NCBI GenBank assembly: GCA_009379955.1
Contig: WHST01000027.1
Span: 1-58,451 of the forward strand
Direction: 5' to 3'
Source of the DNA: Streptosporangiales bacterium
GTDB lineage: Bacteria > Actinomycetota > Actinomycetes > Streptosporangiales > WHST01
Length of the DNA: 58,451 bases
Shown in pieces: positions 1 to 58,451 of this stretch; position 1 is the first letter of the stretch; each line of letters opens with the position of its first letter. The position numbers and the translations under genes were made by a program. Below the pieces are notes generated by a model, which saw only the letters and a program-made list of their open reading frames with translations, searched no databases and was not told the origin of the DNA.

Positions 1-110
1 GGGTATTCACCCGAGTCGCCCAACGCCTGCTGGCCATGGCCGCCGGGATCTGGCACAACTGGACCACCGGCGTCACCAGCAAACGATCACTCACCGCCTA
101 CGACCACTGA
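1..110 (+). CDS. IS982-family transposase, C-terminal fragment (cut by window edge)
   Basis: The reading frame that ends with TGA at 108-110 encodes the end of a transposase. The stretch GIWHNWTTG followed by KRSLTAYDH is the usual C-terminus of actinobacterial IS982-type DDE transposases. Only about 35 residues are inside the window, so I cannot tell whether the element is intact. Downstream, the sequence ending in TCATCTAGGT near 141 may be the right terminal inverted repeat of the element, but the left end is not visible, so this is a guess. Confidence 0.6.
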   Translation, partial: VFTRVAQRLLAMAAGIWHNWTTGVTSKRSLTAYDH

Positions 111-189
111 CCAGCAGCTTCACGGAATCATTCATCTAGGTGGTGGCCATGGCCGCCGGCTATTCGGACGTAAGGACCCGGACCGACGG

Positions 190-1083
190 TCAGATCGGGC
201 TGGTGGGGCCGCCGAGTCCGTAGCCGCGTCCGTCGCCGTGCTGGCGGCGCTTGAGGTAGCGCTCGAACTCCTTGGCGATCGCCTCGCCGGAGGCCTCGGG
301 CAGCTCGGCGGCGTCGCGCTGCTCCTCCAGGGCCTCGACGTACTCGCGGACCTCGGCGTCCTCGCGGGCGAGCTCGTCGACGCCGCGCTGCCAGGCCTCG
401 GACTGCTCGGGCAGCTCGCCGAGCGGGATCGGCGTGTCGACGAGGTCCTCGATGCGGCGCAGGAGGGCGACCGTGGCCTTGGGGCACGGCGGCGGCGCGA
501 CGTAGTGCGGGACGGCCGCCCAGAACGACACGGCACGGAGTCCGGCGTCGGTCGCCGCGCTCTGCAGGACGCCGACGATGCCGGTGGGGCCCTCGTACCT
601 GGAGGGCTCGAGCGACAGGGACGTGCCGAGGTCGGCGTTGCTCGTGTTGCCGGTGACGGGCACCGGGCGGGTGTGCGGAGCGTCGGCGAGCAGCGCACCG
701 AGCGTGACGACGGTGTGGACGCCGAGCTCCTCGGCGAGCCCGAGGATGTCGGCGCAGAACTGCCGCCAGCGCATCGAGGGCTCGATGCCGCGCACCAGGA
801 CGATGTCGTGTGGCGCCAGCGGCGGCCGGGCGACGGACAGTCGGGTGGACGGCCACGCGATGGTGCTGGTGACGCCGTCGTCCTCGAGCGACACCTGCGG
901 CCGGTTGACCTGGAAGTCGTAGTAGTCCTCGGGGTCGAGCGCCGCGAACGGCTGCGCCTTCCACGTCTGTTCGAGGTGCTCGACCGCTCCCGTCGCGGAG
1001 TCGGCCGCGTCGTTCCACCCCTCGAACGCGCAGATGAGGGTCGGCTCGACGAGCTCGGGCAGTCCACCCTCGACCTCGATCAA
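190..1083 (-). CDS. PAC2 family protein
   Basis: A 297-residue protein of the PAC2 family, named after the eukaryotic proteasome-assembly chaperone PAC2 and common as a stand-alone protein in actinobacteria. Family-typical stretches are the early FEGWNDAADSATGAV, the central LVRGIEPSMRWRQF, GALLADAPHTRPVPVTG, and FWAAVPHYVAPPPCPKAT. The C-terminus after about residue 225 is charged and helical. The start is TTG at 1083, chosen because GGAGGAGGG lies just upstream on this strand and no ATG is suitably placed. The cellular role of bacterial PAC2 proteins is not settled. The proteasome locus lies 20 kb away, so a functional link is only suggestive. It is divergent from metH, with 146 bp between the starts. 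Confidence 0.85.
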   Translation of the reverse strand: MIEVEGGLPELVEPTLICAFEGWNDAADSATGAVEHLEQTWKAQPFAALDPEDYYDFQVNRPQVSLEDDGVTSTIAWPSTRLSVARPPLAPHDIVLVRGIEPSMRWRQFCADILGLAEELGVHTVVTLGALLADAPHTRPVPVTGNTSNADLGTSLSLEPSRYEGPTGIVGVLQSAATDAGLRAVSFWAAVPHYVAPPPCPKATVALLRRIEDLVDTPIPLGELPEQSEAWQRGVDELAREDAEVREYVEALEEQRDAAELPEASGEAIAKEFERYLKRRQHGDGRGYGLGGPTSPI

Positions 1084-1229
1084 CGGCCCTCCTCCGATCG
1101 TCGCGATCCGCTCGACCGGGCCACCCTACGCCGGGACGGGGCGTCACCGTCGGGCATCGTTCCCGGGGCTCGTTTTTCCCTGACCCCTTAAACTGAACTC
1201 TTGCCCTGTCCACGACACCGAGGAGAATC

Positions 1230-4200
1230 GTGCCCGCTCCTACCGCAGCCGACCTTCGACACGCCCTGCGCGAACGCGTGGTGGTTGCCGACGGAGCGAT
1301 GGGGACGATGCTCCAGGCGGCGGATCCGAGCCTCGACGACTTCGAGGGTCACGAGGGCTGCAACGAGATCCTCAACGTTACCAGGCCGGACGTCGTGCGA
1401 TCGGTGCACGACGAGTACCTCGCGGTAGGCGTCGACGCGATCGAGACCAACACGTTCGGCGCCAACCTGGGCAACCTCGGCGAGTACGACATCCCCGAGC
1501 GCATCGAGGAGCTCGCCGAGGCGGGCGCGCGCATCGGACGCGAGGCGACCGACGCCTGGTCGACCCCCGAGCACCCGAGGTGGACGATCGGCTCGGTCGG
1601 TCCCGGCACCAAACTGCCGACGCTCGGTCACGTGCCGTTCGCCGTCCTGCGCGACGCCTACCAGCGGCAGGCCGAGGGCATGCTCGCGGGTGGCGTGCAC
1701 GCCGTGCTGGTGGAGACCGCCCAGGACCTCCTGCAGGCCAAGGCCGCGGTGATCGGCATGAAGCGGGCGATCGCCGCCGCGGGTGCCGACGTCCCCGTCT
1801 TCGTCCAGGTGACGATCGAGACCAACGGCGCGATGCTGCTCGGCTCGGAGATCGGGGCCGCGCTCACCGCGCTCGAACCACTCGACGTCGACCTGATCGG
1901 CCTGAACTGCGCGACCGGCCCGCAGGAGATGAGCGAGCACCTCCGTTACCTCGCGAGGCACTCGCGAGTCGATCTGTCCTGCATGCCGAACGCCGGGTTG
2001 CCCCAGCTCGGTCCGAACGGCGCGTGGTACCCGCTGAGCCCCGAGGAGCTCGCCGACGCGCACGAGACGTTCACCCGTGACTTCGGGCTCTCGCTCGTCG
2101 GTGGCTGCTGTGGCACCACACCCGAGCACCTGCGGCAGGTCGTCGAGCGGGTACGCGGCAAGGACCTCGCCACGCGCAAGGTAAGGCACGAGGCAGGTAC
2201 GTCGTCGCTGTACCAGCACGTGCCCTTCCGGCAGGACACCACGTTCCTCACGATCGGTGAGCGCACCAACGCGAACGGTTCGCGCCAGTTCCGCGACGCG
2301 ATGCTGGAGGACCGGTGGGACGCGTGCGTCGACATCGCGCGCGACCAGATCCGTGACGGCGCCCACCTGCTCGACGTCTGCATCGACTACGTCGGCCGCG
2401 ACGGCGTCGCCGACATGCGTGCGGTCGCGGGCCGGCTGGCGACGGCGTCGACGCTGCCCGTCGTCCTCGACTCCACCGAGCTGGCGGTCGTCGAGGCCGG
2501 GCTCGAGATGCTCGGCGGTCGGTGCGTCATCAACTCCGTGAACTACGAGGACGGCGACGGACCCGACTCGCGCATCGCGAAGATGATGCCGCTGGTCCGT
2601 GAGTTCGGTGCAGGGGCCGTCGCCCTGACGATCGACGAGGAGGGCCAGGCGCGCACGACCGAGTGGAAGGTGCGGGTCGCCGAGCGGCTGATCACGGACC
2701 TCACCCAGAACTGGGGCATGCGCACCGAGGACATCATCATCGACTGCCTGACCTTCCCCATCGCGACGGGCCAGGAGGAGACCCGGCGCGACGGGATCGC
2801 CACGATCGAGGCGATCAAGGAGGTCAAGAAGCGGTTCCCCGACGTGCAGACGACGCTCGGTGTCTCGAACATCTCGTTCGGGCTCAACCCCGCGGCGCGG
2901 ATCGTCCTCAACTCGGTGTTCCTGCACGAATGCGTGCAGGCAGGCCTCGACTCGGCGATCGTCCACGCCAGCAAGATCCTGCCGATAGCGCGCATCCCCG
3001 AGGACCAGCGCAACGTCGCGCTCGACCTCGTGTACGACCGTCGCCGCGAGGGCTACGACCCGCTGCAGGTGATGCTCGACATGTTCACCGGCGTCGACGC
3101 CCAGGCACAGCGGGCGTCGCGCGCGGAGGAGCTCGCCGGCCTGCCGCTGGGGGAGCGGCTGCAGCGCCGGATCATCGACGGTGAGGCGAAGGGTCTCGAG
3201 GACGACCTCGACGCGGCGATGAAGGACCGCTCGCCGCTCGAGATCATCAACAACGAGCTGCTCGAGGGCATGCGTGTCGTCGGCGAGCTCTTCGGCTCCG
3301 GTCAGATGCAGCTGCCGTTCGTGCTGCAGTCGGCCGAGGTGATGAAGACCGCGGTCGCCTATCTCGAACCGCACATGGAGTCGACCGACGACGACGGCAA
3401 GGGCACGATCGTGCTCGCGACCGTCAAGGGCGACGTGCACGACATCGGCAAGAACCTCGTCGACATCATCATGTCGAACAACGGCTACACGGTCGTCAAC
3501 CTCGGCATCAAGCAGCCGGTGTCGGCGATCCTGCAGGCCGCCGACGAGCACAACGCCGACGCGATCGGCATGTCGGGGCTGCTGGTGAAGTCGACCGTGA
3601 TCATGAAGGAGAACCTCGAGGAGATGAACACCCGCGACGTCGCGTCGCGGTGGCCCGTCCTCCTCGGCGGCGCCGCGCTGACCAGGGGCTACGTCGAGCA
3701 GGATCTCGCCGACGTCTTCGACGGCGACGTGCGCTACGCGCGCGATGCGTTCGAGGGCCTGCGCCTGATGGACGCGCTGATGGCCGTCCGCCGCGGTCAT
3801 GTTCCCCCCGAGGCCATGCCGGGCGGCGGTGACGACGGCAAGGCCAAGGAGCGCCGCGCCAGGCGTGAACGGTCGAAGCGCATCGCCGAGCAACGTCGCG
3901 CGGCGGAGGAGGCCGAGGAGACGGAGCTGCCGAAGCGCTCCGATGTCGCGGTGGACAACCCCGTACCGACCCCGCCGTTCTGGGGTGACCGGATCGTCAA
4001 GGGCGTCGCGCTCGCCGATTACTCGGCACTGCTCGACGAGCGCGCGACCTTCATGGGCCAGTGGGGCCTGCGCGGCGCGCGCGGCGGCAAGGGCCTGTCG
4101 TACGAGGAGCTCGTCGAGACCGACGGCCGCCCGCGACTGCGCTACTGGGTCGACCGGCTGCAGACCGAGAACGTCCTCGAGGCGGCCGTGGTCTACGGCT

Positions 4201-4775
4201 ACTACCCGTGCGTCAGCAAGGACGACGACCTCGTCGTGCTCACCGAGGACGGCGGCGAGAGCTGCCGGTTCACCTTCCCGCGGCAGCGTCGTGAGCGCCG
4301 ACTGTGCCTCGCCGACTTCTTCCGCGCCGAGGACAGCGGCGAGCGCGACGTCGTGGGCTTCACCCTCGTGACCGTCGGCAACAGGATCAGCGAGTACGCG
4401 AACGAGCTGTTCGCCGCCAACGCCTACCGCGACTACCTCGAGGTGCACGGGCTCTCGGTGCAGCTGACCGAGGCCCTCGCGGAGTACTGGCACCGGCGCA
4501 TGCGCCAGGAGCTGCAACTCCCCGACGGCACCGCACTGGCCGCCGAGGACCCTGACGACGTCGAGGAGTTCTTCAAGCTCGGCTACCGCGGCGCCAGGTT
4601 CTCCCTCGGCTATGGCGCGTGCCCCGACCTCGAGGACCGGGCGAAGATTGTCACGCTGCTGAAGCCGGAGCGCATCGGCGTCGAGCTCTCGGAGGAGTTC
4701 CAGCTCCACCCGGAGCAGTCGACCGACGCGATCGTCCTGCACCACCCCGAGGCGAAGTACTTCAACGCCCGCTGA
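1230..4775 (+). CDS. metH: Cobalamin-dependent methionine synthase
   Basis: This enzyme transfers the methyl group of methyltetrahydrofolate to homocysteine through methylcobalamin, in the cytoplasm. At 1181 residues it has the full modular layout. The homocysteine-binding barrel carries the zinc cysteines in GLNCATGP (about C227) and GGCCGTTP (about 291-298). The pterin-binding domain starts near 340 (TIGERTNANGS). The cobalamin cap and binding domain holds GDVHDIGKN with the cobalt-ligating His near 736. The reactivation domain contains the RGARFSLGYG AdoMet site near 1120. A charged linker rich in Arg/Lys/Glu lies near 870-910. GTG at 1230 follows AGGAG at 1221-1225. A -10-like TAAACT lies at 1189-1194. 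I found no cobalamin or SAM riboswitch pattern in the short leader. Confidence 0.97.
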   Translation: MPAPTAADLRHALRERVVVADGAMGTMLQAADPSLDDFEGHEGCNEILNVTRPDVVRSVHDEYLAVGVDAIETNTFGANLGNLGEYDIPERIEELAEAGARIGREATDAWSTPEHPRWTIGSVGPGTKLPTLGHVPFAVLRDAYQRQAEGMLAGGVHAVLVETAQDLLQAKAAVIGMKRAIAAAGADVPVFVQVTIETNGAMLLGSEIGAALTALEPLDVDLIGLNCATGPQEMSEHLRYLARHSRVDLSCMPNAGLPQLGPNGAWYPLSPEELADAHETFTRDFGLSLVGGCCGTTPEHLRQVVERVRGKDLATRKVRHEAGTSSLYQHVPFRQDTTFLTIGERTNANGSRQFRDAMLEDRWDACVDIARDQIRDGAHLLDVCIDYVGRDGVADMRAVAGRLATASTLPVVLDSTELAVVEAGLEMLGGRCVINSVNYEDGDGPDSRIAKMMPLVREFGAGAVALTIDEEGQARTTEWKVRVAERLITDLTQNWGMRTEDIIIDCLTFPIATGQEETRRDGIATIEAIKEVKKRFPDVQTTLGVSNISFGLNPAARIVLNSVFLHECVQAGLDSAIVHASKILPIARIPEDQRNVALDLVYDRRREGYDPLQVMLDMFTGVDAQAQRASRAEELAGLPLGERLQRRIIDGEAKGLEDDLDAAMKDRSPLEIINNELLEGMRVVGELFGSGQMQLPFVLQSAEVMKTAVAYLEPHMESTDDDGKGTIVLATVKGDVHDIGKNLVDIIMSNNGYTVVNLGIKQPVSAILQAADEHNADAIGMSGLLVKSTVIMKENLEEMNTRDVASRWPVLLGGAALTRGYVEQDLADVFDGDVRYARDAFEGLRLMDALMAVRRGHVPPEAMPGGGDDGKAKERRARRERSKRIAEQRRAAEEAEETELPKRSDVAVDNPVPTPPFWGDRIVKGVALADYSALLDERATFMGQWGLRGARGGKGLSYEELVETDGRPRLRYWVDRLQTENVLEAAVVYGYYPCVSKDDDLVVLTEDGGESCRFTFPRQRRERRLCLADFFRAEDSGERDVVGFTLVTVGNRISEYANELFAANAYRDYLEVHGLSVQLTEALAEYWHRRMRQELQLPDGTALAAEDPDDVEEFFKLGYRGARFSLGYGACPDLEDRAKIVTLLKPERIGVELSEEFQLHPEQSTDAIVLHHPEAKYFNAR

Positions 4776-4803
4776 CCCGCTCGCTCTCCTGTCCCCGCCT
4801 TGT

Positions 4804-4833
4804 CCCGTTGATCACGTTAACGTGATCAACGGG
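4804..4833. repeat. 30-bp perfect palindrome between convergent genes
   Basis: CCCGTTGATCACGTT is followed immediately by its exact reverse complement, with no loop, centred between 4818 and 4819. It lies between metH and the convergent permease gene. A 13-base part of the same sequence (GTTAACGTGATCA) recurs at 4878-4890, next to the permease stop. It could be a bidirectional terminator or a dispersed intergenic repeat. Confidence 0.8.
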
Positions 4834-4838
4834 GACTT

Positions 4839-4860
4839 CACCTCGTGCCGGGACGAGGTG
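4839..4860. terminator. Stem-loop between metH and permease
   Basis: CACCTCGT (4839-4846) pairs with ACGAGGTG (4853-4860) around the loop GCCGGG, and flanking GGAC/GTCC can extend the stem after an internal mismatch. It has no T-tract, as is usual for actinobacterial terminators, and would serve both convergent genes. Confidence 0.55.
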
Positions 4861-4887
4861 AGGTCCACGTTCGCTGGGTTAACGTGA

Positions 4888-6177
4888 TCATTTCCGAGGG
4901 GCGCCAGGGCGGCGGCGGCGGACCGTGAGGGTCACGGCGCGGACCACCAGGCCCACGGCGAAGACGGCCAGGCCCGTTAGTACCGCGGTGCGCGGGAGGG
5001 TCGCGGCCAGGCCCAGGCAGCCGAGCAGGCCGAGCACGTTGAGGGCGCGGGGCCAACGGCGCTGGTCGGCGGGCTGGGTGAACGCGGCGACGTTCGCGAC
5101 GGCGTAGTAGACGAGCACGCCGAACGACGAGAAGCCGATCGCGTGGCGCAGGTCGGTGGAGACCACGAGCGCCCCCACCACCGCGGCGAGTGCGACCTCG
5201 GCGCGGTGCGGCACGTGGGTGCGGGGGTGGATCGCCGCGAGGCGGTGGGGGAGGTCGCGTTCCCTGGCCATGGCCAGCGCGGTACGGCCGACGCCGGCCA
5301 TGAGCGCCAGCAGCGCGCCGAGGGCCGCCAGGGCCGCGCCGACCCTGACCACGGGCTCGACCGCGGGGACACCCGCGGTGCCGGCGGCCGCGGCGAGCGG
5401 TGACGCGGTGCCGGCGAGCCCGTCGGGACCGGCGACGAGCAGCGCGGCGACCGCCACGACGGCGTAGACGCCGACGGCGACGAGCAGGGCGAGCGGGATC
5501 GCCCGCGGCAGGGTGGTCGCCGGGTCGCGGACCTCCTCGCCCATCGTCGCCATCCGCGCGTACCCGGCGAACGCGAAGAACAGCAGGCCTGCCGCCTGCA
5601 GGATCCCGTACGCGCCGGCCGGACCGCCCGGCCGCCACTCCGCGAGGTGGCCGGCGTCCGCCGTACCGCTGCCGAGCATCGCCGCCACGAACACCGCCAG
5701 GGCGAGCAGGGTGCAGGTGACGAGGATCCGCGCCGCGGTGACCGTCCGGGTGACGCCGCGGTAGTTCAGGGCCGCCAACGCGATCACGGCGACGAGCGCG
5801 ACCCCGCGACGCAGCCAGTCGGGTCCGGGGACGGCGTACGACGCGAAGGTCAGCGCCATCGCGGCGCACGAGGCGGTCTTGCCGACGACGAAGCCCCAGC
5901 CTGCGACGAACCCCCACCAGTGACCGAGGCGTTCGCGGCCGTAGACGTACGTGCCGCCCGACACGGGATACGCGGCGGCGAGCTGGGCGGAGGAGACGGC
6001 GTTGCAGTACGCGACGAACGCTGCGACCGCGAGGCCGGCGAGCAGGCCGGCACCCGCCGCGTCCGCCGCGGGACCGAAGACCGCGAAGACGCCGGCGCCG
6101 ATCATCGAGCTCAGCCCGATGACGACCGCGTCACCGGTGCCGAGCCGCCTGGCGAGCTCACCGGGTCGCGACGTCAT
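4888..6177 (-). CDS. APC-superfamily amino-acid permease
   Basis: An integral membrane transporter of 429 residues with about 12 hydrophobic segments. It belongs to the amino acid-polyamine-organocation superfamily. The first helix carries the family's glycine-rich signature, VIGLSSMIGAGVFAVFG, where substrate and ion normally bind. FAFAGYARMATMGEEVRDP in the middle corresponds to the conserved transmembrane segment 6 and following loop, and a basic tail ends the protein. The chosen ATG at 6177 has GGAGG upstream on this strand, and an upstream extension would lose the typical N-terminus MTSRPGELARRLGTGDAV. The substrate cannot be named. It is divergent from the first solute-binding protein gene, with 142 bp between the starts. 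Confidence 0.88.
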   Translation of the reverse strand: MTSRPGELARRLGTGDAVVIGLSSMIGAGVFAVFGPAADAAGAGLLAGLAVAAFVAYCNAVSSAQLAAAYPVSGGTYVYGRERLGHWWGFVAGWGFVVGKTASCAAMALTFASYAVPGPDWLRRGVALVAVIALAALNYRGVTRTVTAARILVTCTLLALAVFVAAMLGSGTADAGHLAEWRPGGPAGAYGILQAAGLLFFAFAGYARMATMGEEVRDPATTLPRAIPLALLVAVGVYAVVAVAALLVAGPDGLAGTASPLAAAAGTAGVPAVEPVVRVGAALAALGALLALMAGVGRTALAMARERDLPHRLAAIHPRTHVPHRAEVALAAVVGALVVSTDLRHAIGFSSFGVLVYYAVANVAAFTQPADQRRWPRALNVLGLLGCLGLAATLPRTAVLTGLAVFAVGLVVRAVTLTVRRRRPGAPRK

Positions 6178-6319
6178 GAGAGTCCTCCACGAGGTCGGGA
6201 TGAGTGACCGTCTGGCCACCGTCCGAGACGAACGCTCCGTCTCACGTCTCGCCCGACGACCACCAGGCCGGTACGTTACCGATCGTCCAGTCGCTGGTCG
6301 GGGACGGAGGTGGTCGTCG

Positions 6320-7975
6320 ATGCTGGTCGGTCGGAGGGTCAGGGCGAGGTCCGCGGTGTTCGTCGCGGTCGCCGCCCTGGTCGCGGGCGTGGCGGGATGC
6401 GCGGGCGGCGACGGCGTGGGTGGCGACGGGGCAGGCGACTCAGGCGACACCCTGGTGCTCGGCACTGCGGCCGACCCGGTGACGCTCGACGGCACGTTCG
6501 TCACCGACGGTGAGTCGATGCGGCCGATCCGGCAGATCTTCGACACGCTCGTCACCCACGAGCCCGGCGGCGCACGGGTCGTGCCGTCGCTCGCCGAGCG
6601 GTGGGAGAACTCCAGGGGCGGGAAGACCTGGACGTTCCACCTCGAGGACGACGTCACCTTCACCGACGGCACGACCCTCGACGCCGAGGCGGTGTGCGCC
6701 AACTTCGACCGCTGGTTCGGCTTCCGCGACGCGGTCACGCAGACGTCCGCCTCGTACTTCCAGACGGTGTTCGGCGCGTTCGCCGACAAGAAGGCCGACG
6801 GCATCTACGGGTCGTGCGCGGCGGACGACGCCACCACCGTCACGCTGAACCTCACCAGGCCGTCCGCGTCGCTGCTGGCCGCGCTCACCCTGCCCGCGTT
6901 CGCCATCGCGAGCCCGACCGCGCTGGAGAAGTACCAGGCCGACAAGGTCGGCGGCTCGCCCGATCAGCCCCGCTTCGAGGGCACCTTCGGCAACAAGTAC
7001 CCGATCGGCAGCGGCCCGTTCAAGCTGGCGAGCTGGAGCCGCGGCGACAAGCTGGTGCTCGTCCGCAACGACGACTACTGGGGTCGCAAACCGAGGCTCG
7101 CGAAGGTCGTGCTCAAGCCGATCGCCGACAACGCGGCACGCCGGCAGGCGCTGGAGACCGGTGCGATCGACGGGTACGAGGACGTGCCGCCCAGTGACGT
7201 GTCGGCGCTGCGCGACAAGGACTTCCAGATGCTCGAGCGCCCGGCGTTCACGGTCGCGTACATCGGCTTCAACCAGAAGAAGAAGCCGCTCGACAACCTG
7301 AAGATCCGCCAGGCGATCGCGTACGCGATCGACCGCAAGGCGCTGATCAGGGCGAAGTACGGCAGTAGCGCGGTGGTGGCCGACCAATTCCTGCCGAAGG
7401 ACCTGTTCGGCTACGCCCCGAAGGTCCAGCGGTACGCCCACGACCCCGCCAAGGCGAAACAGTTGATCAAGGAGTCCGGCGTCCGCGACCCGACGCTGGA
7501 GTTCTGGTACCCAACCAACGTCAACCGCTCGTACATGCCCGACCCACAGGCGAACTTCCAGGCGTTCACACGCGATCTGGAGGCGGTCGGCTTCACCGTG
7601 GTACCGAAGACCGCGCCGTGGGACTCCGGGTACCTGACCGCACGCAGCGGCGGCAGGGCGCCGATGTCGCTCAGCGGCTGGATCGCGGACTTCCCCGACC
7701 CCGACAACTTCCTCGGGTCGTTCTTCCTGGCCAGTGACCCGGGAGCGATGAACCCGGGCGCCGACGTACGGAAAGCACTCGTGGAAGCACGCTCGGAGAC
7801 CGACCAGGCGAAGCGCACCGGCATGTACCAGGAGATCAACCGCACGATCATGGAGCGGCTGCCCGGGATCCCGTACGCCAGCACGGGATCGGTGATCGCT
7901 CTCGACCCGAAGGTGAAGGGGTACAAGGCCGGCCCGGTGGGCGGAGACAGCTACGTCGACCTCAGTGTGGGTTGA
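6320..7975 (+). CDS. ABC-importer solute-binding lipoprotein, family 5 (first of two paralogues)
   Basis: A 551-residue extracytoplasmic binding protein of the peptide/nickel family (SBP_bac_5). The N-terminus is a lipoprotein signal: basic start, hydrophobic core, and a VAGC-type lipobox with Cys27 as lipidation site. Family features include the DGESMRPIRQIFDTLV opening of the binding domain, the FHLEDDVTFTDGTTLDA motif, and the GSGPFKLASWSRGDKLVLVRN segment. It closely resembles the next gene over its whole length, so the two are a tandem duplication. ATG 6320 follows GGAGG at 6306-6310. It lacks its own permease and probably feeds the transporter encoded from 9895. The ligand is unknown; oligopeptides or other peptide-like compounds are most likely for the family. 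Confidence 0.9.
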   Translation: MLVGRRVRARSAVFVAVAALVAGVAGCAGGDGVGGDGAGDSGDTLVLGTAADPVTLDGTFVTDGESMRPIRQIFDTLVTHEPGGARVVPSLAERWENSRGGKTWTFHLEDDVTFTDGTTLDAEAVCANFDRWFGFRDAVTQTSASYFQTVFGAFADKKADGIYGSCAADDATTVTLNLTRPSASLLAALTLPAFAIASPTALEKYQADKVGGSPDQPRFEGTFGNKYPIGSGPFKLASWSRGDKLVLVRNDDYWGRKPRLAKVVLKPIADNAARRQALETGAIDGYEDVPPSDVSALRDKDFQMLERPAFTVAYIGFNQKKKPLDNLKIRQAIAYAIDRKALIRAKYGSSAVVADQFLPKDLFGYAPKVQRYAHDPAKAKQLIKESGVRDPTLEFWYPTNVNRSYMPDPQANFQAFTRDLEAVGFTVVPKTAPWDSGYLTARSGGRAPMSLSGWIADFPDPDNFLGSFFLASDPGAMNPGADVRKALVEARSETDQAKRTGMYQEINRTIMERLPGIPYASTGSVIALDPKVKGYKAGPVGGDSYVDLSVG

Positions 7976-8015
7976 ATCGTTATCTCATCGGGACAGACTA
8001 CGGACTGCCCACATG

Positions 8016-8045
8016 TTGGCCGCGGCTGGCGCGGCCGACTAGTGT
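8016..8045 (+). promoter_or_regulatory. Predicted promoter of second binding-protein gene
   Basis: TTGGCC (8016-8021) and TAGTGT (8040-8045) are separated by 18 bp and fit the actinobacterial housekeeping consensus. The spacer contains an inverted repeat, GGCCGCG and CGCGGCC, between about 8018 and 8036. That repeat could bind a regulator. The downstream paralogue therefore probably has its own promoter. Confidence 0.5.
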
Positions 8046-8097
8046 GCGGCGAGATCTGCGCGCCGAGATCCGGTGCACGTCCAGTTCGAGGTGAGCT

Positions 8098-9765
8098 ATG
8101 CAGCGAATCATGACCCGGTCCAAGGCGATGATCGGGATCGCGTTGGCCGGCTTGTTGGCCGTCACCGCGGCCGGCTGCGCCGGTGGCGACGACGGCAGCA
8201 ACGGCAGCGAAGGTGGCGGCGACGCCGCGTCGACGTTCGTGTACGCCGCGTCGGCCGACCCGATCACGCTGGACGGTGCGTACGTCAGCGACGGCGAGTC
8301 GCTGCGACCGATCCGACAGATCTTCGACACGCTCGTCACGACCAAGCCGGGCACCACCACCCTCGCGCCTCAACTCGCGAAGTCGTGGAAGCCCGACGCG
8401 TCCAGCAAGGTCTGGACCTTCAACCTCGAGGAGGGCGTCAAGTTCACCGACGGCACCGCCCTCGACGCGGACGCCGTCTGTGCGAACTTCGAGCGGTGGT
8501 TCGGCTTCAAGAGCCCCGCACAGCAGACCGCGGCGTACTACTGGGCGACCGTGTTCACCAGCTTCAAGGACAAGGCGAAGGACAGCCTGTTCAAGTCGTG
8601 CGAGGCCACGGACGCCACGACGGTCGTCGTGTCCCTGACCAAGGGTTCCGCGTCGTTCATCTCGGCGATGACGATGCCGTCGTTCTCGATCGCGAGCCCG
8701 ACCGCGTTGGAGAAGTACAAGGCCGACGAGGTCGGCGGGTCGCCGGAGCAGCCGCAGTTCAAGGGCACCTTCGGCAACAAGAACCCGATCGGCAGCGGGC
8801 CGTTCATGCTGGAGAGCTGGAACCGCGGCGACAAGCTGACGCTCGTCCGCAACGACGACTACTGGGGCAAGAAGGCGTCACTCGAGAAGGTCATCGTCCG
8901 GTCGATCCCGGACGGCACCGCTCGTCGCCAGGCGCTGGAGTCCGGCGAGATCGACGGCTACGACAACGCGGCCCCCGGCGACATCCAGCCGCTGAAGGAC
9001 AAGGGCTTCCAGCTCCTCGAACGCCCCGCCTTCAACGTCGCCTACGTCGGCTTCCAGCAGGAGAAGAAGCCGTTCGACGACCCGTTGGTACGGCAGGCCG
9101 TCGCCCACGCGCTCAACAAGAAGGCCCTGCTCAAGGCCAAGTACCCGCCAGGCGCGCAGGAGGCCAAGGAGTTCGTCCCGCCGACGCTGAACGGCTTCGC
9201 CGACGACGTGCCGACGTACGACTACGACCCGGCAAAGGCGAAGCAGCTGCTGAAGCAGTCGGGCGACCCGAACCCCACCGTGGAGTTCTGGTACCCGACG
9301 AACGTCTCCCGCCCTTACATGCCCGACCCGCAGGCGAACTTCCAGGCCTTCAAGCGCGACCTGGAGGCGGTCGGCTTCAAGGTGAAGCCGAAGAGCATGC
9401 CGTGGGACAGCGGCTACACCACCACCCTGCAGGCCGGCAGGGCGCCGATGTACCTGCTGGGCTGGAACGGCGACTTCGGTGACGCGGACAACTTCATCGG
9501 CACCTTCTTCCAGGGTGACCAGCCGCAGTTCGGCGTGAAGAAGTCCTCGAAGATGACCGAGCTGCTCAACGCGGCGGAGACCGAGACCGACCCCGCCAAG
9601 CGCACCGAGATCTATAAGGACGCCAACCGCGAGATCATGAAGAACGTGCCAGGCGTGCCGTACGTCAACGTCGTCGGGTCGATCCCGCTCGACAAGAAGG
9701 TGAAGGGCTACGTGCCCGACCCGCTGACCAACGAGCGGTTCAACACCATCACGATCGAGGAGTGA
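8098..9765 (+). CDS. ABC-importer solute-binding lipoprotein, family 5 (second paralogue)
   Basis: A 555-residue paralogue of the preceding binding protein, with the same motifs in the same order. These include a lipobox ending at Cys27 (VTAAGC), DGESLRPIRQIFDTLV, GVKFTDGTALDADAVCANF, GTFGNKNPIGSGPF, and FWYPTNVSRPYMPDPQANFQ. A Gly/Asp/Ser linker follows the lipidated Cys. It would be exported, anchored to the outer face of the membrane, and deliver ligand to the permease pair downstream. ATG 8098 is preceded by GAGGTGAG. It sits directly before the permease genes with a stable hairpin between them, the common arrangement that keeps binding protein levels above those of the membrane components. 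Differences from its neighbour are spread along the sequence, which suggests divergent ligand preference rather than recent duplication. Confidence 0.92.
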   Translation: MQRIMTRSKAMIGIALAGLLAVTAAGCAGGDDGSNGSEGGGDAASTFVYAASADPITLDGAYVSDGESLRPIRQIFDTLVTTKPGTTTLAPQLAKSWKPDASSKVWTFNLEEGVKFTDGTALDADAVCANFERWFGFKSPAQQTAAYYWATVFTSFKDKAKDSLFKSCEATDATTVVVSLTKGSASFISAMTMPSFSIASPTALEKYKADEVGGSPEQPQFKGTFGNKNPIGSGPFMLESWNRGDKLTLVRNDDYWGKKASLEKVIVRSIPDGTARRQALESGEIDGYDNAAPGDIQPLKDKGFQLLERPAFNVAYVGFQQEKKPFDDPLVRQAVAHALNKKALLKAKYPPGAQEAKEFVPPTLNGFADDVPTYDYDPAKAKQLLKQSGDPNPTVEFWYPTNVSRPYMPDPQANFQAFKRDLEAVGFKVKPKSMPWDSGYTTTLQAGRAPMYLLGWNGDFGDADNFIGTFFQGDQPQFGVKKSSKMTELLNAAETETDPAKRTEIYKDANREIMKNVPGVPYVNVVGSIPLDKKVKGYVPDPLTNERFNTITIEE

Positions 9766-9801
9766 CGGCAGGCGCCGAGAACGCGAGAGCGAACCGGAGC
9801 C

Positions 9802-9834
9802 GGGGGTCGCGGAGCGAGCACGACCGCGACCCCC
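9802..9834 (+). terminator. Intercistronic hairpin before permease genes
   Basis: GGGGGTCGCGG (9802-9812) pairs perfectly with CCGCGACCCCC (9824-9834) around an 11-nt loop. Its place between the binding-protein gene and the permease gene suggests attenuation or mRNA stabilisation that lowers permease expression relative to the binding protein. Confidence 0.7.
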
Positions 9835-9894
9835 ACTCGTGGTGAGCCGGGGAGGCGAGCGCACATGATCCTGGGTACCGGGTAGGGGAGCCTC

Positions 9895-10902
9895 GTGGCG
9901 AAGTTCATCGTCCGGCGGCTCCTGCTGCTCATCCCGATCCTGTTCGGGGTGTCGGTCCTGATCTTCCTGTGGGTGCACAGCCTGCCGGGGACGACGGCGC
10001 AGGCGATCCTGGGGGAGAAGGCGACACCGGAGTCCATCGCGTCGTTCAACCGTGCGTACGGGCTCGACCGCCCGCTGTGGGAGCAGTACGTCAACTTCCT
10101 CGGCCGGGCCGTGCGGCTCGACTTCGGGGTGTCGGTGCAGACCCAGCAGCCGGTGTGGGACGAGATCAACCGCAGATTCCCTGCCACGATCGAGCTGTCG
10201 CTGGCGGGCCTGCTGTTCGCGGTGCTGATCGGGGTCCCGCTCGGCTACATGGCCGCACGCCGGTACGGGTCGTGGCTCGACAACGTCCTGGTGAGCTCGT
10301 CGCTGCTCGGCGTCGTGATCCCGGTGTTCGTGCTCGGTTACCTGCTGAAGTACGTGTTCGCGGTGAAGTTCGGCTGGCTGCCGGACAGCGGACGCCAGGA
10401 CATCAGGCTCGACTCGCCTCATCCGACCGGCTTCTACGTCCTCGACGGGTTACTCACGGGCAATATCGGGGCGTCCTTCGACGCCTTCAAGCACCTGATC
10501 CTGCCCGGCATCGCGCTCGGCACCATCCCGCTGGCGATCGTGGCACGCATCACGCGGGCATCGGTGCTCGACGTCGTCAACGAGGACTACGTGCGCACCG
10601 CCGAGGCGAAGGGTCTGACCCGGGGCACCGTGCGGCAGCGGCACATCCTGCGCAACGCGATGCTCCCCGTGGTGACGATCATCGGCCTGCAGGCCGGCCT
10701 GTTGCTGTCTGGCGCGATCCTGACCGAGACGGTGTTCGCGATACCCGGCATGGGCTCGTTCATGAAGGACGCGATCTTCAAACACGACTACTCGACCATC
10801 GAGGGCTTCATCCTGTTCAGCTCGGTGATCTATGTCCTCATCAACCTCGCGGTCGACATCGCGTACGGCCTGCTCGATCCACGGGTCAGGGTGCGAACGT
10901 GA
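9895..10902 (+). CDS. ABC-importer permease, DppB/OppB type
   Basis: Inner-membrane permease of the peptide/nickel importer, 335 residues with about six membrane spans. The N-terminus (MAKFIVRRLLLLIPILFGVSVLIFL) and the following periplasmic region with a long loop before the second span are typical of the DppB half. The ATPase-coupling EAA loop, around residues 229-250, reads EDYVRTAEAKGLTRG and continues with RHILRNAMLP. GTG 9895 follows GGGGAG. The stop overlaps the next start by four bases (GTGA, 10899-10902), so translation is coupled to the second permease. Substrate specificity rests with the two binding lipoproteins upstream. Confidence 0.93.
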   Translation: MAKFIVRRLLLLIPILFGVSVLIFLWVHSLPGTTAQAILGEKATPESIASFNRAYGLDRPLWEQYVNFLGRAVRLDFGVSVQTQQPVWDEINRRFPATIELSLAGLLFAVLIGVPLGYMAARRYGSWLDNVLVSSSLLGVVIPVFVLGYLLKYVFAVKFGWLPDSGRQDIRLDSPHPTGFYVLDGLLTGNIGASFDAFKHLILPGIALGTIPLAIVARITRASVLDVVNEDYVRTAEAKGLTRGTVRQRHILRNAMLPVVTIIGLQAGLLLSGAILTETVFAIPGMGSFMKDAIFKHDYSTIEGFILFSSVIYVLINLAVDIAYGLLDPRVRVRT

Positions 10903-11816
10903 GCATCTCCGAGGCCGAAGCCGCGGTCGACGAGAGCGGCGGCAGGGGTGACGAGCCGCGCGGCGGGCTGGTGCGTGACGCGCTCACCAGGCTGCGGCGC
11001 AACCCGGCGGCGATCATCGGCGCGGTGTTGGTGCTGGTGTTCTTCTTCGTGGCGATCTTCGCGCCGCTGCTCGCGCCGTACGAGCCCGACGCCGCCGACC
11101 TCGACGCGATCAGGCCGAGCTTCGTGCCGGGCCCGTCCGCCGAGCACTGGCTCGGGCTCGACACCCAGGGTCGCGACGAGCTGTCCCGGTTGATCTACGG
11201 GGCGCGGCAGTCGCTGCTCGTCGCAGTGGTGTCGCTGCTGTTGGGCGCCACGGTCGGCTCGACTCTCGGGCTGCTGGCAGGCGCGTTCGGCGGCTGGGTC
11301 GACAACCTCGTGATGCGGATCGTCGACATCATGCTCGCCGTCCCCGGCCTGCTGTTCGCGATCGGCGTGGCGGCCGCGATCGGCGCCAGCCTGAAGGCGG
11401 TGATGATCGCGATCGCGGCGGTCAACGTCCCGGTCTTCGCGCGGCTGCTGCGCGGGTCGATGCTGGCGCAGCGCGAGTCCGACTACGTGCTCGCGGCGCG
11501 GTCGATCGGCATCCGCCGCCGCGACATCACCCTCAAGCACGTCCTGCCGAACTCCGTCTCGCCCGTCATCGTGCAAGGCACGCTGACCCTGGCGACGGCC
11601 ATCGTCGACGCGGCCGGCCTGTCGTTCCTCGGCCTGGGCAGCGCCGACCCGTCGGTCCCCGAGTGGGGTCGGATGCTGACGGAGATGCAGGAGGCGTTGA
11701 CGTACGCGCCGCAGCTCGCGGCGTTCCCGGGGCTGGCGATCGTGCTGGCGGCGCTGGGATTCACGCTGCTCGGAGAGGCTCTACGCGAGGCCCTGGACCC
11801 GAAATTCAGGAGGTGA
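10899..11816 (+). CDS. ABC-importer permease, DppC/OppC type
   Basis: Second membrane subunit of the importer, 305 residues. A short acidic cytoplasmic N-terminus (to about residue 30) precedes the first span (AAIIGAVLVLVFFFVAIFAP). Then comes the DppC-typical external segment ending in EHWLGLDTQGRDELSRLIYGA. The EAA coupling loop lies near residues 194-219 (SDYVLAARSIGIRRRDI). The C-terminus LREALDPKFRR is characteristic of this subunit. The GTG start overlaps the stop of the upstream permease gene, and the ATPase gene begins five bases after its own stop, so stoichiometric production is expected. Confidence 0.93.
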   Translation: MSISEAEAAVDESGGRGDEPRGGLVRDALTRLRRNPAAIIGAVLVLVFFFVAIFAPLLAPYEPDAADLDAIRPSFVPGPSAEHWLGLDTQGRDELSRLIYGARQSLLVAVVSLLLGATVGSTLGLLAGAFGGWVDNLVMRIVDIMLAVPGLLFAIGVAAAIGASLKAVMIAIAAVNVPVFARLLRGSMLAQRESDYVLAARSIGIRRRDITLKHVLPNSVSPVIVQGTLTLATAIVDAAGLSFLGLGSADPSVPEWGRMLTEMQEALTYAPQLAAFPGLAIVLAALGFTLLGEALREALDPKFRR

Positions 11817-11820
11817 CCGG

Positions 11821-12819
11821 GTGGCCCTGCTCGAGGTGGACGAGCTGCGTGTGACGTTCCACCGCAGGGGACGGGCGGACGTCCACGCCGTCGACGGCGT
11901 GTCGTTGTCCGTCGAGCCGGGGGCGACCGTCGGGCTCGTCGGCGAGTCCGGCTGCGGCAAGTCGGTGACGTCCTTGGCGGTCATGGGCCTGCTGCCCAAG
12001 CGCGGGGCCAGGGTCGAGGGCAGCGTACGGTTCGACGGTCGCGACCTGCTCGGCCTCGGCGACGACGAGATGCGCTCCCTGCGCGGCCGCGACATCGCCA
12101 TGGTGTTCCAGGACCCGATGTCCTCGCTCAACCCGGTCGTCCCCGTCGGCGTGCAGGTCACCGAGGTGCTCGAACGGCACCGGGGGATGAAGGGGCAGCA
12201 GGCGAAGCGACAGGCCGAGGAGCTGCTGACCCGGGTCGGCATCCCCGACCCGCGGCGCCGGCTCCGCGACTACCCGCACCAGCTGTCCGGCGGCATGCGC
12301 CAGCGCGCGCTCATCGCGATCGCCCTCGCGTGCCAGCCGCGGCTGCTCATCGCCGACGAGCCGACCACCGCGCTCGACGTCACGATCCAGGCGCAGATCC
12401 TCGAGCTGCTCAGGGAGCTGGTCGTCGACTCGGGCACGGCCCTGGTGATGATCACCCACGACCTCGGCGTCGTCGCCGGCCTGTGTGACTCGGTCAACGT
12501 CATGTACGCCGGGCGTGTGGTCGAGTCAGCCGACCGGCGCGAGCTGTTCGGTCAGCCGCGACACCCGTACACCGGTGGCCTGCTCGCCTCGGTGCCGCGG
12601 CTCGACTCCCCGCGCGGCGAGCCGCTGCATCCCATCCCGGGGTCTCCGCGCGACACGTTGCCCTGGACGTCGGGCTGCGCGTTCGCGCCGCGCTGCGGCA
12701 ACGAGGTCGAGTCGTGCCGCACCACGACGCCGCACCTCGTCGCCGACGAGCTGCGCGCGGCCCACCGGCTGCGCTGCCACAACCCGTTGCCCGTCGAGCG
12801 GGAGGAGGCGCGCGTGTGA
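11821..12819 (+). CDS. ABC-importer ATP-binding protein, DppD/OppD type
   Basis: One of two ATPase subunits of the importer, 332 residues. The Walker A motif GESGCGKS is at 41-48, the ABC signature LSGGMRQR near 155-162 and Walker B LLIADEPT near 174-181, followed by a switch His in MITHDLG. The C-terminal extension carries the oligopeptide-transporter domain with its cysteines ([14 protein letters not shown]), which in several homologues binds an iron-sulfur cluster. GTG 11821 has AGGAGGTGA just upstream. The gene overlaps the next one by four bases, matching the DppD-DppF order of heterodimeric ATPases. Confidence 0.93.
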
Positions 12820-13886
12820 ACGCAGAAGTTGACGAGCGAGCCGAGGGCGACGGTCCGCTGTTGTCCGTCCGCGGGCTGAAGGTGCACTTCCCGATCACCC
12901 GCGGGCTGCTCTTCGATCGCGCGGTGGGTTACGTGAAGGCGGTCGACGGCGTCGACCTCGACGTCCACCGCGGTGCCACCTACGGGCTCGTCGGGGAGTC
13001 CGGCTGCGGCAAGAGCACCCTGGGCCGGGCGATCCTGCGCCTCGTCGAGCCGACCGCGGGCGAGGTCGTGTTCGACGGCGTCGACGTCGCGCAGCTCGCG
13101 GGTGAGCGGCTGCGCCGGGCCAGGGCACGCATGCAGATGGTGTTCCAGGACCCGATGGCCAGCCTCGATCCGCGGCAGAGCGTGAGCTCCCTGCTCCGCG
13201 AGCCGATGCAGGCCCACGGCATGACCGGCGGACGGGGCGACCTCGACCGGCGGGTGAGGGAGCTGCTCGACATCGTCGGCCTGCCGTCCGACGCCGCGGG
13301 CCGCTACCCGCACGAGTTCTCCGGCGGCCAGCGGCAGCGCATCGGCATCGCGCGGGCGATCGCCCTGAACCCGGAGATGCTCATCGCGGACGAGCCGGTG
13401 TCCGCACTCGACGTCTCCATCCAGGCGCAGGTGATCAACCTGCTCGAGCAGCTGCAGGACCAGCTCGGCCTCACCTACCTGGTGATCGCGCACGACCTCG
13501 CGGTGGTGCGGCACATCAGCGACGTCATCGGCGTCATGTACCTCGGCGGCATCGTCGAGGAGGCGCCGTCCGACGAGCTCTACCGCACGCCGATGCACCC
13601 GTACACGATCGCGCTGATGTCCGCCGTGCCGATCCCCGACCCCGACGTCGAGGACCGGCGGCAGCGCATCATCCTCACCGGTGACCTGCCGTCGCCGGCC
13701 AACCCGCCCGCGGGATGCCGGTTCCACACCCGGTGCCCGTTCCGGCAGGAGACCCGCTGCCACGACGAGCGACCCGAGCTGCGCGAGCTGCGCACCGGCC
13801 ACCGCGTCGCGTGCCACTATGCCGAAGACGTCCTCGCCGGCCGCATCACGCCGCATGAGCCGGCGGCGTCACTCACGGAAAGTTGA
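12816..13886 (+). CDS. ABC-importer ATP-binding protein, DppF/OppF type
   Basis: Second ATPase subunit, 356 residues. Walker A GESGCGKS lies at 60-67, the signature [14 protein letters not shown] and Walker [13 protein letters not shown] follow in the usual order, and the C-terminal tail holds the [15 protein letters not shown] cysteine cluster. The segment [17 protein letters not shown] near the N-terminus is typical of the F subunit, which usually follows the D subunit. GTG 12816 is preceded by GGAGGAGG and overlaps the stop of the upstream ATPase gene. It closes the six-gene importer operon. Confidence 0.93.
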
Positions 13887-13962
13887 CCCGCTGGTACGCC
13901 CGCCCGGTGGGGGCTACTGTTCGACCTGCCCCCGCGCCAGGTACGTCCGAAGGAGAACGGGT

Positions 13963-15813
13963 ATGTTCCCAACCCGCCGGCCCGCCACGCTCGCCGTGGC
14001 CGTCGCCCTCATCGCCGGCCTGACGGTCACGCCGGGCACGGCGAACGCGGCCCCCGACCGCGCCGCCAAGACCGACTTCACGTTGACGGTCCTCCACGGC
14101 AACGACTTCGAGTCGCAGCTCCTCGGCGTCGACGGCGACACCGACGGTGACGGCACGATCGGCGAGGACGAGGTCAACGCGTACGGCAGCGCCTCGCGCA
14201 CCGTCACGATGTTCGACCAGCTCCGCAAGGAGGCGCGCAAGGCGCGCAAGGGCGACGGCCCGGGCGAGGGGAAGAAGCGCGGCGTGCTCAGCGTCAGCGG
14301 CGGCGACAACTTCCTCGGCGGGCCCGAGTTCGCGGCGAGCATGGAGAAGGGCGTGCCGTTCTACGACAGCCTCGCCGTGCGCAACATGGACCTCGACACC
14401 TCGGCGATCGGCAACCACGAGTTCGACTTCGGGCCCGACACGCTGGCCGACTTCATCGAGGGCTTCGAGGGCGACCCGCCGTTCATCTCGACGAACCTCG
14501 ACTTCAGCAAGGAGCCGCGCCTCGACGCGCTCGTCGACTCGCGTGACATCAGGCGGAGCAGGATCATCTTCACCGGCGGCACGCGGGTCGGCGTCATCGG
14601 CATCACCACGCCCGAGCTGCCGACCATCAGCAGCCCGCGTGACGTCGTCGTGCAGACCGAGATCGCGAAGCTCGTCAACCGCAAGGCGGCCTACTTCACC
14701 AAGCTCGGCATCGACAAGATCGTCCTGGTCAGCCACCTGCAGGACATCGACAACGAGCTGGCGCTCGTGCCGTCGTTGCGCAACGTCGACGCCGTCATCG
14801 GTGCCGGCGGCGGCGAGATCCTCGCGGACGAAGGCGACGCTCTGGTGCCCGGGGATCAGGCCGAGCGCGGCTACCCGCTCTGGGCCGACGACGCGACCGG
14901 CGCGCGGGTGCCCGTCGCCACGACGACGGGCGACTACAAGTACGTCGGCAACCTCGTCCTCGGTTTCGACAAGTCGGGCCGGCTGACCGGTGCCGACGAC
15001 GACGCGAGCAAGCCGGTGCGGGTCTCCGGCGTAGGCGACGACGCCGTCGCGCAGGACCCCGAGACCCTCGCGCAGGTCGAGAAGCCGGTCGGGGAGTACG
15101 TCGCCTCGCTCGCCGAGACGGTCGTGGCGAACACCGACGTTCCGCTCGACGGCGTCCGCAACAACGTCCGGAGCAGGGAGACCAACCTCGGTGACCTGCT
15201 CGCCGACGCCCTGCGCTGGACCGGTGCCGAGCAGGCCGAGGAGTACGGCGTCGTCGAGCCGGTCGTCGGCATCCAGAACGCCGGCGGAATTCGCAACGAC
15301 TCGGTGATCCAGACCGGGCCGGTCACGGCCCTGAACACCTACGAGGTGGCGCCGTTCGCCAACTTCGTGTCGGTGATCCCCGAGGTGCCGCGCGACACCT
15401 TCCGCCAGCTGCTCGAGCGCGGCGTGGCGGCGTCACCGGAGGCGGCGGGCCCGTTCATCCAGATCTCGGGCGCGAAGTTCACGTACGACACCAGCCAGCA
15501 GGCGCAGGTGGTGAACGAGACGACGGGTGAGATCACCACGCCCGGCGCCCGGGTGCAGCGCGTCGAGCTCGATGACGGCACGGTGGTCGTCGACGGCGGC
15601 GAGGTCGTCGACGGTGCGGCGATCTCCGTCGCGACCAACGACTTCTCCGCGCGCGGCGGCGACGCGTACCCGCTCGCGGGCCTCGACTTCGTGCCGGTGG
15701 GCAAGACCTACCAGCAGGCGCTGCAGGAGTACCTCACCACCGGCCTGTCCGGTCAGGTGACCGCGGCCGACTACCCCGAGGGCGGAGAGGGACGCATCAC
15801 CGCGGTCGGCTAG
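13963..15813 (+). CDS. Secreted metallophosphatase/5'-nucleotidase-like protein with altered metal site
   Basis: A 616-residue exported protein with a Sec signal peptide (hydrophobic core LAVAVALIAGLTV, cleavage near ANA-AP). The calcineurin-like N-terminal domain and the 5'-nucleotidase C-terminal domain (GIQNAGGIRNDS, TYEVAPFANFVS, YPLAGLDFVPVG) are both recognisable. SGGDNFLGG, GNHEFDFG (150-157) and the His of LVSHLQD (H258) are kept. However, the usual Asp-x-His at the start reads Asp48-Phe-Glu50, and the usual GGHSH region reads GAGGGE (280-285). A canonical EF-hand loop (residues 59-70) is inserted right after the first motif. It may therefore bind calcium and use a different metal set. 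The substrate is unknown. ATG 13963 follows AGGAG. The 3' end overlaps the convergent gene by 17 bp. Confidence 0.85.
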   Translation: MFPTRRPATLAVAVALIAGLTVTPGTANAAPDRAAKTDFTLTVLHGNDFESQLLGVDGDTDGDGTIGEDEVNAYGSASRTVTMFDQLRKEARKARKGDGPGEGKKRGVLSVSGGDNFLGGPEFAASMEKGVPFYDSLAVRNMDLDTSAIGNHEFDFGPDTLADFIEGFEGDPPFISTNLDFSKEPRLDALVDSRDIRRSRIIFTGGTRVGVIGITTPELPTISSPRDVVVQTEIAKLVNRKAAYFTKLGIDKIVLVSHLQDIDNELALVPSLRNVDAVIGAGGGEILADEGDALVPGDQAERGYPLWADDATGARVPVATTTGDYKYVGNLVLGFDKSGRLTGADDDASKPVRVSGVGDDAVAQDPETLAQVEKPVGEYVASLAETVVANTDVPLDGVRNNVRSRETNLGDLLADALRWTGAEQAEEYGVVEPVVGIQNAGGIRNDSVIQTGPVTALNTYEVAPFANFVSVIPEVPRDTFRQLLERGVAASPEAAGPFIQISGAKFTYDTSQQAQVVNETTGEITTPGARVQRVELDDGTVVVDGGEVVDGAAISVATNDFSARGGDAYPLAGLDFVPVGKTYQQALQEYLTTGLSGQVTAADYPEGGEGRITAVG

Positions 15814-16267
15814 CCGTCGCGGGTACCGGCGGAGTCGCGACGACCGGCTTGGTGAACCAGCCGCCGCAAGTCAGCAGCAGTCCGAGCACGGCCAGGCAGC
15901 CGAAGAAGATCCTCGCCACGAGGACCGCTGTCGGTGACAGCATCGTGGCGTCGACGCCCGACTCGATCGTGGTCGGCGCGGCGATGAGGAGGAGTCCACG
16001 GAGGGCGACGAACCAGCCGAACAGTGACACCGTGACGGCCAGCGGGCCGCGCCAGTTGCGGTGTCCGCCGATGATGACCAGACCTCCACCCAGCATCGCC
16101 GCGCCGAGCATCAGGATCAGGGCGGGCTGGGCGAACAGGTCGCCGACCAACCCGGTCAACTCGGGCAGGCGAATCGCGTAGACGGTCGTGAAGATGGCGA
16201 GGTAGGGCCCGATCACGCGGGCGAACGCGCGGGTGCGTAGCTGCGCCTCGATGCCTGCGGACGGCAT
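15797..16267 (-). CDS. Small membrane protein of unknown function
   Basis: A 156-residue protein with about four hydrophobic segments: VIGPYLAIFTTVYAI; ALILMLGAAMLGGGLVIIGG; GPLAVTVSLFGWFVALRGLLLIA; and ARIFFGCLAVLGLLLTCGGWF. It has a Pro/Thr-rich tail. I chose ATG 16267 because AAGGAG stands six bases before it on this strand. An upstream ATG at 16312, six bases after the TetR stop, has no ribosome-binding site. The gene lies behind the TetR gene on the same strand and is probably cotranscribed, so it may belong to that regulon. No specific function is recognisable. Confidence 0.75.
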   Translation of the reverse strand: MPSAGIEAQLRTRAFARVIGPYLAIFTTVYAIRLPELTGLVGDLFAQPALILMLGAAMLGGGLVIIGGHRNWRGPLAVTVSLFGWFVALRGLLLIAAPTTIESGVDATMLSPTAVLVARIFFGCLAVLGLLLTCGGWFTKPVVATPPVPATASRPR

Positions 16268-16318
16268 GTTCTGCTCCTTGTCTCCGACCTTGTCTTCCGG
16301 TCGGTCGGTCATCGGTCG

Positions 16319-16927
16319 TTACGGCTCGAGATGTCGGTCACGAGTGTCAGGGCGGTAGCCGACCTGGCGGAGCACAGCACGCAGGAACTGCTCGGCATCG
16401 GCGGCCGTACCGGTATCGGGGCGAGTGGCCAGGTGCTGCCAGACCGCGCCGGTGAGGGTGTCCAGCAGGACGTCCACGTCGGTGTCGGCGGGCAGGCTGC
16501 CGTGTGCGCGGGCTTGCTCGAGCACGGCCAGGCGGGAGCGGTCGCGTGACTCCCCGAACCCGGTGCGGTAGGCCCGGGCGAGTTCGGGGAAGTCGTCGAT
16601 CGCGCCGTAGAGCCGGCGCAGCAGGCGGCGTTGGCGCGGGTCGGCGAGGGCGTGCGCCCAGCCGGCCAGCAGCTGTTCGACGTCATGGATCTCCGGCGAG
16701 CGCGGTGGATTGCCGTACGCCGCCTCGATCGTCGCGATCAGCAGCCGGGTCTTGTCCGGGAAGCGCCGGTACACGGTGGCCCGGGTGACTCCGGCCCGCT
16801 TGGCGACCTGCTCGACGCTGGTCGCGTCGACGCCGCGCTCGATCAGCAGGTCGAGCGCGGCACCCAGGATGGCGGCGTCGGCGTCCTTGCTCCGCGGTCG
16901 GCCCGCAGGTCGAGAGCGAGTACTCAT
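16319..16927 (-). CDS. TetR-family transcriptional repressor
   Basis: A 202-residue one-domain repressor with effector-binding C-terminus. After a basic tail (RPAGRPRSKD), the helix-turn-helix occupies residues 36-56 (TSVEQVAKRAGVTRATVYRRF), followed by a divergent ligand domain with a run of helices to the end. ATG 16927 is preceded on this strand by TATCGT and six bases, a leaderless promoter arrangement, and this -10 box lies inside a 29-bp inverted repeat. The protein therefore very probably represses itself and the divergent SDR gene. The small membrane-protein gene behind it is likely in the same transcript. The effector is unknown. Confidence 0.92.
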   Translation of the reverse strand: MSTRSRPAGRPRSKDADAAILGAALDLLIERGVDATSVEQVAKRAGVTRATVYRRFPDKTRLLIATIEAAYGNPPRSPEIHDVEQLLAGWAHALADPRQRRLLRRLYGAIDDFPELARAYRTGFGESRDRSRLAVLEQARAHGSLPADTDVDVLLDTLTGAVWQHLATRPDTGTAADAEQFLRAVLRQVGYRPDTRDRHLEP

Positions 16928-16931
16928 TTTC

Positions 16932-16960
16932 TTACGATACAGCACTGCACTGTATTGTAA
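16932..16960. promoter_or_regulatory. TetR operator overlapping divergent -10 boxes
   Basis: TTACGATACAG (16932-16942) and CTGTATTGTAA (16950-16960) form an inverted repeat with one mismatch and a 7-bp spacer. The left arm contains the repressor gene's -10 (TATCGT on the minus strand). The right arm contains TATTGT (16953-16958), a -10 for the SDR gene. Binding would block both directions. Confidence 0.82.
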
Positions 16961-17051
16961 ACCAGGACGCTGATCCACTAAGGAGTTGACCGTTCAACCT
17001 CACGGCGGATTCTCGCCGGACACCGCGCCCGCCTCCGGCCAGGCTGGCGTC

Positions 17052-17849
17052 ATGGATCTCGAACTGAAGGACCGCACCGCCCTGGTCACCGGGGGCAGCA
17101 AGGGCATCGGACTGGCGATCGCGACGACGCTCGCCGAGGAGGGGGCGAAGGTCGTGGTCGGCTCCCGCCACGGCAGCCGGGAGCTCGATCGACTGGGTGA
17201 GTCGCACGAGCTCGTCGCCGTCGACGTCGACCTCGGTACTCCTGAGGGACCCGACCGGTTGGTACGCGCGGCCGTCGAGGCGCACGGCGGGATCGATGTC
17301 CTGGTCAACAACGTGGCCGTGAGCGAGCCCGCGCCGTCGATCGGGGAGTTCACCGACGAGCAGTGGGACCGCATCTTCGCCGTCGGCTTCTTCAGCGCGG
17401 TGCGCACCGTCCGCGCCGCGGTGCCGGCGATGCTCGGCCGCGACGGTGCGTCCGTCGTCACGATCAGCTCGCTCAACGCGCGGCTGCCGGCCGCGATGAT
17501 CGCGCCGTACAGCGCGGCGAAGGCGGCGTTGTCGAACTTCACCAAGTCGCTCGCGGAGGAGCTGGGACCGCAGGGTATCCGGGTCAACACCGTGTCGCCC
17601 GGCCCTGTCCGTACCCCGATGTGGACCGGTCCGGGCGGGTTCGGGCACCTGTTCGCCGCGCAGGCGGACACCACCGTCGACGACGTGATGGACCGGGTGC
17701 TCCCCGAGTCGATGGGCATCACGACGGGACGGGTGAGCGAGCCGCGGGAGGTGGCGGACCTCGTCGCGTTCCTCGCCTCACGACGGGCGGCGAACATCAC
17801 CGGCGCCGACCACGTGATCGACGGGGGTATGCACAAGAGCGTCGGCTGA
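17052..17849 (+). CDS. Short-chain dehydrogenase/reductase under TetR control
   Basis: A 265-residue classical SDR, cytoplasmic, NAD(P)-dependent. The cofactor motif is GGSKGIG (14-20), followed by the NNVA motif of the central strand. The catalytic Ser is in TISSLNARL, with Tyr153 and Lys157 in YSAAK, and the C-terminal ITGADHVIDGGMHKS is typical. An Arg right after the first strand motif region (GSRHGSR) hints at NADPH preference. ATG 17052 gives the family-normal N-terminus. A TTG at 16986 would add 22 residues, but its AAGGAG directly abuts the codon. The tight divergent pairing with a TetR repressor suggests induction by the compound it reduces or oxidises, which cannot be named. Confidence 0.9.
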   Translation: MDLELKDRTALVTGGSKGIGLAIATTLAEEGAKVVVGSRHGSRELDRLGESHELVAVDVDLGTPEGPDRLVRAAVEAHGGIDVLVNNVAVSEPAPSIGEFTDEQWDRIFAVGFFSAVRTVRAAVPAMLGRDGASVVTISSLNARLPAAMIAPYSAAKAALSNFTKSLAEELGPQGIRVNTVSPGPVRTPMWTGPGGFGHLFAAQADTTVDDVMDRVLPESMGITTGRVSEPREVADLVAFLASRRAANITGADHVIDGGMHKSVG

Positions 17850-18035
17850 CCGGCGCGTACCGGGCGGGCGGTACATCTCGGCCAGCGCGCGCACGAGCTC
17901 GGGACGCTGCTCCGGGCTCGCGCCGCGCAGGACGATGACGAGGGCGAGCAGGCGGGTGAGTGCGTAGACCGCGGCACCGAGGCCGCTGGCGAGTGCTGCG
18001 TAGAACAGTGCGTGGGAAGTCACGACCAGCCCCAT
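17778..18035 (-). CDS. Small hypothetical membrane protein
   Basis: An 85-residue protein with one strong hydrophobic stretch (ALFYAALASGLGAAVYALTRLLALVIV). It is followed by RGASPEQRPELVRALAEMYRPP, a charged motif I recognise from small actinobacterial proteins of unknown function. The ATG at 18035 has GGAG with a six-base gap on this strand. The last 24 codons lie antisense to the end of the SDR gene, so the true C-terminus may have been extended by mutation of an earlier stop. Codon use supports coding but the gene is short; no function can be given. Confidence 0.5.
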   Translation of the reverse strand: MGLVVTSHALFYAALASGLGAAVYALTRLLALVIVLRGASPEQRPELVRALAEMYRPPGTRRSADALVHTPVDHVVGAGDVRRPS

Positions 18036-18208
18036 GATCACTCCGACAGGTAGATCCGTCGAAGGTCTCTCCCGCCACGTGAGGGGCTGGTCGGCTCGCC
18101 ACGTGGCCGGCCGCACCGGGCTCTCGCCGTGGTGACGACACGACCGTTGTCGGGGATACTCCCCTTCGCTGTTCGGGGCCTATCGTACCCCGACGTCGCC
18201 GGGGGAGG

Positions 18209-19132
18209 TCAGATCTCGTCGGGAGAGCGCCGCGGCGAGGGTGCGTCGGCGAGGGGGTCGGCGGCGTCGGTCACCTCCGGTGTGGGCAGCGGGGGCGGCG
18301 TGCCGCCGAACTCCGGGCACAGCGCCTGGAAGCTGCACCAGTCGCACAACCTGCTCTGCCTGGGTCGCCAGTCCTGACGCTCCATCGCCCGCTCGATCGC
18401 CTGCCACAACGCCTCGATCTTGCGCTGGGTGGCCAGCAGGTCGTGCTCGTCCGGCTGGTACCTGAGCACCTCGCCGTTGCCGAGGTACATCAGCTGCAGC
18501 AGGCGCGGCATGCGGCCGAGCTGACGCCACAGCACCAGGGCGTAGAACCGCATCTGGAACATGGCCTTGGCCTCGAACAGCTCGGACGGCGCCTTGCCCG
18601 TCTTGTAGTCGACGATGCGCACCTCGCCGGTGGGCGCGATGTCGAGCCGGTCGACGTAGCCGCGCAGCCGCAGGCCGGACTCCAGGACGGTCTCGACGTA
18701 GAGCTCGCGTTCGGCGGGCTCGAGCCGGCTGGGGTCTTCGAGGTCGAAGTAGGTGGCGAGCAGGTCACGCGCGCCCGCCAGCCAGGCGTCGCGCTCGGCC
18801 GGCTCCTCGGCGTCGAACAGCTCCGCCAGGCCCGGCTCGGCCTCGACGAGGGCGTCCCACCGAGGGCCGATCAGCTCCGTCGCCTGCGCCAGCGTGCGGT
18901 CGGCGGGCGGCAGGTCGTAGAGCCGCTCGAGCACCGAGTGCACCACGGTGCCGCGTGCGGCCGCGGTGCTCGGCTGCTCGGGGAGCTTGTCGATGACCCG
19001 GAACCGGAACAGCAGGGGACAGGTCATGAAGTCGCCGGCCCGGCTGGGGGACAGCGTGGGCGGCCGTGGCTCGACCGGTTCGACGGCCTCGACTTCGCCG
19101 TCAGCCGTCTCGGCGGCCATGTCCACGCTCAT
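18209..19132 (-). CDS. RecB-family PD-(D/E)XK nuclease with Fe-S cysteines
   Basis: A 307-residue stand-alone nuclease domain of the RecB/AddB/Cas4 type. The catalytic core is GYVDRLD (158-164) followed by IVDYKTGK with Asp175 and Lys177, i.e. the D-(D/E)XK arrangement, and a QxxxY-like motif (QMRFYALVLW). Four cysteines, C38 in TCPLLFRF and C263, C266, C272 in CDWCSFQALCPEF, match the split iron-sulfur cluster of AddB and Cas4. It is a frequent actinobacterial neighbour of trmI and the proteasome locus; its DNA-repair role is inferred from family only. ATG 19132 is chosen because TATGGT plus seven bases precedes it (leaderless layout). ATG 19144 is possible. Confidence 0.9.
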   Translation of the reverse strand: MSVDMAAETADGEVEAVEPVEPRPPTLSPSRAGDFMTCPLLFRFRVIDKLPEQPSTAAARGTVVHSVLERLYDLPPADRTLAQATELIGPRWDALVEAEPGLAELFDAEEPAERDAWLAGARDLLATYFDLEDPSRLEPAERELYVETVLESGLRLRGYVDRLDIAPTGEVRIVDYKTGKAPSELFEAKAMFQMRFYALVLWRQLGRMPRLLQLMYLGNGEVLRYQPDEHDLLATQRKIEALWQAIERAMERQDWRPRQSRLCDWCSFQALCPEFGGTPPPLPTPEVTDAADPLADAPSPRRSPDEI

Positions 19133-19139
19133 ACCCAGC

Positions 19140-19145
19140 ACCATA
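19140..19145 (-). promoter_or_regulatory. Leaderless -10 box of RecB-type nuclease gene
   Basis: On the minus strand TATGGT is followed by seven bases and the ATG at 19132, so the transcript would begin at or next to the start codon. No Shine-Dalgarno sequence is present, which agrees with leaderless translation. Confidence 0.45.
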
Positions 19146-19227
19146 GGCGCGCACGCCGACAACTCGCCCGCCATCCCCAGGGCGTGTCGGCACCGGTGGC
19201 GCCCAGGGAACGTCCAGGCCGACCGCG

Positions 19228-19284
19228 TAGCCTTGAGCGATGGACCTCCATGCGAGCGCGCATGACTCAGCCAGACGCACCTGA
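19228..19284 (+). promoter_or_regulatory. Leaderless promoter and 14-codon overlapping ORF before site-2 protease
   Basis: TAGCCT (19228-19233) plus six bases leads to ATG 19240. That ATG opens a short frame of 14 codons (MDLHASAHDSARRT, stop 19282-19284) in a different frame from the protease gene, whose candidate starts are 19250 and 19262. Ribosomes starting at the transcript 5' end would read the short frame and end just inside the protease gene. Confidence 0.45.
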
Positions 19285-20446
19285 CCGCAGCACCGGCGAC
19301 CGTCGCGACGACGCTCCCGACACGTCGTCGCGCATGCTCGGCGGCGGCTTCCTCGTGGGCCGGCCGTTCGGCATCCCGGTCTACATCTCGCCGAGCTGGC
19401 TGCTCGTCGCGGCCCTCATCACCTTCACGTTCGGACCGTACGTCGAGACGCGGCTGCCGGACATCGGCACGTGGAAGTGGGCGGTGTCGTTCGCGTACGC
19501 CGCGTTCCTGCTGCTCTCGGTCTTCGTGCACGAGCTCAGCCACTCGGTCGTCGCGCTCCGGCTCGGGCTGAAGGTCCGCCAGATCACGCTCTGGCTGCTC
19601 GGCGGCGTGTCCACACTCGACGAGCCCGACACCCCAGGCAAGGAGTTCCTCATCGCGGGCGCCGGGCCCGCGGCGTCGATCGTCGTCGGAGCGCTCGCGT
19701 TCGGCGGGTTCGTCGCGCTGCCCGAGGGCACGGTGCTCGGGCTGCTCGCCGGCCAGCTCGCGTTCGTCAACTTCGTGCTCGCGCTGTTCAACCTGCTGCC
19801 CGGCCTGCCCCTCGACGGCGGCGCGCTCGTACGGTCGCTGGTCTGGAAGGTGTCCGGTCGCCGGTCGACGGGCACGAGGGTCGCGGGATGGGCCGGTCGG
19901 GGCCTCGCCCTGCTGGTGCTGCTGGCGGCCGTCGGCAGGGGCACCCTGTTCGGCGGCGGCGAGCCCAGTGTCCTCGACATCGTCTGGGGCGGTCTCATCG
20001 CGATGTTCCTCTGGACGGGCGCGTCGCAGGTGCTCCGCGTGCAGCAGGTGCGGTCTCGGCTGCCCAAGGCCCGCGCCCGCAGCCTCGCGCGGCCGGCGCT
20101 GAGCGTGCCGGGCGACCTGCCGCTCGGTGAGGCGATCAGGCGGGCCAGGGAGGCGGGCAAGCGCGCGCTGGTGGTGACCGACTCGCTCGGCCGTCCGACG
20201 GGCATCGTGAACGAGCAGGCCGTCGCCGCCACGCCCGAGGCGCGGTGGCCATGGATGGCGGTCTCGGCGCTGTCGCGTTCGGTCGACGACTCCGTGGTAC
20301 TCACCGCCGACCTCGACGGCGAGGAGCTGGTCCACGCGATGCAGCGGCGGCCGTCGCCGGAGTACCTCGTCGTCGAGCCGGGCACCGACGATCTCGTCGG
20401 CGTGATCGCGACCGCCGACGTCGAACGGGTCGTCGCCACCTCCTGA
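19250..20446 (+). CDS. Site-2 protease-type membrane metallopeptidase with CBS domains
   Basis: A 398-residue intramembrane zinc protease of the M50 group (FtsH-independent S2P, SpoIVFB-like branch). The zinc motif HELSH is at 94-98, and the second motif with Asp189 (LPLDGGALV) supplies the third ligand. About six hydrophobic segments cover residues 30-250. The C-terminal part from about 285 carries paired CBS domains (GDLPLGEAIRRAREAGKRAL; VGVIATADVERVV), which in relatives sense adenine nucleotides. The start is uncertain: ATG 19250 or 19262, neither with a clear ribosome-binding site. It is divergent from the RecB-type gene and precedes trmI, the usual order near actinobacterial proteasome loci. 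Confidence 0.9.
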   Translation: MRARMTQPDAPDRSTGDRRDDAPDTSSRMLGGGFLVGRPFGIPVYISPSWLLVAALITFTFGPYVETRLPDIGTWKWAVSFAYAAFLLLSVFVHELSHSVVALRLGLKVRQITLWLLGGVSTLDEPDTPGKEFLIAGAGPAASIVVGALAFGGFVALPEGTVLGLLAGQLAFVNFVLALFNLLPGLPLDGGALVRSLVWKVSGRRSTGTRVAGWAGRGLALLVLLAAVGRGTLFGGGEPSVLDIVWGGLIAMFLWTGASQVLRVQQVRSRLPKARARSLARPALSVPGDLPLGEAIRRAREAGKRALVVTDSLGRPTGIVNEQAVAATPEARWPWMAVSALSRSVDDSVVLTADLDGEELVHAMQRRPSPEYLVVEPGTDDLVGVIATADVERVVATS

Positions 20447-20483
20447 GTGCACGGCCGCGTCCCGCCGCACGGTCGCTCTCCAG

Positions 20484-21518
<1,035 letters not shown>

Positions 21519-21609
21519 TCTGCGACGGACGGTCGATGAGACTCTGCGCGACGGCCCTTGCGCCTGTAGGGTCGTAGTGGTGGAAGTGTGAGCGAGGAGG
21601 TGAACGCGC

Positions 21610-23376
21610 GTGTCAGCTGACGAGCAGGACGGAGCGCGCGCGGCGCGCCACGAGCAGGAGGTCCGCGACCTCACGGCGCAGATCTCGTACCTCGAGGAAG
21701 AGCTCGCCGCGTCTCGGAGCCGCAGTCCCGAGACCGCACGGAGCATTCGCACACTCGAACATCGACTCGCGGCGACCGAGAGTTCGCTCGCCCAGGAGAG
21801 CTCGCAGAACGAGCGCCTCACCGCGACCCTGCGGGAGGCACGCGAGCACATCGTGTCGCTGAAGGAGGAGATCGACCGGTTGGCGCAGCCGCCGGCGAGC
21901 TTCGGCGCGTTCCTCGGCGTCAACGAGGACGGCACGATCGACGTGTTCACCGGTGGCCGCAAGCTACGCGTCACGGCCAGTCCGAACATCGAGGTCGAGC
22001 AGCTCAGGCCCGGCCAAGAGGTGATGCTCAACGAGGCGATGAACGCCGTCGAGAGCCTCTCGTTCGAGCAGGTCGGCGACGTCGTCACGCTCAAGGAGCT
22101 GCTCGCCGACGGCGATCGCGCCCTGGTGATCGGCCACACCGACGAGGAGCGGATCGCGCGCCTCGCCGACACGCTGCGCGATCAGCAGATCCGCGCCGGC
22201 GACGCGCTGTTGATGGACTCCAGGTCGGGCTTCGTCTACGAGCGCATCCCGAAGTCCGAGGTCGAGGAGCTCGTCCTCGAAGAGGTGCCCGACATCGACT
22301 ACACGTCGATCGGCGGACTCAGCAACCAGATCGAGCAGATCCGCGACGCCGTCGAGCTGCCGTACCTGCACCGCGAGCTGTTCGTGGAGCACGAGCTGCG
22401 GCCGCCGAAGGGCGTGCTGCTGTACGGCCCACCCGGGTGCGGCAAGACCCTCATCGCGAAGGCGGTGGCCAACAGCCTCGCCAAGAAGGTCGCCGACCGT
22501 ACGGGTCGCGGCAACGGCAAGTCGTACTTCCTCAACATCAAGGGTCCCGAGCTGCTGAACAAGTACGTCGGCGAGACCGAGCGGCACATCCGCCTGGTCT
22601 TCCAGCGGGCCAGGGAGAAGGCGACCGAGGGCACGCCGGTCATCGTGTTCTTCGACGAGATGGACTCCATCTTCCGCACCCGCGGCTCCGGGGTCAGCTC
22701 CGACGTCGAGAACACGATCGTCCCGCAGCTGCTCAGCGAGATCGACGGTGTCGAGGGCCTCGAGAACGTCATCGTGATCGGGGCGTCCAACCGCGAGGAC
22801 ATGATCGACCCCGCGATCCTGCGGCCCGGCCGCCTCGACGTGAAGATCAAGATCGAGCGTCCCGACGCCGAGTCGGCGCGTGACATCTTCTCGAAGTACG
22901 TCACCGCGAAGCTCCCGCTGCACCCCGACGACATGCGGGAGTTCGGCGGGGATCCGGGGGCGTGCGTGCAGGCGATGATCGACCGGATCGTCGAGCGCAT
23001 GTACTCCGAGGTCGAGGAGAACCGCTTCCTCGAGGTGACCTACGCCAACGGCGACAAAGAGACCCTGTACTTCAAGGACTTCAACTCCGGCGCGATGATC
23101 CAGAACATCGTCGACCGGGGAAAAAAGATGGCCATCAAGGACTTCCTGTCGACCGGCCAGAAGGGCCTGCGCGTCCAGCACCTGCTCCAGGCGATCGTGG
23201 ACGAGTTCAAGGAGAACGAGGACCTGCCCAACACGACCAACCCCGACGACTGGGCGCGGATCTCGGGCAAGAAGGGTGAGCGGATCGTCTACATCCGTAC
23301 CCTGGTCTCCGGCAAGGAGGGTGTCTCGGAAGGCCGGTCCATCGACACGGTGGCCAACACGGGGCAGTACCTCTAG
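21610..23376 (+). CDS. arc: Proteasome-activating AAA ATPase ARC/Mpa
   Basis: Hexameric ring ATPase that recognises pupylated proteins and threads them into the 20S proteasome. The 588-residue protein starts with the Pup-binding coiled coil (roughly 12-95, ending before [10 protein letters not shown]). Two OB-fold interdomains follow, then the AAA module with Walker A GPPGCGKT near 274-281, Walker [10 protein letters not shown] near 344-352, and the [16 protein letters not shown] sensor region. It ends in GQYL, with the penultimate Tyr that docks into the proteasome alpha ring. GTG 21610 has GAGGAGG upstream and a possible -10 (TAGGGT, 21567-21572). Its neighbours dop, pup, prcB, prcA and pafA complete the pathway. 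Confidence 0.97.
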
Positions 23377-23401
23377 GAGTCTAGGTAACGAGGAGGCGGG
23401 C

Positions 23402-24919
23402 GTGAGTGTTCGCCGGGTGATGGGCATCGAGACCGAGTACGGCGTTTCCGTACCCGGTCAGCCGGGCGCGAACGCGATGCTGACGTCGTCTCAGATCGTG
23501 AACTCCTACCCGACGGCCGCGGCGGCGCGTGCGCGCCGCGCGCGGTGGGACTTCGAGGAGGAGACCCCGCTGCGCGACGCCCGGGGCTTCGACGTCCAGC
23601 GCGACGTGGCCGACGCCAGCCAGCTCACCGACGAGGACCTCGGGCTCGCCAACGTCATCCTGCCCAACGGCGCACGCCTCTACGTCGACCACGCGCACCC
23701 TGAGTACTCCGCGCCCGAGTGCACCAACCCGCGCGACGCCACCCTGTGGGACAAGGCGGGCGAACGGGTGATGCTGGAGGCACTCCGCCGGTCCGCCCAG
23801 GTGCCGGGGGCGCCGCCGATCGTCCTCTACAAGAACAACACCGACAACAAGGGCGCGTCGTACGGCTGCCACGAGAACTACCTGATGCGCCGCGCGACCC
23901 CGTTCGCCGACATCGTCAGGCACCTCACGCCGTTCTTCGTGAGCCGGCCCGTGTTCGCCGGTGCGGGCCGGGTCGGCAGGGGACAGGACGGCACCAAGAC
24001 CGGGTTCCAGCTCAGCCAGCGGGCCGACTTCTTCGAGGTCGAGGTCGGTCTCGAGACCACGCTCAAGCGCCCGCTCATCAACACGAGAGACGAGCCGCAC
24101 GCCGACGCAGAGAAGTACCGCAGGCTGCACGTCATCGTCGGCGACGCGAACATGAGCGAGATCGCCACGTACCTCAAGCTCGGCACCACCTCGCTCGTGC
24201 TGGCGATGATCGAGGACTCCTGGCTGTCCGACGACCTCAGCGTCGTGCAGCCGGTCTCGGCGTTCCACGCGGTCTCGCACGACCCGGGGCTCACCCACCA
24301 GCTGACCCTGCACGACGGTCGGCGCATGACCGGCCTGCAGCTGCAGATGGAGTACCTCGAGCAGGCGCGCAAGTATGTCGAGGACCGCTACGGCACCGAC
24401 GTCGACGACGTGACCAGCGACGTCCTCGACCGGTGGGAGTCCGTGCTCGACCGGCTGGCGAGCGACCCGATGCAGCTGCGCCAGGAGCTCGACTGGGTGG
24501 CGAAGCTGGCGCTGCTCGAGGGTTACCGGACACGTGACAAGCTCGAGTGGGATCACCCGCGGCTGCAGCTCGTCGACCTCCAGTACACCGACATCCGGCC
24601 CGAGAAGGGCCTCTACGCGCGCCTCGTCGGGCGCGGCGCGATGAAGCGCCTGTTCACCGACGACGAGGTCGCGGACGCCGAGTCGCACCCGCCCGAGGAC
24701 ACCCGCGCGTACTTCAGGGGCAGGTGCCTCGCGAAGTACGCCGACCAGGTGGCCGCCGCCTCCTGGGACTCCGTGATCTTCGACGTGCCCGAGCACGAGT
24801 CGCTGCAGCGGGTGCCGATGATGGAGCCGCTGCGCGGCACCCGTGCGCACGTCGGCGAGCTGCTCGACAGGTGCGACACGGCGGGCGAGCTCGTCGCGAT
24901 CCTCACCGAGCCGCACTGA
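23402..24919 (+). CDS. dop: Depupylase/deamidase Dop
   Basis: Glutamine-synthetase-fold enzyme that hydrolyses the isopeptide bond between Pup and substrate lysines, and in many species also deamidates PupGln. The 505-residue protein has the Mg-ATP-binding start [10 protein letters not shown] (7-16). The nucleophilic or activating Asp96 is in [14 protein letters not shown]. It also has the Dop-loop region (about 50-75), [17 protein letters not shown], and the conserved [26 protein letters not shown] block shared with PafA. The more divergent N-terminal loop and extra length separate it from PafA at 27224. GTG 23402 follows GAGGAGG and lies 25 bases after arc. Because Pup here ends in Glu, only depupylation should be required. 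Confidence 0.96.
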
Positions 24920-24985
24920 CCCGGCGGATCACGTCACCGTATCGAGTCGCGCCCCGACCACGCGTTGTCGACCGGTTCGCCGCGC

Positions 24986-25013
24986 GAGTCGATAGTGTCT
25001 GAGTGTGCGACTC
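24986..25013 (+). promoter_or_regulatory. Inverted repeat around pup -10 box
   Basis: GAGTCG (24986-24991) and CGACTC (25008-25013) are a perfect inverted repeat with a 16-bp spacer holding TAGTGT (24993-24998), the probable -10 of pup. TTGTCG at 24965 is too far upstream for a normal -35. The repeat could be an operator or, downstream of the start site, part of a leader hairpin. Confidence 0.45.
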
Positions 25014-25026
25014 CCTTGGAGGTGTC

Positions 25027-25239
25027 ATGGCTGGTAAGGAGACCGCCGGCGGTCAGCGACGCGTCAACCGGCAGAAGGAGGAGACCGAAGAGGTCGAGGC
25101 CGAGACGGACACTGACGTCCAGGAACGGCATGAGAAGCTCAACGAAGACGTCGACGCGATCCTCGAGGACATCGACGAGGTGCTCGAGGAGAACGCCGAG
25201 GAGTTCGTCCGCCAGTACGTCCAGAAGGGCGGCGAGTAG
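25027..25239 (+). CDS. pup: Prokaryotic ubiquitin-like protein Pup
   Basis: A 70-residue, largely disordered protein tag that PafA attaches through its C-terminal Glu to substrate lysines. The sequence starts MAGKETAGGQRR. Its acidic middle and the helix-forming part EKLNEDVDAILEDIDEVLEENAEEFVRQYVQ bind the ARC coiled coil. It ends KGGE. Many relatives end in GGQ and need deamidation; here the codon is already Glu (GAG). ATG 25027 has GGAGG about seven bases upstream. It sits between dop and prcB as in other actinobacteria. Confidence 0.97.
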   Translation: MAGKETAGGQRRVNRQKEETEEVEAETDTDVQERHEKLNEDVDAILEDIDEVLEENAEEFVRQYVQKGGE

Positions 25240-25258
25240 ACCCCGGCTGTGCTGGCTG

Positions 25259-25339
25259 ATTACCAACCCGACTCGACAGTAGCGGCTCCGTTCTCTCGAA
25301 GCGGCGGGGTTGCAGGCTACTTTCGAATCGATTGGTAAT
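25259..25339 (+). promoter_or_regulatory. Possible prcB promoter with long-spaced inverted repeat
   Basis: TTGCAG (25310-25315) and GGTAAT (25334-25339) with an 18-bp spacer are a fair promoter. ATTACCAA (25259-25266) is the exact reverse complement of TTGGTAAT (25332-25339), which overlaps the -10. The two arms are 65 bp apart, which suggests either a looping operator or chance. Confidence 0.35.
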
Positions 25340-25404
25340 AGGGTCGTCTCACCCATCGGACCTCACCCGTGTCCCGCCCTGCGGACACGGTCGGAAGGAG
25401 TGAC

Positions 25405-26259
25405 GTGTCGCCCTATCTCGACGGCCTGGGCAGGTTGCCGGGTGAGTTCTTGTCGGCAGGGAACTCCTCGTTCGCGGAGTTCCTCAGGCGCTACAACCCC
25501 GACCTGCTCCCCGGGCAGCGCACGTTGCCCGGCACCGTCGAGCTCACGGAGACCCGGCACGGCACGACCATCGTCGCCGCGACCCATGCCGGCGGTGCCG
25601 TCATGGCGGGCGACCGGCGGGCGACGACCGGCAACGTCATCGCACAGCGTGACATCGAGAAGGTCTACCCGGCCGACGAGTACTCGTGCGTGGGCATCGC
25701 CGGCAGCGCCGGCATCGCGCTCGAGATCGTCCGGTTGTTCCAGGTCGAGCTCGAGCACTACGAGAAGATCGAGGGCATGACGCTGTCCATCGACGGCAAG
25801 GCCAACCGGCTGTCGACGATGATCCGCGGCAACCTCGGCATGGCCCTGCAGGGTCTCGCCGTGGTCCCCCTCTTCGCGGGCTACGACGAGCAGTCGGGCA
25901 AGGGCCGCATCTTCAGCTACGACATCAGCGGGGGCCGCTACGAGGAGCACGCGTTCCACTCGGTGGGGTCCGGCTCGGTGTTCGCGCGGGGCGCGCTGAA
26001 GAAGCTCTTCCGCGAGGACGCCAGCGAGGAGGACACCGTCTACGCCGTCCTGCAGGCGCTCTACGACGCGGCCGACGACGACTCCGCGACCGGGAAGCCC
26101 GACATGACCCGCGGGATCTTCCCCAACGTGGTCTCGGTCACCGGCGACGGCTTCCGGCGATACGCCGACGACGAGATCGGTCGCCTCGTCCAGGAGATCC
26201 TGGACGACCGGATGCGCCGGCCCGACGGCCCCGCCGCGCCGTTGCGCGAGAGCGACTGA
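25405..26259 (+). CDS. prcB: 20S proteasome beta subunit
   Basis: Catalytic subunit of the 20S core, made as a precursor. The start at GTG 25405 is set by GGAAGGAG four bases before it, giving 284 residues; a GTG at 25369 lacks such a site. A 53-residue propeptide (containing [18 protein letters not shown]) ends at His-Gly before Thr54, the N-terminal nucleophile of the mature 231-residue chain ([19 protein letters not shown]). Asp and Lys of the catalytic triad fall in the expected AGDRRAT and DIEKVY positions, and [14 protein letters not shown] matches the family. It is cotranscribed with prcA 37 bases downstream. Confidence 0.97.
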
Positions 26260-26296
26260 CCATCCACGCGACCTAGGACCGAGGAGCGATCGAGCC

Positions 26297-27130
26297 GTGA
26301 CGATGCCGCTGGGCTACATCTCGCCCGAGCAGTTGATGAAGGACAAGGCGGAGTACGCCCGCAAGGGCATCGCCCGTGGGCGCAGCGCCGCCGTCCTGCA
26401 GTACGACGACGGCATCCTGTTCGTCGCGGAGACCAGGTCGCGCACCCTCCACAAGATCAGCGAGATCTACGACCGCATCGCGTTCGCGGCGGTCGGCATG
26501 TACAACGAGTTCGAGAACCTCCGGCAGGCCGGCATCAAGCTCGCCGACGTCCGCGGCTACATCAACGCCCGGCGCGACGTCACGGCCCGCGGCCTCGCCA
26601 ACGCGTACGCCCAGACCCTGGGCTCGATCTTCACCGACGCGCACAAGCCGTACGAGGTCGAGATCGTGGTCGCCGAGGTCGGCGCGACCGAATACGAGGA
26701 CCAGATCTACCGGCTGACCTTCGACGGCTCGGTCCAGGACGAGCGCGGCTACCTCGTCATGGGCGGCATGGCCGACCAGGTGGCGTCCGCGCTGTCCGAG
26801 CACTACCAGAGCGGCCAGTCGCTCGCCGCCGTGCTGCGTGCCGCGGTGACGGCGCTCGGGAGCCAGGGGAACGGTGGCAGCCGCGAGCTGGGAGCCGACG
26901 AGCTCGAGGTGGGGGTGCTCGACCGCACCCGGCAGGGTCGCACGTTCCGTCGCATCCAGGGCGCCGCTCTCGAACGCCTGCTCGCCGAGACCGCGCAACC
27001 CGCCGAGCCCGAGCCCGAGGCCACCGACACCGACACCGACACCCAGGACGGGACGGACGAGACACCGGCGGGCGAGGACGACCAGGGTGGCGTCGACGGC
27101 GGCAACGGCACCGGCCCGACGACCTCGTAG
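26297..27130 (+). CDS. prcA: 20S proteasome alpha subunit
   Basis: Forms the outer rings of the 20S core and the gate and docking site for ARC. The 277-residue protein has the alpha-specific N-terminal segment [25 protein letters not shown] before the Ntn-hydrolase fold. It lacks a catalytic Thr, as expected, and contains the block [21 protein letters not shown]. After about residue 232 it has an acidic, Pro/Glu/Thr/Asp-rich disordered tail ending GTGPTTS, typical in kind for actinobacterial alpha subunits. GTG 26297 follows GAGGAG. Located between prcB and pafA. Confidence 0.97.
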
Positions 27131-27211
27131 GCGTCGCCGGCCGTCGGTCACGAGAGCGCGAAGATTCCGCCGACATCGCGTCGCCGCGCCTCACCGGTCG
27201 GTTCGACCACG

Positions 27212-27217
27212 TAGCCT
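27212..27217 (+). promoter_or_regulatory. Leaderless -10 box of pafA
   Basis: TAGCCT followed by six bases and then GTG 27224. It both supplies a promoter separate from the prcBA transcript and decides the pafA start in favour of 27224 over the GTG at 27218. Confidence 0.6.
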
Positions 27218-27223
27218 GTGCAC

Positions 27224-28582
27224 GTGGACAGGCGAATCTTCGGTCTCGAGAACGAGTACGGCGTCACGTGCACGTTCCGCGGGCAGCGACGCCTGTCGCC
27301 GGACGAGGTGGCGCGCTACCTGTTCCGTCGCGTGGTGTCCTGGGGGCGCAGCAGCAACGTCTTCCTCCGCAACGGCGCGCGGCTCTACCTCGACGTCGGC
27401 AGTCACCCCGAGTACGCGACGCCGGAGTGTGACGACGTCACCCAGCTCGTCGTCCACGACAAGGCCGGCGAGCGGGTGCTCGAGGGCCTGCTCGTCGACG
27501 CCGAGCGGCGGCTGCGCGAGGAGGGCATCGCCGGCGACATCTACCTGTTCAAGAACAACACCGACTCGGCCGGCAACTCCTACGGCTGCCACGAGAACTA
27601 CCTGGTGGGCAGGCACGGCGAGTTCGGCCGGCTGGCCGACGTCCTGATCCCGTTCCTCGTCACGCGCCAGATCATCTGCGGTGCGGGCAAGGTGCTGATG
27701 ACCTCGCGCGGCGCGCTGTACTGCGTCAGCCAGCGCGCCGAGCACATCTGGGAGGGCGTGTCGTCGGCGACCACGAGGTCGCGTCCGATCATCAACACCC
27801 GCGACGAACCGCACGCCGACGCGGAACGGTTCCGCCGGCTCCACGTGATCGTCGGCGACTCCAACATGAGCGAGACGACTGCGCTGCTGAAGGTCGGCGC
27901 CACCGACCTCGTGCTGCGCATGGTCGAGTCCGGGGTGTCGATCCGCGACCTCGGCCTGGAAAACCCGATCAGGGCGATCCGCGAGGTCAGCCACGACATC
28001 ACCGGCCGGCGGCTGATCCGGCTGGCGAACGGCCGCGAGGCGAGCGCGCTCGACATCCAGGGCGAGTACTACGAGCGCGCGATGGACTTCGTCGACCGGT
28101 ACGGCGCGTCCGAGACCGACGAGCGGGTGCTCGACCTGTGGGGCCGCACGCTGAAGGCGGTGTCGGGTGGCGACCTCGACCTCGTCGAGCGCGAGATCGA
28201 CTGGGTCACCAAGTACCGGCTGATCGAGCGCTACCGGGCGAAGCACGGCCTCGCCCTGATGTCGCCGCGCGTCGCCCAGCTCGACCTCGCGTACCACGAC
28301 GTCAACCGCAACCGCGGCCTGTACTACATGCTGCAGCGCAGGGGAGCGGTCGCACGGGTGTGCCGCGACATCGACGTCTTCGAGGCCAAGTCGGTCCCGC
28401 CGCAGACTACCCGCGCGCGCCTGCGCGGCGAGTTCATCCGCAGGGCGCAGGAGCGGCGCAGGGACTTCACGGTCGACTGGGTCCACCTGAAGCTCAACGA
28501 CCAGGCACAGCGCACCGTCCTGTGCAAGGACCCCTTCCGCGCCGTCGACGAGCGGGTCGAGAAGCTCATCGCCGGCATGTGA
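27224..28582 (+). CDS. pafA: Pup ligase PafA
   Basis: ATP-dependent ligase that phosphorylates the C-terminal Glu of Pup and joins it to a substrate lysine. The 452-residue protein opens with [16 protein letters not shown] and [17 protein letters not shown]. The catalytic Asp57 is in [35 protein letters not shown] and [20 protein letters not shown] are shared with Dop. The conserved C-terminus runs [20 protein letters not shown] and onward. The absence of the Dop loop and the overall match to mycobacterial PafA distinguish it from Dop. The start GTG 27224 is placed at the expected N-terminus and behind a leaderless-type -10. In many relatives pafB follows closely; here five accessory genes intervene. 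Confidence 0.97.
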
Positions 28583-28604
28583 CGGCGCCGCCGCCACGCC
28601 GTCC

Positions 28605-29363
28605 TCACCAGGGCACCGGTCCGTCGTCGTCGAAGAACCCGCCTGTCGTGCCGTCGGCGCCGAGCGTCGCGAGCCGGACCGCGATGGCCGCACCGTCGGC
28701 GGCGGTCCTGGTGAGCGGCAGGCCGAGATGCCGGGTGAAGTCGGTGAGGCACGCGCCGGGCGCCGCGGCGTTGACCAGGATCCCCTCCGCCCGCAGGTCC
28801 TTGGCGTACTGGACGGTGAGCGCGTTGAGCGCCGTCTTGGACACGGCGTAGCCCGCGGAGGCCGGCATGCGTGACAGGTAGTGGTCCGGGTCGGTCATCT
28901 GGCCGATCGAGCCGACGTCGCTCGAGACGTTGACGATCCGCGCCGCGGCCGACCTGCGCAGCAGGGGGAGCATGGCGTTCGTGACCGCCAGGACACCGAA
29001 CACGTTGGTCGCGAAGACGTCGACGACCTCGTCCGGTACGGCGGTGCTCGGCGCGAGGGCACCGCTGCCACCGGCGACCCCGGCGTTGTTGACGAGCACG
29101 TCGAGGCGGTCGACGGTGCCGGCGAGGTGTGCGGCGGCCGCGTCGACTATCGCACGGTCGGTGACGTCCAGCGTCACCGGGCGCACGTCGTGCCCGGCCG
29201 CGCGCAGCGCCGCAGCCGCCTCGGCACCGCGGACCGGGTCCCTGGAGCCGAGGAAGACGGTCATGCCGAGGGTGGCGAGCCGACGGGCGATCTCGTGTCC
29301 GATGCCCTTGTTCGCGCCGGTGACCAGGGCGGTCCGCGGGGCGGAGATGTCGATGTCGTCCAT
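28605..29363 (-). CDS. Short-chain dehydrogenase/reductase
   Basis: A 252-residue SDR. It has the cofactor motif TGANKGIG, NNAG in the fourth strand, the catalytic Ser in VNVSSDVGS, and YAVSKTALN with Tyr and Lys. The C-terminal half keeps the SDR pattern VNAAAPGACLTDFT. The segment FLGSRDPVRG after the second strand suggests NADPH binding, and the GANKGIGHEIARRLA start resembles carbonyl-reductase-like SDRs. ATG 29363 is preferred over GTG 29387, as it begins near the usual N-terminus and GGAG occurs upstream. It is divergent from the LysR gene, the standard layout of a LysR-regulated target. Substrate unknown. Confidence 0.9.
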   Translation of the reverse strand: MDDIDISAPRTALVTGANKGIGHEIARRLATLGMTVFLGSRDPVRGAEAAAALRAAGHDVRPVTLDVTDRAIVDAAAAHLAGTVDRLDVLVNNAGVAGGSGALAPSTAVPDEVVDVFATNVFGVLAVTNAMLPLLRRSAAARIVNVSSDVGSIGQMTDPDHYLSRMPASAGYAVSKTALNALTVQYAKDLRAEGILVNAAAPGACLTDFTRHLGLPLTRTAADGAAIAVRLATLGADGTTGGFFDDDGPVPW

Positions 29364-29421
29364 GCTCTCGACTCCATCACCGAGCACGGGCGAGAAGCCA
29401 GGACCGATCTGGTCAGGACCG

Positions 29422-29436
29422 ATACCCTGGGGGTAT
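29422..29436 (+). promoter_or_regulatory. Leaderless promoter and inverted repeat at LysR start
   Basis: TACCCT (29423-29428) plus six bases precedes ATG 29435. ATACCC (29422-29427) and GGGTAT (29431-29436) form a short inverted repeat that covers both the -10 and the start codon. Two copies of AGGACCGAT lie just upstream (about 29399-29422). These are good candidates for autoregulatory LysR contacts. Confidence 0.5.
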
Positions 29437-30298
29437 GGACGACCTCGAGACGCGCGAGCTCAGGTACTTCATTGCCGTCGCGGAGGAGCTGCACTTCGGC
29501 CGTGCCGCGGAGCGTCTCGGCATCGCGCAGCCGCCCCTGTCGCGGGCGATCCAGCGTCTCGAGCGGCGCCTCGGCGTCCCGCTGGTGGACAGGAGCGGCC
29601 GCCGGATCTCACTCACCGACGCCGGCGAGGTCCTCCTCACGGACGGTCGCAGGGCGTTGGCCGCCGTGGCCGCCGCCGCTCGGCGCACGCAGCGCGCGGG
29701 CCGCGTCGCCCGCCGGCTCGTGCTGGTGATGAAGCCCAGCGGTGACGCGGGCCTGCTGCCGGACATCCTCGCGGAGTACGAACGGGAACCGGACGCGCAC
29801 CCGGTCGACGTCGTCTGCCGCTTCGACGAACGCGAGGCTCTCCTGCGCGATGGCACGGCCGATCTCGCATTGCTGCACCGGCCGCGCAACGACCTGCAGG
29901 GCTTCGACACCGAAGAACTCGTGGACGAAGGCCAGGTGCTGGTCGTCTCGCGCGACCACCGGCTCGCGGGCTGGGCGAGCGTGAGCCTGGCCGACCTGGA
30001 CGACGAGCCGCTGCCGGTCTGGCCGGGGCGAGGGCCATCCGACGGCCCGCCCGTCCACGACGGCGGCCACCTCGCCCAGCTCGTCGCGCTCGGCCGCATG
30101 GTCGCCGTGGTGCCCGAGTCGGCCGCCGACCAGCTGCGCCGCGACGTCGTCTGCGTGCCGGTGCGCGACGCTCCCACGACGACCCTGGTGCTGGCCTGGC
30201 CGGAGGGCACCACGTCGCTCGCGGTCGCCGCCTTCGCCCGGGCCGCGTCCCGCGTCGCGGCCCGCCGCTCGCTCTCGGCGGATTCGCGGTCGGCGTGA
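29435..30298 (+). CDS. LysR-family transcriptional regulator
   Basis: A 287-residue LysR-type regulator. The winged helix-turn-helix covers about residues 6-65 (LRYFIAVAEELHFGRAAERL, QPPLSRAIQRLERRLG, SGRRISLTDAGE), followed by a linker helix and the two-lobed effector domain. It most resembles the branch with RELRYFIAVAEELHFGRAAERLG that often controls divergently encoded dehydrogenases. The effector is unknown. It reads away from the SDR gene at 29363 with 71 bp between starts, so that gene is the likely target. Confidence 0.92.
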   Translation: MDDLETRELRYFIAVAEELHFGRAAERLGIAQPPLSRAIQRLERRLGVPLVDRSGRRISLTDAGEVLLTDGRRALAAVAAAARRTQRAGRVARRLVLVMKPSGDAGLLPDILAEYEREPDAHPVDVVCRFDEREALLRDGTADLALLHRPRNDLQGFDTEELVDEGQVLVVSRDHRLAGWASVSLADLDDEPLPVWPGRGPSDGPPVHDGGHLAQLVALGRMVAVVPESAADQLRRDVVCVPVRDAPTTTLVLAWPEGTTSLAVAAFARAASRVAARRSLSADSRSA

Positions 30299-30392
30299 GA
30301 CCGCGGCACCGCCGGCGTGCGGGGCTACCGGGCTGACCGTGCGTCGGCGTGGGTCGCCGGGCGATGGCGTGCCGGTCTGACACAGTGACCCC

Positions 30393-31477
30393 ATGGCCGG
30401 CGCGACCCGTTCACCGCTGTCGTGGTGGACCGTCGTCGCCCCGCTGCTCGCGCTCGTCGTCCTCGTCCTGTGCTGGGGCAGGGACCTCGCGCCCGTCGTG
30501 GTGGGACTGGTCGCCGTGGTCCTCGCCGGGGGCGTGCTCGCGGCGGTGCACCACGCCGAGGTCGTCGCCCTGCGGGTAGGCGAGCCGTTCGGGTCGCTGG
30601 TGCTCGCCGTCGCCGTCACGGTGATCGAGGTCGCCCTGATCGTCACGCTCATGGTCTCGGCGGATCGGGGACGGAGTCGCTGGCACGCGACACCGTGTTC
30701 GCGGCGGTGATGATCACGTGCAACGGCATCATCGGGCTCTCGCTGCTCGTCGGCGCCATGCGCCACGGCACCACCCTGTTCAACGCCGAGGGCACCGGCG
30801 CCGCGCTCGCGACCGTCACCACGCTGGCCGTGCTGAGCCTCGTGCTGCCGACGTTCACCTCGCGCCCGGGGCCGGAGTTCTCGCCCGCCCAGCTCACGTT
30901 CGCCGCGTTCGCGTCGCTGGCGCTGTACGGCATGTTCGTGATCACCCAGACGGTTCAGCATCGCGACTTCTTCCTGCCCGTCGGCACCGGCGGGGCGGGG
31001 GAGCACGCGGCGCCACCGACCGGACGCGCGACGCTGGCGAGCCTCGGCCTGCTGCTCGCGGCGCTCGTCGCCGTCGTCGGCCTGGCAAAGGTCGAGTCGC
31101 CGGCGATCGAGGCCGGCGTCGGAGCCGCGGGGTTCCCGCATTCCTTCGTCGGCGTCGTGATCGCCCTGCTCGTGCTGCTCCCTGAGACCCTCGCCGCCGT
31201 CCGCGCGGGCCACCGGCAGCGGGTGCAGATCAGCCTCAACCTCGCGTACGGGTCGGCGATGGCGAGCATCGGGCTCACCATCCCCGCGATCGCGCTGGCG
31301 TCGATCTGGCTCGACGGACCGTTGTTGCTCGGGCTCGGCGCCACGCAGCTGGTGCTGCTCGCGCTGACCGTCGTGGTGAGCGTCCTCACCGTGGTGCCGG
31401 GCCGCGCCACCCGACTCCAGGGCGGCGTCCACCTCGTCCTGCTCGCGGCGTTCCTGTTCCTCGCCGTCAACCCCTGA
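30393..31477 (+). pseudogene. ChaA-type calcium/proton antiporter, interrupted by a frameshift
   Basis: The combined frames encode a cation antiporter of the CaCA superfamily with about 11 membrane spans. The first frame (from ATG 30393) carries the N-terminal helices up to VTVIEVALIVTLMVS. The second frame, to the stop at 31477, continues with GTESLARDTVFAAVMITCNGI, the second repeat motif LLVLLPETLAAVRAG and LNLAYGSAMASIGLTIP. Both inverted-repeat signatures, with their conserved Glu, are present. The break lies at about 30657-30664. TCGGCGGATCGGGG would need one extra base, probably a G, to restore the family sequence S-G-G-S-G-T. It is a real inactivation, a recent mutation or a sequencing error. 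Codon use on both sides is normal, so decay would be very recent. Confidence 0.88.
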
Positions 31478-31549
31478 CCTCGCTGGGGACCCCGGCGAGG
31501 GCAGAGCGGGGCGACAACCATTTCGGGGTGGCGGGACGTTCTAGTGGGC

Positions 31550-32020
31550 ATGAGTGCACATCGCGTACTTCTGCCGTTCGGCGTCGCGGTCGCGGCGTCG
31601 GCCGTCCTCCTCGCCGGGTGCGGCGGGACGGACGGGGCAGGCGGATCGGCCGACGGTGCCTCGTCGTCCGCCTCGACGTCCGTGCCGGCGACATCGGCCA
31701 CCGAACCGTCGACCGGGCCGTCCGGCTCGTCGAGCGGCCCCGAGCCCAGCGAGCCGTCGCACACCAAGCCGACGGTCACCGGCAAGACCGTGACGATCAC
31801 CGGCACCGCGGTCCGTGGTGTCGAGCCCGGCTGCGTGGGCCTGCGGGCGAAGGGCAAGACCTACGAGCTCGCCGGCGACGAGGCGAAGGCCCTCGCCAAG
31901 GGCGGCTCGAGCGAGAACCTCGGCAAGGTCCGCGTCACCGGCCGCCACGCGCCCAAGGGCATGGTGAGCCACTGCATGATGGGTGAGGTCTTCGTCGTCA
32001 CGAAGCTGACGAAGCTCTGA
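31550..32020 (+). CDS. Secreted lipoprotein of unknown function
   Basis: A 156-residue predicted lipoprotein. A signal with hydrophobic core (LLPFGVAVAASAVLLAGC) ends in a lipobox Cys. A Ser/Thr/Pro/Gly-rich linker to about residue 70 follows. The rest is a compact domain (KTVTITGTAVRGVEPGCVGL, KTYELAGDEAKALAKG, KVRVTGRHAP, HCMMGEVFVVTKL) with two cysteines that may pair. The beta-rich pattern with VTGxA and YELxGD resembles small OB-fold-like extracellular domains, but I cannot assign a family. ATG 31550 or GTG 31544 may be used; neither has a good ribosome-binding site. The 3' end overlaps the convergent DUF3866 gene by 23 bp. Confidence 0.8.
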   Translation: MSAHRVLLPFGVAVAASAVLLAGCGGTDGAGGSADGASSSASTSVPATSATEPSTGPSGSSSGPEPSEPSHTKPTVTGKTVTITGTAVRGVEPGCVGLRAKGKTYELAGDEAKALAKGGSSENLGKVRVTGRHAPKGMVSHCMMGEVFVVTKLTKL

Positions 32021-33089
32021 CGAGCGACGCCGCGTGCCGGCCGCCGGCCGCCGCGGCGAGGAAGTAGGCGCGGTCCTCGTCGAGGCCGCGTCCCATCGAC
32101 GAGAGGCGCACGGGCGTCGCGCGTAGCGCCTGGTCGAGCCCGTCGACGTCGACGTCCACGATCCGGTGCCGCACGCCGAGCGTCGCCGCCTGCTCGCGTA
32201 CCCGGGTGGCGAACTCGCCGGTGGGCAGCCGGGGGACCGGGATGTCGGCCGCGGCGAGCGCCACGCGTCCGTACGCGGTGAGGCTGTGGTGCGACACGCC
32301 CCGGTGCCGTTCGCGGGGGTCGGCGGCGGAGACGCGCAGCGTGCCGACAGGGCGCCCGGAGAGCGTCGCGGTGGCGTTGACCGCCTCGCCGCTGGCCACC
32401 CCGGAGAATCCCCAGCGCGTGCCCGTGCCGAGGTTGCCGGGCCCCTGGGTGACGATCGCAACGTCGACGCCGAGCACGAGGCGCGCGGCGAGCAGCCCGG
32501 TGTGCACCGTCACGGCCTCGAGGTCGCCGCCGTACGCCTGTCCGACCGTGACCGTGCCGGCCAGCCAGCCCGCGTCGCGCAGGGCCGCGACGGTGCGGGA
32601 GAACGCCAGCGGCAGGGCGCCGCCGTCGGTCATGACGTAGGCGGCCCTGAGGTCCGGGCGGTCGAGGCGGAGCGCCGCGAGGATCGCGGGCAGGGCGGAG
32701 TGGAGGTCGGCGACCACGACCGGCATCCCGCCGAGGTCGTCGGCGTCCCGCAGCACCTCGTGGTGCGCGGAGTCCTGCTCGTCGACCCCGAGGACGATCT
32801 GCTGTGACGGTGTGTAGCGGGCCTTGACCAGGTGGCCGGGCCGCGGCGGCTCGTCTGCCGGCAACCGGTCCGGCGCGGCGACCACGAGCGCGTACCCGCC
32901 CGTACCGAGGCCGAGGGCGAGGGCGCCGGTGTTGAGCACGACAGTGTCGCCGGGTCGCGGACGTCCGACGACGTCGGTGTACGCGAGCGCGCGTAGGCTG
33001 CCCTCGCCGCGGACGTCGACCTCGAGCTCCAGCGCACCCGTCCACTCGCGACGTTGCGCGACGACGAGACCGCTTCTCCACCGCACCAC
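31998..33089 (-). CDS. DUF3866 family protein
   Basis: A 363-residue protein of the DUF3866 family. Recognisable parts are the N-terminal VRWRSGLVVAQRREWTGALEL, GDTVVLNTGALALGLGTGGYALV, the central LHSALPAILAALRLDRPDLR, YVMTDGGALPLAFSRTVAALRDAGWL and IVTQGPGNLGTGTRWGFSG. The Gly-rich VMTDGGALP and TQGPGNLGTG loops look like nucleotide or metabolite binding sites, but no activity is known. GTG 33089 is chosen because TACCCT and six bases precede it on this strand. The gene is a common actinobacterial neighbour of pafBC, divergent to pafB with 70 bp between the starts. Confidence 0.88.
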   Translation of the reverse strand: MVRWRSGLVVAQRREWTGALELEVDVRGEGSLRALAYTDVVGRPRPGDTVVLNTGALALGLGTGGYALVVAAPDRLPADEPPRPGHLVKARYTPSQQIVLGVDEQDSAHHEVLRDADDLGGMPVVVADLHSALPAILAALRLDRPDLRAAYVMTDGGALPLAFSRTVAALRDAGWLAGTVTVGQAYGGDLEAVTVHTGLLAARLVLGVDVAIVTQGPGNLGTGTRWGFSGVASGEAVNATATLSGRPVGTLRVSAADPRERHRGVSHHSLTAYGRVALAAADIPVPRLPTGEFATRVREQAATLGVRHRIVDVDVDGLDQALRATPVRLSSMGRGLDEDRAYFLAAAAGGRHAASLVRASSAS

Positions 33090-33095
33090 GCCGGA

Positions 33096-33101
33096 AGGGT
33101 A
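33096..33101 (-). promoter_or_regulatory. Leaderless -10 box of DUF3866 gene
   Basis: On the minus strand TACCCT plus six bases precedes GTG 33089; no Shine-Dalgarno sequence is present. This sets the start one codon before the alternative GTG at 33086. Confidence 0.5.
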
Positions 33102-33159
33102 CCGGCGTCTCGCCGCGAGCTTTGTTAGCGTCACAGTCTGCGCCGGTGGAGGGAGGGTG

Positions 33160-34116
33160 ATGGTCGCGTCGCGGAAGAAGACCGAGCGGCTGTTCAACCT
33201 CGTCCTGTGCCTGCTCGCGACCCGGCAGCCGATCAGTGCGGAGCACATCAGGGAGTCGGTGCAGGGATACGCCGACAGCGGGCTCGACGCGTTCAAGCGG
33301 ATGTTCGAGCGCGACAAGGACGAGCTCCGCGAGCTGGGCATCCCGCTGGAGACGGTGGAGGACTGGGAGGGCAACCCCGGCTACCGGATCAGGCGCGACG
33401 TCTACGAGCTGCCGGAACTGACGTTCGCTCCCGACGAGGCCGCGGTCCTCGGGCTCGCGGCCCGTACCTGGCAGCACGCCACGCTCGCGCAGGCCGCGTC
33501 GAGCGCGATGCTCAAGCTGCGGGCCGCCGGCATCGACGTCGACTCCTCGATGCCCGGCATCGAGCCCAGGGTGGGGGCACGCGAGCCGGCGTTCCTCCCG
33601 TTCTGGCAGGCCGTGCTCAACCGCTACCCGGTGCGGTTCGGGTACCAGCGGCCGTCTGCCGAGCAGCCCGCCACCCGCACGATCGAGCCGTGGGGCGTCG
33701 TGTCACGACGCGGCCGGTGGTACGTCGCGGGCTACGACCGCGACCGCGCGGCGGAGCGCGTGTTCCGTCTCGACCGCGTCGTCGGCGAGGTCACGCGCGC
33801 CGGTCAGCCGGGCACGGTCACCGTGCCGGAGGGCGCCGACGTCCGGCGGGTCGTGAGCCACTACGCCGAGCGGGCGGCGTGGCGCACCGCGACCCTGCGG
33901 GTCCGCGCCGGCGCCGGCTTCGCGCTGCGCCGGCAGTCCGCCCGGCTCGTCGAGGGTGACGGTTGGGACGAGGTCGACGTCGAGTTCACCGGCACCGACT
34001 GGTTCGGTGACATGGTCGCCGCACACGGTGCCGACGTCGTCGTGCTGGAGCCCGACGACCTGCGCAAGGCCGTGCTGGAGCGGCTCGAGGCCGTGGCGTA
34101 CGGGGAGGCGCGGTGA
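33160..34116 (+). CDS. pafB: WYL-domain transcriptional activator PafB
   Basis: A 318-residue regulator with N-terminal winged helix (KTERLFNLVLCLLATRQPISAEHIRESV), WYL domain near 165-215 (PWGVVSRRGRWYVAGYDRDR) and C-terminal extension. With PafC it forms the heterodimer that activates LexA-independent DNA-damage genes in mycobacteria after sensing single-stranded DNA. It starts with ATG 33160 behind GGAGGGAGGG. The stop overlaps the pafC start (GTGA), so the pair is coupled. Here it is separated from pafA by several accessory genes but remains upstream of tatA. Confidence 0.94.
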   Translation: MVASRKKTERLFNLVLCLLATRQPISAEHIRESVQGYADSGLDAFKRMFERDKDELRELGIPLETVEDWEGNPGYRIRRDVYELPELTFAPDEAAVLGLAARTWQHATLAQAASSAMLKLRAAGIDVDSSMPGIEPRVGAREPAFLPFWQAVLNRYPVRFGYQRPSAEQPATRTIEPWGVVSRRGRWYVAGYDRDRAAERVFRLDRVVGEVTRAGQPGTVTVPEGADVRRVVSHYAERAAWRTATLRVRAGAGFALRRQSARLVEGDGWDEVDVEFTGTDWFGDMVAAHGADVVVLEPDDLRKAVLERLEAVAYGEAR

Positions 34117-35090
34117 CGTCCGACACCAGCAGCCGGCGGCTCGCGCGGCTGCTCGCGCTCGTGCCTTACCTCCAGCAGCACCAGGGCGTGGCCCTGGCCG
34201 ACGCGGCACGCACCTTCGGCGTGTCGGAGGAGCAGCTGATCGACGACCTCGACCTGGTGTTCGTGTCCGGGCTGCCCGGATACACCCCGGCCGACCTCAT
34301 CGAGGTCGACTACGAGGGCGGCGCGATCACGATCAGCAACGCTGACACGATCGCCAGGCCGTTGCGTCTCGATCTCGGCGAGGCGGCGGCCCTCCTGGTC
34401 GCGCTGCGCACGCTGGCCGAGATCTCCGGCCTCGCCGATCGCGACGCGCTCGACCGCACCGTCGCCAAGCTCGAGCGCGCCGCCACCGACGCCGTGGGCG
34501 AGACCGGCCAGGTCGCCGTCGAGGTCGAGAGCGAGGATCGCGTCGTCCCGGTCGTCCGGCGCGCCCTGGAGGGGCAGCGGCGGCTGCACCTGTCGTACTA
34601 CGTGCCGGGCCGCGACGAGGTCACCGAGCGTGACGTCGACCCGATCCGACTGCTCGTCGCCGACGGCAGGTCGTACCTCGAGGGCTGGTGCCGCAGGGTC
34701 GACGACGTCCGCCTGTTCCGGCTCGACCGGGTGGTCGAGATCGCCGAGACGGGCGATCCCGCGGAGATCCCCCCGACCGCGCAGCCGCGGGAGATCGACG
34801 AAGGGCTGTTCCGCCCGTCCATGCAGGACACGCTCGTCACGTTCGAGCTCGGCCGCGCGGCGCGGTGGGTGGCCGACTACTACCCCTGCGAGTCCGTGAC
34901 GGAGAGTGAGGACGGAGGACTGCAGGTCGCACTCCGCACGCCCGACACGCGATGGGTGCGGCGGTTGGCCCTGCGGTTGGGCAGCACGGGCCGGGTGGTC
35001 GACCCGCCGGACCTCGTCGCGCAGGTCCGAGATGACGCGCGCGCCGCGCTTGCCGCGTATGAGGCACGAGACGGCCGTACCGTCAGGTAG
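34113..35090 (+). CDS. pafC: WYL-domain transcriptional activator PafC
   Basis: Partner of PafB, 325 residues. The winged-helix N-terminus ([41 protein letters not shown]) resembles a sigma-like DNA-reading domain in known structures. The WYL domain ([26 protein letters not shown]) has Ser-Tyr-Leu at the motif position rather than Trp-Tyr-Leu. GTG 34113 lies in the four-base overlap with pafB. In mycobacteria PafBC drives the main DNA-damage response; the same is inferred here from conserved order only. Confidence 0.94.
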
Positions 35091-35212
35091 ACGCGGATCG
35101 AACGTTCGCCCTGCGTGCTGTCACTCGGCGAGGTGGGTGGGTATCGTCGGGGCGGAGTAGCATGAAGATCCGGCAATCGTGCGACCTGCGGGCCGCGAAC
35201 CTGGAGGACCAG

Positions 35213-35500
35213 ATGCCGAACATTGGGGCCCCGGAGCTCATCATCATCGCCGTTGCACTCGTCGTGCTCTTCGGCGCGACGAAGCTCCCGACCTTCGCGC
35301 GGTCGGTGGGGCGGTCGATGCGCATCTTCAAGTCCGAGGTCAAGGGCATGCAGGACGACGACGCGACCGAGGAGAAGGACAAGGACGCCAAGCCCGCCGA
35401 GTCGCCGCAGCAGCTGTCGGAGACCAAGCCCGGGGACGAGTGGCGTCCGGGGCAGTCGTCGGAGTCGGGTCAGACGCAGCGCGCCGCCGAGCAGCGTTAG
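35213..35500 (+). CDS. tatA: Twin-arginine translocase subunit TatA
   Basis: A 95-residue pore-forming subunit of the Tat export system. One N-terminal membrane helix ([21 protein letters not shown]) is followed by the amphipathic helix with the conserved Phe-Ala-Arg ([20 protein letters not shown]) and an acidic, disordered tail from about residue 50. ATG 35213 is chosen by GGAGG six bases upstream and the canonical N-terminus [10 protein letters not shown]. The tatC gene begins 16 bases after its stop. The promoter probably lies in the 122 bp after pafC; TATCGT near 35142 is a possible -10. Confidence 0.95.
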
Positions 35501-35516
35501 GTAGGCGGCGGACCCG

Positions 35517-36425
35517 GTGGCCTCTCCACTCGTCCGCCTGCTCGGGGTGTTCCGCTCGCCGCGTTCGGGCGATCCCGAGGGGCGCATGACGCTCGGCGAG
35601 CATCTGCGTGAGCTGCGCAACCGGCTTGCGATCGCGCTGCTTGCGATCCTCGTGCTGACGATCGTGGCGTGGTTCCTCTACAAGCCGATCTTCGGGTTCC
35701 TGACCGGGCCGTTCTGTGAGATGTCCGGGGACGCTCAGGTGCAGCCGCCGCCGGCGGGGGCGATCGAGGACGTGGGTGGCACTCCCGGCTGTCCGCTGTA
35801 CTTCACGAGCATCTTCCAGCCGTTCCTGATCCGGTTGAAGGTGTCGGCGCTGGTGGCCGTGGTCGTGTCGTCGCCGGTGTGGTTCTACCAGATCTGGGGC
35901 TTCGTGACCCCGGGGCTGCGGCGCAACGAGCGGAAGTGGTCGCTGGCGTTCGTGCTGACCGCGGTGCCGTTGTTCCTCCTCGGTGCGGTGCTCGCCTACC
36001 TGGTGATGTCGAAGGGCCTCGCCCTTCTCCTCTCCTTCGTACCGGACGAGTACGGCACGCTGATCGGCATCGATCAGTACATGACCTACACCGCCGCCAT
36101 GATCGCGATCTTCGGCGTGGCGTTCGAGCTGCCGCTGCTGATCCTGCTGCTCAACCTCGCCGGCGTGCTGACGTTCGCCAGGCTCAAGCAGTGGCAGCGC
36201 CGCGCCATCCTGCTGATCTTCGTGTTCGCCGCGGTCGCCACGCCCAGCCAGGACCCGTTCAGCATGCTCGCCCTGGGCCTGTCGATGACGGTCCTGTTCG
36301 AGGCGTCGGTGCTGCTCGCGTACCTCAACGACCGGCGTCGCGGCGTCGGCAGCGTCGAGGCTGCCTACGACGAGCTCGACGACGACCAGGCCTCCCCCCT
36401 GGAGATGAACCGCACGGACGCCTGA
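35517..36425 (+). CDS. tatC: Twin-arginine translocase subunit TatC
   Basis: Receptor subunit of the Tat translocase that binds the twin-arginine signal peptide; 302 residues with six membrane helices. Typical motifs are MTLGEHLRELRNRL at the cytoplasmic N-terminus (with the signal-binding Glu), the long first external loop to about residue 95, FQPFLIRLKVSALVAVVVSSPVWFYQIW, and FGVAFELPLLILLLNLAGV. It has an extra N-terminal segment of about 20 residues (ASPLVRLLGVFRSPRSG) and an acidic tail (YDELDDDQASPLEMN). The start is GTG 35517. Downstream order tatC-lipid kinase-helY is common in actinobacteria. Confidence 0.96.
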   Translation: MASPLVRLLGVFRSPRSGDPEGRMTLGEHLRELRNRLAIALLAILVLTIVAWFLYKPIFGFLTGPFCEMSGDAQVQPPPAGAIEDVGGTPGCPLYFTSIFQPFLIRLKVSALVAVVVSSPVWFYQIWGFVTPGLRRNERKWSLAFVLTAVPLFLLGAVLAYLVMSKGLALLLSFVPDEYGTLIGIDQYMTYTAAMIAIFGVAFELPLLILLLNLAGVLTFARLKQWQRRAILLIFVFAAVATPSQDPFSMLALGLSMTVLFEASVLLAYLNDRRRGVGSVEAAYDELDDDQASPLEMNRTDA

Positions 36426-36517
36426 CCCGCGCTCGTGGTGAACCGGCCGCCGAACGCGACCTGAGCGCACTGGAGAAAGAGGACTGGTCACGGGCTGTCT
36501 CCCCACCGACGGGCGGA

Positions 36518-36523
36518 TAGAGT
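36518..36523 (+). promoter_or_regulatory. Leaderless -10 box of lipid-kinase gene
   Basis: TAGAGT plus six bases precedes ATG 36530, which has no ribosome-binding site. Confidence 0.6.
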
Positions 36524-36529
36524 CCGGCC

Positions 36530-37402
36530 ATGCGTTCCGAGGCGGTGCTGCTGGTCAACCCCACGTCAGGCAAGGGCCACGGCCTGCGGGTGGCCAGGGA
36601 GGCCGCCGACCGGCTCAGGGGGGCCGGGGTGTCCGTGCGCATGGTGCAGGGTCGTGACGCCGACGAGGCGCTCGACGTGGCACGCAAGGTCGCCGGCGAG
36701 GAGCCGGAGATGCTGGTCGCGGTGGGTGGCGACGGCCTCCTCCATCTGGCGGTGCAGGCGCTGGCCGGCACCGAGGTCCCGCTCGGCCTCGTCCCCGCCG
36801 GGACGGGCAACGACGTCGCGCGGGCGCTCGACGTGCCGGTCGACACCGCCGAAGCGACCGCGACCCTGCTCGCCGGCCGGGTCCGTACGATCGACCTCGG
36901 CCGGGTGGGAGCGGAGTACTTCGCCGGGGTGCTGTACGCGGGGTTCGACTCCGCGGTCAACGAGCGCACCAACACGATGCGCTGGCCGCGCGGCCGGATG
37001 CGGTACAACGTGGCGATCGCGCTCGAGCTGCGCGCGTTCCGGCCGTTGCGGTTCCTGCTGGAGCTCGACGGTGAGGAGCGGCAGCTCGAGGCGATGTTCG
37101 TGTCCGTCGGCAACACCGGGCAGTACGGCGGGGGTCTGCGGATCTGTCCCGATGCTGTGCCCGACGACGGGTTGTTCCACGTGACGGTGATCGCGCCGGT
37201 GCCCCGTCGGGTCGTGCCGCTCCTCATGCCGAAGCTGTACAAGGGCACCCACGTCGATCACCCCGCGGTCAGCACGTACACGGCGCGCCGGGTCGGTCTC
37301 GCGTCCGCGGGGGTGCTGGCGTACGCCGACGGCGAGCGCGTCGGGCCGCTGCCGGTCCACTGCGAGGTCGTCCCGAACGCACTGCGGGTCATCACCCCTT
37401 AG
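36530..37402 (+). CDS. Diacylglycerol kinase family lipid kinase
   Basis: A 290-residue kinase of the DagK/YegS family, which phosphorylates diacylglycerol or related lipids at the membrane surface with ATP. The N-terminal LLVNPTSGKGHG and the nucleotide motif VGGDGLLHLA (near 65-72) are visible, with Leu instead of the common Thr after GGDG. The loop VPAGTGNDVARAL and the C-terminal GGLRICPDAVPDDGLFHVTVI are as expected for the family. It lies between tatC and helY and probably recycles diacylglycerol from cell-envelope synthesis; the actual lipid is not known. Confidence 0.92.
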   Translation: MRSEAVLLVNPTSGKGHGLRVAREAADRLRGAGVSVRMVQGRDADEALDVARKVAGEEPEMLVAVGGDGLLHLAVQALAGTEVPLGLVPAGTGNDVARALDVPVDTAEATATLLAGRVRTIDLGRVGAEYFAGVLYAGFDSAVNERTNTMRWPRGRMRYNVAIALELRAFRPLRFLLELDGEERQLEAMFVSVGNTGQYGGGLRICPDAVPDDGLFHVTVIAPVPRRVVPLLMPKLYKGTHVDHPAVSTYTARRVGLASAGVLAYADGERVGPLPVHCEVVPNALRVITP

Positions 37403-37409
37403 TGTCCAC

Positions 37410-37415
37410 TAGGCT
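37410..37415 (+). promoter_or_regulatory. Leaderless -10 box of helY
   Basis: TAGGCT plus six bases precedes GTG 37422. The box sits only eight bases past the upstream stop, so helY has its own transcript start in addition to any readthrough. Confidence 0.55.
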
Positions 37416-37421
37416 GGAGCG

Positions 37422-40169
37422 GTGACCTCTCCCGCGGAGCGGTATGCCGCTGCCCAGCGGAGGGCCGTCGAAGCCAGGACGACGCTGGGCCGGTTCAAGC
37501 AGCTCTACGACTTCGGCCTCGACCCGTTCCAGGTCGAGGCGTGCGAGGCGCTCGAGGACGGACGTGGTGTCCTCGTGGCCGCCCCGACCGGCGCCGGCAA
37601 GACCGTCGTCGGCGAGTTCGCGGTCCACCTCGCGCTCGAGACCGGCACGAAGTGCTTCTACACCACGCCGATCAAGGCACTGTCGAACCAGAAGTACGCC
37701 GACCTCGTCCGCCGGCACGGCGCCGGCGCGGTCGGCCTGCTGACCGGCGACAACAGCATCAACGGCGAGGCACCCGTCGTCGTGATGACCACCGAGGTGC
37801 TCCGCAACATGCTGTACGCCGGCTCTGGCACGCTACGCGGTCTCAGCTACGTCGTGATGGACGAGGTGCACTACCTGTCCGACCGCTTCCGGGGCGCCGT
37901 GTGGGAGGAGTGCATCATCCACCTCCCCGAGTCCGTGCGGCTGGTCGCGCTGTCGGCGACCGTGAGCAACGCCGAGGAGTTCGGCGAGTGGCTCAAGGAG
38001 GTGCGCGGCGAGACCGACGTCGTCGTCGAGGAGAAGCGGCCCGTCCCGTTGTGGCAGCATGTGCTCGCCGGGAACAGGCTGTACGACCTCTTCGTGGACG
38101 CCGGCGAGAAGAAGGTCAACCCCGACCTGGTCAGGCTCGCGCGCGACGACTCCCGGTCGTCGCGGTGGGAGCGCGGCGGGGGACGCGGTCGCGGCGGACG
38201 CGGCCGCGGCAGGCAGCACCGCGGCGCCCGGCGGTTCCGGCCGCCGAGCCGGATGCACGTGGTCGAGCGCCTCGACCGGCAGGGTCTGCTCCCCGCGATC
38301 TACTTCATCTTCAGCCGTGCCGGCTGCGACGCGGCCGTCCTGTCCTGCCTGTACGGCGGGCTGCGGCTCAACGACGCCGACGAGGCCGCCGCCGTACGGG
38401 CGTACGCGGAGGAGCGGTGCACCGACATCCCCGAGGAAGACCGCCAGGTGCTGGGGTTCGGCGAATGGCTCGAGGGCCTGACCCGCGGGATCGCCGCGCA
38501 CCATGCGGGCATGCTGCCGACGTTCAAGGAGGTCACCGAGACCCTCTTCGCGCGCGGCCTGATCAAGGCCGTGTTCGCCACCGAGACCCTGGCGCTCGGG
38601 GTCAACATGCCGGCCAGGTCGGTGGTGCTGGAGCAGCTGCGGAAGTGGAACGGCGAGACCCACGCCGACATCACGCCGGGGGAGTACACCCAGCTGACCG
38701 GGCGTGCGGGCCGGCGCGGGATCGACGTCGAGGGCCACGGGGTCGTGCTGTTCAACCCCGACCTCGAACCCGAGGCGCTCGGCGGGCTCGCGAGCACGCG
38801 GACGTATCCGCTGCGGTCGAGCTTCCGGCCCTCGTACAACATGGCGGTCAACCTCGTCGGCCAGGTGGGGCGTGACCGTGCCCGCACGATGCTCGAGGAG
38901 AGCTTCGCCCAGTTCCAGGCAGACCGCGCCGTGGTCGGTCTCGCCAGGAAGGTCAGCCGCAACGAGGAGGCGCTGCGCGGCTACGAGCAGGCGATGCACT
39001 GCGAGCTCGGCGACTTCGCCGAGTACGCCGCCCTGCGCCGTGAGCTGTCCGACCGCGAGTCGCGCCAGGCCAGGGAGTCCGCCGCCCAGCGGCGCGCCGC
39101 GGCGGCGGACTCGCTGGAGAAGCTCCGGCCGGGCGACGTGATCGTGGTGCCGGCCGGACGCCGGTCGGGTCTCGCCGTCGTCCTCGATCCCGGCAGGTCC
39201 GCGGGTCCCGACGAGCCGCGACCGGTCGTCCTGACCTCGGAGCGGCAGGTGAAGCGCCTGACGCTCGTCGACTTCCCCGTCCCCGTGGAGCCGCAGGGGC
39301 AGCTGCGCATCCCCAAGGGCTTCGACCGCCGGTCACCGCAGGCGCGCCGCGACCTGGTCGCCACGCTGCGGGCCAAGGGGTTCGACGTGACGGAGGCCAG
39401 GCAGGCCGCCCGTCGCCAACGTGACGGCGCCGATGACGGCGAGATCGGCCGACTGCGGGAGGGCCTGCGGTCCCACCCGTGCCACGGCTGCCCCGACCGG
39501 GAGGACCACGCACGCTGGGCCGAGCGGTACGCCCGGCTGCGCCGCGACACCGAGGGCCTGCAGCGCAGGGTGGAGGGACGCACCAACCTCATCGCCAGGA
39601 CGTTCGACCGGGTCTGCGGCGTGCTCGACCGGCTCGGCTACCTCGTCGGCGACCAGGTCACCGCGGACGGCGAGCGCCTGGGCCGGCTCTACGCCGAGCT
39701 CGACCTGTTGACGTCCGAGTGCCTGCGTGAAGGGCTATGGACGAGCCTGTCGCCCGCCGACCTCGCGGCCTGCGTCTCCACGCTCGTCTTCGAGTCCCGG
39801 CAGTCCGACGACGCGGCGTCGCCGCGGCTGCCGCCCGGCGACGTCCGCGCGACCCTCGGCGCCATGGTGCGGCTGTGGGGCGAGCTGGAGGAGGTCGAGG
39901 GCGAGCACGGCGTGTCGTTCCAGCGGGAGCCCGACCTCGGGTTCTGCTGGGCGACGTACCGGTGGGCGTCCGGAGCGCGACTCGACACCGTCCTCGACGA
40001 GACGGGTCTGGCACCCGGCGACTTCGTCCGCTGGAGCAAGCAGGTGCTCGACCTGCTCGGCCAGGTGGCCGATGCGACCAGGGGCGGGGACGACACCGTC
40101 CACGACGCCGCGCGGGCCGCGGTCGGCGCGATGCACCGCGGGGTGGTCGCCTACACCTCCGTCGGCTGA
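37422..40169 (+). CDS. helY: Ski2/Mtr4-like RNA helicase HelY
   Basis: A 915-residue superfamily 2 helicase related to yeast Mtr4/Ski2 and to mycobacterial HelY. The order of motifs is: Q-like FGLDPFQVEACEAL, Walker A APTGAGKT (about 55-62), TTPIKALSNQKY, DEVH (147-150), SATVSNAEEFGEW, then motifs IV-VI (IAAHHAGMLP, TETLALGVNMP, QLTGRAGRRGID). An Arg/Gly-rich insert at about 245-280 (RGGGRGRGGRGRGRQHRG) separates the two RecA domains. The C-terminal region from 480 has the winged-helix and ratchet domains and CHGCPDREDHARW. The role, probably structured-RNA remodelling, is inferred from family. It ends the conserved pafBC-tatAC block. Confidence 0.94.
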   Translation: MTSPAERYAAAQRRAVEARTTLGRFKQLYDFGLDPFQVEACEALEDGRGVLVAAPTGAGKTVVGEFAVHLALETGTKCFYTTPIKALSNQKYADLVRRHGAGAVGLLTGDNSINGEAPVVVMTTEVLRNMLYAGSGTLRGLSYVVMDEVHYLSDRFRGAVWEECIIHLPESVRLVALSATVSNAEEFGEWLKEVRGETDVVVEEKRPVPLWQHVLAGNRLYDLFVDAGEKKVNPDLVRLARDDSRSSRWERGGGRGRGGRGRGRQHRGARRFRPPSRMHVVERLDRQGLLPAIYFIFSRAGCDAAVLSCLYGGLRLNDADEAAAVRAYAEERCTDIPEEDRQVLGFGEWLEGLTRGIAAHHAGMLPTFKEVTETLFARGLIKAVFATETLALGVNMPARSVVLEQLRKWNGETHADITPGEYTQLTGRAGRRGIDVEGHGVVLFNPDLEPEALGGLASTRTYPLRSSFRPSYNMAVNLVGQVGRDRARTMLEESFAQFQADRAVVGLARKVSRNEEALRGYEQAMHCELGDFAEYAALRRELSDRESRQARESAAQRRAAAADSLEKLRPGDVIVVPAGRRSGLAVVLDPGRSAGPDEPRPVVLTSERQVKRLTLVDFPVPVEPQGQLRIPKGFDRRSPQARRDLVATLRAKGFDVTEARQAARRQRDGADDGEIGRLREGLRSHPCHGCPDREDHARWAERYARLRRDTEGLQRRVEGRTNLIARTFDRVCGVLDRLGYLVGDQVTADGERLGRLYAELDLLTSECLREGLWTSLSPADLAACVSTLVFESRQSDDAASPRLPPGDVRATLGAMVRLWGELEEVEGEHGVSFQREPDLGFCWATYRWASGARLDTVLDETGLAPGDFVRWSKQVLDLLGQVADATRGGDDTVHDAARAAVGAMHRGVVAYTSVG

Positions 40170-40182
40170 CCGGTGGTACGCG

Positions 40183-41046
40183 TCAGCCGGCGAGCGAGTC
40201 GTCCTCGCGTTCGTTCCTGCGCTCGGTGGGCAGCACCCGGGGCAACAGGTCGGTGTCGCTCTCGTCTGGGGCACGCCCGGTCGGGGGCGGTTGCTGCCAG
40301 TGCACCTCGCCGAACGGCGGTGGTGTCGTCTCGCGCTGCGCCTGCGGTGCCTCGAAGGCGGTGCTCTCGACCTGCTCGTGCCGGCCGTCCTGCGACGGCT
40401 CCTGGCTCCTGCGGCCCAGCGACAGCCGGGACGTCAGGACGAACGCGACACCCCCGCCGACCACGCTGACGGCCGCAGCCGCGAACCCGGCGGCAGTGTG
40501 CGGGATGACGAGATCGCCCAGCAGGGCGATGCCGCTGCCGAGGACCAGGAGCGCGACGTAGGCGGCCCCGAAGGCGAGCCAGCGCCGGTGCACCCGGTTG
40601 ACGACCTGCCAGACGAGGAACGGCGCGAGGACGAGCGCCCCGCCGGCGACCGGTTCGCGCCAGTCGACGACGACGTCGGTGATCGTGAGCACGACACCCA
40701 GGACCACCGCGACGAGGGCGATGCCGGTGGCCGCCGTCATGGTCGTCCACCAGGAGGCGCGTCGATCGTCGGTGACGGTGACGGTGATGGCGGCGGTCTC
40801 CGGTGCCGGTTCGTGCGCGACGGGCGGGGCCGGTGGGTGCGGCGGTGACGCACCGGCCCAGGGAGGGGACGGAGCGTAATGGTCTGGCGGGCCCGGAGTG
40901 TGCTGGTCGGGCAGCGCCGGCGCGACGTACTCGGGTGGGGCCGGAGCGCCGTACTCGGGCGTGGGAGGCGGGCTGACAGGGGCGTCGACGTGCGGCGCGT
41001 CGCTGCGGGCGCGCCTGCCACGGGGGGCCTTGTGTCGTCCTGCCAT
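40183..41046 (-). CDS. Membrane protein with Pro-rich cytoplasmic region
   Basis: A 287-residue protein. The start (MAGRHKAPRGRRAR) is basic and is followed by about 70 residues rich in Pro, Ala, Tyr and His (PEYGAPAPPEYVAPALP), probably disordered. Then come about four membrane helices (TAATGIALVAVVLGVVLTI; GALVLAPFLVWQVV; FGAAYVALLVLGSGIALLG; AAAAVSVVGGGVAFVLT) and a second polar, Pro/Gln-rich tail. This arrangement is frequent in actinobacterial hypothetical proteins; no function is recognisable. ATG 41046 gives the typical MAGRHK start; a frame-extending ATG at 41118 would add 24 unlikely residues. It converges with helY and is divergent from ald. Confidence 0.8.
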   Translation of the reverse strand: MAGRHKAPRGRRARSDAPHVDAPVSPPPTPEYGAPAPPEYVAPALPDQHTPGPPDHYAPSPPWAGASPPHPPAPPVAHEPAPETAAITVTVTDDRRASWWTTMTAATGIALVAVVLGVVLTITDVVVDWREPVAGGALVLAPFLVWQVVNRVHRRWLAFGAAYVALLVLGSGIALLGDLVIPHTAAGFAAAAVSVVGGGVAFVLTSRLSLGRRSQEPSQDGRHEQVESTAFEAPQAQRETTPPPFGEVHWQQPPPTGRAPDESDTDLLPRVLPTERRNEREDDSLAG

Positions 41047-41159
41047 GGCTCCATCTTGGCCTGTCGGCCGCCTCGGTGGGGCGTGAGGGCCCCGTTGGGC
41101 GATGAGGATCTCACACAAAGGGGCACATCTTCACCCGCGCCGACGCTCCGTCGTGACAC

Positions 41160-41177
41160 CCGGAGTCTAGACTCCGG
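41160..41177. promoter_or_regulatory. 18-bp palindrome over ald -10 box
   Basis: CCGGAGTCT and AGACTCCGG form a perfect, loopless palindrome. TAGACT (41168-41173) within it fits a -10 hexamer and lies 27 bases before the ald start. A dimeric regulator binding here would cover the promoter. Confidence 0.65.
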
Positions 41178-41199
41178 CCGAGATCGAGGAGGTGGCGGC

Positions 41200-42318
41200 G
41201 TGAAGGTCGGGATCCCCCGGGAGACCAAGACACACGAGTACCGGGTGGCGATCACTCCGGCCGGCGTGCACGAGCTCGTCCGGCACGGCCACGACGTCGT
41301 GATCGAGGCCGACGCCGGGACGGGGTCCTCGATCACCAACGGTGAGTTCGAGGCGGCCGGCGCGCGGATCCTGCCCACCGCCGACGACGTGTGGGGCGAC
41401 GGCGACCTGATCCTCAAGGTCAAGGAGCCGATCGCGGAGGAGTTCCACCGCATGCGGGCGGGACAGACGCTCTTCACGTACCTGCACCTCGCCGCGTCCC
41501 GCGAGTGCACGCAGGAGCTGGTCGACCACGAGGTGACCGGCATCGCGTACGAGACCGTGCAGCTGCCCGATGGCTCGCTGCCGCTGCTGGCGCCGATGAG
41601 CGAGGTCGCCGGACGCATGGCTCCGCAGGCCGGCGCGTACTGCCTGCAGCGTGCCTCGGGCGGCCGCGGCGTGCTCCTCGGGGGCGTGTCCGGCGTGTAC
41701 GCGGCCAAGGTCGTGGTGATCGGCGCGGGCGTCTCGGGCCGCAACGCCGCGACGATCGCCCTCGGCATGCAGGCCGAGGTGCTGCTGCTCGACCGGAACA
41801 TCGAGACGCTGCGCCAGGCCGACCGCGTCTACCGCGGCCACCTGCAGACGGTCGCGTCCAACACCTACGAGATCGAGCGGGCCGTGGTCGACGCCGACCT
41901 CGTCATCGGCGCGGTGCTCGTGCCCGGCGCGAAGGCGCCGCGCCTGGTCAGCAACGAGCTGGTGTCGCGGATGAAGCCGGGCAGCGTCCTTGTCGACATC
42001 TCCGTCGACCAGGGCGGGTGCTTCGAGGACACCAGGCCGACCACCCACGCCGAGCCGACGTTCCGCGTGCACGACTCGCTCTTCTACTGCGTCGCGAACA
42101 TGCCGGGCGCGGTGCCCAACACCTCCACCCACGCGCTCACCAACGTAACCCTGCCGTACGCCGTCGCGCTGGCCGACAAGGGCTGGCGGCGCGCGCTCGC
42201 CGACGACCCGAGCCTCGCCAGGGGACTCAACACCTGCGACGGGCAGGTGACCTATGGACCGGTCGGCGAGGCGCACGGCTTGCCGTGGGTCGACGCCTCG
42301 CGGATGCTCGCGCAGTGA
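41200..42318 (+). CDS. ald: Alanine dehydrogenase
   Basis: Reversibly converts L-alanine and NAD to pyruvate, ammonia and NADH, usually as a hexamer. The 372-residue protein matches the family from end to end. Landmarks are [20 protein letters not shown], the pyruvate-binding Lys in LILKVKEP, His in [25 protein letters not shown], the NAD motif [13 protein letters not shown] near 173, and [18 protein letters not shown]. The GTG at 41200 has GAGGAGG seven bases upstream. Expression is probably controlled at the palindrome that overlaps the -10. xerD begins within its stop codon (GTGA). Confidence 0.97.
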
Positions 42319-43307
42319 GCGCACAGGCAGGTCGGGCGGCGGTGGGCGAGGGGAGCGGCCGTGAGACCCCGCGGGCGCTCGCCGACGGCGTGCGCACCTA
42401 CCTCGACCACCTCGCCGTCGAGCGCGGGCTCGCCGCCAACACGCTCCAGTCGTACGAGCGCGACCTGCGCAGGTACCTCGAGGTGCTGACCGCTCGCGGC
42501 GTCGCCGACCTCGCCACGGTCGGCAGGGAGGACGTCGCGGCGTTCCTGATGGCGCTGCGCGAGGGCGACGACGAGCACCCCGCGCTCGGCGCGAGCTCGG
42601 CCGCGCGCGCCGTCGTCGCGGTGCGCGGGCTGCACAAGTTCGCCGTCCGCGAGGGCCTCGCCGCCGACGACCCGGCACGCGAGGTGCGACCGCCCGCGCT
42701 GCCGAAGCGGCTGCCGAAGGCCATCGGGGTGGACGAGGTCGAGCGGCTGCTGGTCGCGGCCGGGGGGCTCGGCGACGACACCACCGAGGTGGACGACCCG
42801 CTGCGGATACGCGACCGCGCCCTGCTCGAGGTGCTGTACGGCACGGGCGCGCGCATCTCCGAGGCCGTCGGGCTCGACGTCGACGACCTCGATCTCGGCA
42901 ACGCCTCGGTCCTGCTCCGCGGCAAGGGCGGCAAGGAGCGGATGGTGCCGGTGGGCACGTATGCCGCCCGCGCCGTCGAGGCCTGCCTCGTCCGCTCGCG
43001 ACCAGTGCTCGCTCCGCGCGGGCGCGGCACGCCGGCGCTGTTCCTCAATGCGCGCGGCGGCCGGCTCAGCCGGCAGAGCGCCTGGACGGTGCTGCAGCGT
43101 GCCGCCGGCCGCGCACGGCTGAAGGGCGTCTCGCCGCACACGCTGCGCCACTCGTTCGCCACCCACCTGCTCGACGGCGGCGCCGACATCCGGGTCGTCC
43201 AGGAGCTGCTCGGCCACGCGTCGGTCGCGACGACGCAGGTCTACACGCTGGTCACGGTCGACCGGCTCCGCGAGGTCTACGCCCTCTCGCACCCGCGCGC
43301 CCGCTGA
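42315..43307 (+). CDS. xerD: Site-specific tyrosine recombinase XerD
   Basis: A 330-residue recombinase of the XerC/D group that resolves chromosome dimers at dif together with a partner. After a nonconserved stretch of about 22 residues comes the SAM-like core-binding domain ([27 protein letters not shown]). The catalytic domain has Arg180 (GTGARISE), Lys204 (GKGGKER), His275 and Arg278 ([10 protein letters not shown]), His301 ([11 protein letters not shown]) and the nucleophile Tyr310. All active-site residues are intact. Its position before parA-scpAB, coupled to ald, is common in actinobacteria and fits a chromosome-segregation neighbourhood. Confidence 0.95.
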
Positions 43308-43524
43308 GCCACGTGTACCCGATTTGCTTCAAGATCAACTTTGCGTGATCATGGTCTCCGCCCGGCGGCCACGCCGCTCGTGGCTCTTTAGCACTCAATC
43401 GATTTGTCGACAGAGAAACTTCGCGACATCCGGCGCGCCTCCACGCCGTTCGCGTGCGCTGTTCCTAGTCTCACGTGCAGAGGGATCCGCCCCCGAAGCA
43501 CACGCATCTGGAGGGTGAAGCGTC
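43308..43524. other. Intergenic region before parA-like gene
   Basis: This stretch holds AAGATCAACTTTGCGTGATCATGG (43331-43354), an imperfect dyad (GATCA...TGATC). It shares the GTGATCA word with the palindromes at 4804-4833 and 4878-4890, so it may be another copy of a dispersed intergenic element. TAGTCT (43466-43471) is a possible -10 for the parA-like gene. TTAGCACTC (43388-43396) resembles half of a heat-shock CIRCE site but has no partner arm. Confidence 0.4.
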
Positions 43525-44595
43525 TTGACCGATCCGAGCCAGGTACGAGCGATGCCTTCCCGCACCGGTCAGCATCCGGACGACGTTCGCGCCGGTCTGC
43601 CTGACCCCACCCGCGTTGCGCCACCGAGCCCGCACCGTCCCGAAGACCCCGTCCTCGACCGTCCCGTCATCCCCGCGCCGACCCTGCCCGTCGAGCCGGA
43701 GGACGAGGCCCTCATGGCCCCGGCCAACGACACGGAGCAGCCGCGCAGGTCCTCGCGGTACGGCCCCACCGGCCGGCTGATGCCGCGGTTCCCCGAGCCG
43801 CCGCCCCTGACCGAGCACGGCCCCGCGCGCATCGTCTCGCTGTGCAACCAGAAGGGCGGCGTCGGCAAGACCACGACCACGATCAGCCTCGGCGCCACCC
43901 TCGCGGAGTACGGCCGCAAGGTGCTGCTCGTCGACTTCGACCCGCAGGGCGCGTTGTCGGTCGGTCTCGGCGCGAATCCGCACGACCTCACCAGCACCAT
44001 CTACAACCTGCTGATGGAGCGCGACGTCGGGCTCGACCAGGTGATCAAGCCGTCCGGTGTCGCCGGGCTCGACCTGCTGCCGAGCAACATCGACCTGTCC
44101 GCGGCCGAGGTGCAGCTCGTCGGCGAGGTGGCGAGGGAGCAGGCGCTGTCCCGCGTGCTGCGAGAGGCGGTCCCGCACTACGACGTCATCCTCATCGACT
44201 GCCAGCCGTCCCTCGGCCTGCTCACGATCAACGCGCTCACCGCGAGCGACAGCGTGATCGTCCCGCTGGAGTGCGAGTTCTTCGCGCTGCGCGGCGTTGC
44301 CCTGCTGATGGAGACGATCCACAAGGTGCAGGAGCGGCTCAACCCCGATCTCGCGATCGAGGGCGTCCTCGCCACGATGTACGACTCGCGCACCCTGCAT
44401 ACCAAGGAGGTCCTGGCACGGCTGGTGGAGGCGTTCGGCGACACGGTGTTCCACACCGTCGTCAACCGCACGGTCCGCTTCCCCGACGCAAGCGTCGCGG
44501 GTGAGCCGATCAACATCAGCGCACCCAACTCCAACGGTGCCAAGGCGTACCGCAACCTCGCGAAGGAGGTGCTCGCCCGATGGCACGACGCGTGA
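43525..44595 (+). CDS. ParA-family chromosome-partitioning ATPase
   Basis: A 356-residue ParA/Soj-type ATPase. About 95 N-terminal residues are Pro-rich and probably disordered. The deviant Walker A KGGVGKTT (110-117) with its signature Lys, LLVDFDPQGALSVGLG, and the Walker B region VILIDCQPSLGLLTINAL follow. The rest continues to the ParA-specific VVNRTVRFPDASVAGEPI. It starts with TTG 43525, set by GGAGG at 43510-43514. There is no parB neighbour. The gene is followed by a small ribbon-helix-helix-like gene and scpA-scpB, so a role near the condensin complex rather than in origin partitioning is plausible. Confidence 0.92.
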   Translation: MTDPSQVRAMPSRTGQHPDDVRAGLPDPTRVAPPSPHRPEDPVLDRPVIPAPTLPVEPEDEALMAPANDTEQPRRSSRYGPTGRLMPRFPEPPPLTEHGPARIVSLCNQKGGVGKTTTTISLGATLAEYGRKVLLVDFDPQGALSVGLGANPHDLTSTIYNLLMERDVGLDQVIKPSGVAGLDLLPSNIDLSAAEVQLVGEVAREQALSRVLREAVPHYDVILIDCQPSLGLLTINALTASDSVIVPLECEFFALRGVALLMETIHKVQERLNPDLAIEGVLATMYDSRTLHTKEVLARLVEAFGDTVFHTVVNRTVRFPDASVAGEPINISAPNSNGAKAYRNLAKEVLARWHDA

Positions 44596-44963
44596 GCCTC
44601 CCCGGCGCGGACGAGTTCTTCCGGCACGCCCTCGTCGCCCAACCGGAGGCCGCCGGCGCCGAGGGCGCCTCGCCGGTCCGGCTCGTGCCAGGCGCCGAGC
44701 GCGCCGCAGACCTGCGTCCCACCGGTCCCGCGCCGGCGCGGCGGGGGACCGGCAGAGAGAAGCACGACGAGAAGATCACGGTCTACGTCTCGGCCGACGA
44801 GCTGTTCGACCTGGAGCAGGCACGGCTGACCCTGCGCCGGCACCACGGGCTGCCCGTCGACCGGGGCCGGATCGTCCGTGAGGCCCTCGCCGCGCTGCTG
44901 GAGGACCTCGAGGAGAACGGCACCGACAGCGTCCTCGTGCAGCGGCTACGGGACGGGTGTTGA
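44580..44963 (+). CDS. Small protein with ribbon-helix-helix-like C-terminus
   Basis: A 127-residue protein that overlaps the parA-like gene by 16 bases. The N-terminal half is polar and variable (ADEFFRHALVAQPEAAGAEG). After a basic stretch (GTGREKHDEK) the C-terminal half, KITVYVSADELFDLEQARL with RGRIVREALAALLEDLEENG, has the pattern of an RHH DNA-binding or dimerisation fold: a short beta strand, then two helices. The constant position between parA and scpA in actinobacteria suggests a role in segregation, perhaps as DNA-binding partner of this orphan ParA. That is inference only. ATG 44580 is chosen as the only start with a ribosome-binding-like sequence (AAGGAGGTG) upstream. Confidence 0.85.
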   Translation: MARRVSLPGADEFFRHALVAQPEAAGAEGASPVRLVPGAERAADLRPTGPAPARRGTGREKHDEKITVYVSADELFDLEQARLTLRRHHGLPVDRGRIVREALAALLEDLEENGTDSVLVQRLRDGC

Positions 44964-45081
44964 CGGCAGCCATCAGCGAAGGAGCTGACGAGCGAGCCGG
45001 AGGTAGGGGCCGCGATGTGGCGAGCACCGCGCCGTGCGTGGCCGCGGCGCCTTCCGGAGGGGAGCGAGGAGGCGGTCGCGT

Positions 45082-46023
45082 ATGACGGCCCTCGATACGT
45101 CGGTTACCGTGCCTGCCGTGACCGAGGAGCAGCTCTCGCCCGGCGGCGAGCCACTGGCGCCGATGGCGCGCCCGCCCTTCGAGGTGCACCTCGACGTGTT
45201 CGACGGCCCGTTCGACCTGCTCCTCGGGCTGATCTCCAAGCACAAGCTCGACGTCACCGAGGTCGCTCTGTCGAAGGTCACCGACGACTTCATCGCGTAC
45301 ATCGGGGCGTTCGGCTCGGAGTGGGATCTCGAGCAGACCACGCACTTCCTCGTCGTCGCGGCCACCCTGCTCGACCTCAAGGCCGCCCGGCTGCTCCCGC
45401 AGGCCGACATCGACGACGAGGAGGACCTCGCCCTGCTGGAGGCGCGCGACCTGCTCTTCGCTCGGCTGATGCAGTACAAGGCGTACAAGCAGGTCGCAGC
45501 CGACTTCGCCGGGCGGATGGCCGAGGCGAGCCGCAGGTTCCCGCGCAGCGTGAGCCTGGAGCCCCAGTACGCCGACATGCTGCCCGAGGTGATCCTCGCG
45601 ATCGGCCCGCACGAGCTGGCGAAGCTCGCGGCGGCGGCGATGCGGCCGCGGCTGCCCGAGACCGTGGGCGTCGACCACATCCACTACCCGAAGATCAGCG
45701 TCAGGGAGCAGGCGGCGATCATCGTCGAGCGGCTCAGGGAGAGCAGGCAGACGACGTTCCGCACGCTCACCTCGGACTGCACGGCACCCTTCGAGGTGAT
45801 CGGACGCTTCCTCGCCCTGCTGGAGCTGTTCCGCGAGGGCGTCGTGTCGTTCGAGCAGGTGACGCCGCTGGGCGAGCTCAACGTCAGGTGGACGGGGAGC
45901 GACGCGGGCAGTGTCGAGGTCGACGACGAGTACGACGAACCAGCGCAGGGCGACGCGGCCGAGTCCGACGCGGCCGAGTCCGACGCGGGTGAGGAACGAG
46001 GAGACAGTGATGAGCACGGATGA
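45082..46023 (+). CDS. scpA: Segregation and condensation protein A
   Basis: The kleisin subunit of the bacterial SMC condensin. The 313-residue protein has the N-terminal SMC-neck-binding helices (FEVHLDVFDGPFDLLLGLIS, KHKLDVTEVALSKVTDDFI) and the central FLVVAATLLDLKAARLLP. A middle segment (YKAYKQVAADFAGRMAEA) leads to the C-terminal winged helix (EVIGRFLALLELFREGVVSFEQ). A repetitive acidic tail (DAAESDAAESDAGEE) ends the protein. ATG 45082 follows AGGAGG at 45067-45072. Its last 14 bases overlap scpB, so both are translationally coupled. Confidence 0.95.
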   Translation: MTALDTSVTVPAVTEEQLSPGGEPLAPMARPPFEVHLDVFDGPFDLLLGLISKHKLDVTEVALSKVTDDFIAYIGAFGSEWDLEQTTHFLVVAATLLDLKAARLLPQADIDDEEDLALLEARDLLFARLMQYKAYKQVAADFAGRMAEASRRFPRSVSLEPQYADMLPEVILAIGPHELAKLAAAAMRPRLPETVGVDHIHYPKISVREQAAIIVERLRESRQTTFRTLTSDCTAPFEVIGRFLALLELFREGVVSFEQVTPLGELNVRWTGSDAGSVEVDDEYDEPAQGDAAESDAAESDAGEERGDSDEHG

Positions 46024-46771
46024 GCCGGACGGCCAGGTCGAGGCCGTGCCCGGGCTCGCGGACGAGTCGACCAACGGCACCGCACCGCACCACGACGAAC
46101 CGACCGCGGACGAGGCGGACCAGCCGGCGGACGAGACCCCTGCCGGCGGGGCCGACGACGCTCCCGCGGAGGAGTCCGTCACCGAGCAGGAGCCGGCGAG
46201 CCCGCCGGTGGTCGGCGGCGACCTGCCGCCGCTTGCCAGCGCGCTCGAGGCCGTCCTGATGATCGTCGACGAGCCCGTGCCGACGGTCCAGTTGGCCCAG
46301 GTGCTCGAGACGCCGCGGGCGGAGGTCGACGCGACGCTGCGCGGGCTCGCCGAGGAGTACACCGCCGCCGGCCGCGGGTTCGACCTGCGTGAGGTCGCGG
46401 GCGGCTGGCGTTACTACAGCCGCACCGAATGCGCGCCGGTCGTCGAGCGGTTCGTGCTCGACGGCCAGCAGGCGCGGCTCACCCATGCGGCGCTGGAGAC
46501 CCTGGCCGTGGTCGCGTACCGGCAGCCGGTGAGCAGGGCGCGTGTCTCGGCGATCCGCGGCGTCAACTGCGACGGCGTGATCCGCACGCTCGTCAGCCGC
46601 GGCCTGATCGAGGAGGCCGGCACCGAGCAGGAGAGCAACGCGATCCTCTACCGCACCACGTCGTACTTCCTCGAGCGGATCGACGTGCAGAGCGTCGACG
46701 ACCTGCCCGACATCGCCCCCTACCTGCCCGCGATCGACGAGCTCGCCGACAACGAGGACGTCGCAGGTTGA
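46010..46771 (+). CDS. scpB: Segregation and condensation protein B
   Basis: Partner of ScpA; dimers of its winged helices bind the ScpA linker in condensin. The 253-residue protein begins with about 65 acidic, Pro/Ala-rich residues, then the domain LASALEAVLMIVDEPVPTVQLAQVL, GFDLREVAGGWRYYSRTECAPVVERF, RLTHAALETLAVVAYRQPVSR and RVSAIRGVNCDGVIRTLVSRGLI, all family hallmarks. ATG 46010 has GAGGAG upstream. The stop overlaps the TTG start of the pseudouridine synthase gene, the usual neighbour in actinobacteria and firmicutes. Confidence 0.95.
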   Translation: MSTDEPDGQVEAVPGLADESTNGTAPHHDEPTADEADQPADETPAGGADDAPAEESVTEQEPASPPVVGGDLPPLASALEAVLMIVDEPVPTVQLAQVLETPRAEVDATLRGLAEEYTAAGRGFDLREVAGGWRYYSRTECAPVVERFVLDGQQARLTHAALETLAVVAYRQPVSRARVSAIRGVNCDGVIRTLVSRGLIEEAGTEQESNAILYRTTSYFLERIDVQSVDDLPDIAPYLPAIDELADNEDVAG

Positions 46772-47505
46772 CCGACGACGCCACCTCGGCGATACGGCTG
46801 CAGCGGGTGCTGGCCCAGGCCGGGTTCGGCAGCCGCCGTGCGTGCGAGGACCTCATCGCCGCCGGCCGGGTGACGGTCGACGGCGTCGTCGCCGCGCTCG
46901 GTGCCCGCGTCGACGAGAACACCGCGGTGGTGCGGGTCGACGGCATGCGCATACCGTCGGCGCCCGACCTCGCCTACCTGGCCCTCAACAAGCCCGAGGG
47001 CGTCGTGAGCACGATGGACGACCCGGAGGGCCGTACCGACCTGTCCGACTACGTCGCCGACCGACCCGAGCGGCTGTTCCACGTCGGGCGGCTCGATACC
47101 GCGACCGAGGGTCTGCTGCTGCTGACCAACGACGGTGAGCTGGCCAACCGGCTGGCGCACCCGAGCTACGAGGTGCGCAAGACCTACGTCGCCGAGGTGA
47201 CCGGTACGGTGCCGAACAGGTTGGGCGACCGGCTGCGCGCGGGTGTCGAGCTCGACGACGGTCCGGTCGCGGTCGACGAGTTCCGGATCGTGCAGCGCGC
47301 GAGCGGACGCACGCTCGTCGAGCTGGTCCTGCACGAGGGCCGCAACAGGATCGTCCGCCGGCTGCTCGCGGCGGTCGACCATCCCGTGACGCGGCTCGTC
47401 CGCACCCGGGTCGGGCCGGTGTCGCTCGGTGACCTGCCGTCGGGGACCCTGCGTGACCTGACGACCCGGGAAGTGGGTCTGCTCTACCAGGAGGTCGCCT
47501 TGTGA
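46768..47505 (+). CDS. rRNA pseudouridine synthase, RsuA/RluB type
   Basis: A 245-residue pseudouridine synthase with an N-terminal S4 RNA-binding domain (IRLQRVLAQAGFGSRRACEDLI). The catalytic Asp110 is in the family motif GRLDTATEGLLLLTNDG, and the C-terminal GRNRIVRRLLAAVDHPVTRLVR is conserved. Gene order scpB-this-gene is typical for RluB, which modifies 23S rRNA position 2605, but RsuA-type 16S specificity cannot be excluded from sequence. TTG 46768 must be the start, because the S4 domain begins within ten residues of it; it overlaps the scpB stop (TTGA). Confidence 0.92.
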   Translation: MTDDATSAIRLQRVLAQAGFGSRRACEDLIAAGRVTVDGVVAALGARVDENTAVVRVDGMRIPSAPDLAYLALNKPEGVVSTMDDPEGRTDLSDYVADRPERLFHVGRLDTATEGLLLLTNDGELANRLAHPSYEVRKTYVAEVTGTVPNRLGDRLRAGVELDDGPVAVDEFRIVQRASGRTLVELVLHEGRNRIVRRLLAAVDHPVTRLVRTRVGPVSLGDLPSGTLRDLTTREVGLLYQEVAL

Positions 47506-48599
47506 GTGGTCCTGAGGATGCGATCGCCGCCGCGCCCAAGCGGCTGCTCGTCGTCGGTACGGGACTGATGGGCACGTCGGCGGCGCTCGCCGCGCGCGCG
47601 ACGGGCGCGGAGGTCTACCTGTACGACACGACGCCCCATCACCTCGCGCTGGCCGCGCAGATGGGTGCGGGCACGCCGTACGACGACGGCACAGGGCCCG
47701 TCGATCTGGTGCTGCTCGCCGTGCCGCCACACCTCGTGGGGGCGGAGCTGGCGCGCTGGCAGCGCCGTGACGCCGGCGCGGTCTACACCGACGTCGCGAG
47801 CGTGAAGGCCGGGCCGCGCCGCGACGCGCGCGCCCTCGGCTGTGACCTGACCACGTACGCCGGCGGGCATCCACTCGCCGGCAGGGAGCTGTCCGGGCCG
47901 AAGGCGGCCGCGAGCGACCTGTTCCTCGGCCGGCCGTGGGCGGTGTGCCCGGGCGACGCCCGTCCCGACGTCGTCGCCGTGGTGACCGCGTTCGCCCGGT
48001 CGTTGGGTGCCGACCCGCTGGTGATGGACGAGGACGACCACGACGCCGCGGTCGCCGCGACGTCACACGCGCCGCACGTGCTGGCGAGCGTCATGGCGGC
48101 CCGGCTGCCGGACGCCGACACCCGCCTCGCCGGCCAGGGCGTGCGCGACGTCACCCGGGTGGCCGACGGCGATCCGGCGCTGTGGACCTCGATCCTGTCC
48201 GGCAACGCCGTCGCGGTCGCCGACACGCTGGCCGCCGCGTCGCGCGACCTCGACGCGATGGCCGTCGCGTTGCGGGCGGTCGCCACCGGCGACGAGGCCG
48301 CCGCCGGCGACGTGCGCGCGCTGCTGGAGCGCGGTGTCACCGGCCGCATGGCGCTGCCCGGCAAGCACGGCGGACCGACCCGCACGTACGCCGTCGTCAC
48401 GGTGATGCTGCCGGACGAGCCGGGGCAGCTCGCCCGGCTGTTCCACGACGCGGACACCACCGGTGTCAACGTCGAGGACATCGCGCTCGAGCACTCGCCA
48501 GGTGCGCTCGTCGGTGTCGTGGAGCTCAGCGTGCGGCCGGAGACCAGAGACACCCTGGTGGCGGGGCTGCGCGCGTCAGGCTGGGACGTGCCCGGGTAA
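47502..48599 (+). CDS. tyrA: Prephenate dehydrogenase with ACT domain
   Basis: Catalyses oxidative decarboxylation of prephenate to 4-hydroxyphenylpyruvate in tyrosine synthesis. The 365-residue protein has the Rossmann motif VVGTGLMGTSAALAAR (17-32), the conserved AGGHPLAGRELSGPKAA with the catalytic His, and SHAPHVLAS in the helical dimerisation domain. A C-terminal ACT domain begins near residue 295 (YAVVTVMLPDEPGQLARLFHDA, VNVEDIALEHSP) and probably mediates feedback by an aromatic amino acid. GTG 47502 overlaps the upstream stop by four bases. Common actinobacterial order: rluB-tyrA-cmk-der. Confidence 0.95.
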   Translation: MSGPEDAIAAAPKRLLVVGTGLMGTSAALAARATGAEVYLYDTTPHHLALAAQMGAGTPYDDGTGPVDLVLLAVPPHLVGAELARWQRRDAGAVYTDVASVKAGPRRDARALGCDLTTYAGGHPLAGRELSGPKAAASDLFLGRPWAVCPGDARPDVVAVVTAFARSLGADPLVMDEDDHDAAVAATSHAPHVLASVMAARLPDADTRLAGQGVRDVTRVADGDPALWTSILSGNAVAVADTLAAASRDLDAMAVALRAVATGDEAAAGDVRALLERGVTGRMALPGKHGGPTRTYAVVTVMLPDEPGQLARLFHDADTTGVNVEDIALEHSPGALVGVVELSVRPETRDTLVAGLRASGWDVPG

Positions 48600-48650
48600 T
48601 CTTCGTACCAGCCCGCCATCCCTCCCGCATGTCCGTCGAAGGAGAGTACG

Positions 48651-49325
48651 TTGCCCGCCGACCAGTCCCACGTCGTGATCGCGGTCGACGGCCCGTCCGG
48701 CAGCGGCAAGTCCAGCGTCGCTCGCGGTGTCGCGAGCAAGCTCGGCTACCGCTATCTCGACACCGGCGCCATGTACCGCGCGATGACGTGGTGGATGCTC
48801 GACCGTGCGATCCCTGTCGACGACCCCGCGGCGGTCGCGGCTGCCACCGACCACCCCGTCCTCGAGGTCACCGCCGACCCGGCGAACCCGTCGATCACGG
48901 TCGACGGCGTCGACGTCGCCGAGGAGATCCGCACCCGTGAGGTGACCAACGCCGTGAGCGCGGTGAGCGCCGTGCCCGAGGTGCGCAGGCGGCTCGTGGC
49001 CCTGCAGCGCGCGCTGATCGGCAACGGTGCCATCGTCGTCGAGGGACGCGACATCGGCACGGTCGTCGCGCCCAACGCCACGGTCAAGGTCTTCCTCGTC
49101 GCAGACGAGGGGACGCGGGCCGCGCGGCGCACCGACGACGTCCACGCACGCCTCGGCACCGCGGTCGAGGTGACGCAGGCCGACCTCGCCAGGCGCGACC
49201 GGCTCGACTCGACCAGGGCGGCCTCGCCACTGACCAAGGCCGGCGACGCCGTCGAGATCGACTCGACCGCGCTCGGCCTCGAAGAGGTCATCGACCGCGT
49301 GCTCTCGCTCGTGCACGCGGCATGA
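48651..49325 (+). CDS. cmk: Cytidylate kinase
   Basis: Phosphorylates CMP and dCMP with ATP. The 224-residue protein has the P-loop GPSGSGKSSVARG (14-26), the CMP-binding YLDTGAMYRAMTW, IVVEGRDIGTVVAPNA with the Arg and Asp contacts, and the lid segment VFLVADEGTRAARR. The conserved LARRDRLDSTRAASPL precedes the C-terminal helix. It starts with TTG 48651 because AAGGAG lies seven bases upstream; no ATG or GTG is near the conserved N-terminus. The stop overlaps the acyltransferase start (ATGA). Confidence 0.96.
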   Translation: MPADQSHVVIAVDGPSGSGKSSVARGVASKLGYRYLDTGAMYRAMTWWMLDRAIPVDDPAAVAAATDHPVLEVTADPANPSITVDGVDVAEEIRTREVTNAVSAVSAVPEVRRRLVALQRALIGNGAIVVEGRDIGTVVAPNATVKVFLVADEGTRAARRTDDVHARLGTAVEVTQADLARRDRLDSTRAASPLTKAGDAVEIDSTALGLEEVIDRVLSLVHAA

Positions 49326-49999
49326 GCACAGGAACCGGCCTCCCGTTGCGGCAGACCGAGCACCCGAGGGCCATCAGGCCCGGCCGGCAGTTCGCGAGGC
49401 TCCTCTCGGCCGCGACGTACCGGGTGCGCGTCCACGGCCGCGAGCACGTCCCGGCGAGCGGACCGGTCATCCTCGCGATCAACCACCGCAACATCCTCGA
49501 CGGCCCGGTGGTGTACGGCGCCTGCCCGCGCCCCGCGCGGTTCCTCGTCAAGGCGGAGATGTTCAGCGGCGCGCTCGGCGTGGTCCTCCGCCAGGTCGGG
49601 CAGATCCCGATCAGGCGCGGCACTCCCGACCGCGGCGCGCTGCGCACGTGCATGAGCTGGCTGCGGCGCGGCGAGGTGCTTGGCGTGTTCCCCGAGGGCA
49701 CCAGGGGCCAGGGCGACTTCGGTCAGGTGCGGCACGGCCTGACCTGGCTCGCCCTGCGGGCGCAGGCGCCGGTCGTGCCCGTGGTCTGCCTGGGGATCGC
49801 CGAGTCACTCGACGGGCGTAAGCTGCCGAAGCTCAGGTCCCCGGTCGACGTCGTGTTCGGCGAGGCGTTCGAGGTCGGGGCCTACGGTGACCGTGCCTCC
49901 CGCCGCGTGCTCGCCGAAGCAGCGGAGGACGTGCGGGTCCGGCTGGTGGAACACCACGAGGCCGCGGCGAAGCTGGCAGGGCGGCAACTCGGTGACTGA
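49322..49999 (+). CDS. 1-acyl-glycerol-3-phosphate acyltransferase-type protein (PlsC family)
   Basis: A 225-residue membrane-associated acyltransferase. It has the catalytic motif NHRNILD (54-60), which is the HX4D block, and the acceptor-binding FPEGTRGQG (123-131). [10 protein letters not shown] corresponds to the fourth motif. The family transfers acyl groups from acyl-ACP or acyl-CoA to lysophosphatidic acid or related lysolipids. The position between cmk and der is standard in actinobacteria. The ATG overlaps the cmk stop by four bases and its 3' end overlaps der by eight, so the three are coupled. Confidence 0.92.
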
Positions 50000-51344
50000 G
50001 ACAACGCAGGCAGACGCGACGACGGTGGCGCCGGTGGTCGCCGTGGTCGGGCGACCCAACGTCGGCAAGTCGACGCTCGTGAACCGCATCCTCGGCCGTC
50101 GCGAGGCGGTCGTCGAGGACGTGCCCGGCGTCACCCGCGACCGCGTCGCGTACGACGCCGATTGGCGCGGACGCCGGTTCGTCCTGCTCGACACCGGCGG
50201 CTGGCAGGTCGACGGCCGCGGCCTCGCGGCGCAGATCACCGACCAGGCGAAGCTCGCCGTCGACATGGCAGACCTCGTGCTGTTCGTCGTCGACACCCTC
50301 GTCGGCATCACCGAGGAGGACGCCGCGGTCGGGCGCCTGCTGCAGCGCTCCGGCAAGCCGGTCGTGCTCGCGGCCAACAAGGTCGACGACCAGCGGGCCG
50401 AGGCCGACGCGACCTCGCTGTGGAGCCTCGGCCTCGGCGAGCCGGTGCCGGTGAGCGCGTTGCACGGCCGGGGGAGCGGCGACCTGCTCGACGTCGTGTT
50501 CGACCGGCTGCCGGAGCCGCCGCCCGACATGTCCGAGGAGGAGGGCGGCCCGCGGCGGGTCGCCATCGTGGGCAAGCCCAACGTCGGCAAGTCGAGCCTG
50601 CTCAACAAGCTGGCGGGCGCCGAGCGGGTGCTGGTCGACGCGGTCGCCGGCACGACCCGCGACCCGGTCGACGAGCTGATCGAGCTCGGCGGCCGCACCT
50701 GGCGGTTCGTCGACACGGCGGGCATCAGGCGGCGGGTCAGGGAGGCGTCGGGCAGCGAGTACTACTCGTACCTGCGCACCGAGCAGGCGCTGGAGTCCGC
50801 CGAGGTCGCCGTCGTGCTCGTCGACGCCAGCGAACCACTCGCCGAGCAGGATCTCCGGATCCTGTCGGCGGCCGGCGATGCCGGACGCGCCCTCGTCCTC
50901 GTCTTCAACAAGTGGGACCTGCTCGACGACGAGCGCAAGGAGCTCCTCGAGCGCGAGATCGACCGTCAGCTCGTCCGGGTCAGGTGGGCACCGCGGGTGA
51001 ACCTCTCGGCGGGCAGCGGCTGGCACGTCAACCGCCTCGTCACCGCGCTCGACACCGCGCTCGCGGGTTGGGAGACCCGCGTGACGACCGGGCGCCTCAA
51101 CGGGTGGCTGTCCGACGTCGTCGCGGCGACGCCGCCGCCGGTGCGCGGCGGCAAGCAGCCGAAGGTGCTGTTCGCGACCCAGGCCGGCATCGCGCCGCCG
51201 CACTTCGTCCTGTTCACCAGCGGCCCGCTCGAGGCCGGTTACCTGCGGTTCCTCGAGCGCCGGCTACGCGAGGAGTTCGGCTTCGAGGGCACCCCGGTGA
51301 AGCTGAGCCTGCGGGTCAGGGAGCGCCGCGGCCGGTCCCGCTGA
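49992..51344 (+). CDS. der: Ribosome biogenesis GTPase Der
   Basis: Tandem-G-domain GTPase needed for 50S subunit assembly. The 450-residue protein has two consecutive Ras-like domains. The first (from about 14) has GRPNVGKS, the switch Thr in GVTRD, DTGGW and NKVD. The second (from about 190) has [18 protein letters not shown] and NKWD. A C-terminal KH-like domain follows ([33 protein letters not shown]), with a basic end. GTG 49992 overlaps the upstream gene. It ends the string of seven coupled genes that starts at scpA. Confidence 0.97.
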
Positions 51345-51366
51345 CGCCCCCTGACCGGCGTCGTCG

Positions 51367-53319
51367 TCAGGGCGGCGACACGGCGCGCGGGTAGTAGGTC
51401 GTCGCGGGGTGGGAGCGGAGGAAACTGTAGGCGATCTCGCCCGGCGGCTTCGGTGGCCGGTTCTTCGACTGCCACGGCACCACCTTCCGGAACGCCTTCC
51501 ATGCCGCTGTCGGAGCGGTGCCGAACGACCGGTCCATGTTCAGCTTCTCGCCCTGGATCTCCCGGATGTTCAGCCAGTACGTGGCAGTCAACAGGCTCTG
51601 TGCCTGCAACCGTCCGAGGTCGGTGAGCATGGCCTTCAGGGCCGCAACCTTGAGCGAGGTCGAGGCCTGCAGATCCTCGACGTTCGCCACGATGGAGTTC
51701 CCCTCCACCGGTATCGGGTTCTGGTGTGTGTGCACCGACTGCAGCAGGTCAGCGAGGGCGTAGCTGTCCGCTCTCGGTGCCGCGCGGGTCTGCTGCTGTG
51801 CCGTCAGCCCGTACGAGGGCTCGATGACCGTGAAGAACGTGCTCTCGAACCGCAACGGCACCATCGCGTCGGTGACCGCGCAGTTCGCGAGCGCGTTGGT
51901 CAGCGCCTCGATCTCGTTGGCGACCGGGTAGGGATCCCAGTTCGCGTTGGAGAGTATGTAGCCGTGCCCGCATCCGGTGCCGCCGAGGCCCTTGCCCACA
52001 CAGCGCTCGGTGTTCGGGCCGCCCTTGACGTAGTACTGCTTGAGCCACGGTTCGTTGAGCTCGGGCGCCGAACTCGGCGACCAGCCCGGTGCCACGGACG
52101 GGTTGTGGTCGGAGGCGTTGATCTGGATCAGCAGGGCATCGCGCAGCTGTTTCCAGGCGGTCCACGCCGCGGCGTTGCGCTGGCTCATCGCACGCAGACT
52201 CTCCGGATCCTGGATGATCCGCTTCGGTACGCCGTCCTCGGACTCCTCGTCCCTGGCGAGGAGGTAACTGCCCTTGATCATGTCGAGCACGCGCGCGGCG
52301 GTCGCCTTCCATTGCGGGTCGGGGCGGATGGCGCGCACCGGCGCGGCGAGGGGGGTGATGCTGCTGTTCATCGCCTGGAGATCCATGGCGTAGAGCAGGT
52401 CCTGCCAGTTCAGTGCCTGTTGCGCGTCGTGGACGTGCAACGCGGCCTGTCCCATCGAGTACGCGTTGCTGCTGGTGAGGGCGGCTTCGTCAGCGGCGAA
52501 CGGCGCACCGGGCGCCAGTGGCTGTGCGGGCTGGTCCTGGAGCGGCTTCAGGCCCGCCTCGGCCAGGGCACGCTTCGCGGTCATCCGCTTGCCGTGGAAG
52601 TACGCGTACCCGACTCCCACCATCGTCGCCGCGACGTTGCCGAGCTGCGGCAGGTCACCTTCGCCCGGCGACCCCCGCGACTGGACGACCGGCGTGACGT
52701 CCTTGTTGAGCAGGTCGACCAGCATCTGCGTGAGTTGGGGGCTGGCCGCTTCGTAGCTCATCGTGTTGACGCGGAAGGCCATCATCGCCCGCACGACCTC
52801 GCGGCTGGCCTCGGGACCTGATCCTCCGGTCGCGCCGGACCTGAAGTTCCTCAGCTGGCTCTGGAGCAGATAGTCCCGGTTGGAACAACGCTGTCCGGTG
52901 GTCGGACAGGTCGGTGAATCCGAGGTGACCTTCGTCGACAGCGGGTCGCCAGAGAAGATCACTTCCTGCCGTCCCGAGCCGGCGGCCCGGTTGAACCAGT
53001 AGACGGGCACGCCCTCTCGTGCGCCCTGGAGAAGCAGGTAGTAGGCATTGAGCGAGCGTTGCCGAGCTCCCGAGGTGAGCCGGATCTTCGCGCCGTTCCT
53101 CGCGACGTCGACGATGTCGCCGATGGACATGCGCTTTCCGTCGGCCGTGACGGTGCCATCCGCGTTGACCGTCGTGTAGGCCGATGTTTCATACGCGGAA
53201 ACAGCTTGTGTCGATCCACGAACCTCTTGCGGATAGATGCTCGACGTCAAGGTGGCCATCAGTCCGATGGCGACCAGGACGACCAGAATGCGCCGTGTGC
53301 GCAGGAACCGTTGCCTCAT
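51367..53319 (-). CDS. Predicted exported HAL/PAL-fold ammonia-lyase homologue lacking the MIO motif
   Basis: A 650-residue protein with an N-terminal hydrophobic segment (ILVVLVAIGLMATLTSSIY) after a basic start, a likely signal peptide or anchor. The rest is recognisably the histidine/phenylalanine ammonia-lyase fold: VYWFNRAAGSG with Tyr107 (YGxNTGFG position), LLQSQLRNFRSG, INASDHNPSV, and VEGNSIVANVEDLQ. The segment that normally reads GSxGASGDLxPL, whose Ala-Ser-Gly cyclises to the MIO cofactor, is here GSPGEGDLPQLG (216-227), one residue shorter and without Ser. The usual QDPYSLRCxPQ is QDPESLRAMSQ (Glu373 for Tyr, Arg376 kept). Several Cys (for example CPTTGQRC) agree with an oxidising location. 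ATG 53319 has GGAGG upstream. Activity unknown; probably not a classic ammonia lyase. Confidence 0.82.
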   Translation of the reverse strand: MRQRFLRTRRILVVLVAIGLMATLTSSIYPQEVRGSTQAVSAYETSAYTTVNADGTVTADGKRMSIGDIVDVARNGAKIRLTSGARQRSLNAYYLLLQGAREGVPVYWFNRAAGSGRQEVIFSGDPLSTKVTSDSPTCPTTGQRCSNRDYLLQSQLRNFRSGATGGSGPEASREVVRAMMAFRVNTMSYEAASPQLTQMLVDLLNKDVTPVVQSRGSPGEGDLPQLGNVAATMVGVGYAYFHGKRMTAKRALAEAGLKPLQDQPAQPLAPGAPFAADEAALTSSNAYSMGQAALHVHDAQQALNWQDLLYAMDLQAMNSSITPLAAPVRAIRPDPQWKATAARVLDMIKGSYLLARDEESEDGVPKRIIQDPESLRAMSQRNAAAWTAWKQLRDALLIQINASDHNPSVAPGWSPSSAPELNEPWLKQYYVKGGPNTERCVGKGLGGTGCGHGYILSNANWDPYPVANEIEALTNALANCAVTDAMVPLRFESTFFTVIEPSYGLTAQQQTRAAPRADSYALADLLQSVHTHQNPIPVEGNSIVANVEDLQASTSLKVAALKAMLTDLGRLQAQSLLTATYWLNIREIQGEKLNMDRSFGTAPTAAWKAFRKVVPWQSKNRPPKPPGEIAYSFLRSHPATTYYPRAVSPP

Positions 53320-53619
53320 GGGATAAACCCTCCAGAGCGGGCGCCGCCGGTGAATCGACGAAGCGGCGACCTGCCGTCAGGTCCCAGGGTCCTGGCCAGG
53401 GTTTACCGGGATGAAATTTCGATTCACATTAGTGGATGGAGATGGCTGAGCGGAAGATGTGCGCTCGAAGTCAGCGGTCGGGTGCGACGAGCTGTAGCCA
53501 TCATCGGAGACGGGCTTCCACTGCAAGACGTCCTCGAAGCCGGCTGGGAGGATCCGGTGGCCTGATAGGTTCTGCGTGGTCACGGCTTGCTCCGGCGCGG
53601 GCTTGGTGGGATCAACACG
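53320..53619. other. Divergent intergenic region with crossed inverted repeats
   Basis: This 300-bp gap separates the lyase-fold gene (minus) from the GntR gene (plus). TAAACCCT (53324-53331) pairs with AGGGTTTA (53398-53405), and GTGAATCG (53350-53357) pairs with CGATTCAC (53420-53427). The two pairs interleave, so an RNA from the minus strand could form a pseudoknot-like fold, or the copies could be operator pairs. CCAGG/CCTGG (53384-53395) lies between them. A minus-strand promoter candidate is TTCCGC, 18 bp, TAATGT, with the -10 at plus-strand 53426-53431, touching the last repeat arm. The remainder up to 53619 shows no further gene that I can support. Confidence 0.5.
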
Positions 53620-54276
53620 TTGGACGTTTTCGGCACCATCACGAGGTCGCGGCTGCACGACGCCATCGTCGAGGAGATCGTCGGCGGCATCCGTGCCGGC
53701 CGGCTGGCCGCGGGCGACTCGCTGCCGGCGGAGCGGTTGCTCGCCGAGCAGTTCGGTGTCGGGCGCAGCTCGGTGCGCGAGGCACTGCGCATCCTGGAGC
53801 ACGCCGGCGTCCTCGAGGTGCGGGTCGGCAAGGGCACGTTCGTGACGGGCGAGGCCCGGTCCAGGGCCGCGGTCATGCGTGCGGAGGCCGCGATGGTCGG
53901 CGACCACAGCACGCTCGACGTATTCGTCGCCAGGATCGCGGTCGAGCCGTTCTGCGCCGAGGTCGCGGCGTCCGCGCGCACCACCTCGGACGAGCAGGCG
54001 CTGCGGCGGCTCCTCGACGAGCAGCGGGGGATCAGCTCGGGAGACGAACCTGCCGACCCGGACAGGCTCCACCGCGCGATCGCGGAGGCGACGCACAACT
54101 CGGTGCTCGTCGCCCTCGTCGGTCAGCTCGTCGCGATGACGCACCAGGTCACCTGTCACGAGCTGCGCGACCGAGCGCACGCGCAGATCGTCGCGTCCGT
54201 CCTCGCGGGCGACGGCACGAGAGCACGTGAGGCGATGACCGCGCACCTGCGCGCGATCGAAGAGGGGTGTGGATGA
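53620..54276 (+). CDS. GntR/FadR-subfamily transcriptional regulator
   Basis: A 218-residue regulator of the FadR subfamily. The winged helix (DAIVEEIVGGIRAGRLAAGD, PAERLLAEQFGVGRSSVREALRIL) is followed by an all-helical effector domain. The FCD-type metal-site residues are present in part: Asp in TLDVFVARIAVEPF, His in DRLHRAIAEATHN and His in MTAHLRAIEE. TTG 53620 is preferred, because GGTGGG lies nine bases before it and homologues begin at that point; TTG 53587 would add 11 residues. The next gene starts inside its stop (ATGA), so it heads the D-amino-acid operon and likely responds to that pathway's substrate. Confidence 0.9.
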   Translation: MDVFGTITRSRLHDAIVEEIVGGIRAGRLAAGDSLPAERLLAEQFGVGRSSVREALRILEHAGVLEVRVGKGTFVTGEARSRAAVMRAEAAMVGDHSTLDVFVARIAVEPFCAEVAASARTTSDEQALRRLLDEQRGISSGDEPADPDRLHRAIAEATHNSVLVALVGQLVAMTHQVTCHELRDRAHAQIVASVLAGDGTRAREAMTAHLRAIEEGCG

Positions 54277-55573
54277 ACGCGAGCATCGACCGGGCGAGGA
54301 TCGCCGCGCTGGCGGAGCAGCGGATCGGACCGCTGGTCAAGGGCATGCCGGTCGACGCCGGCGAGCTGACGTACGCCGAGCTCGCGGCGCAGCGGCGCGA
54401 CCTGCTCAGAGGCGGGTTCACCAGCCCGCTGCTGGCGCTGGACCGCACGGCGCTCGAGGCGAACGTCGCCGCCATGGCGCGCTGGTGCGCGGAGCAGGGC
54501 GTCTCGCTCGCGCCGCACGGCAAGACGACGATGGCGCCGGCGCTGTGGGCGCGCCAGCTCGACGCGGGGGCGTGGGCCATCACCGTCGCGAACATCGCAC
54601 AGGCGCGGGTCGCGCGGGCGTTCGGGGTGAGCACCGTCGTGATCGCCAACGAGATCGCCGGCGCCGCCGGCCTCGGCTGGCTCGCCGCCGAGATGGCGGC
54701 CGACCAGGACTGCAGGTTACTGTTCTGGGTCGACTCGGTCGCGGGCGTCCACGAGGCCGACGCCGGCCTGCGCGCGGGCGGCGCCGCGCGGCCCGTCGAC
54801 GTCCTCGTCGAGCTCGGCACCTCGCCGGGCCGTGGGGGCTGCCGCGACGCGGACACCGCGGAGGAGGTGGCGCGCGCCGTCGCCGGCTGTTCGGCGTTGC
54901 GGCTCGCAGGCGTGTCCGCGTTCGAGGGGGTCGTCAGGGCGAGACGGTGACCGGCGCCGTGGCGGGGGTCGACCGGATGCTCGACCGCATGCACGACGTG
55001 GTGCTGCGGCTCGCGAAGGCGGGCCTGTTCACCGGGCGCGACGAGGTCGTCGTCTCCGCCGGCGGCAGCGCCTACTTCGACCGGGTCGTCGAGGTGCTCG
55101 GTGACGTCGGCTCGCGGCTCGACGTCCCGGTGCGGGTGCTGCTGCGCAGCGGGTGCTACCTGACCCACGACGAGGGCATGTACTCCCGGCTCGCGCCGTG
55201 CGCTCGGGACGTGCCGGGCGCTCCGGACTTCACGCCGGCCCTTCGTGCCTGGGGGCAGGTGTGCTCGCGACCCGAGCCTGGCCTGGCGCTGTTGACGATG
55301 GGCCGCAGGGACGTGTCGTACGACGCGGGCCTGCCGAACCCGCGGCTGCGCAGCCGGCCGCGCGACGACGTCCCCACGCCATTGCGCGGCATGCGAGTGA
55401 CGGCGCTGAACGACCAGCATGCGTTCGTCGAGATACGCGAGGGAGCGGAGCTGGATGTCGGCGACTGGGTCGGCAGCGGCATCTCGCACCCGTGCACGTC
55501 CTTCGAGCGGTGGCAGGTGATCCCCGTCGTGGAGGGCACGACGGTCGTCGACTTCGTCCACACGTTCTTCTGA
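54273..55573 (+). pseudogene. PLP-dependent amino-acid deaminase (D-serine/D-threonine dehydratase-like), frameshifted
   Basis: Two overlapping frames together make one protein of about 430 residues with an alanine-racemase-type PLP barrel. The N-terminal frame (ATG 54273 to TGA near 54950) has LLALDRTALEANVAAMARWC and the PLP Lys84 in LAPHGKTTMAP. The second frame, to the stop at 55573, carries VVVSAGGSAYFDRVVEVL, VLLRSGCYLTHDEGMY, MGRRDVSYDAGLP and the zinc-type LNDQHAFVEI and SHPCTSFERW. This is the amino acid deaminase/D-serine dehydratase branch. The junction near 54935-54950 (GAGGGGGTCGTCAGGGCGAG) needs one added base. It may be a recent mutation or sequencing error, as the rest of the operon looks intact. 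Confidence 0.87.
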
Positions 55574-55591
55574 GCCGGGAGGTGAGGCGTC

Positions 55592-56374
55592 GTGCGCTTC
55601 GACGGTCGGGTGGTCCTCGTCACCGGTGCGGTCGGTGGTATCGGCGCGGAGCTGTGCCGGCGGTTCGTCGCGGAGGGCGCGGTCGTCGTCGGCGCCGATC
55701 TCGACGACGAGGCGGTGCGCCGGCAGGCGGAGCGTGACGGCTGGGCGCGGGGCGTCCGCCTCGACGTCACCGACGGCCCGCGGGTCAGGGAGACGTTCGC
55801 GGCGCTGGCGGCCGGCGTGGGACCGGTCGACGTGCTCGTCAACAACGCCGCGGCGTGCGACGACGCGGACTTCGCCCACCTGACCGAGGAGCACTGGGAC
55901 CGCGAGGTGGCGGTCACGCTGAAGGGCACGTTCCTCTGCTCCCAGGCGGCGCTGCCGGCGATGATCGAGCGCGGCGGGGGAGCGATCCTCAACGTGGCGT
56001 CGGTCAACGCCGTGACGTACGCGGGCAACGAGGCGTACAGCGCGGCGAAGGCGGGCATGCTGAGCCTCACCCGCAGCATCGCGGTGCGCTACGGCGGCCG
56101 CGGGGTGCGGTGCAACGCAGTGCTGCCCGGCACGATCCACACGCCGGTCTGGGACACCCGCCTCGCGGTCGATCCCACGGTGCTCGACCGGGTGACGAAG
56201 TGGTACCCGCTCGGCCGGGTGGGGGCGCCGGCCGACGTCGCCGAGGCGATCCTCTTCCTGTGCTCGGCGCAGGCCGCCTGGATCACCGGCGCCGCGCTTC
56301 CGGTCGACGGCGGGCTGCTGGCGGGCAACGTCGCGCTGACCGACGACATCGTCATCGCCGGAGGTGACGGGTGA
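55592..56374 (+). CDS. Short-chain dehydrogenase/reductase of D-amino-acid operon
   Basis: A 260-residue classical SDR: cofactor motif TGAVGGIG, an acidic residue at the end of strand two (GADLDDEA) that favours NAD, NNAAACDD, ASVNAV with the catalytic Ser, and YSAAKAG with Tyr149 and Lys153. The C-terminal ITGAALPVDGGLLAGN is typical. GTG 55592 follows GGGAGGTGAG. It sits between the deaminase and the D-aminoacylase and overlaps the latter by four bases. A 3-hydroxy or keto-acid dehydrogenase acting on the deaminated carbon skeleton is a reasonable idea but cannot be shown from sequence. Confidence 0.9.
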   Translation: MRFDGRVVLVTGAVGGIGAELCRRFVAEGAVVVGADLDDEAVRRQAERDGWARGVRLDVTDGPRVRETFAALAAGVGPVDVLVNNAAACDDADFAHLTEEHWDREVAVTLKGTFLCSQAALPAMIERGGGAILNVASVNAVTYAGNEAYSAAKAGMLSLTRSIAVRYGGRGVRCNAVLPGTIHTPVWDTRLAVDPTVLDRVTKWYPLGRVGAPADVAEAILFLCSAQAAWITGAALPVDGGLLAGNVALTDDIVIAGGDG

Positions 56375-57951
56375 CCGGGCTGCCCGCGGTCGTGCTGCGC
56401 GGCGGCCGGGTCGTCGACGGGCGCGGCGGCGAACCGACCCGCGCGGACGTGCTGGTGGTGGGGAACCGGATCGCCGGCGTCGGCACGGGTCTCGCCGGCA
56501 TCGCCGATGCCGATGTCGTCGACTGCGCGGACCGGTACGTCCTGCCGGGTCTCGTCGACGTGCACTCCCATGCGGACGCCACCGTCTTCGAGTCCGAGGT
56601 GCAGCGTGCGCTGCTCCGGCAGGGCGTCACGAGCGTCGTCGCCGGGCAGGACGGCGTCTCGTACGCGCCGGGCGACGGTTCGTACGCCACGACGTACTTC
56701 GGTGCCCTGCTCGGTCCGCACCCGGCGTACGGCTGTGGCGGTGTCGCGTCGCTGCTCGCGGCGTACGACGGTGCAGTGCCGGTCAACGTCGCCTACCTGG
56801 TGCCACATGGCACGGTGCGCCACGAGGTGCTCGGCGACGACGACCGTGCGCCGACGGATGACGAGCTCGTCGCGATGGAGGCGCTGGTGCGTCGCGGTCT
56901 CGCCGAGGGTGCCGTCGGGCTCTCGACCGGCCTCGACTACGTCCCCGGCCTGTTCGCCGACGCCGCCGAGATCGCCCGCCTCTGCGTCCCGGTCGCGGAG
57001 GCCAGCGGCACCTACGTCACCCACATGCGCGGCGGCTACGAGCACGCGGCAGCGGGCGGGGTGACGGAGGTGGTCGAGATCTGCCGCGCGAGCGGCGTCC
57101 GCGGGCATCTCTCGCACTACCACGGTCCCGGTGACACGCTCGTCGCGCTGCTCGACGAGGCGGCCGTGGACGGCGTCGCGCTGACGTACGACGCGTACCC
57201 GTACCGCGCGGGCTGCACGCTGCTGTCGATGCCGGTGCTCCCACCGGACCTGTTGAGGGAGCCCGTCAACGTGGCCGTGGCCCGGCTGCGCGACCCGGCC
57301 TACCGGGCCTGGCTGCTCAGGGAATGGATGCCGTCCGTCGCGTCGGTGCCGGCCACGGGTCCCGGCTGGGAGGGGCGGCTCCGGCTGGCCTTCGTCGCCG
57401 CGGAGCGCCACGCCTGGGCCGCCGGCCTGACCCCCGTGGACGCCGCCGCCCGGGTGGACGCCGACGTGCACACGTTCCTGCTCGACCTGCTCGCGGATTC
57501 GGACCTGGCGGTCACCGCGGTGATGCCCGTACCCGACCCGCGTCCGGTCGACGACCTCGCGGTGCTCGTCCGCGACAGCAGGCACATGGGAGGCAGCGAC
57601 GGCATCTACCTCGGCACGCACCCGCACCCGCGCGGCTGGGGCAGCTTCGCCCGATTGCTCGGCCGGCACACCCGCGAGCGCGCGGACCTCACCTGGGGCG
57701 AGGCCGCCGCCCACTTGTCCGCCCACCCCGTCTCGCGGCTGGGCCTGGGGACCCGAGGCCGCGTGGAGCCGGGCGCCGTCGCCGACCTGATCGTCGTCGA
57801 CCCGTCGACCGTGACCGACCAGGCGACCTATGCCGACCCCCGACACCCCGCGGTCGGCATCGACGACGTCCTCGTCGCCGGCGTCCCGGTGCTCCACGAC
57901 GGCGCCCTCACGGGCGCCACCCCAGGCACCGGCATCCGCCGTTCCCCGTGA
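56371..57951 (+). CDS. Amidohydrolase, N-acyl-D-amino-acid deacylase type
   Basis: A 526-residue metal-dependent hydrolase of the D-aminoacylase group, which releases D-amino acids from N-acyl derivatives. The metal-binding HSHAD (His65, His67), THMRGG (His218), GHLSHYHG (His249) and catalytic Asp410 in GGSDGIYLG are present, as is the typical end RGRVEPGAVADLIVVDPSTV. The position of the bridging Cys (GNCG in known D-aminoacylases) reads GQDG, with Asp94. This suggests a changed metal centre and perhaps a different acyl substrate. GTG 56371 overlaps the SDR stop. Together with the GntR, deaminase and SDR genes it suggests use of N-acyl-D-amino acids. Confidence 0.9.
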   Translation: MTGLPAVVLRGGRVVDGRGGEPTRADVLVVGNRIAGVGTGLAGIADADVVDCADRYVLPGLVDVHSHADATVFESEVQRALLRQGVTSVVAGQDGVSYAPGDGSYATTYFGALLGPHPAYGCGGVASLLAAYDGAVPVNVAYLVPHGTVRHEVLGDDDRAPTDDELVAMEALVRRGLAEGAVGLSTGLDYVPGLFADAAEIARLCVPVAEASGTYVTHMRGGYEHAAAGGVTEVVEICRASGVRGHLSHYHGPGDTLVALLDEAAVDGVALTYDAYPYRAGCTLLSMPVLPPDLLREPVNVAVARLRDPAYRAWLLREWMPSVASVPATGPGWEGRLRLAFVAAERHAWAAGLTPVDAAARVDADVHTFLLDLLADSDLAVTAVMPVPDPRPVDDLAVLVRDSRHMGGSDGIYLGTHPHPRGWGSFARLLGRHTRERADLTWGEAAAHLSAHPVSRLGLGTRGRVEPGAVADLIVVDPSTVTDQATYADPRHPAVGIDDVLVAGVPVLHDGALTGATPGTGIRRSP

Positions 57952-57974
57952 CAGAGCCGTCGACCGCGCGTCGA

Positions 57975-58042
57975 CCACGTCAACCTGGTGGACGTGGACT
58001 CCACCTCACGCAGGGACAACGCGAACCGGTTCGCGACGTGAG
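57975..58042 (+). terminator. Two strong hairpins after D-aminoacylase gene
   Basis: CCACGTC (57975-57981) pairs with GACGTGG (57991-57997). A second structure has CTCACG (58005-58010) pairing with CGTGAG (58037-58042), enclosing the 16-bp perfect palindrome CGCGAACCGGTTCGCG (58020-58035). They probably end the operon before the tRNA gene. Confidence 0.6.
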
Positions 58043-58087
58043 GCTGCGGACGCGACAACCGGGAAGCGGTCCGGCGCGGCGCTGCGA

Positions 58088-58093
58088 TAGGCT
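58088..58093 (+). promoter_or_regulatory. -10 box of tRNA-Pro gene
   Basis: TAGGCT lies 10 bases before the first base of the tRNA, a normal spacing for a stable-RNA promoter. I see no convincing -35. Confidence 0.5.
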
Positions 58094-58103
58094 TCGGGCG
58101 TTC

Positions 58104-58180
<77 letters not shown>

Positions 58181-58186
58181 CGGAAC

Positions 58187-58232
58187 CGAACGAGCCCCGG
58201 ACCAGCGTTTGTGCAGGTCAGGGGCTCGTTCG
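58187..58232 (+). terminator. tRNA-Pro terminator
   Basis: CGAACGAGCCCC (58187-58198) pairs perfectly with GGGGCTCGTTCG (58221-58232) around a 22-nt loop, directly behind the tRNA. Confidence 0.75.
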
Positions 58233-58451
58233 TGTTCGACCGCAAGACGCCCGTGTGGGTAGCTCGTGAGTGTCGGCGCCAGGCCTTTGTGTGACAAACT
58301 GAGGGACTAGGGGCTAGGAGCGTGGGTCCGTATTGGCGAATCCGCCGCGCCGCGGCGCTGATGGGGCTGCTGGGCGGTTAGCGTGGCGGGCCGTGTGCCG
58401 GCATGAGTGAGGTGGTCGTGCTCGTCGTTGATGCTCAGCGATCAGCGATCA
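58233..58451. other. Right window end, no complete gene
   Basis: I see no supported complete gene here. An ATG at 58403 opens a frame MSEVVVLVVDAQR that runs off the window edge and could be the start of a coding sequence, but no ribosome-binding site is evident. TGACAAACTGAGGGACTAGGGG near 58292-58313 looks somewhat promoter-like. Confidence 0.3.

Follow-up and report, generated by a model that had tools for sequence, protein, structure and literature searches.

The window analysed here, a 58,451-nucleotide stretch of DNA from a Streptosporangiales bacterium, contains at positions 51,367–53,319 of the minus strand a gene whose product (P0001) has the HAL/PAL fold, is predicted to be secreted, and lacks the residues from which the MIO cofactor is made. 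Which function can be ascribed to such a protein? A first-pass annotation of the sequence had considered a cofactor-free elimination, a binding function or a new substrate, and had drawn a connection to a neighbouring D-amino-acid operon.

Fold, export signal and active site of P0001

The open reading frame is intact: it specifies a protein of 650 residues and is free of internal stops. P0001 scores 259.6 bits against Pfam PF00221 (gathering cut-off 27.3) and thus belongs to this superfamily. In an AlphaFold model (pLDDT 84.5), about 480 residues align with HAL-fold structures, and the landmark motifs VYWFNRAAGSG, GSPGEGDLPQ (from residue 216), QDPESLR, INASDHNPSV and VEDLQ can all be found as first described. 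The N-terminus MRQRFLRTRRILVVLVAIGLMATLTSS resembles an export signal; this predicted element comprises residues 1 to about 41 (53,197–53,319, minus strand) and coincides with a low-confidence N-terminus in the model. As a simple hydrophobicity rule also assigns signal-peptide-like N-termini to 48 of 52 homologues, the sequences support the export that had been proposed. The "several" cysteines mentioned previously number five (138, 145, 440, 450 and 480), four of them within two insertions that are unique to P0001 and missing in 58/58 homologues. Cys138 and Cys145 (52,885–52,908, minus strand) are part of the first insertion, and Cys440 and Cys450 (51,970–52,002, minus strand) bracket the second one of 11 residues; each pair may form a disulfide.

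In MIO-dependent HAL, PAL and TAL, MIO is formed from an Ala/Cys-Ser-Gly triad. The corresponding segment of P0001, residues 216–227 (GSPGEGDLPQLG; 52,639–52,674, minus strand), is one residue shorter than in HAL: GxxG-ASG-DL has become GSPG-EG-DL, such that Ala-Ser-Gly is replaced by Glu-Gly and Glu220 stands in place of the triad. An intact Ala-Ser-Gly elsewhere in the loop was sought by alignment with HALs and none was found; the loss of the triad, the central claim of the first-pass annotation, has therefore held. Tyr107 (52,999–53,001, minus strand) occupies the position of the general base Tyr53 of HAL and is a Tyr also in the aligned HALs and in ergothionase. Arg376 (52,192–52,194, minus strand) occupies that of Arg283, which binds the carboxylate. 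The Tyr280 equivalent of QDxYSxR is absent; alignment places Glu373 (52,201–52,203, minus strand) of QDPESLR at this position, as had been read from the sequence, and ergothionase has a Leu there. No His is found at the place of HAL His83, in which P0001 also differs from ergothionase. In summary, P0001 has in common with MIO-dependent HAL, PAL and TAL the fold, the PF00221 match and the equivalents of Tyr53, Arg283 and Glu414, but differs in the missing Ala-Ser-Gly, the Glu for Tyr280 and the predicted export. Its scores are far under every NCBIfam ammonia-lyase cut-off; for example, it misses the equivalog cut-offs of hutH TIGR01225 (127 vs 539 bits) and TIGR01226 (52 vs 519 bits).

The same genome codes for a second HAL-like protein without Ala-Ser-Gly (L002, G000:C9:43398-44711), which contains the loop YGALGTGDLSPL and the motif RIQDPFALR.

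A conserved family and its relation to ergothionase

A homologue scan with one genome per species yielded 63 related loci with 41–51% identity in their best-matching segment. Nearly all are from Proteobacteria, namely Mesorhizobium, Labrys, Sphingomonas, acetic acid bacteria and many soil and bog MAGs. In the family alignment of 59 sequences (P0001 and 58 homologues), Glu220, Asp222, Tyr107 and Arg376 are each invariant (59/59) at a sequence identity of 45–54%, and the HAL Glu414 equivalent is, like those of Tyr53 and Arg283, kept in essentially all sequences. Glu373 is found in 57/59, both exceptions being the Leu373 copies of L055 and L077; a member encoded on a Paracoccus aminophilus plasmid has an Ile at this position. 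The active site thus appears rebuilt around a Glu pair that the family conserves, in agreement with the earlier proposal. P0001 itself retains 127 of the 139 near-invariant family positions and equals the consensus at 38 of 38 selected active-site positions, and it is therefore a maintained protein rather than a relic. It also has the features of the secreted GEGD/QDPES family (A1), that is Glu220, Asp222, Arg117, NWDPYP, SDHNP and a predicted signal peptide, and scores 829.6 bits against the family profile. In a phylogenetic tree, the family members group in a single clade (support 100/100), distinct from both the HALs and another set of secreted-type MIO-less proteins. Annotations list the members as aromatic amino acid ammonia-lyases, yet none of them can form MIO.

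This other set (L100, L102–L105; rhizobia, Burkholderiales and Paracoccus) shares with the family the signal-peptide-like N-termini and a shortened loop without Ala-Ser-Gly. Unlike the family, it has a GEAD, GQAD or GAAD loop, QDPLSFR and the NKD Lys, and it lies outside the clade. Where annotated, these proteins are listed as histidine or aromatic ammonia-lyases. One of them, a "histidine ammonia-lyase" of Sinorhizobium meliloti pSymA (L102, 7935–9575), bears a signal peptide, is MIO-less (GSVGQADM, QDPLSFR) and adjoins a gene with the annotation dimethylsulfoniopropionate lyase, as well as an ABC transporter. Another, from a Paracoccus saliphilus plasmid (L100, 9968–11656; GSVGEADI), is likewise predicted to be secreted and directly follows hut genes.

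Ergothionase is ergothioneine trimethylamine-lyase, which eliminates trimethylamine from ergothioneine to give thiourocanate. The 2019 paper on the structure of the Treponema denticola enzyme reportedly identified its essential catalytic residues. That this enzyme is devoid of MIO is stated, with reference to the 2019 structure, in a 2026 paper (PMC13405746). A MIO-less HAL-fold lyase with a GEGD loop was hence already known, a precedent missed in the first-pass annotation. The literature searched contained no report on a MIO-less family other than ergothionase, nor one on thiourocanate hydratase. When the family profile was compared with the PDB, T. denticola ergothionase (6s7j) ranked first with an E-value of 1.1e-64, followed by T. 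acidophilum HAL with 2.7e-39. Ergothionase was also the top hit of a single-sequence phmmer search with P0001 and the best match of the AlphaFold model in Foldseek. VIA-align superposed the model on ergothionase with a Z-score of 32.5 (484 residues, 3.2 Å), with HAL 7tqr tied at 32.2. In the tree, long branches prevent a reliable placement of ergothionase, also as sister to the family.

Both ergothionase (6s7j/6s7q) and P0001 combine a HAL fold without MIO with the GEGD loop and an identical one-residue deletion. They further share Tyr and Arg at the positions of HAL Tyr53 and Arg283, the motif QDPxSxR and an Asn-Ala motif in the region of HAL Asn195. In contrast to ergothionase, P0001 is predicted to be secreted and is longer (650 vs 497 residues), with about 22% identity over the fold. 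It contains Glu373 instead of a Leu (QDPLSFR), Arg117 instead of the WNKD Lys, NWDPYP instead of NFE, and SDHNP instead of TDDNP (DH instead of DD). Leu373 and the WNKD Lys were taken from 6s7j and may not be defining for ergothionase. Since these two residues and a thiourocanate hydratase partner were looked for and are absent, P0001 is not filed as an ergothionase. It nevertheless probably works like one. New is the conserved subfamily of predicted secreted proteins with Glu at the Tyr280 position, two members of which are linked to thiourocanate hydratase, as is the presence of the family in a single actinobacterial lineage.

Gene neighbourhoods and proposed function

Thiourocanate hydratase catalyzes the next step of ergothioneine breakdown. 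Its curated cut-off is 930 bits, and among the urocanases of 26 carrier genomes that were scored, two genes lie above it, both beside a family lyase; all others reach at most 708 bits. In L055, the hydratase (990 bits) opens a run of hydratase, MFS transporter, TonB-dependent receptor, lyase and second lyase, and an ammonium transporter follows. In L085, it (979 bits) is encoded 1.1 kb downstream of the lyase. The probability that two of two hydratases are found beside a family lyase by chance is of the order of 1e-5, which is a hand estimate made after the fact. The reading of the neighbourhoods was altogether post hoc. Thiourocanate hydratase is the most specific neighbourhood signal, and ergothioneine is the leading candidate substrate for some relatives.

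In many relatives, a TonB-dependent receptor is located directly upstream of the lyase. A block that recurs in bog gammaproteobacteria comprises TonB receptor, TPR-sulfotransferase, lyase, PhnD-like protein, fatty-acid-desaturase-like protein and MFS transporter, and some family clusters contain a choline-sulfatase-like gene. Other members are found near DAO-GcvT dehydrogenases of the dimethylglycine/sarcosine type, FolD, PurU, sarcosine oxidase A and B, and MTTB trimethylamine methyltransferases; the FolD near L050 and L052 appears to be the sole copy in the genome. As the genomes of some carriers hold MTTB and DAO-GcvT genes in numbers of up to about ten each, such C1 and methyltransferase neighbours are partly to be expected and constitute weaker evidence. 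Most members have neither a thiourocanate hydratase nor demethylation genes adjacent.

The proteobacterial MAGs of L062, L066, L073 and L082, with 7–10 MTTB and 7–10 DAO-GcvT genes each, appear to be betaine specialists. Directly downstream of the first family member, L055 (9818–11617) and L077 (2223–4022) contain a divergent second one with the loop GGTGEADG. Further lyase copies also occur in L044, L061, L067, L086 and L088.

We consider it rather likely that P0001 is secreted and works without MIO as an ergothionase-type lyase, with amino-acid betaines as substrates. Among the options raised previously, a cofactor-free elimination is probably the chemistry, judging from ergothionase, which has the same GEGD loop without MIO, and from the invariant catalytic positions. 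The nitrogen of a quaternary ammonium group carries no free electron pair with which it could attack MIO, and the group departs readily by itself. It needs no activation by MIO, which would explain how the triad could be lost and would fit a betaine substrate. In the proposed mechanism, Arg376 and probably also Asn285 would hold the carboxylate of the substrate, and an aromatic and acidic pocket (Trp108, Trp461, Glu220 and Glu373) would hold the quaternary ammonium. The beta proton would be taken by Tyr107 or Glu373, and trimethylamine would leave to give an alpha,beta-unsaturated acid. In this way, the family would make extracytoplasmic betaines usable as a source of carbon and nitrogen. If this is true, soil and plant-associated bacteria split methylated amines off betaines extracellularly, and ergothioneine or similar compounds have a secreted degradation route, which would be missed by searches for ergothionase alone. 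It would also illustrate how the HAL fold can dispense with its cofactor once the leaving group comes activated.

With respect to the substrate, we tentatively propose that the family represents a new type of extracellular betaine lyase, which employs the pair Glu220 and Glu373, for a compound other than ergothioneine, e.g. hercynine, hypaphorine or an aromatic amino-acid betaine; the chances of this specific assignment are somewhat below even. It is also possible, though doubtful, that P0001 is a true secreted ergothionase that forms thiourocanate and trimethylamine from ergothioneine extracellularly. Both family members clustered with a hydratase above the cut-off and ergothionase as the closest solved relative would fit, and at the selected site positions P0001 differs from the L085 member solely in Asp549 (Glu in L085). 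However, the hydratase-adjacent L055 member has Leu373, as in ergothionase, whereas P0001 has Glu373; the hydratase is missing from most carriers; and the own genome of P0001 has a canonical urocanase alone (653.7 vs 930 bits). MTTB was not found in this genome either. Lacking both MTTB and thiourocanate hydratase, the genomic context gives no substrate reading for P0001.

That P0001 eliminates a different leaving group, be it a sulfonium, a sulfate or the ammonia of a special amino acid, and does not cleave betaines is unlikely. Its pocket differs from that of ergothionase, and the TPR-sulfotransferase, choline-sulfatase-like gene and PhnD-like protein of some clusters, as well as the ammonium transporter of L055, would suit such a reaction, but primary ammonia leaves poorly without MIO, and genes for N-demethylation and thiourocanate conversion recur near the family. 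A non-catalytic, secreted binding protein, as the first-pass annotation had envisaged, is most improbable. The lost cofactor, the predicted secretion and the TonB-dependent receptors that many relatives have immediately upstream would be in line with such a role; however, the catalytic positions are invariant, with the equivalents of Tyr53, Arg283 and Glu414 kept, and ergothionase shows that a MIO-less loop is compatible with catalysis. That the gene is decaying or misassembled is scarcely credible: despite its comparatively low GC content, its unique insertions and its single actinobacterial carrier, the frame is intact, Glu220 and Asp222 are conserved in the homologues, P0001 retains the conserved catalytic set, which rules against a pseudogene, and actinobacterial genes flank the lyase on one contig.

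Genomic setting and the neighbouring D-amino-acid operon

The lyase gene and the D-amino-acid operon are contained in a 6.8-kb insert (51,345–58,103) between der and tRNA-Pro(ggg), which was delimited by comparison with the related genomes G001–G003. In G001 and G003, der and tRNA-Pro(ggg) are separated by about 0.1 kb, and in G002 by 3 kb with unrelated genes. The GC content of the lyase gene is 66.4%, compared with about 70–76% for the surrounding genes examined. The source is the sole carrier of the lyase among 347 genomes of its order and 396 genomes drawn from its phylum. Even in a 398-genome sample of the proteobacterial phylum, only the centre genome and one other are carriers, and the distribution of the family is scattered. 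Given the single carrier in the order and the insert between der and tRNA-Pro, horizontal acquisition of the 6.8 kb is likely and the simplest reading.

The gap between the lyase gene and the divergent GntR gene (53,320–53,622; GC content 62.4%) is a possible regulatory region. The length of about 300 bp given earlier is accurate, as 268–303 bp were measured, depending on the choice of the GntR start. No sigma-70-like promoter or terminator was found in 51,300–53,700, and no regulatory RNA of an Rfam family in 51,000–54,300. The connection to the operon that had been suggested was not supported. Near the related lyase loci, no D-serine dehydratase or D-amidohydrolase gene was found, and plasmids of other actinobacteria carry related D-amino-acid operons at sites where no lyase is listed. 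The shared gap is therefore not evidence of a shared function, and a D-amino-acid function of P0001 deduced from its neighbours was rejected.

Within the operon, a D-serine dehydratase-like gene (54,267–55,573) is split by a frameshift near 54,938–54,950. Its N-terminal part matches PF01168 and its C-terminal part, in another frame, PF14031, which reflects either a sequencing error or a pseudogene.
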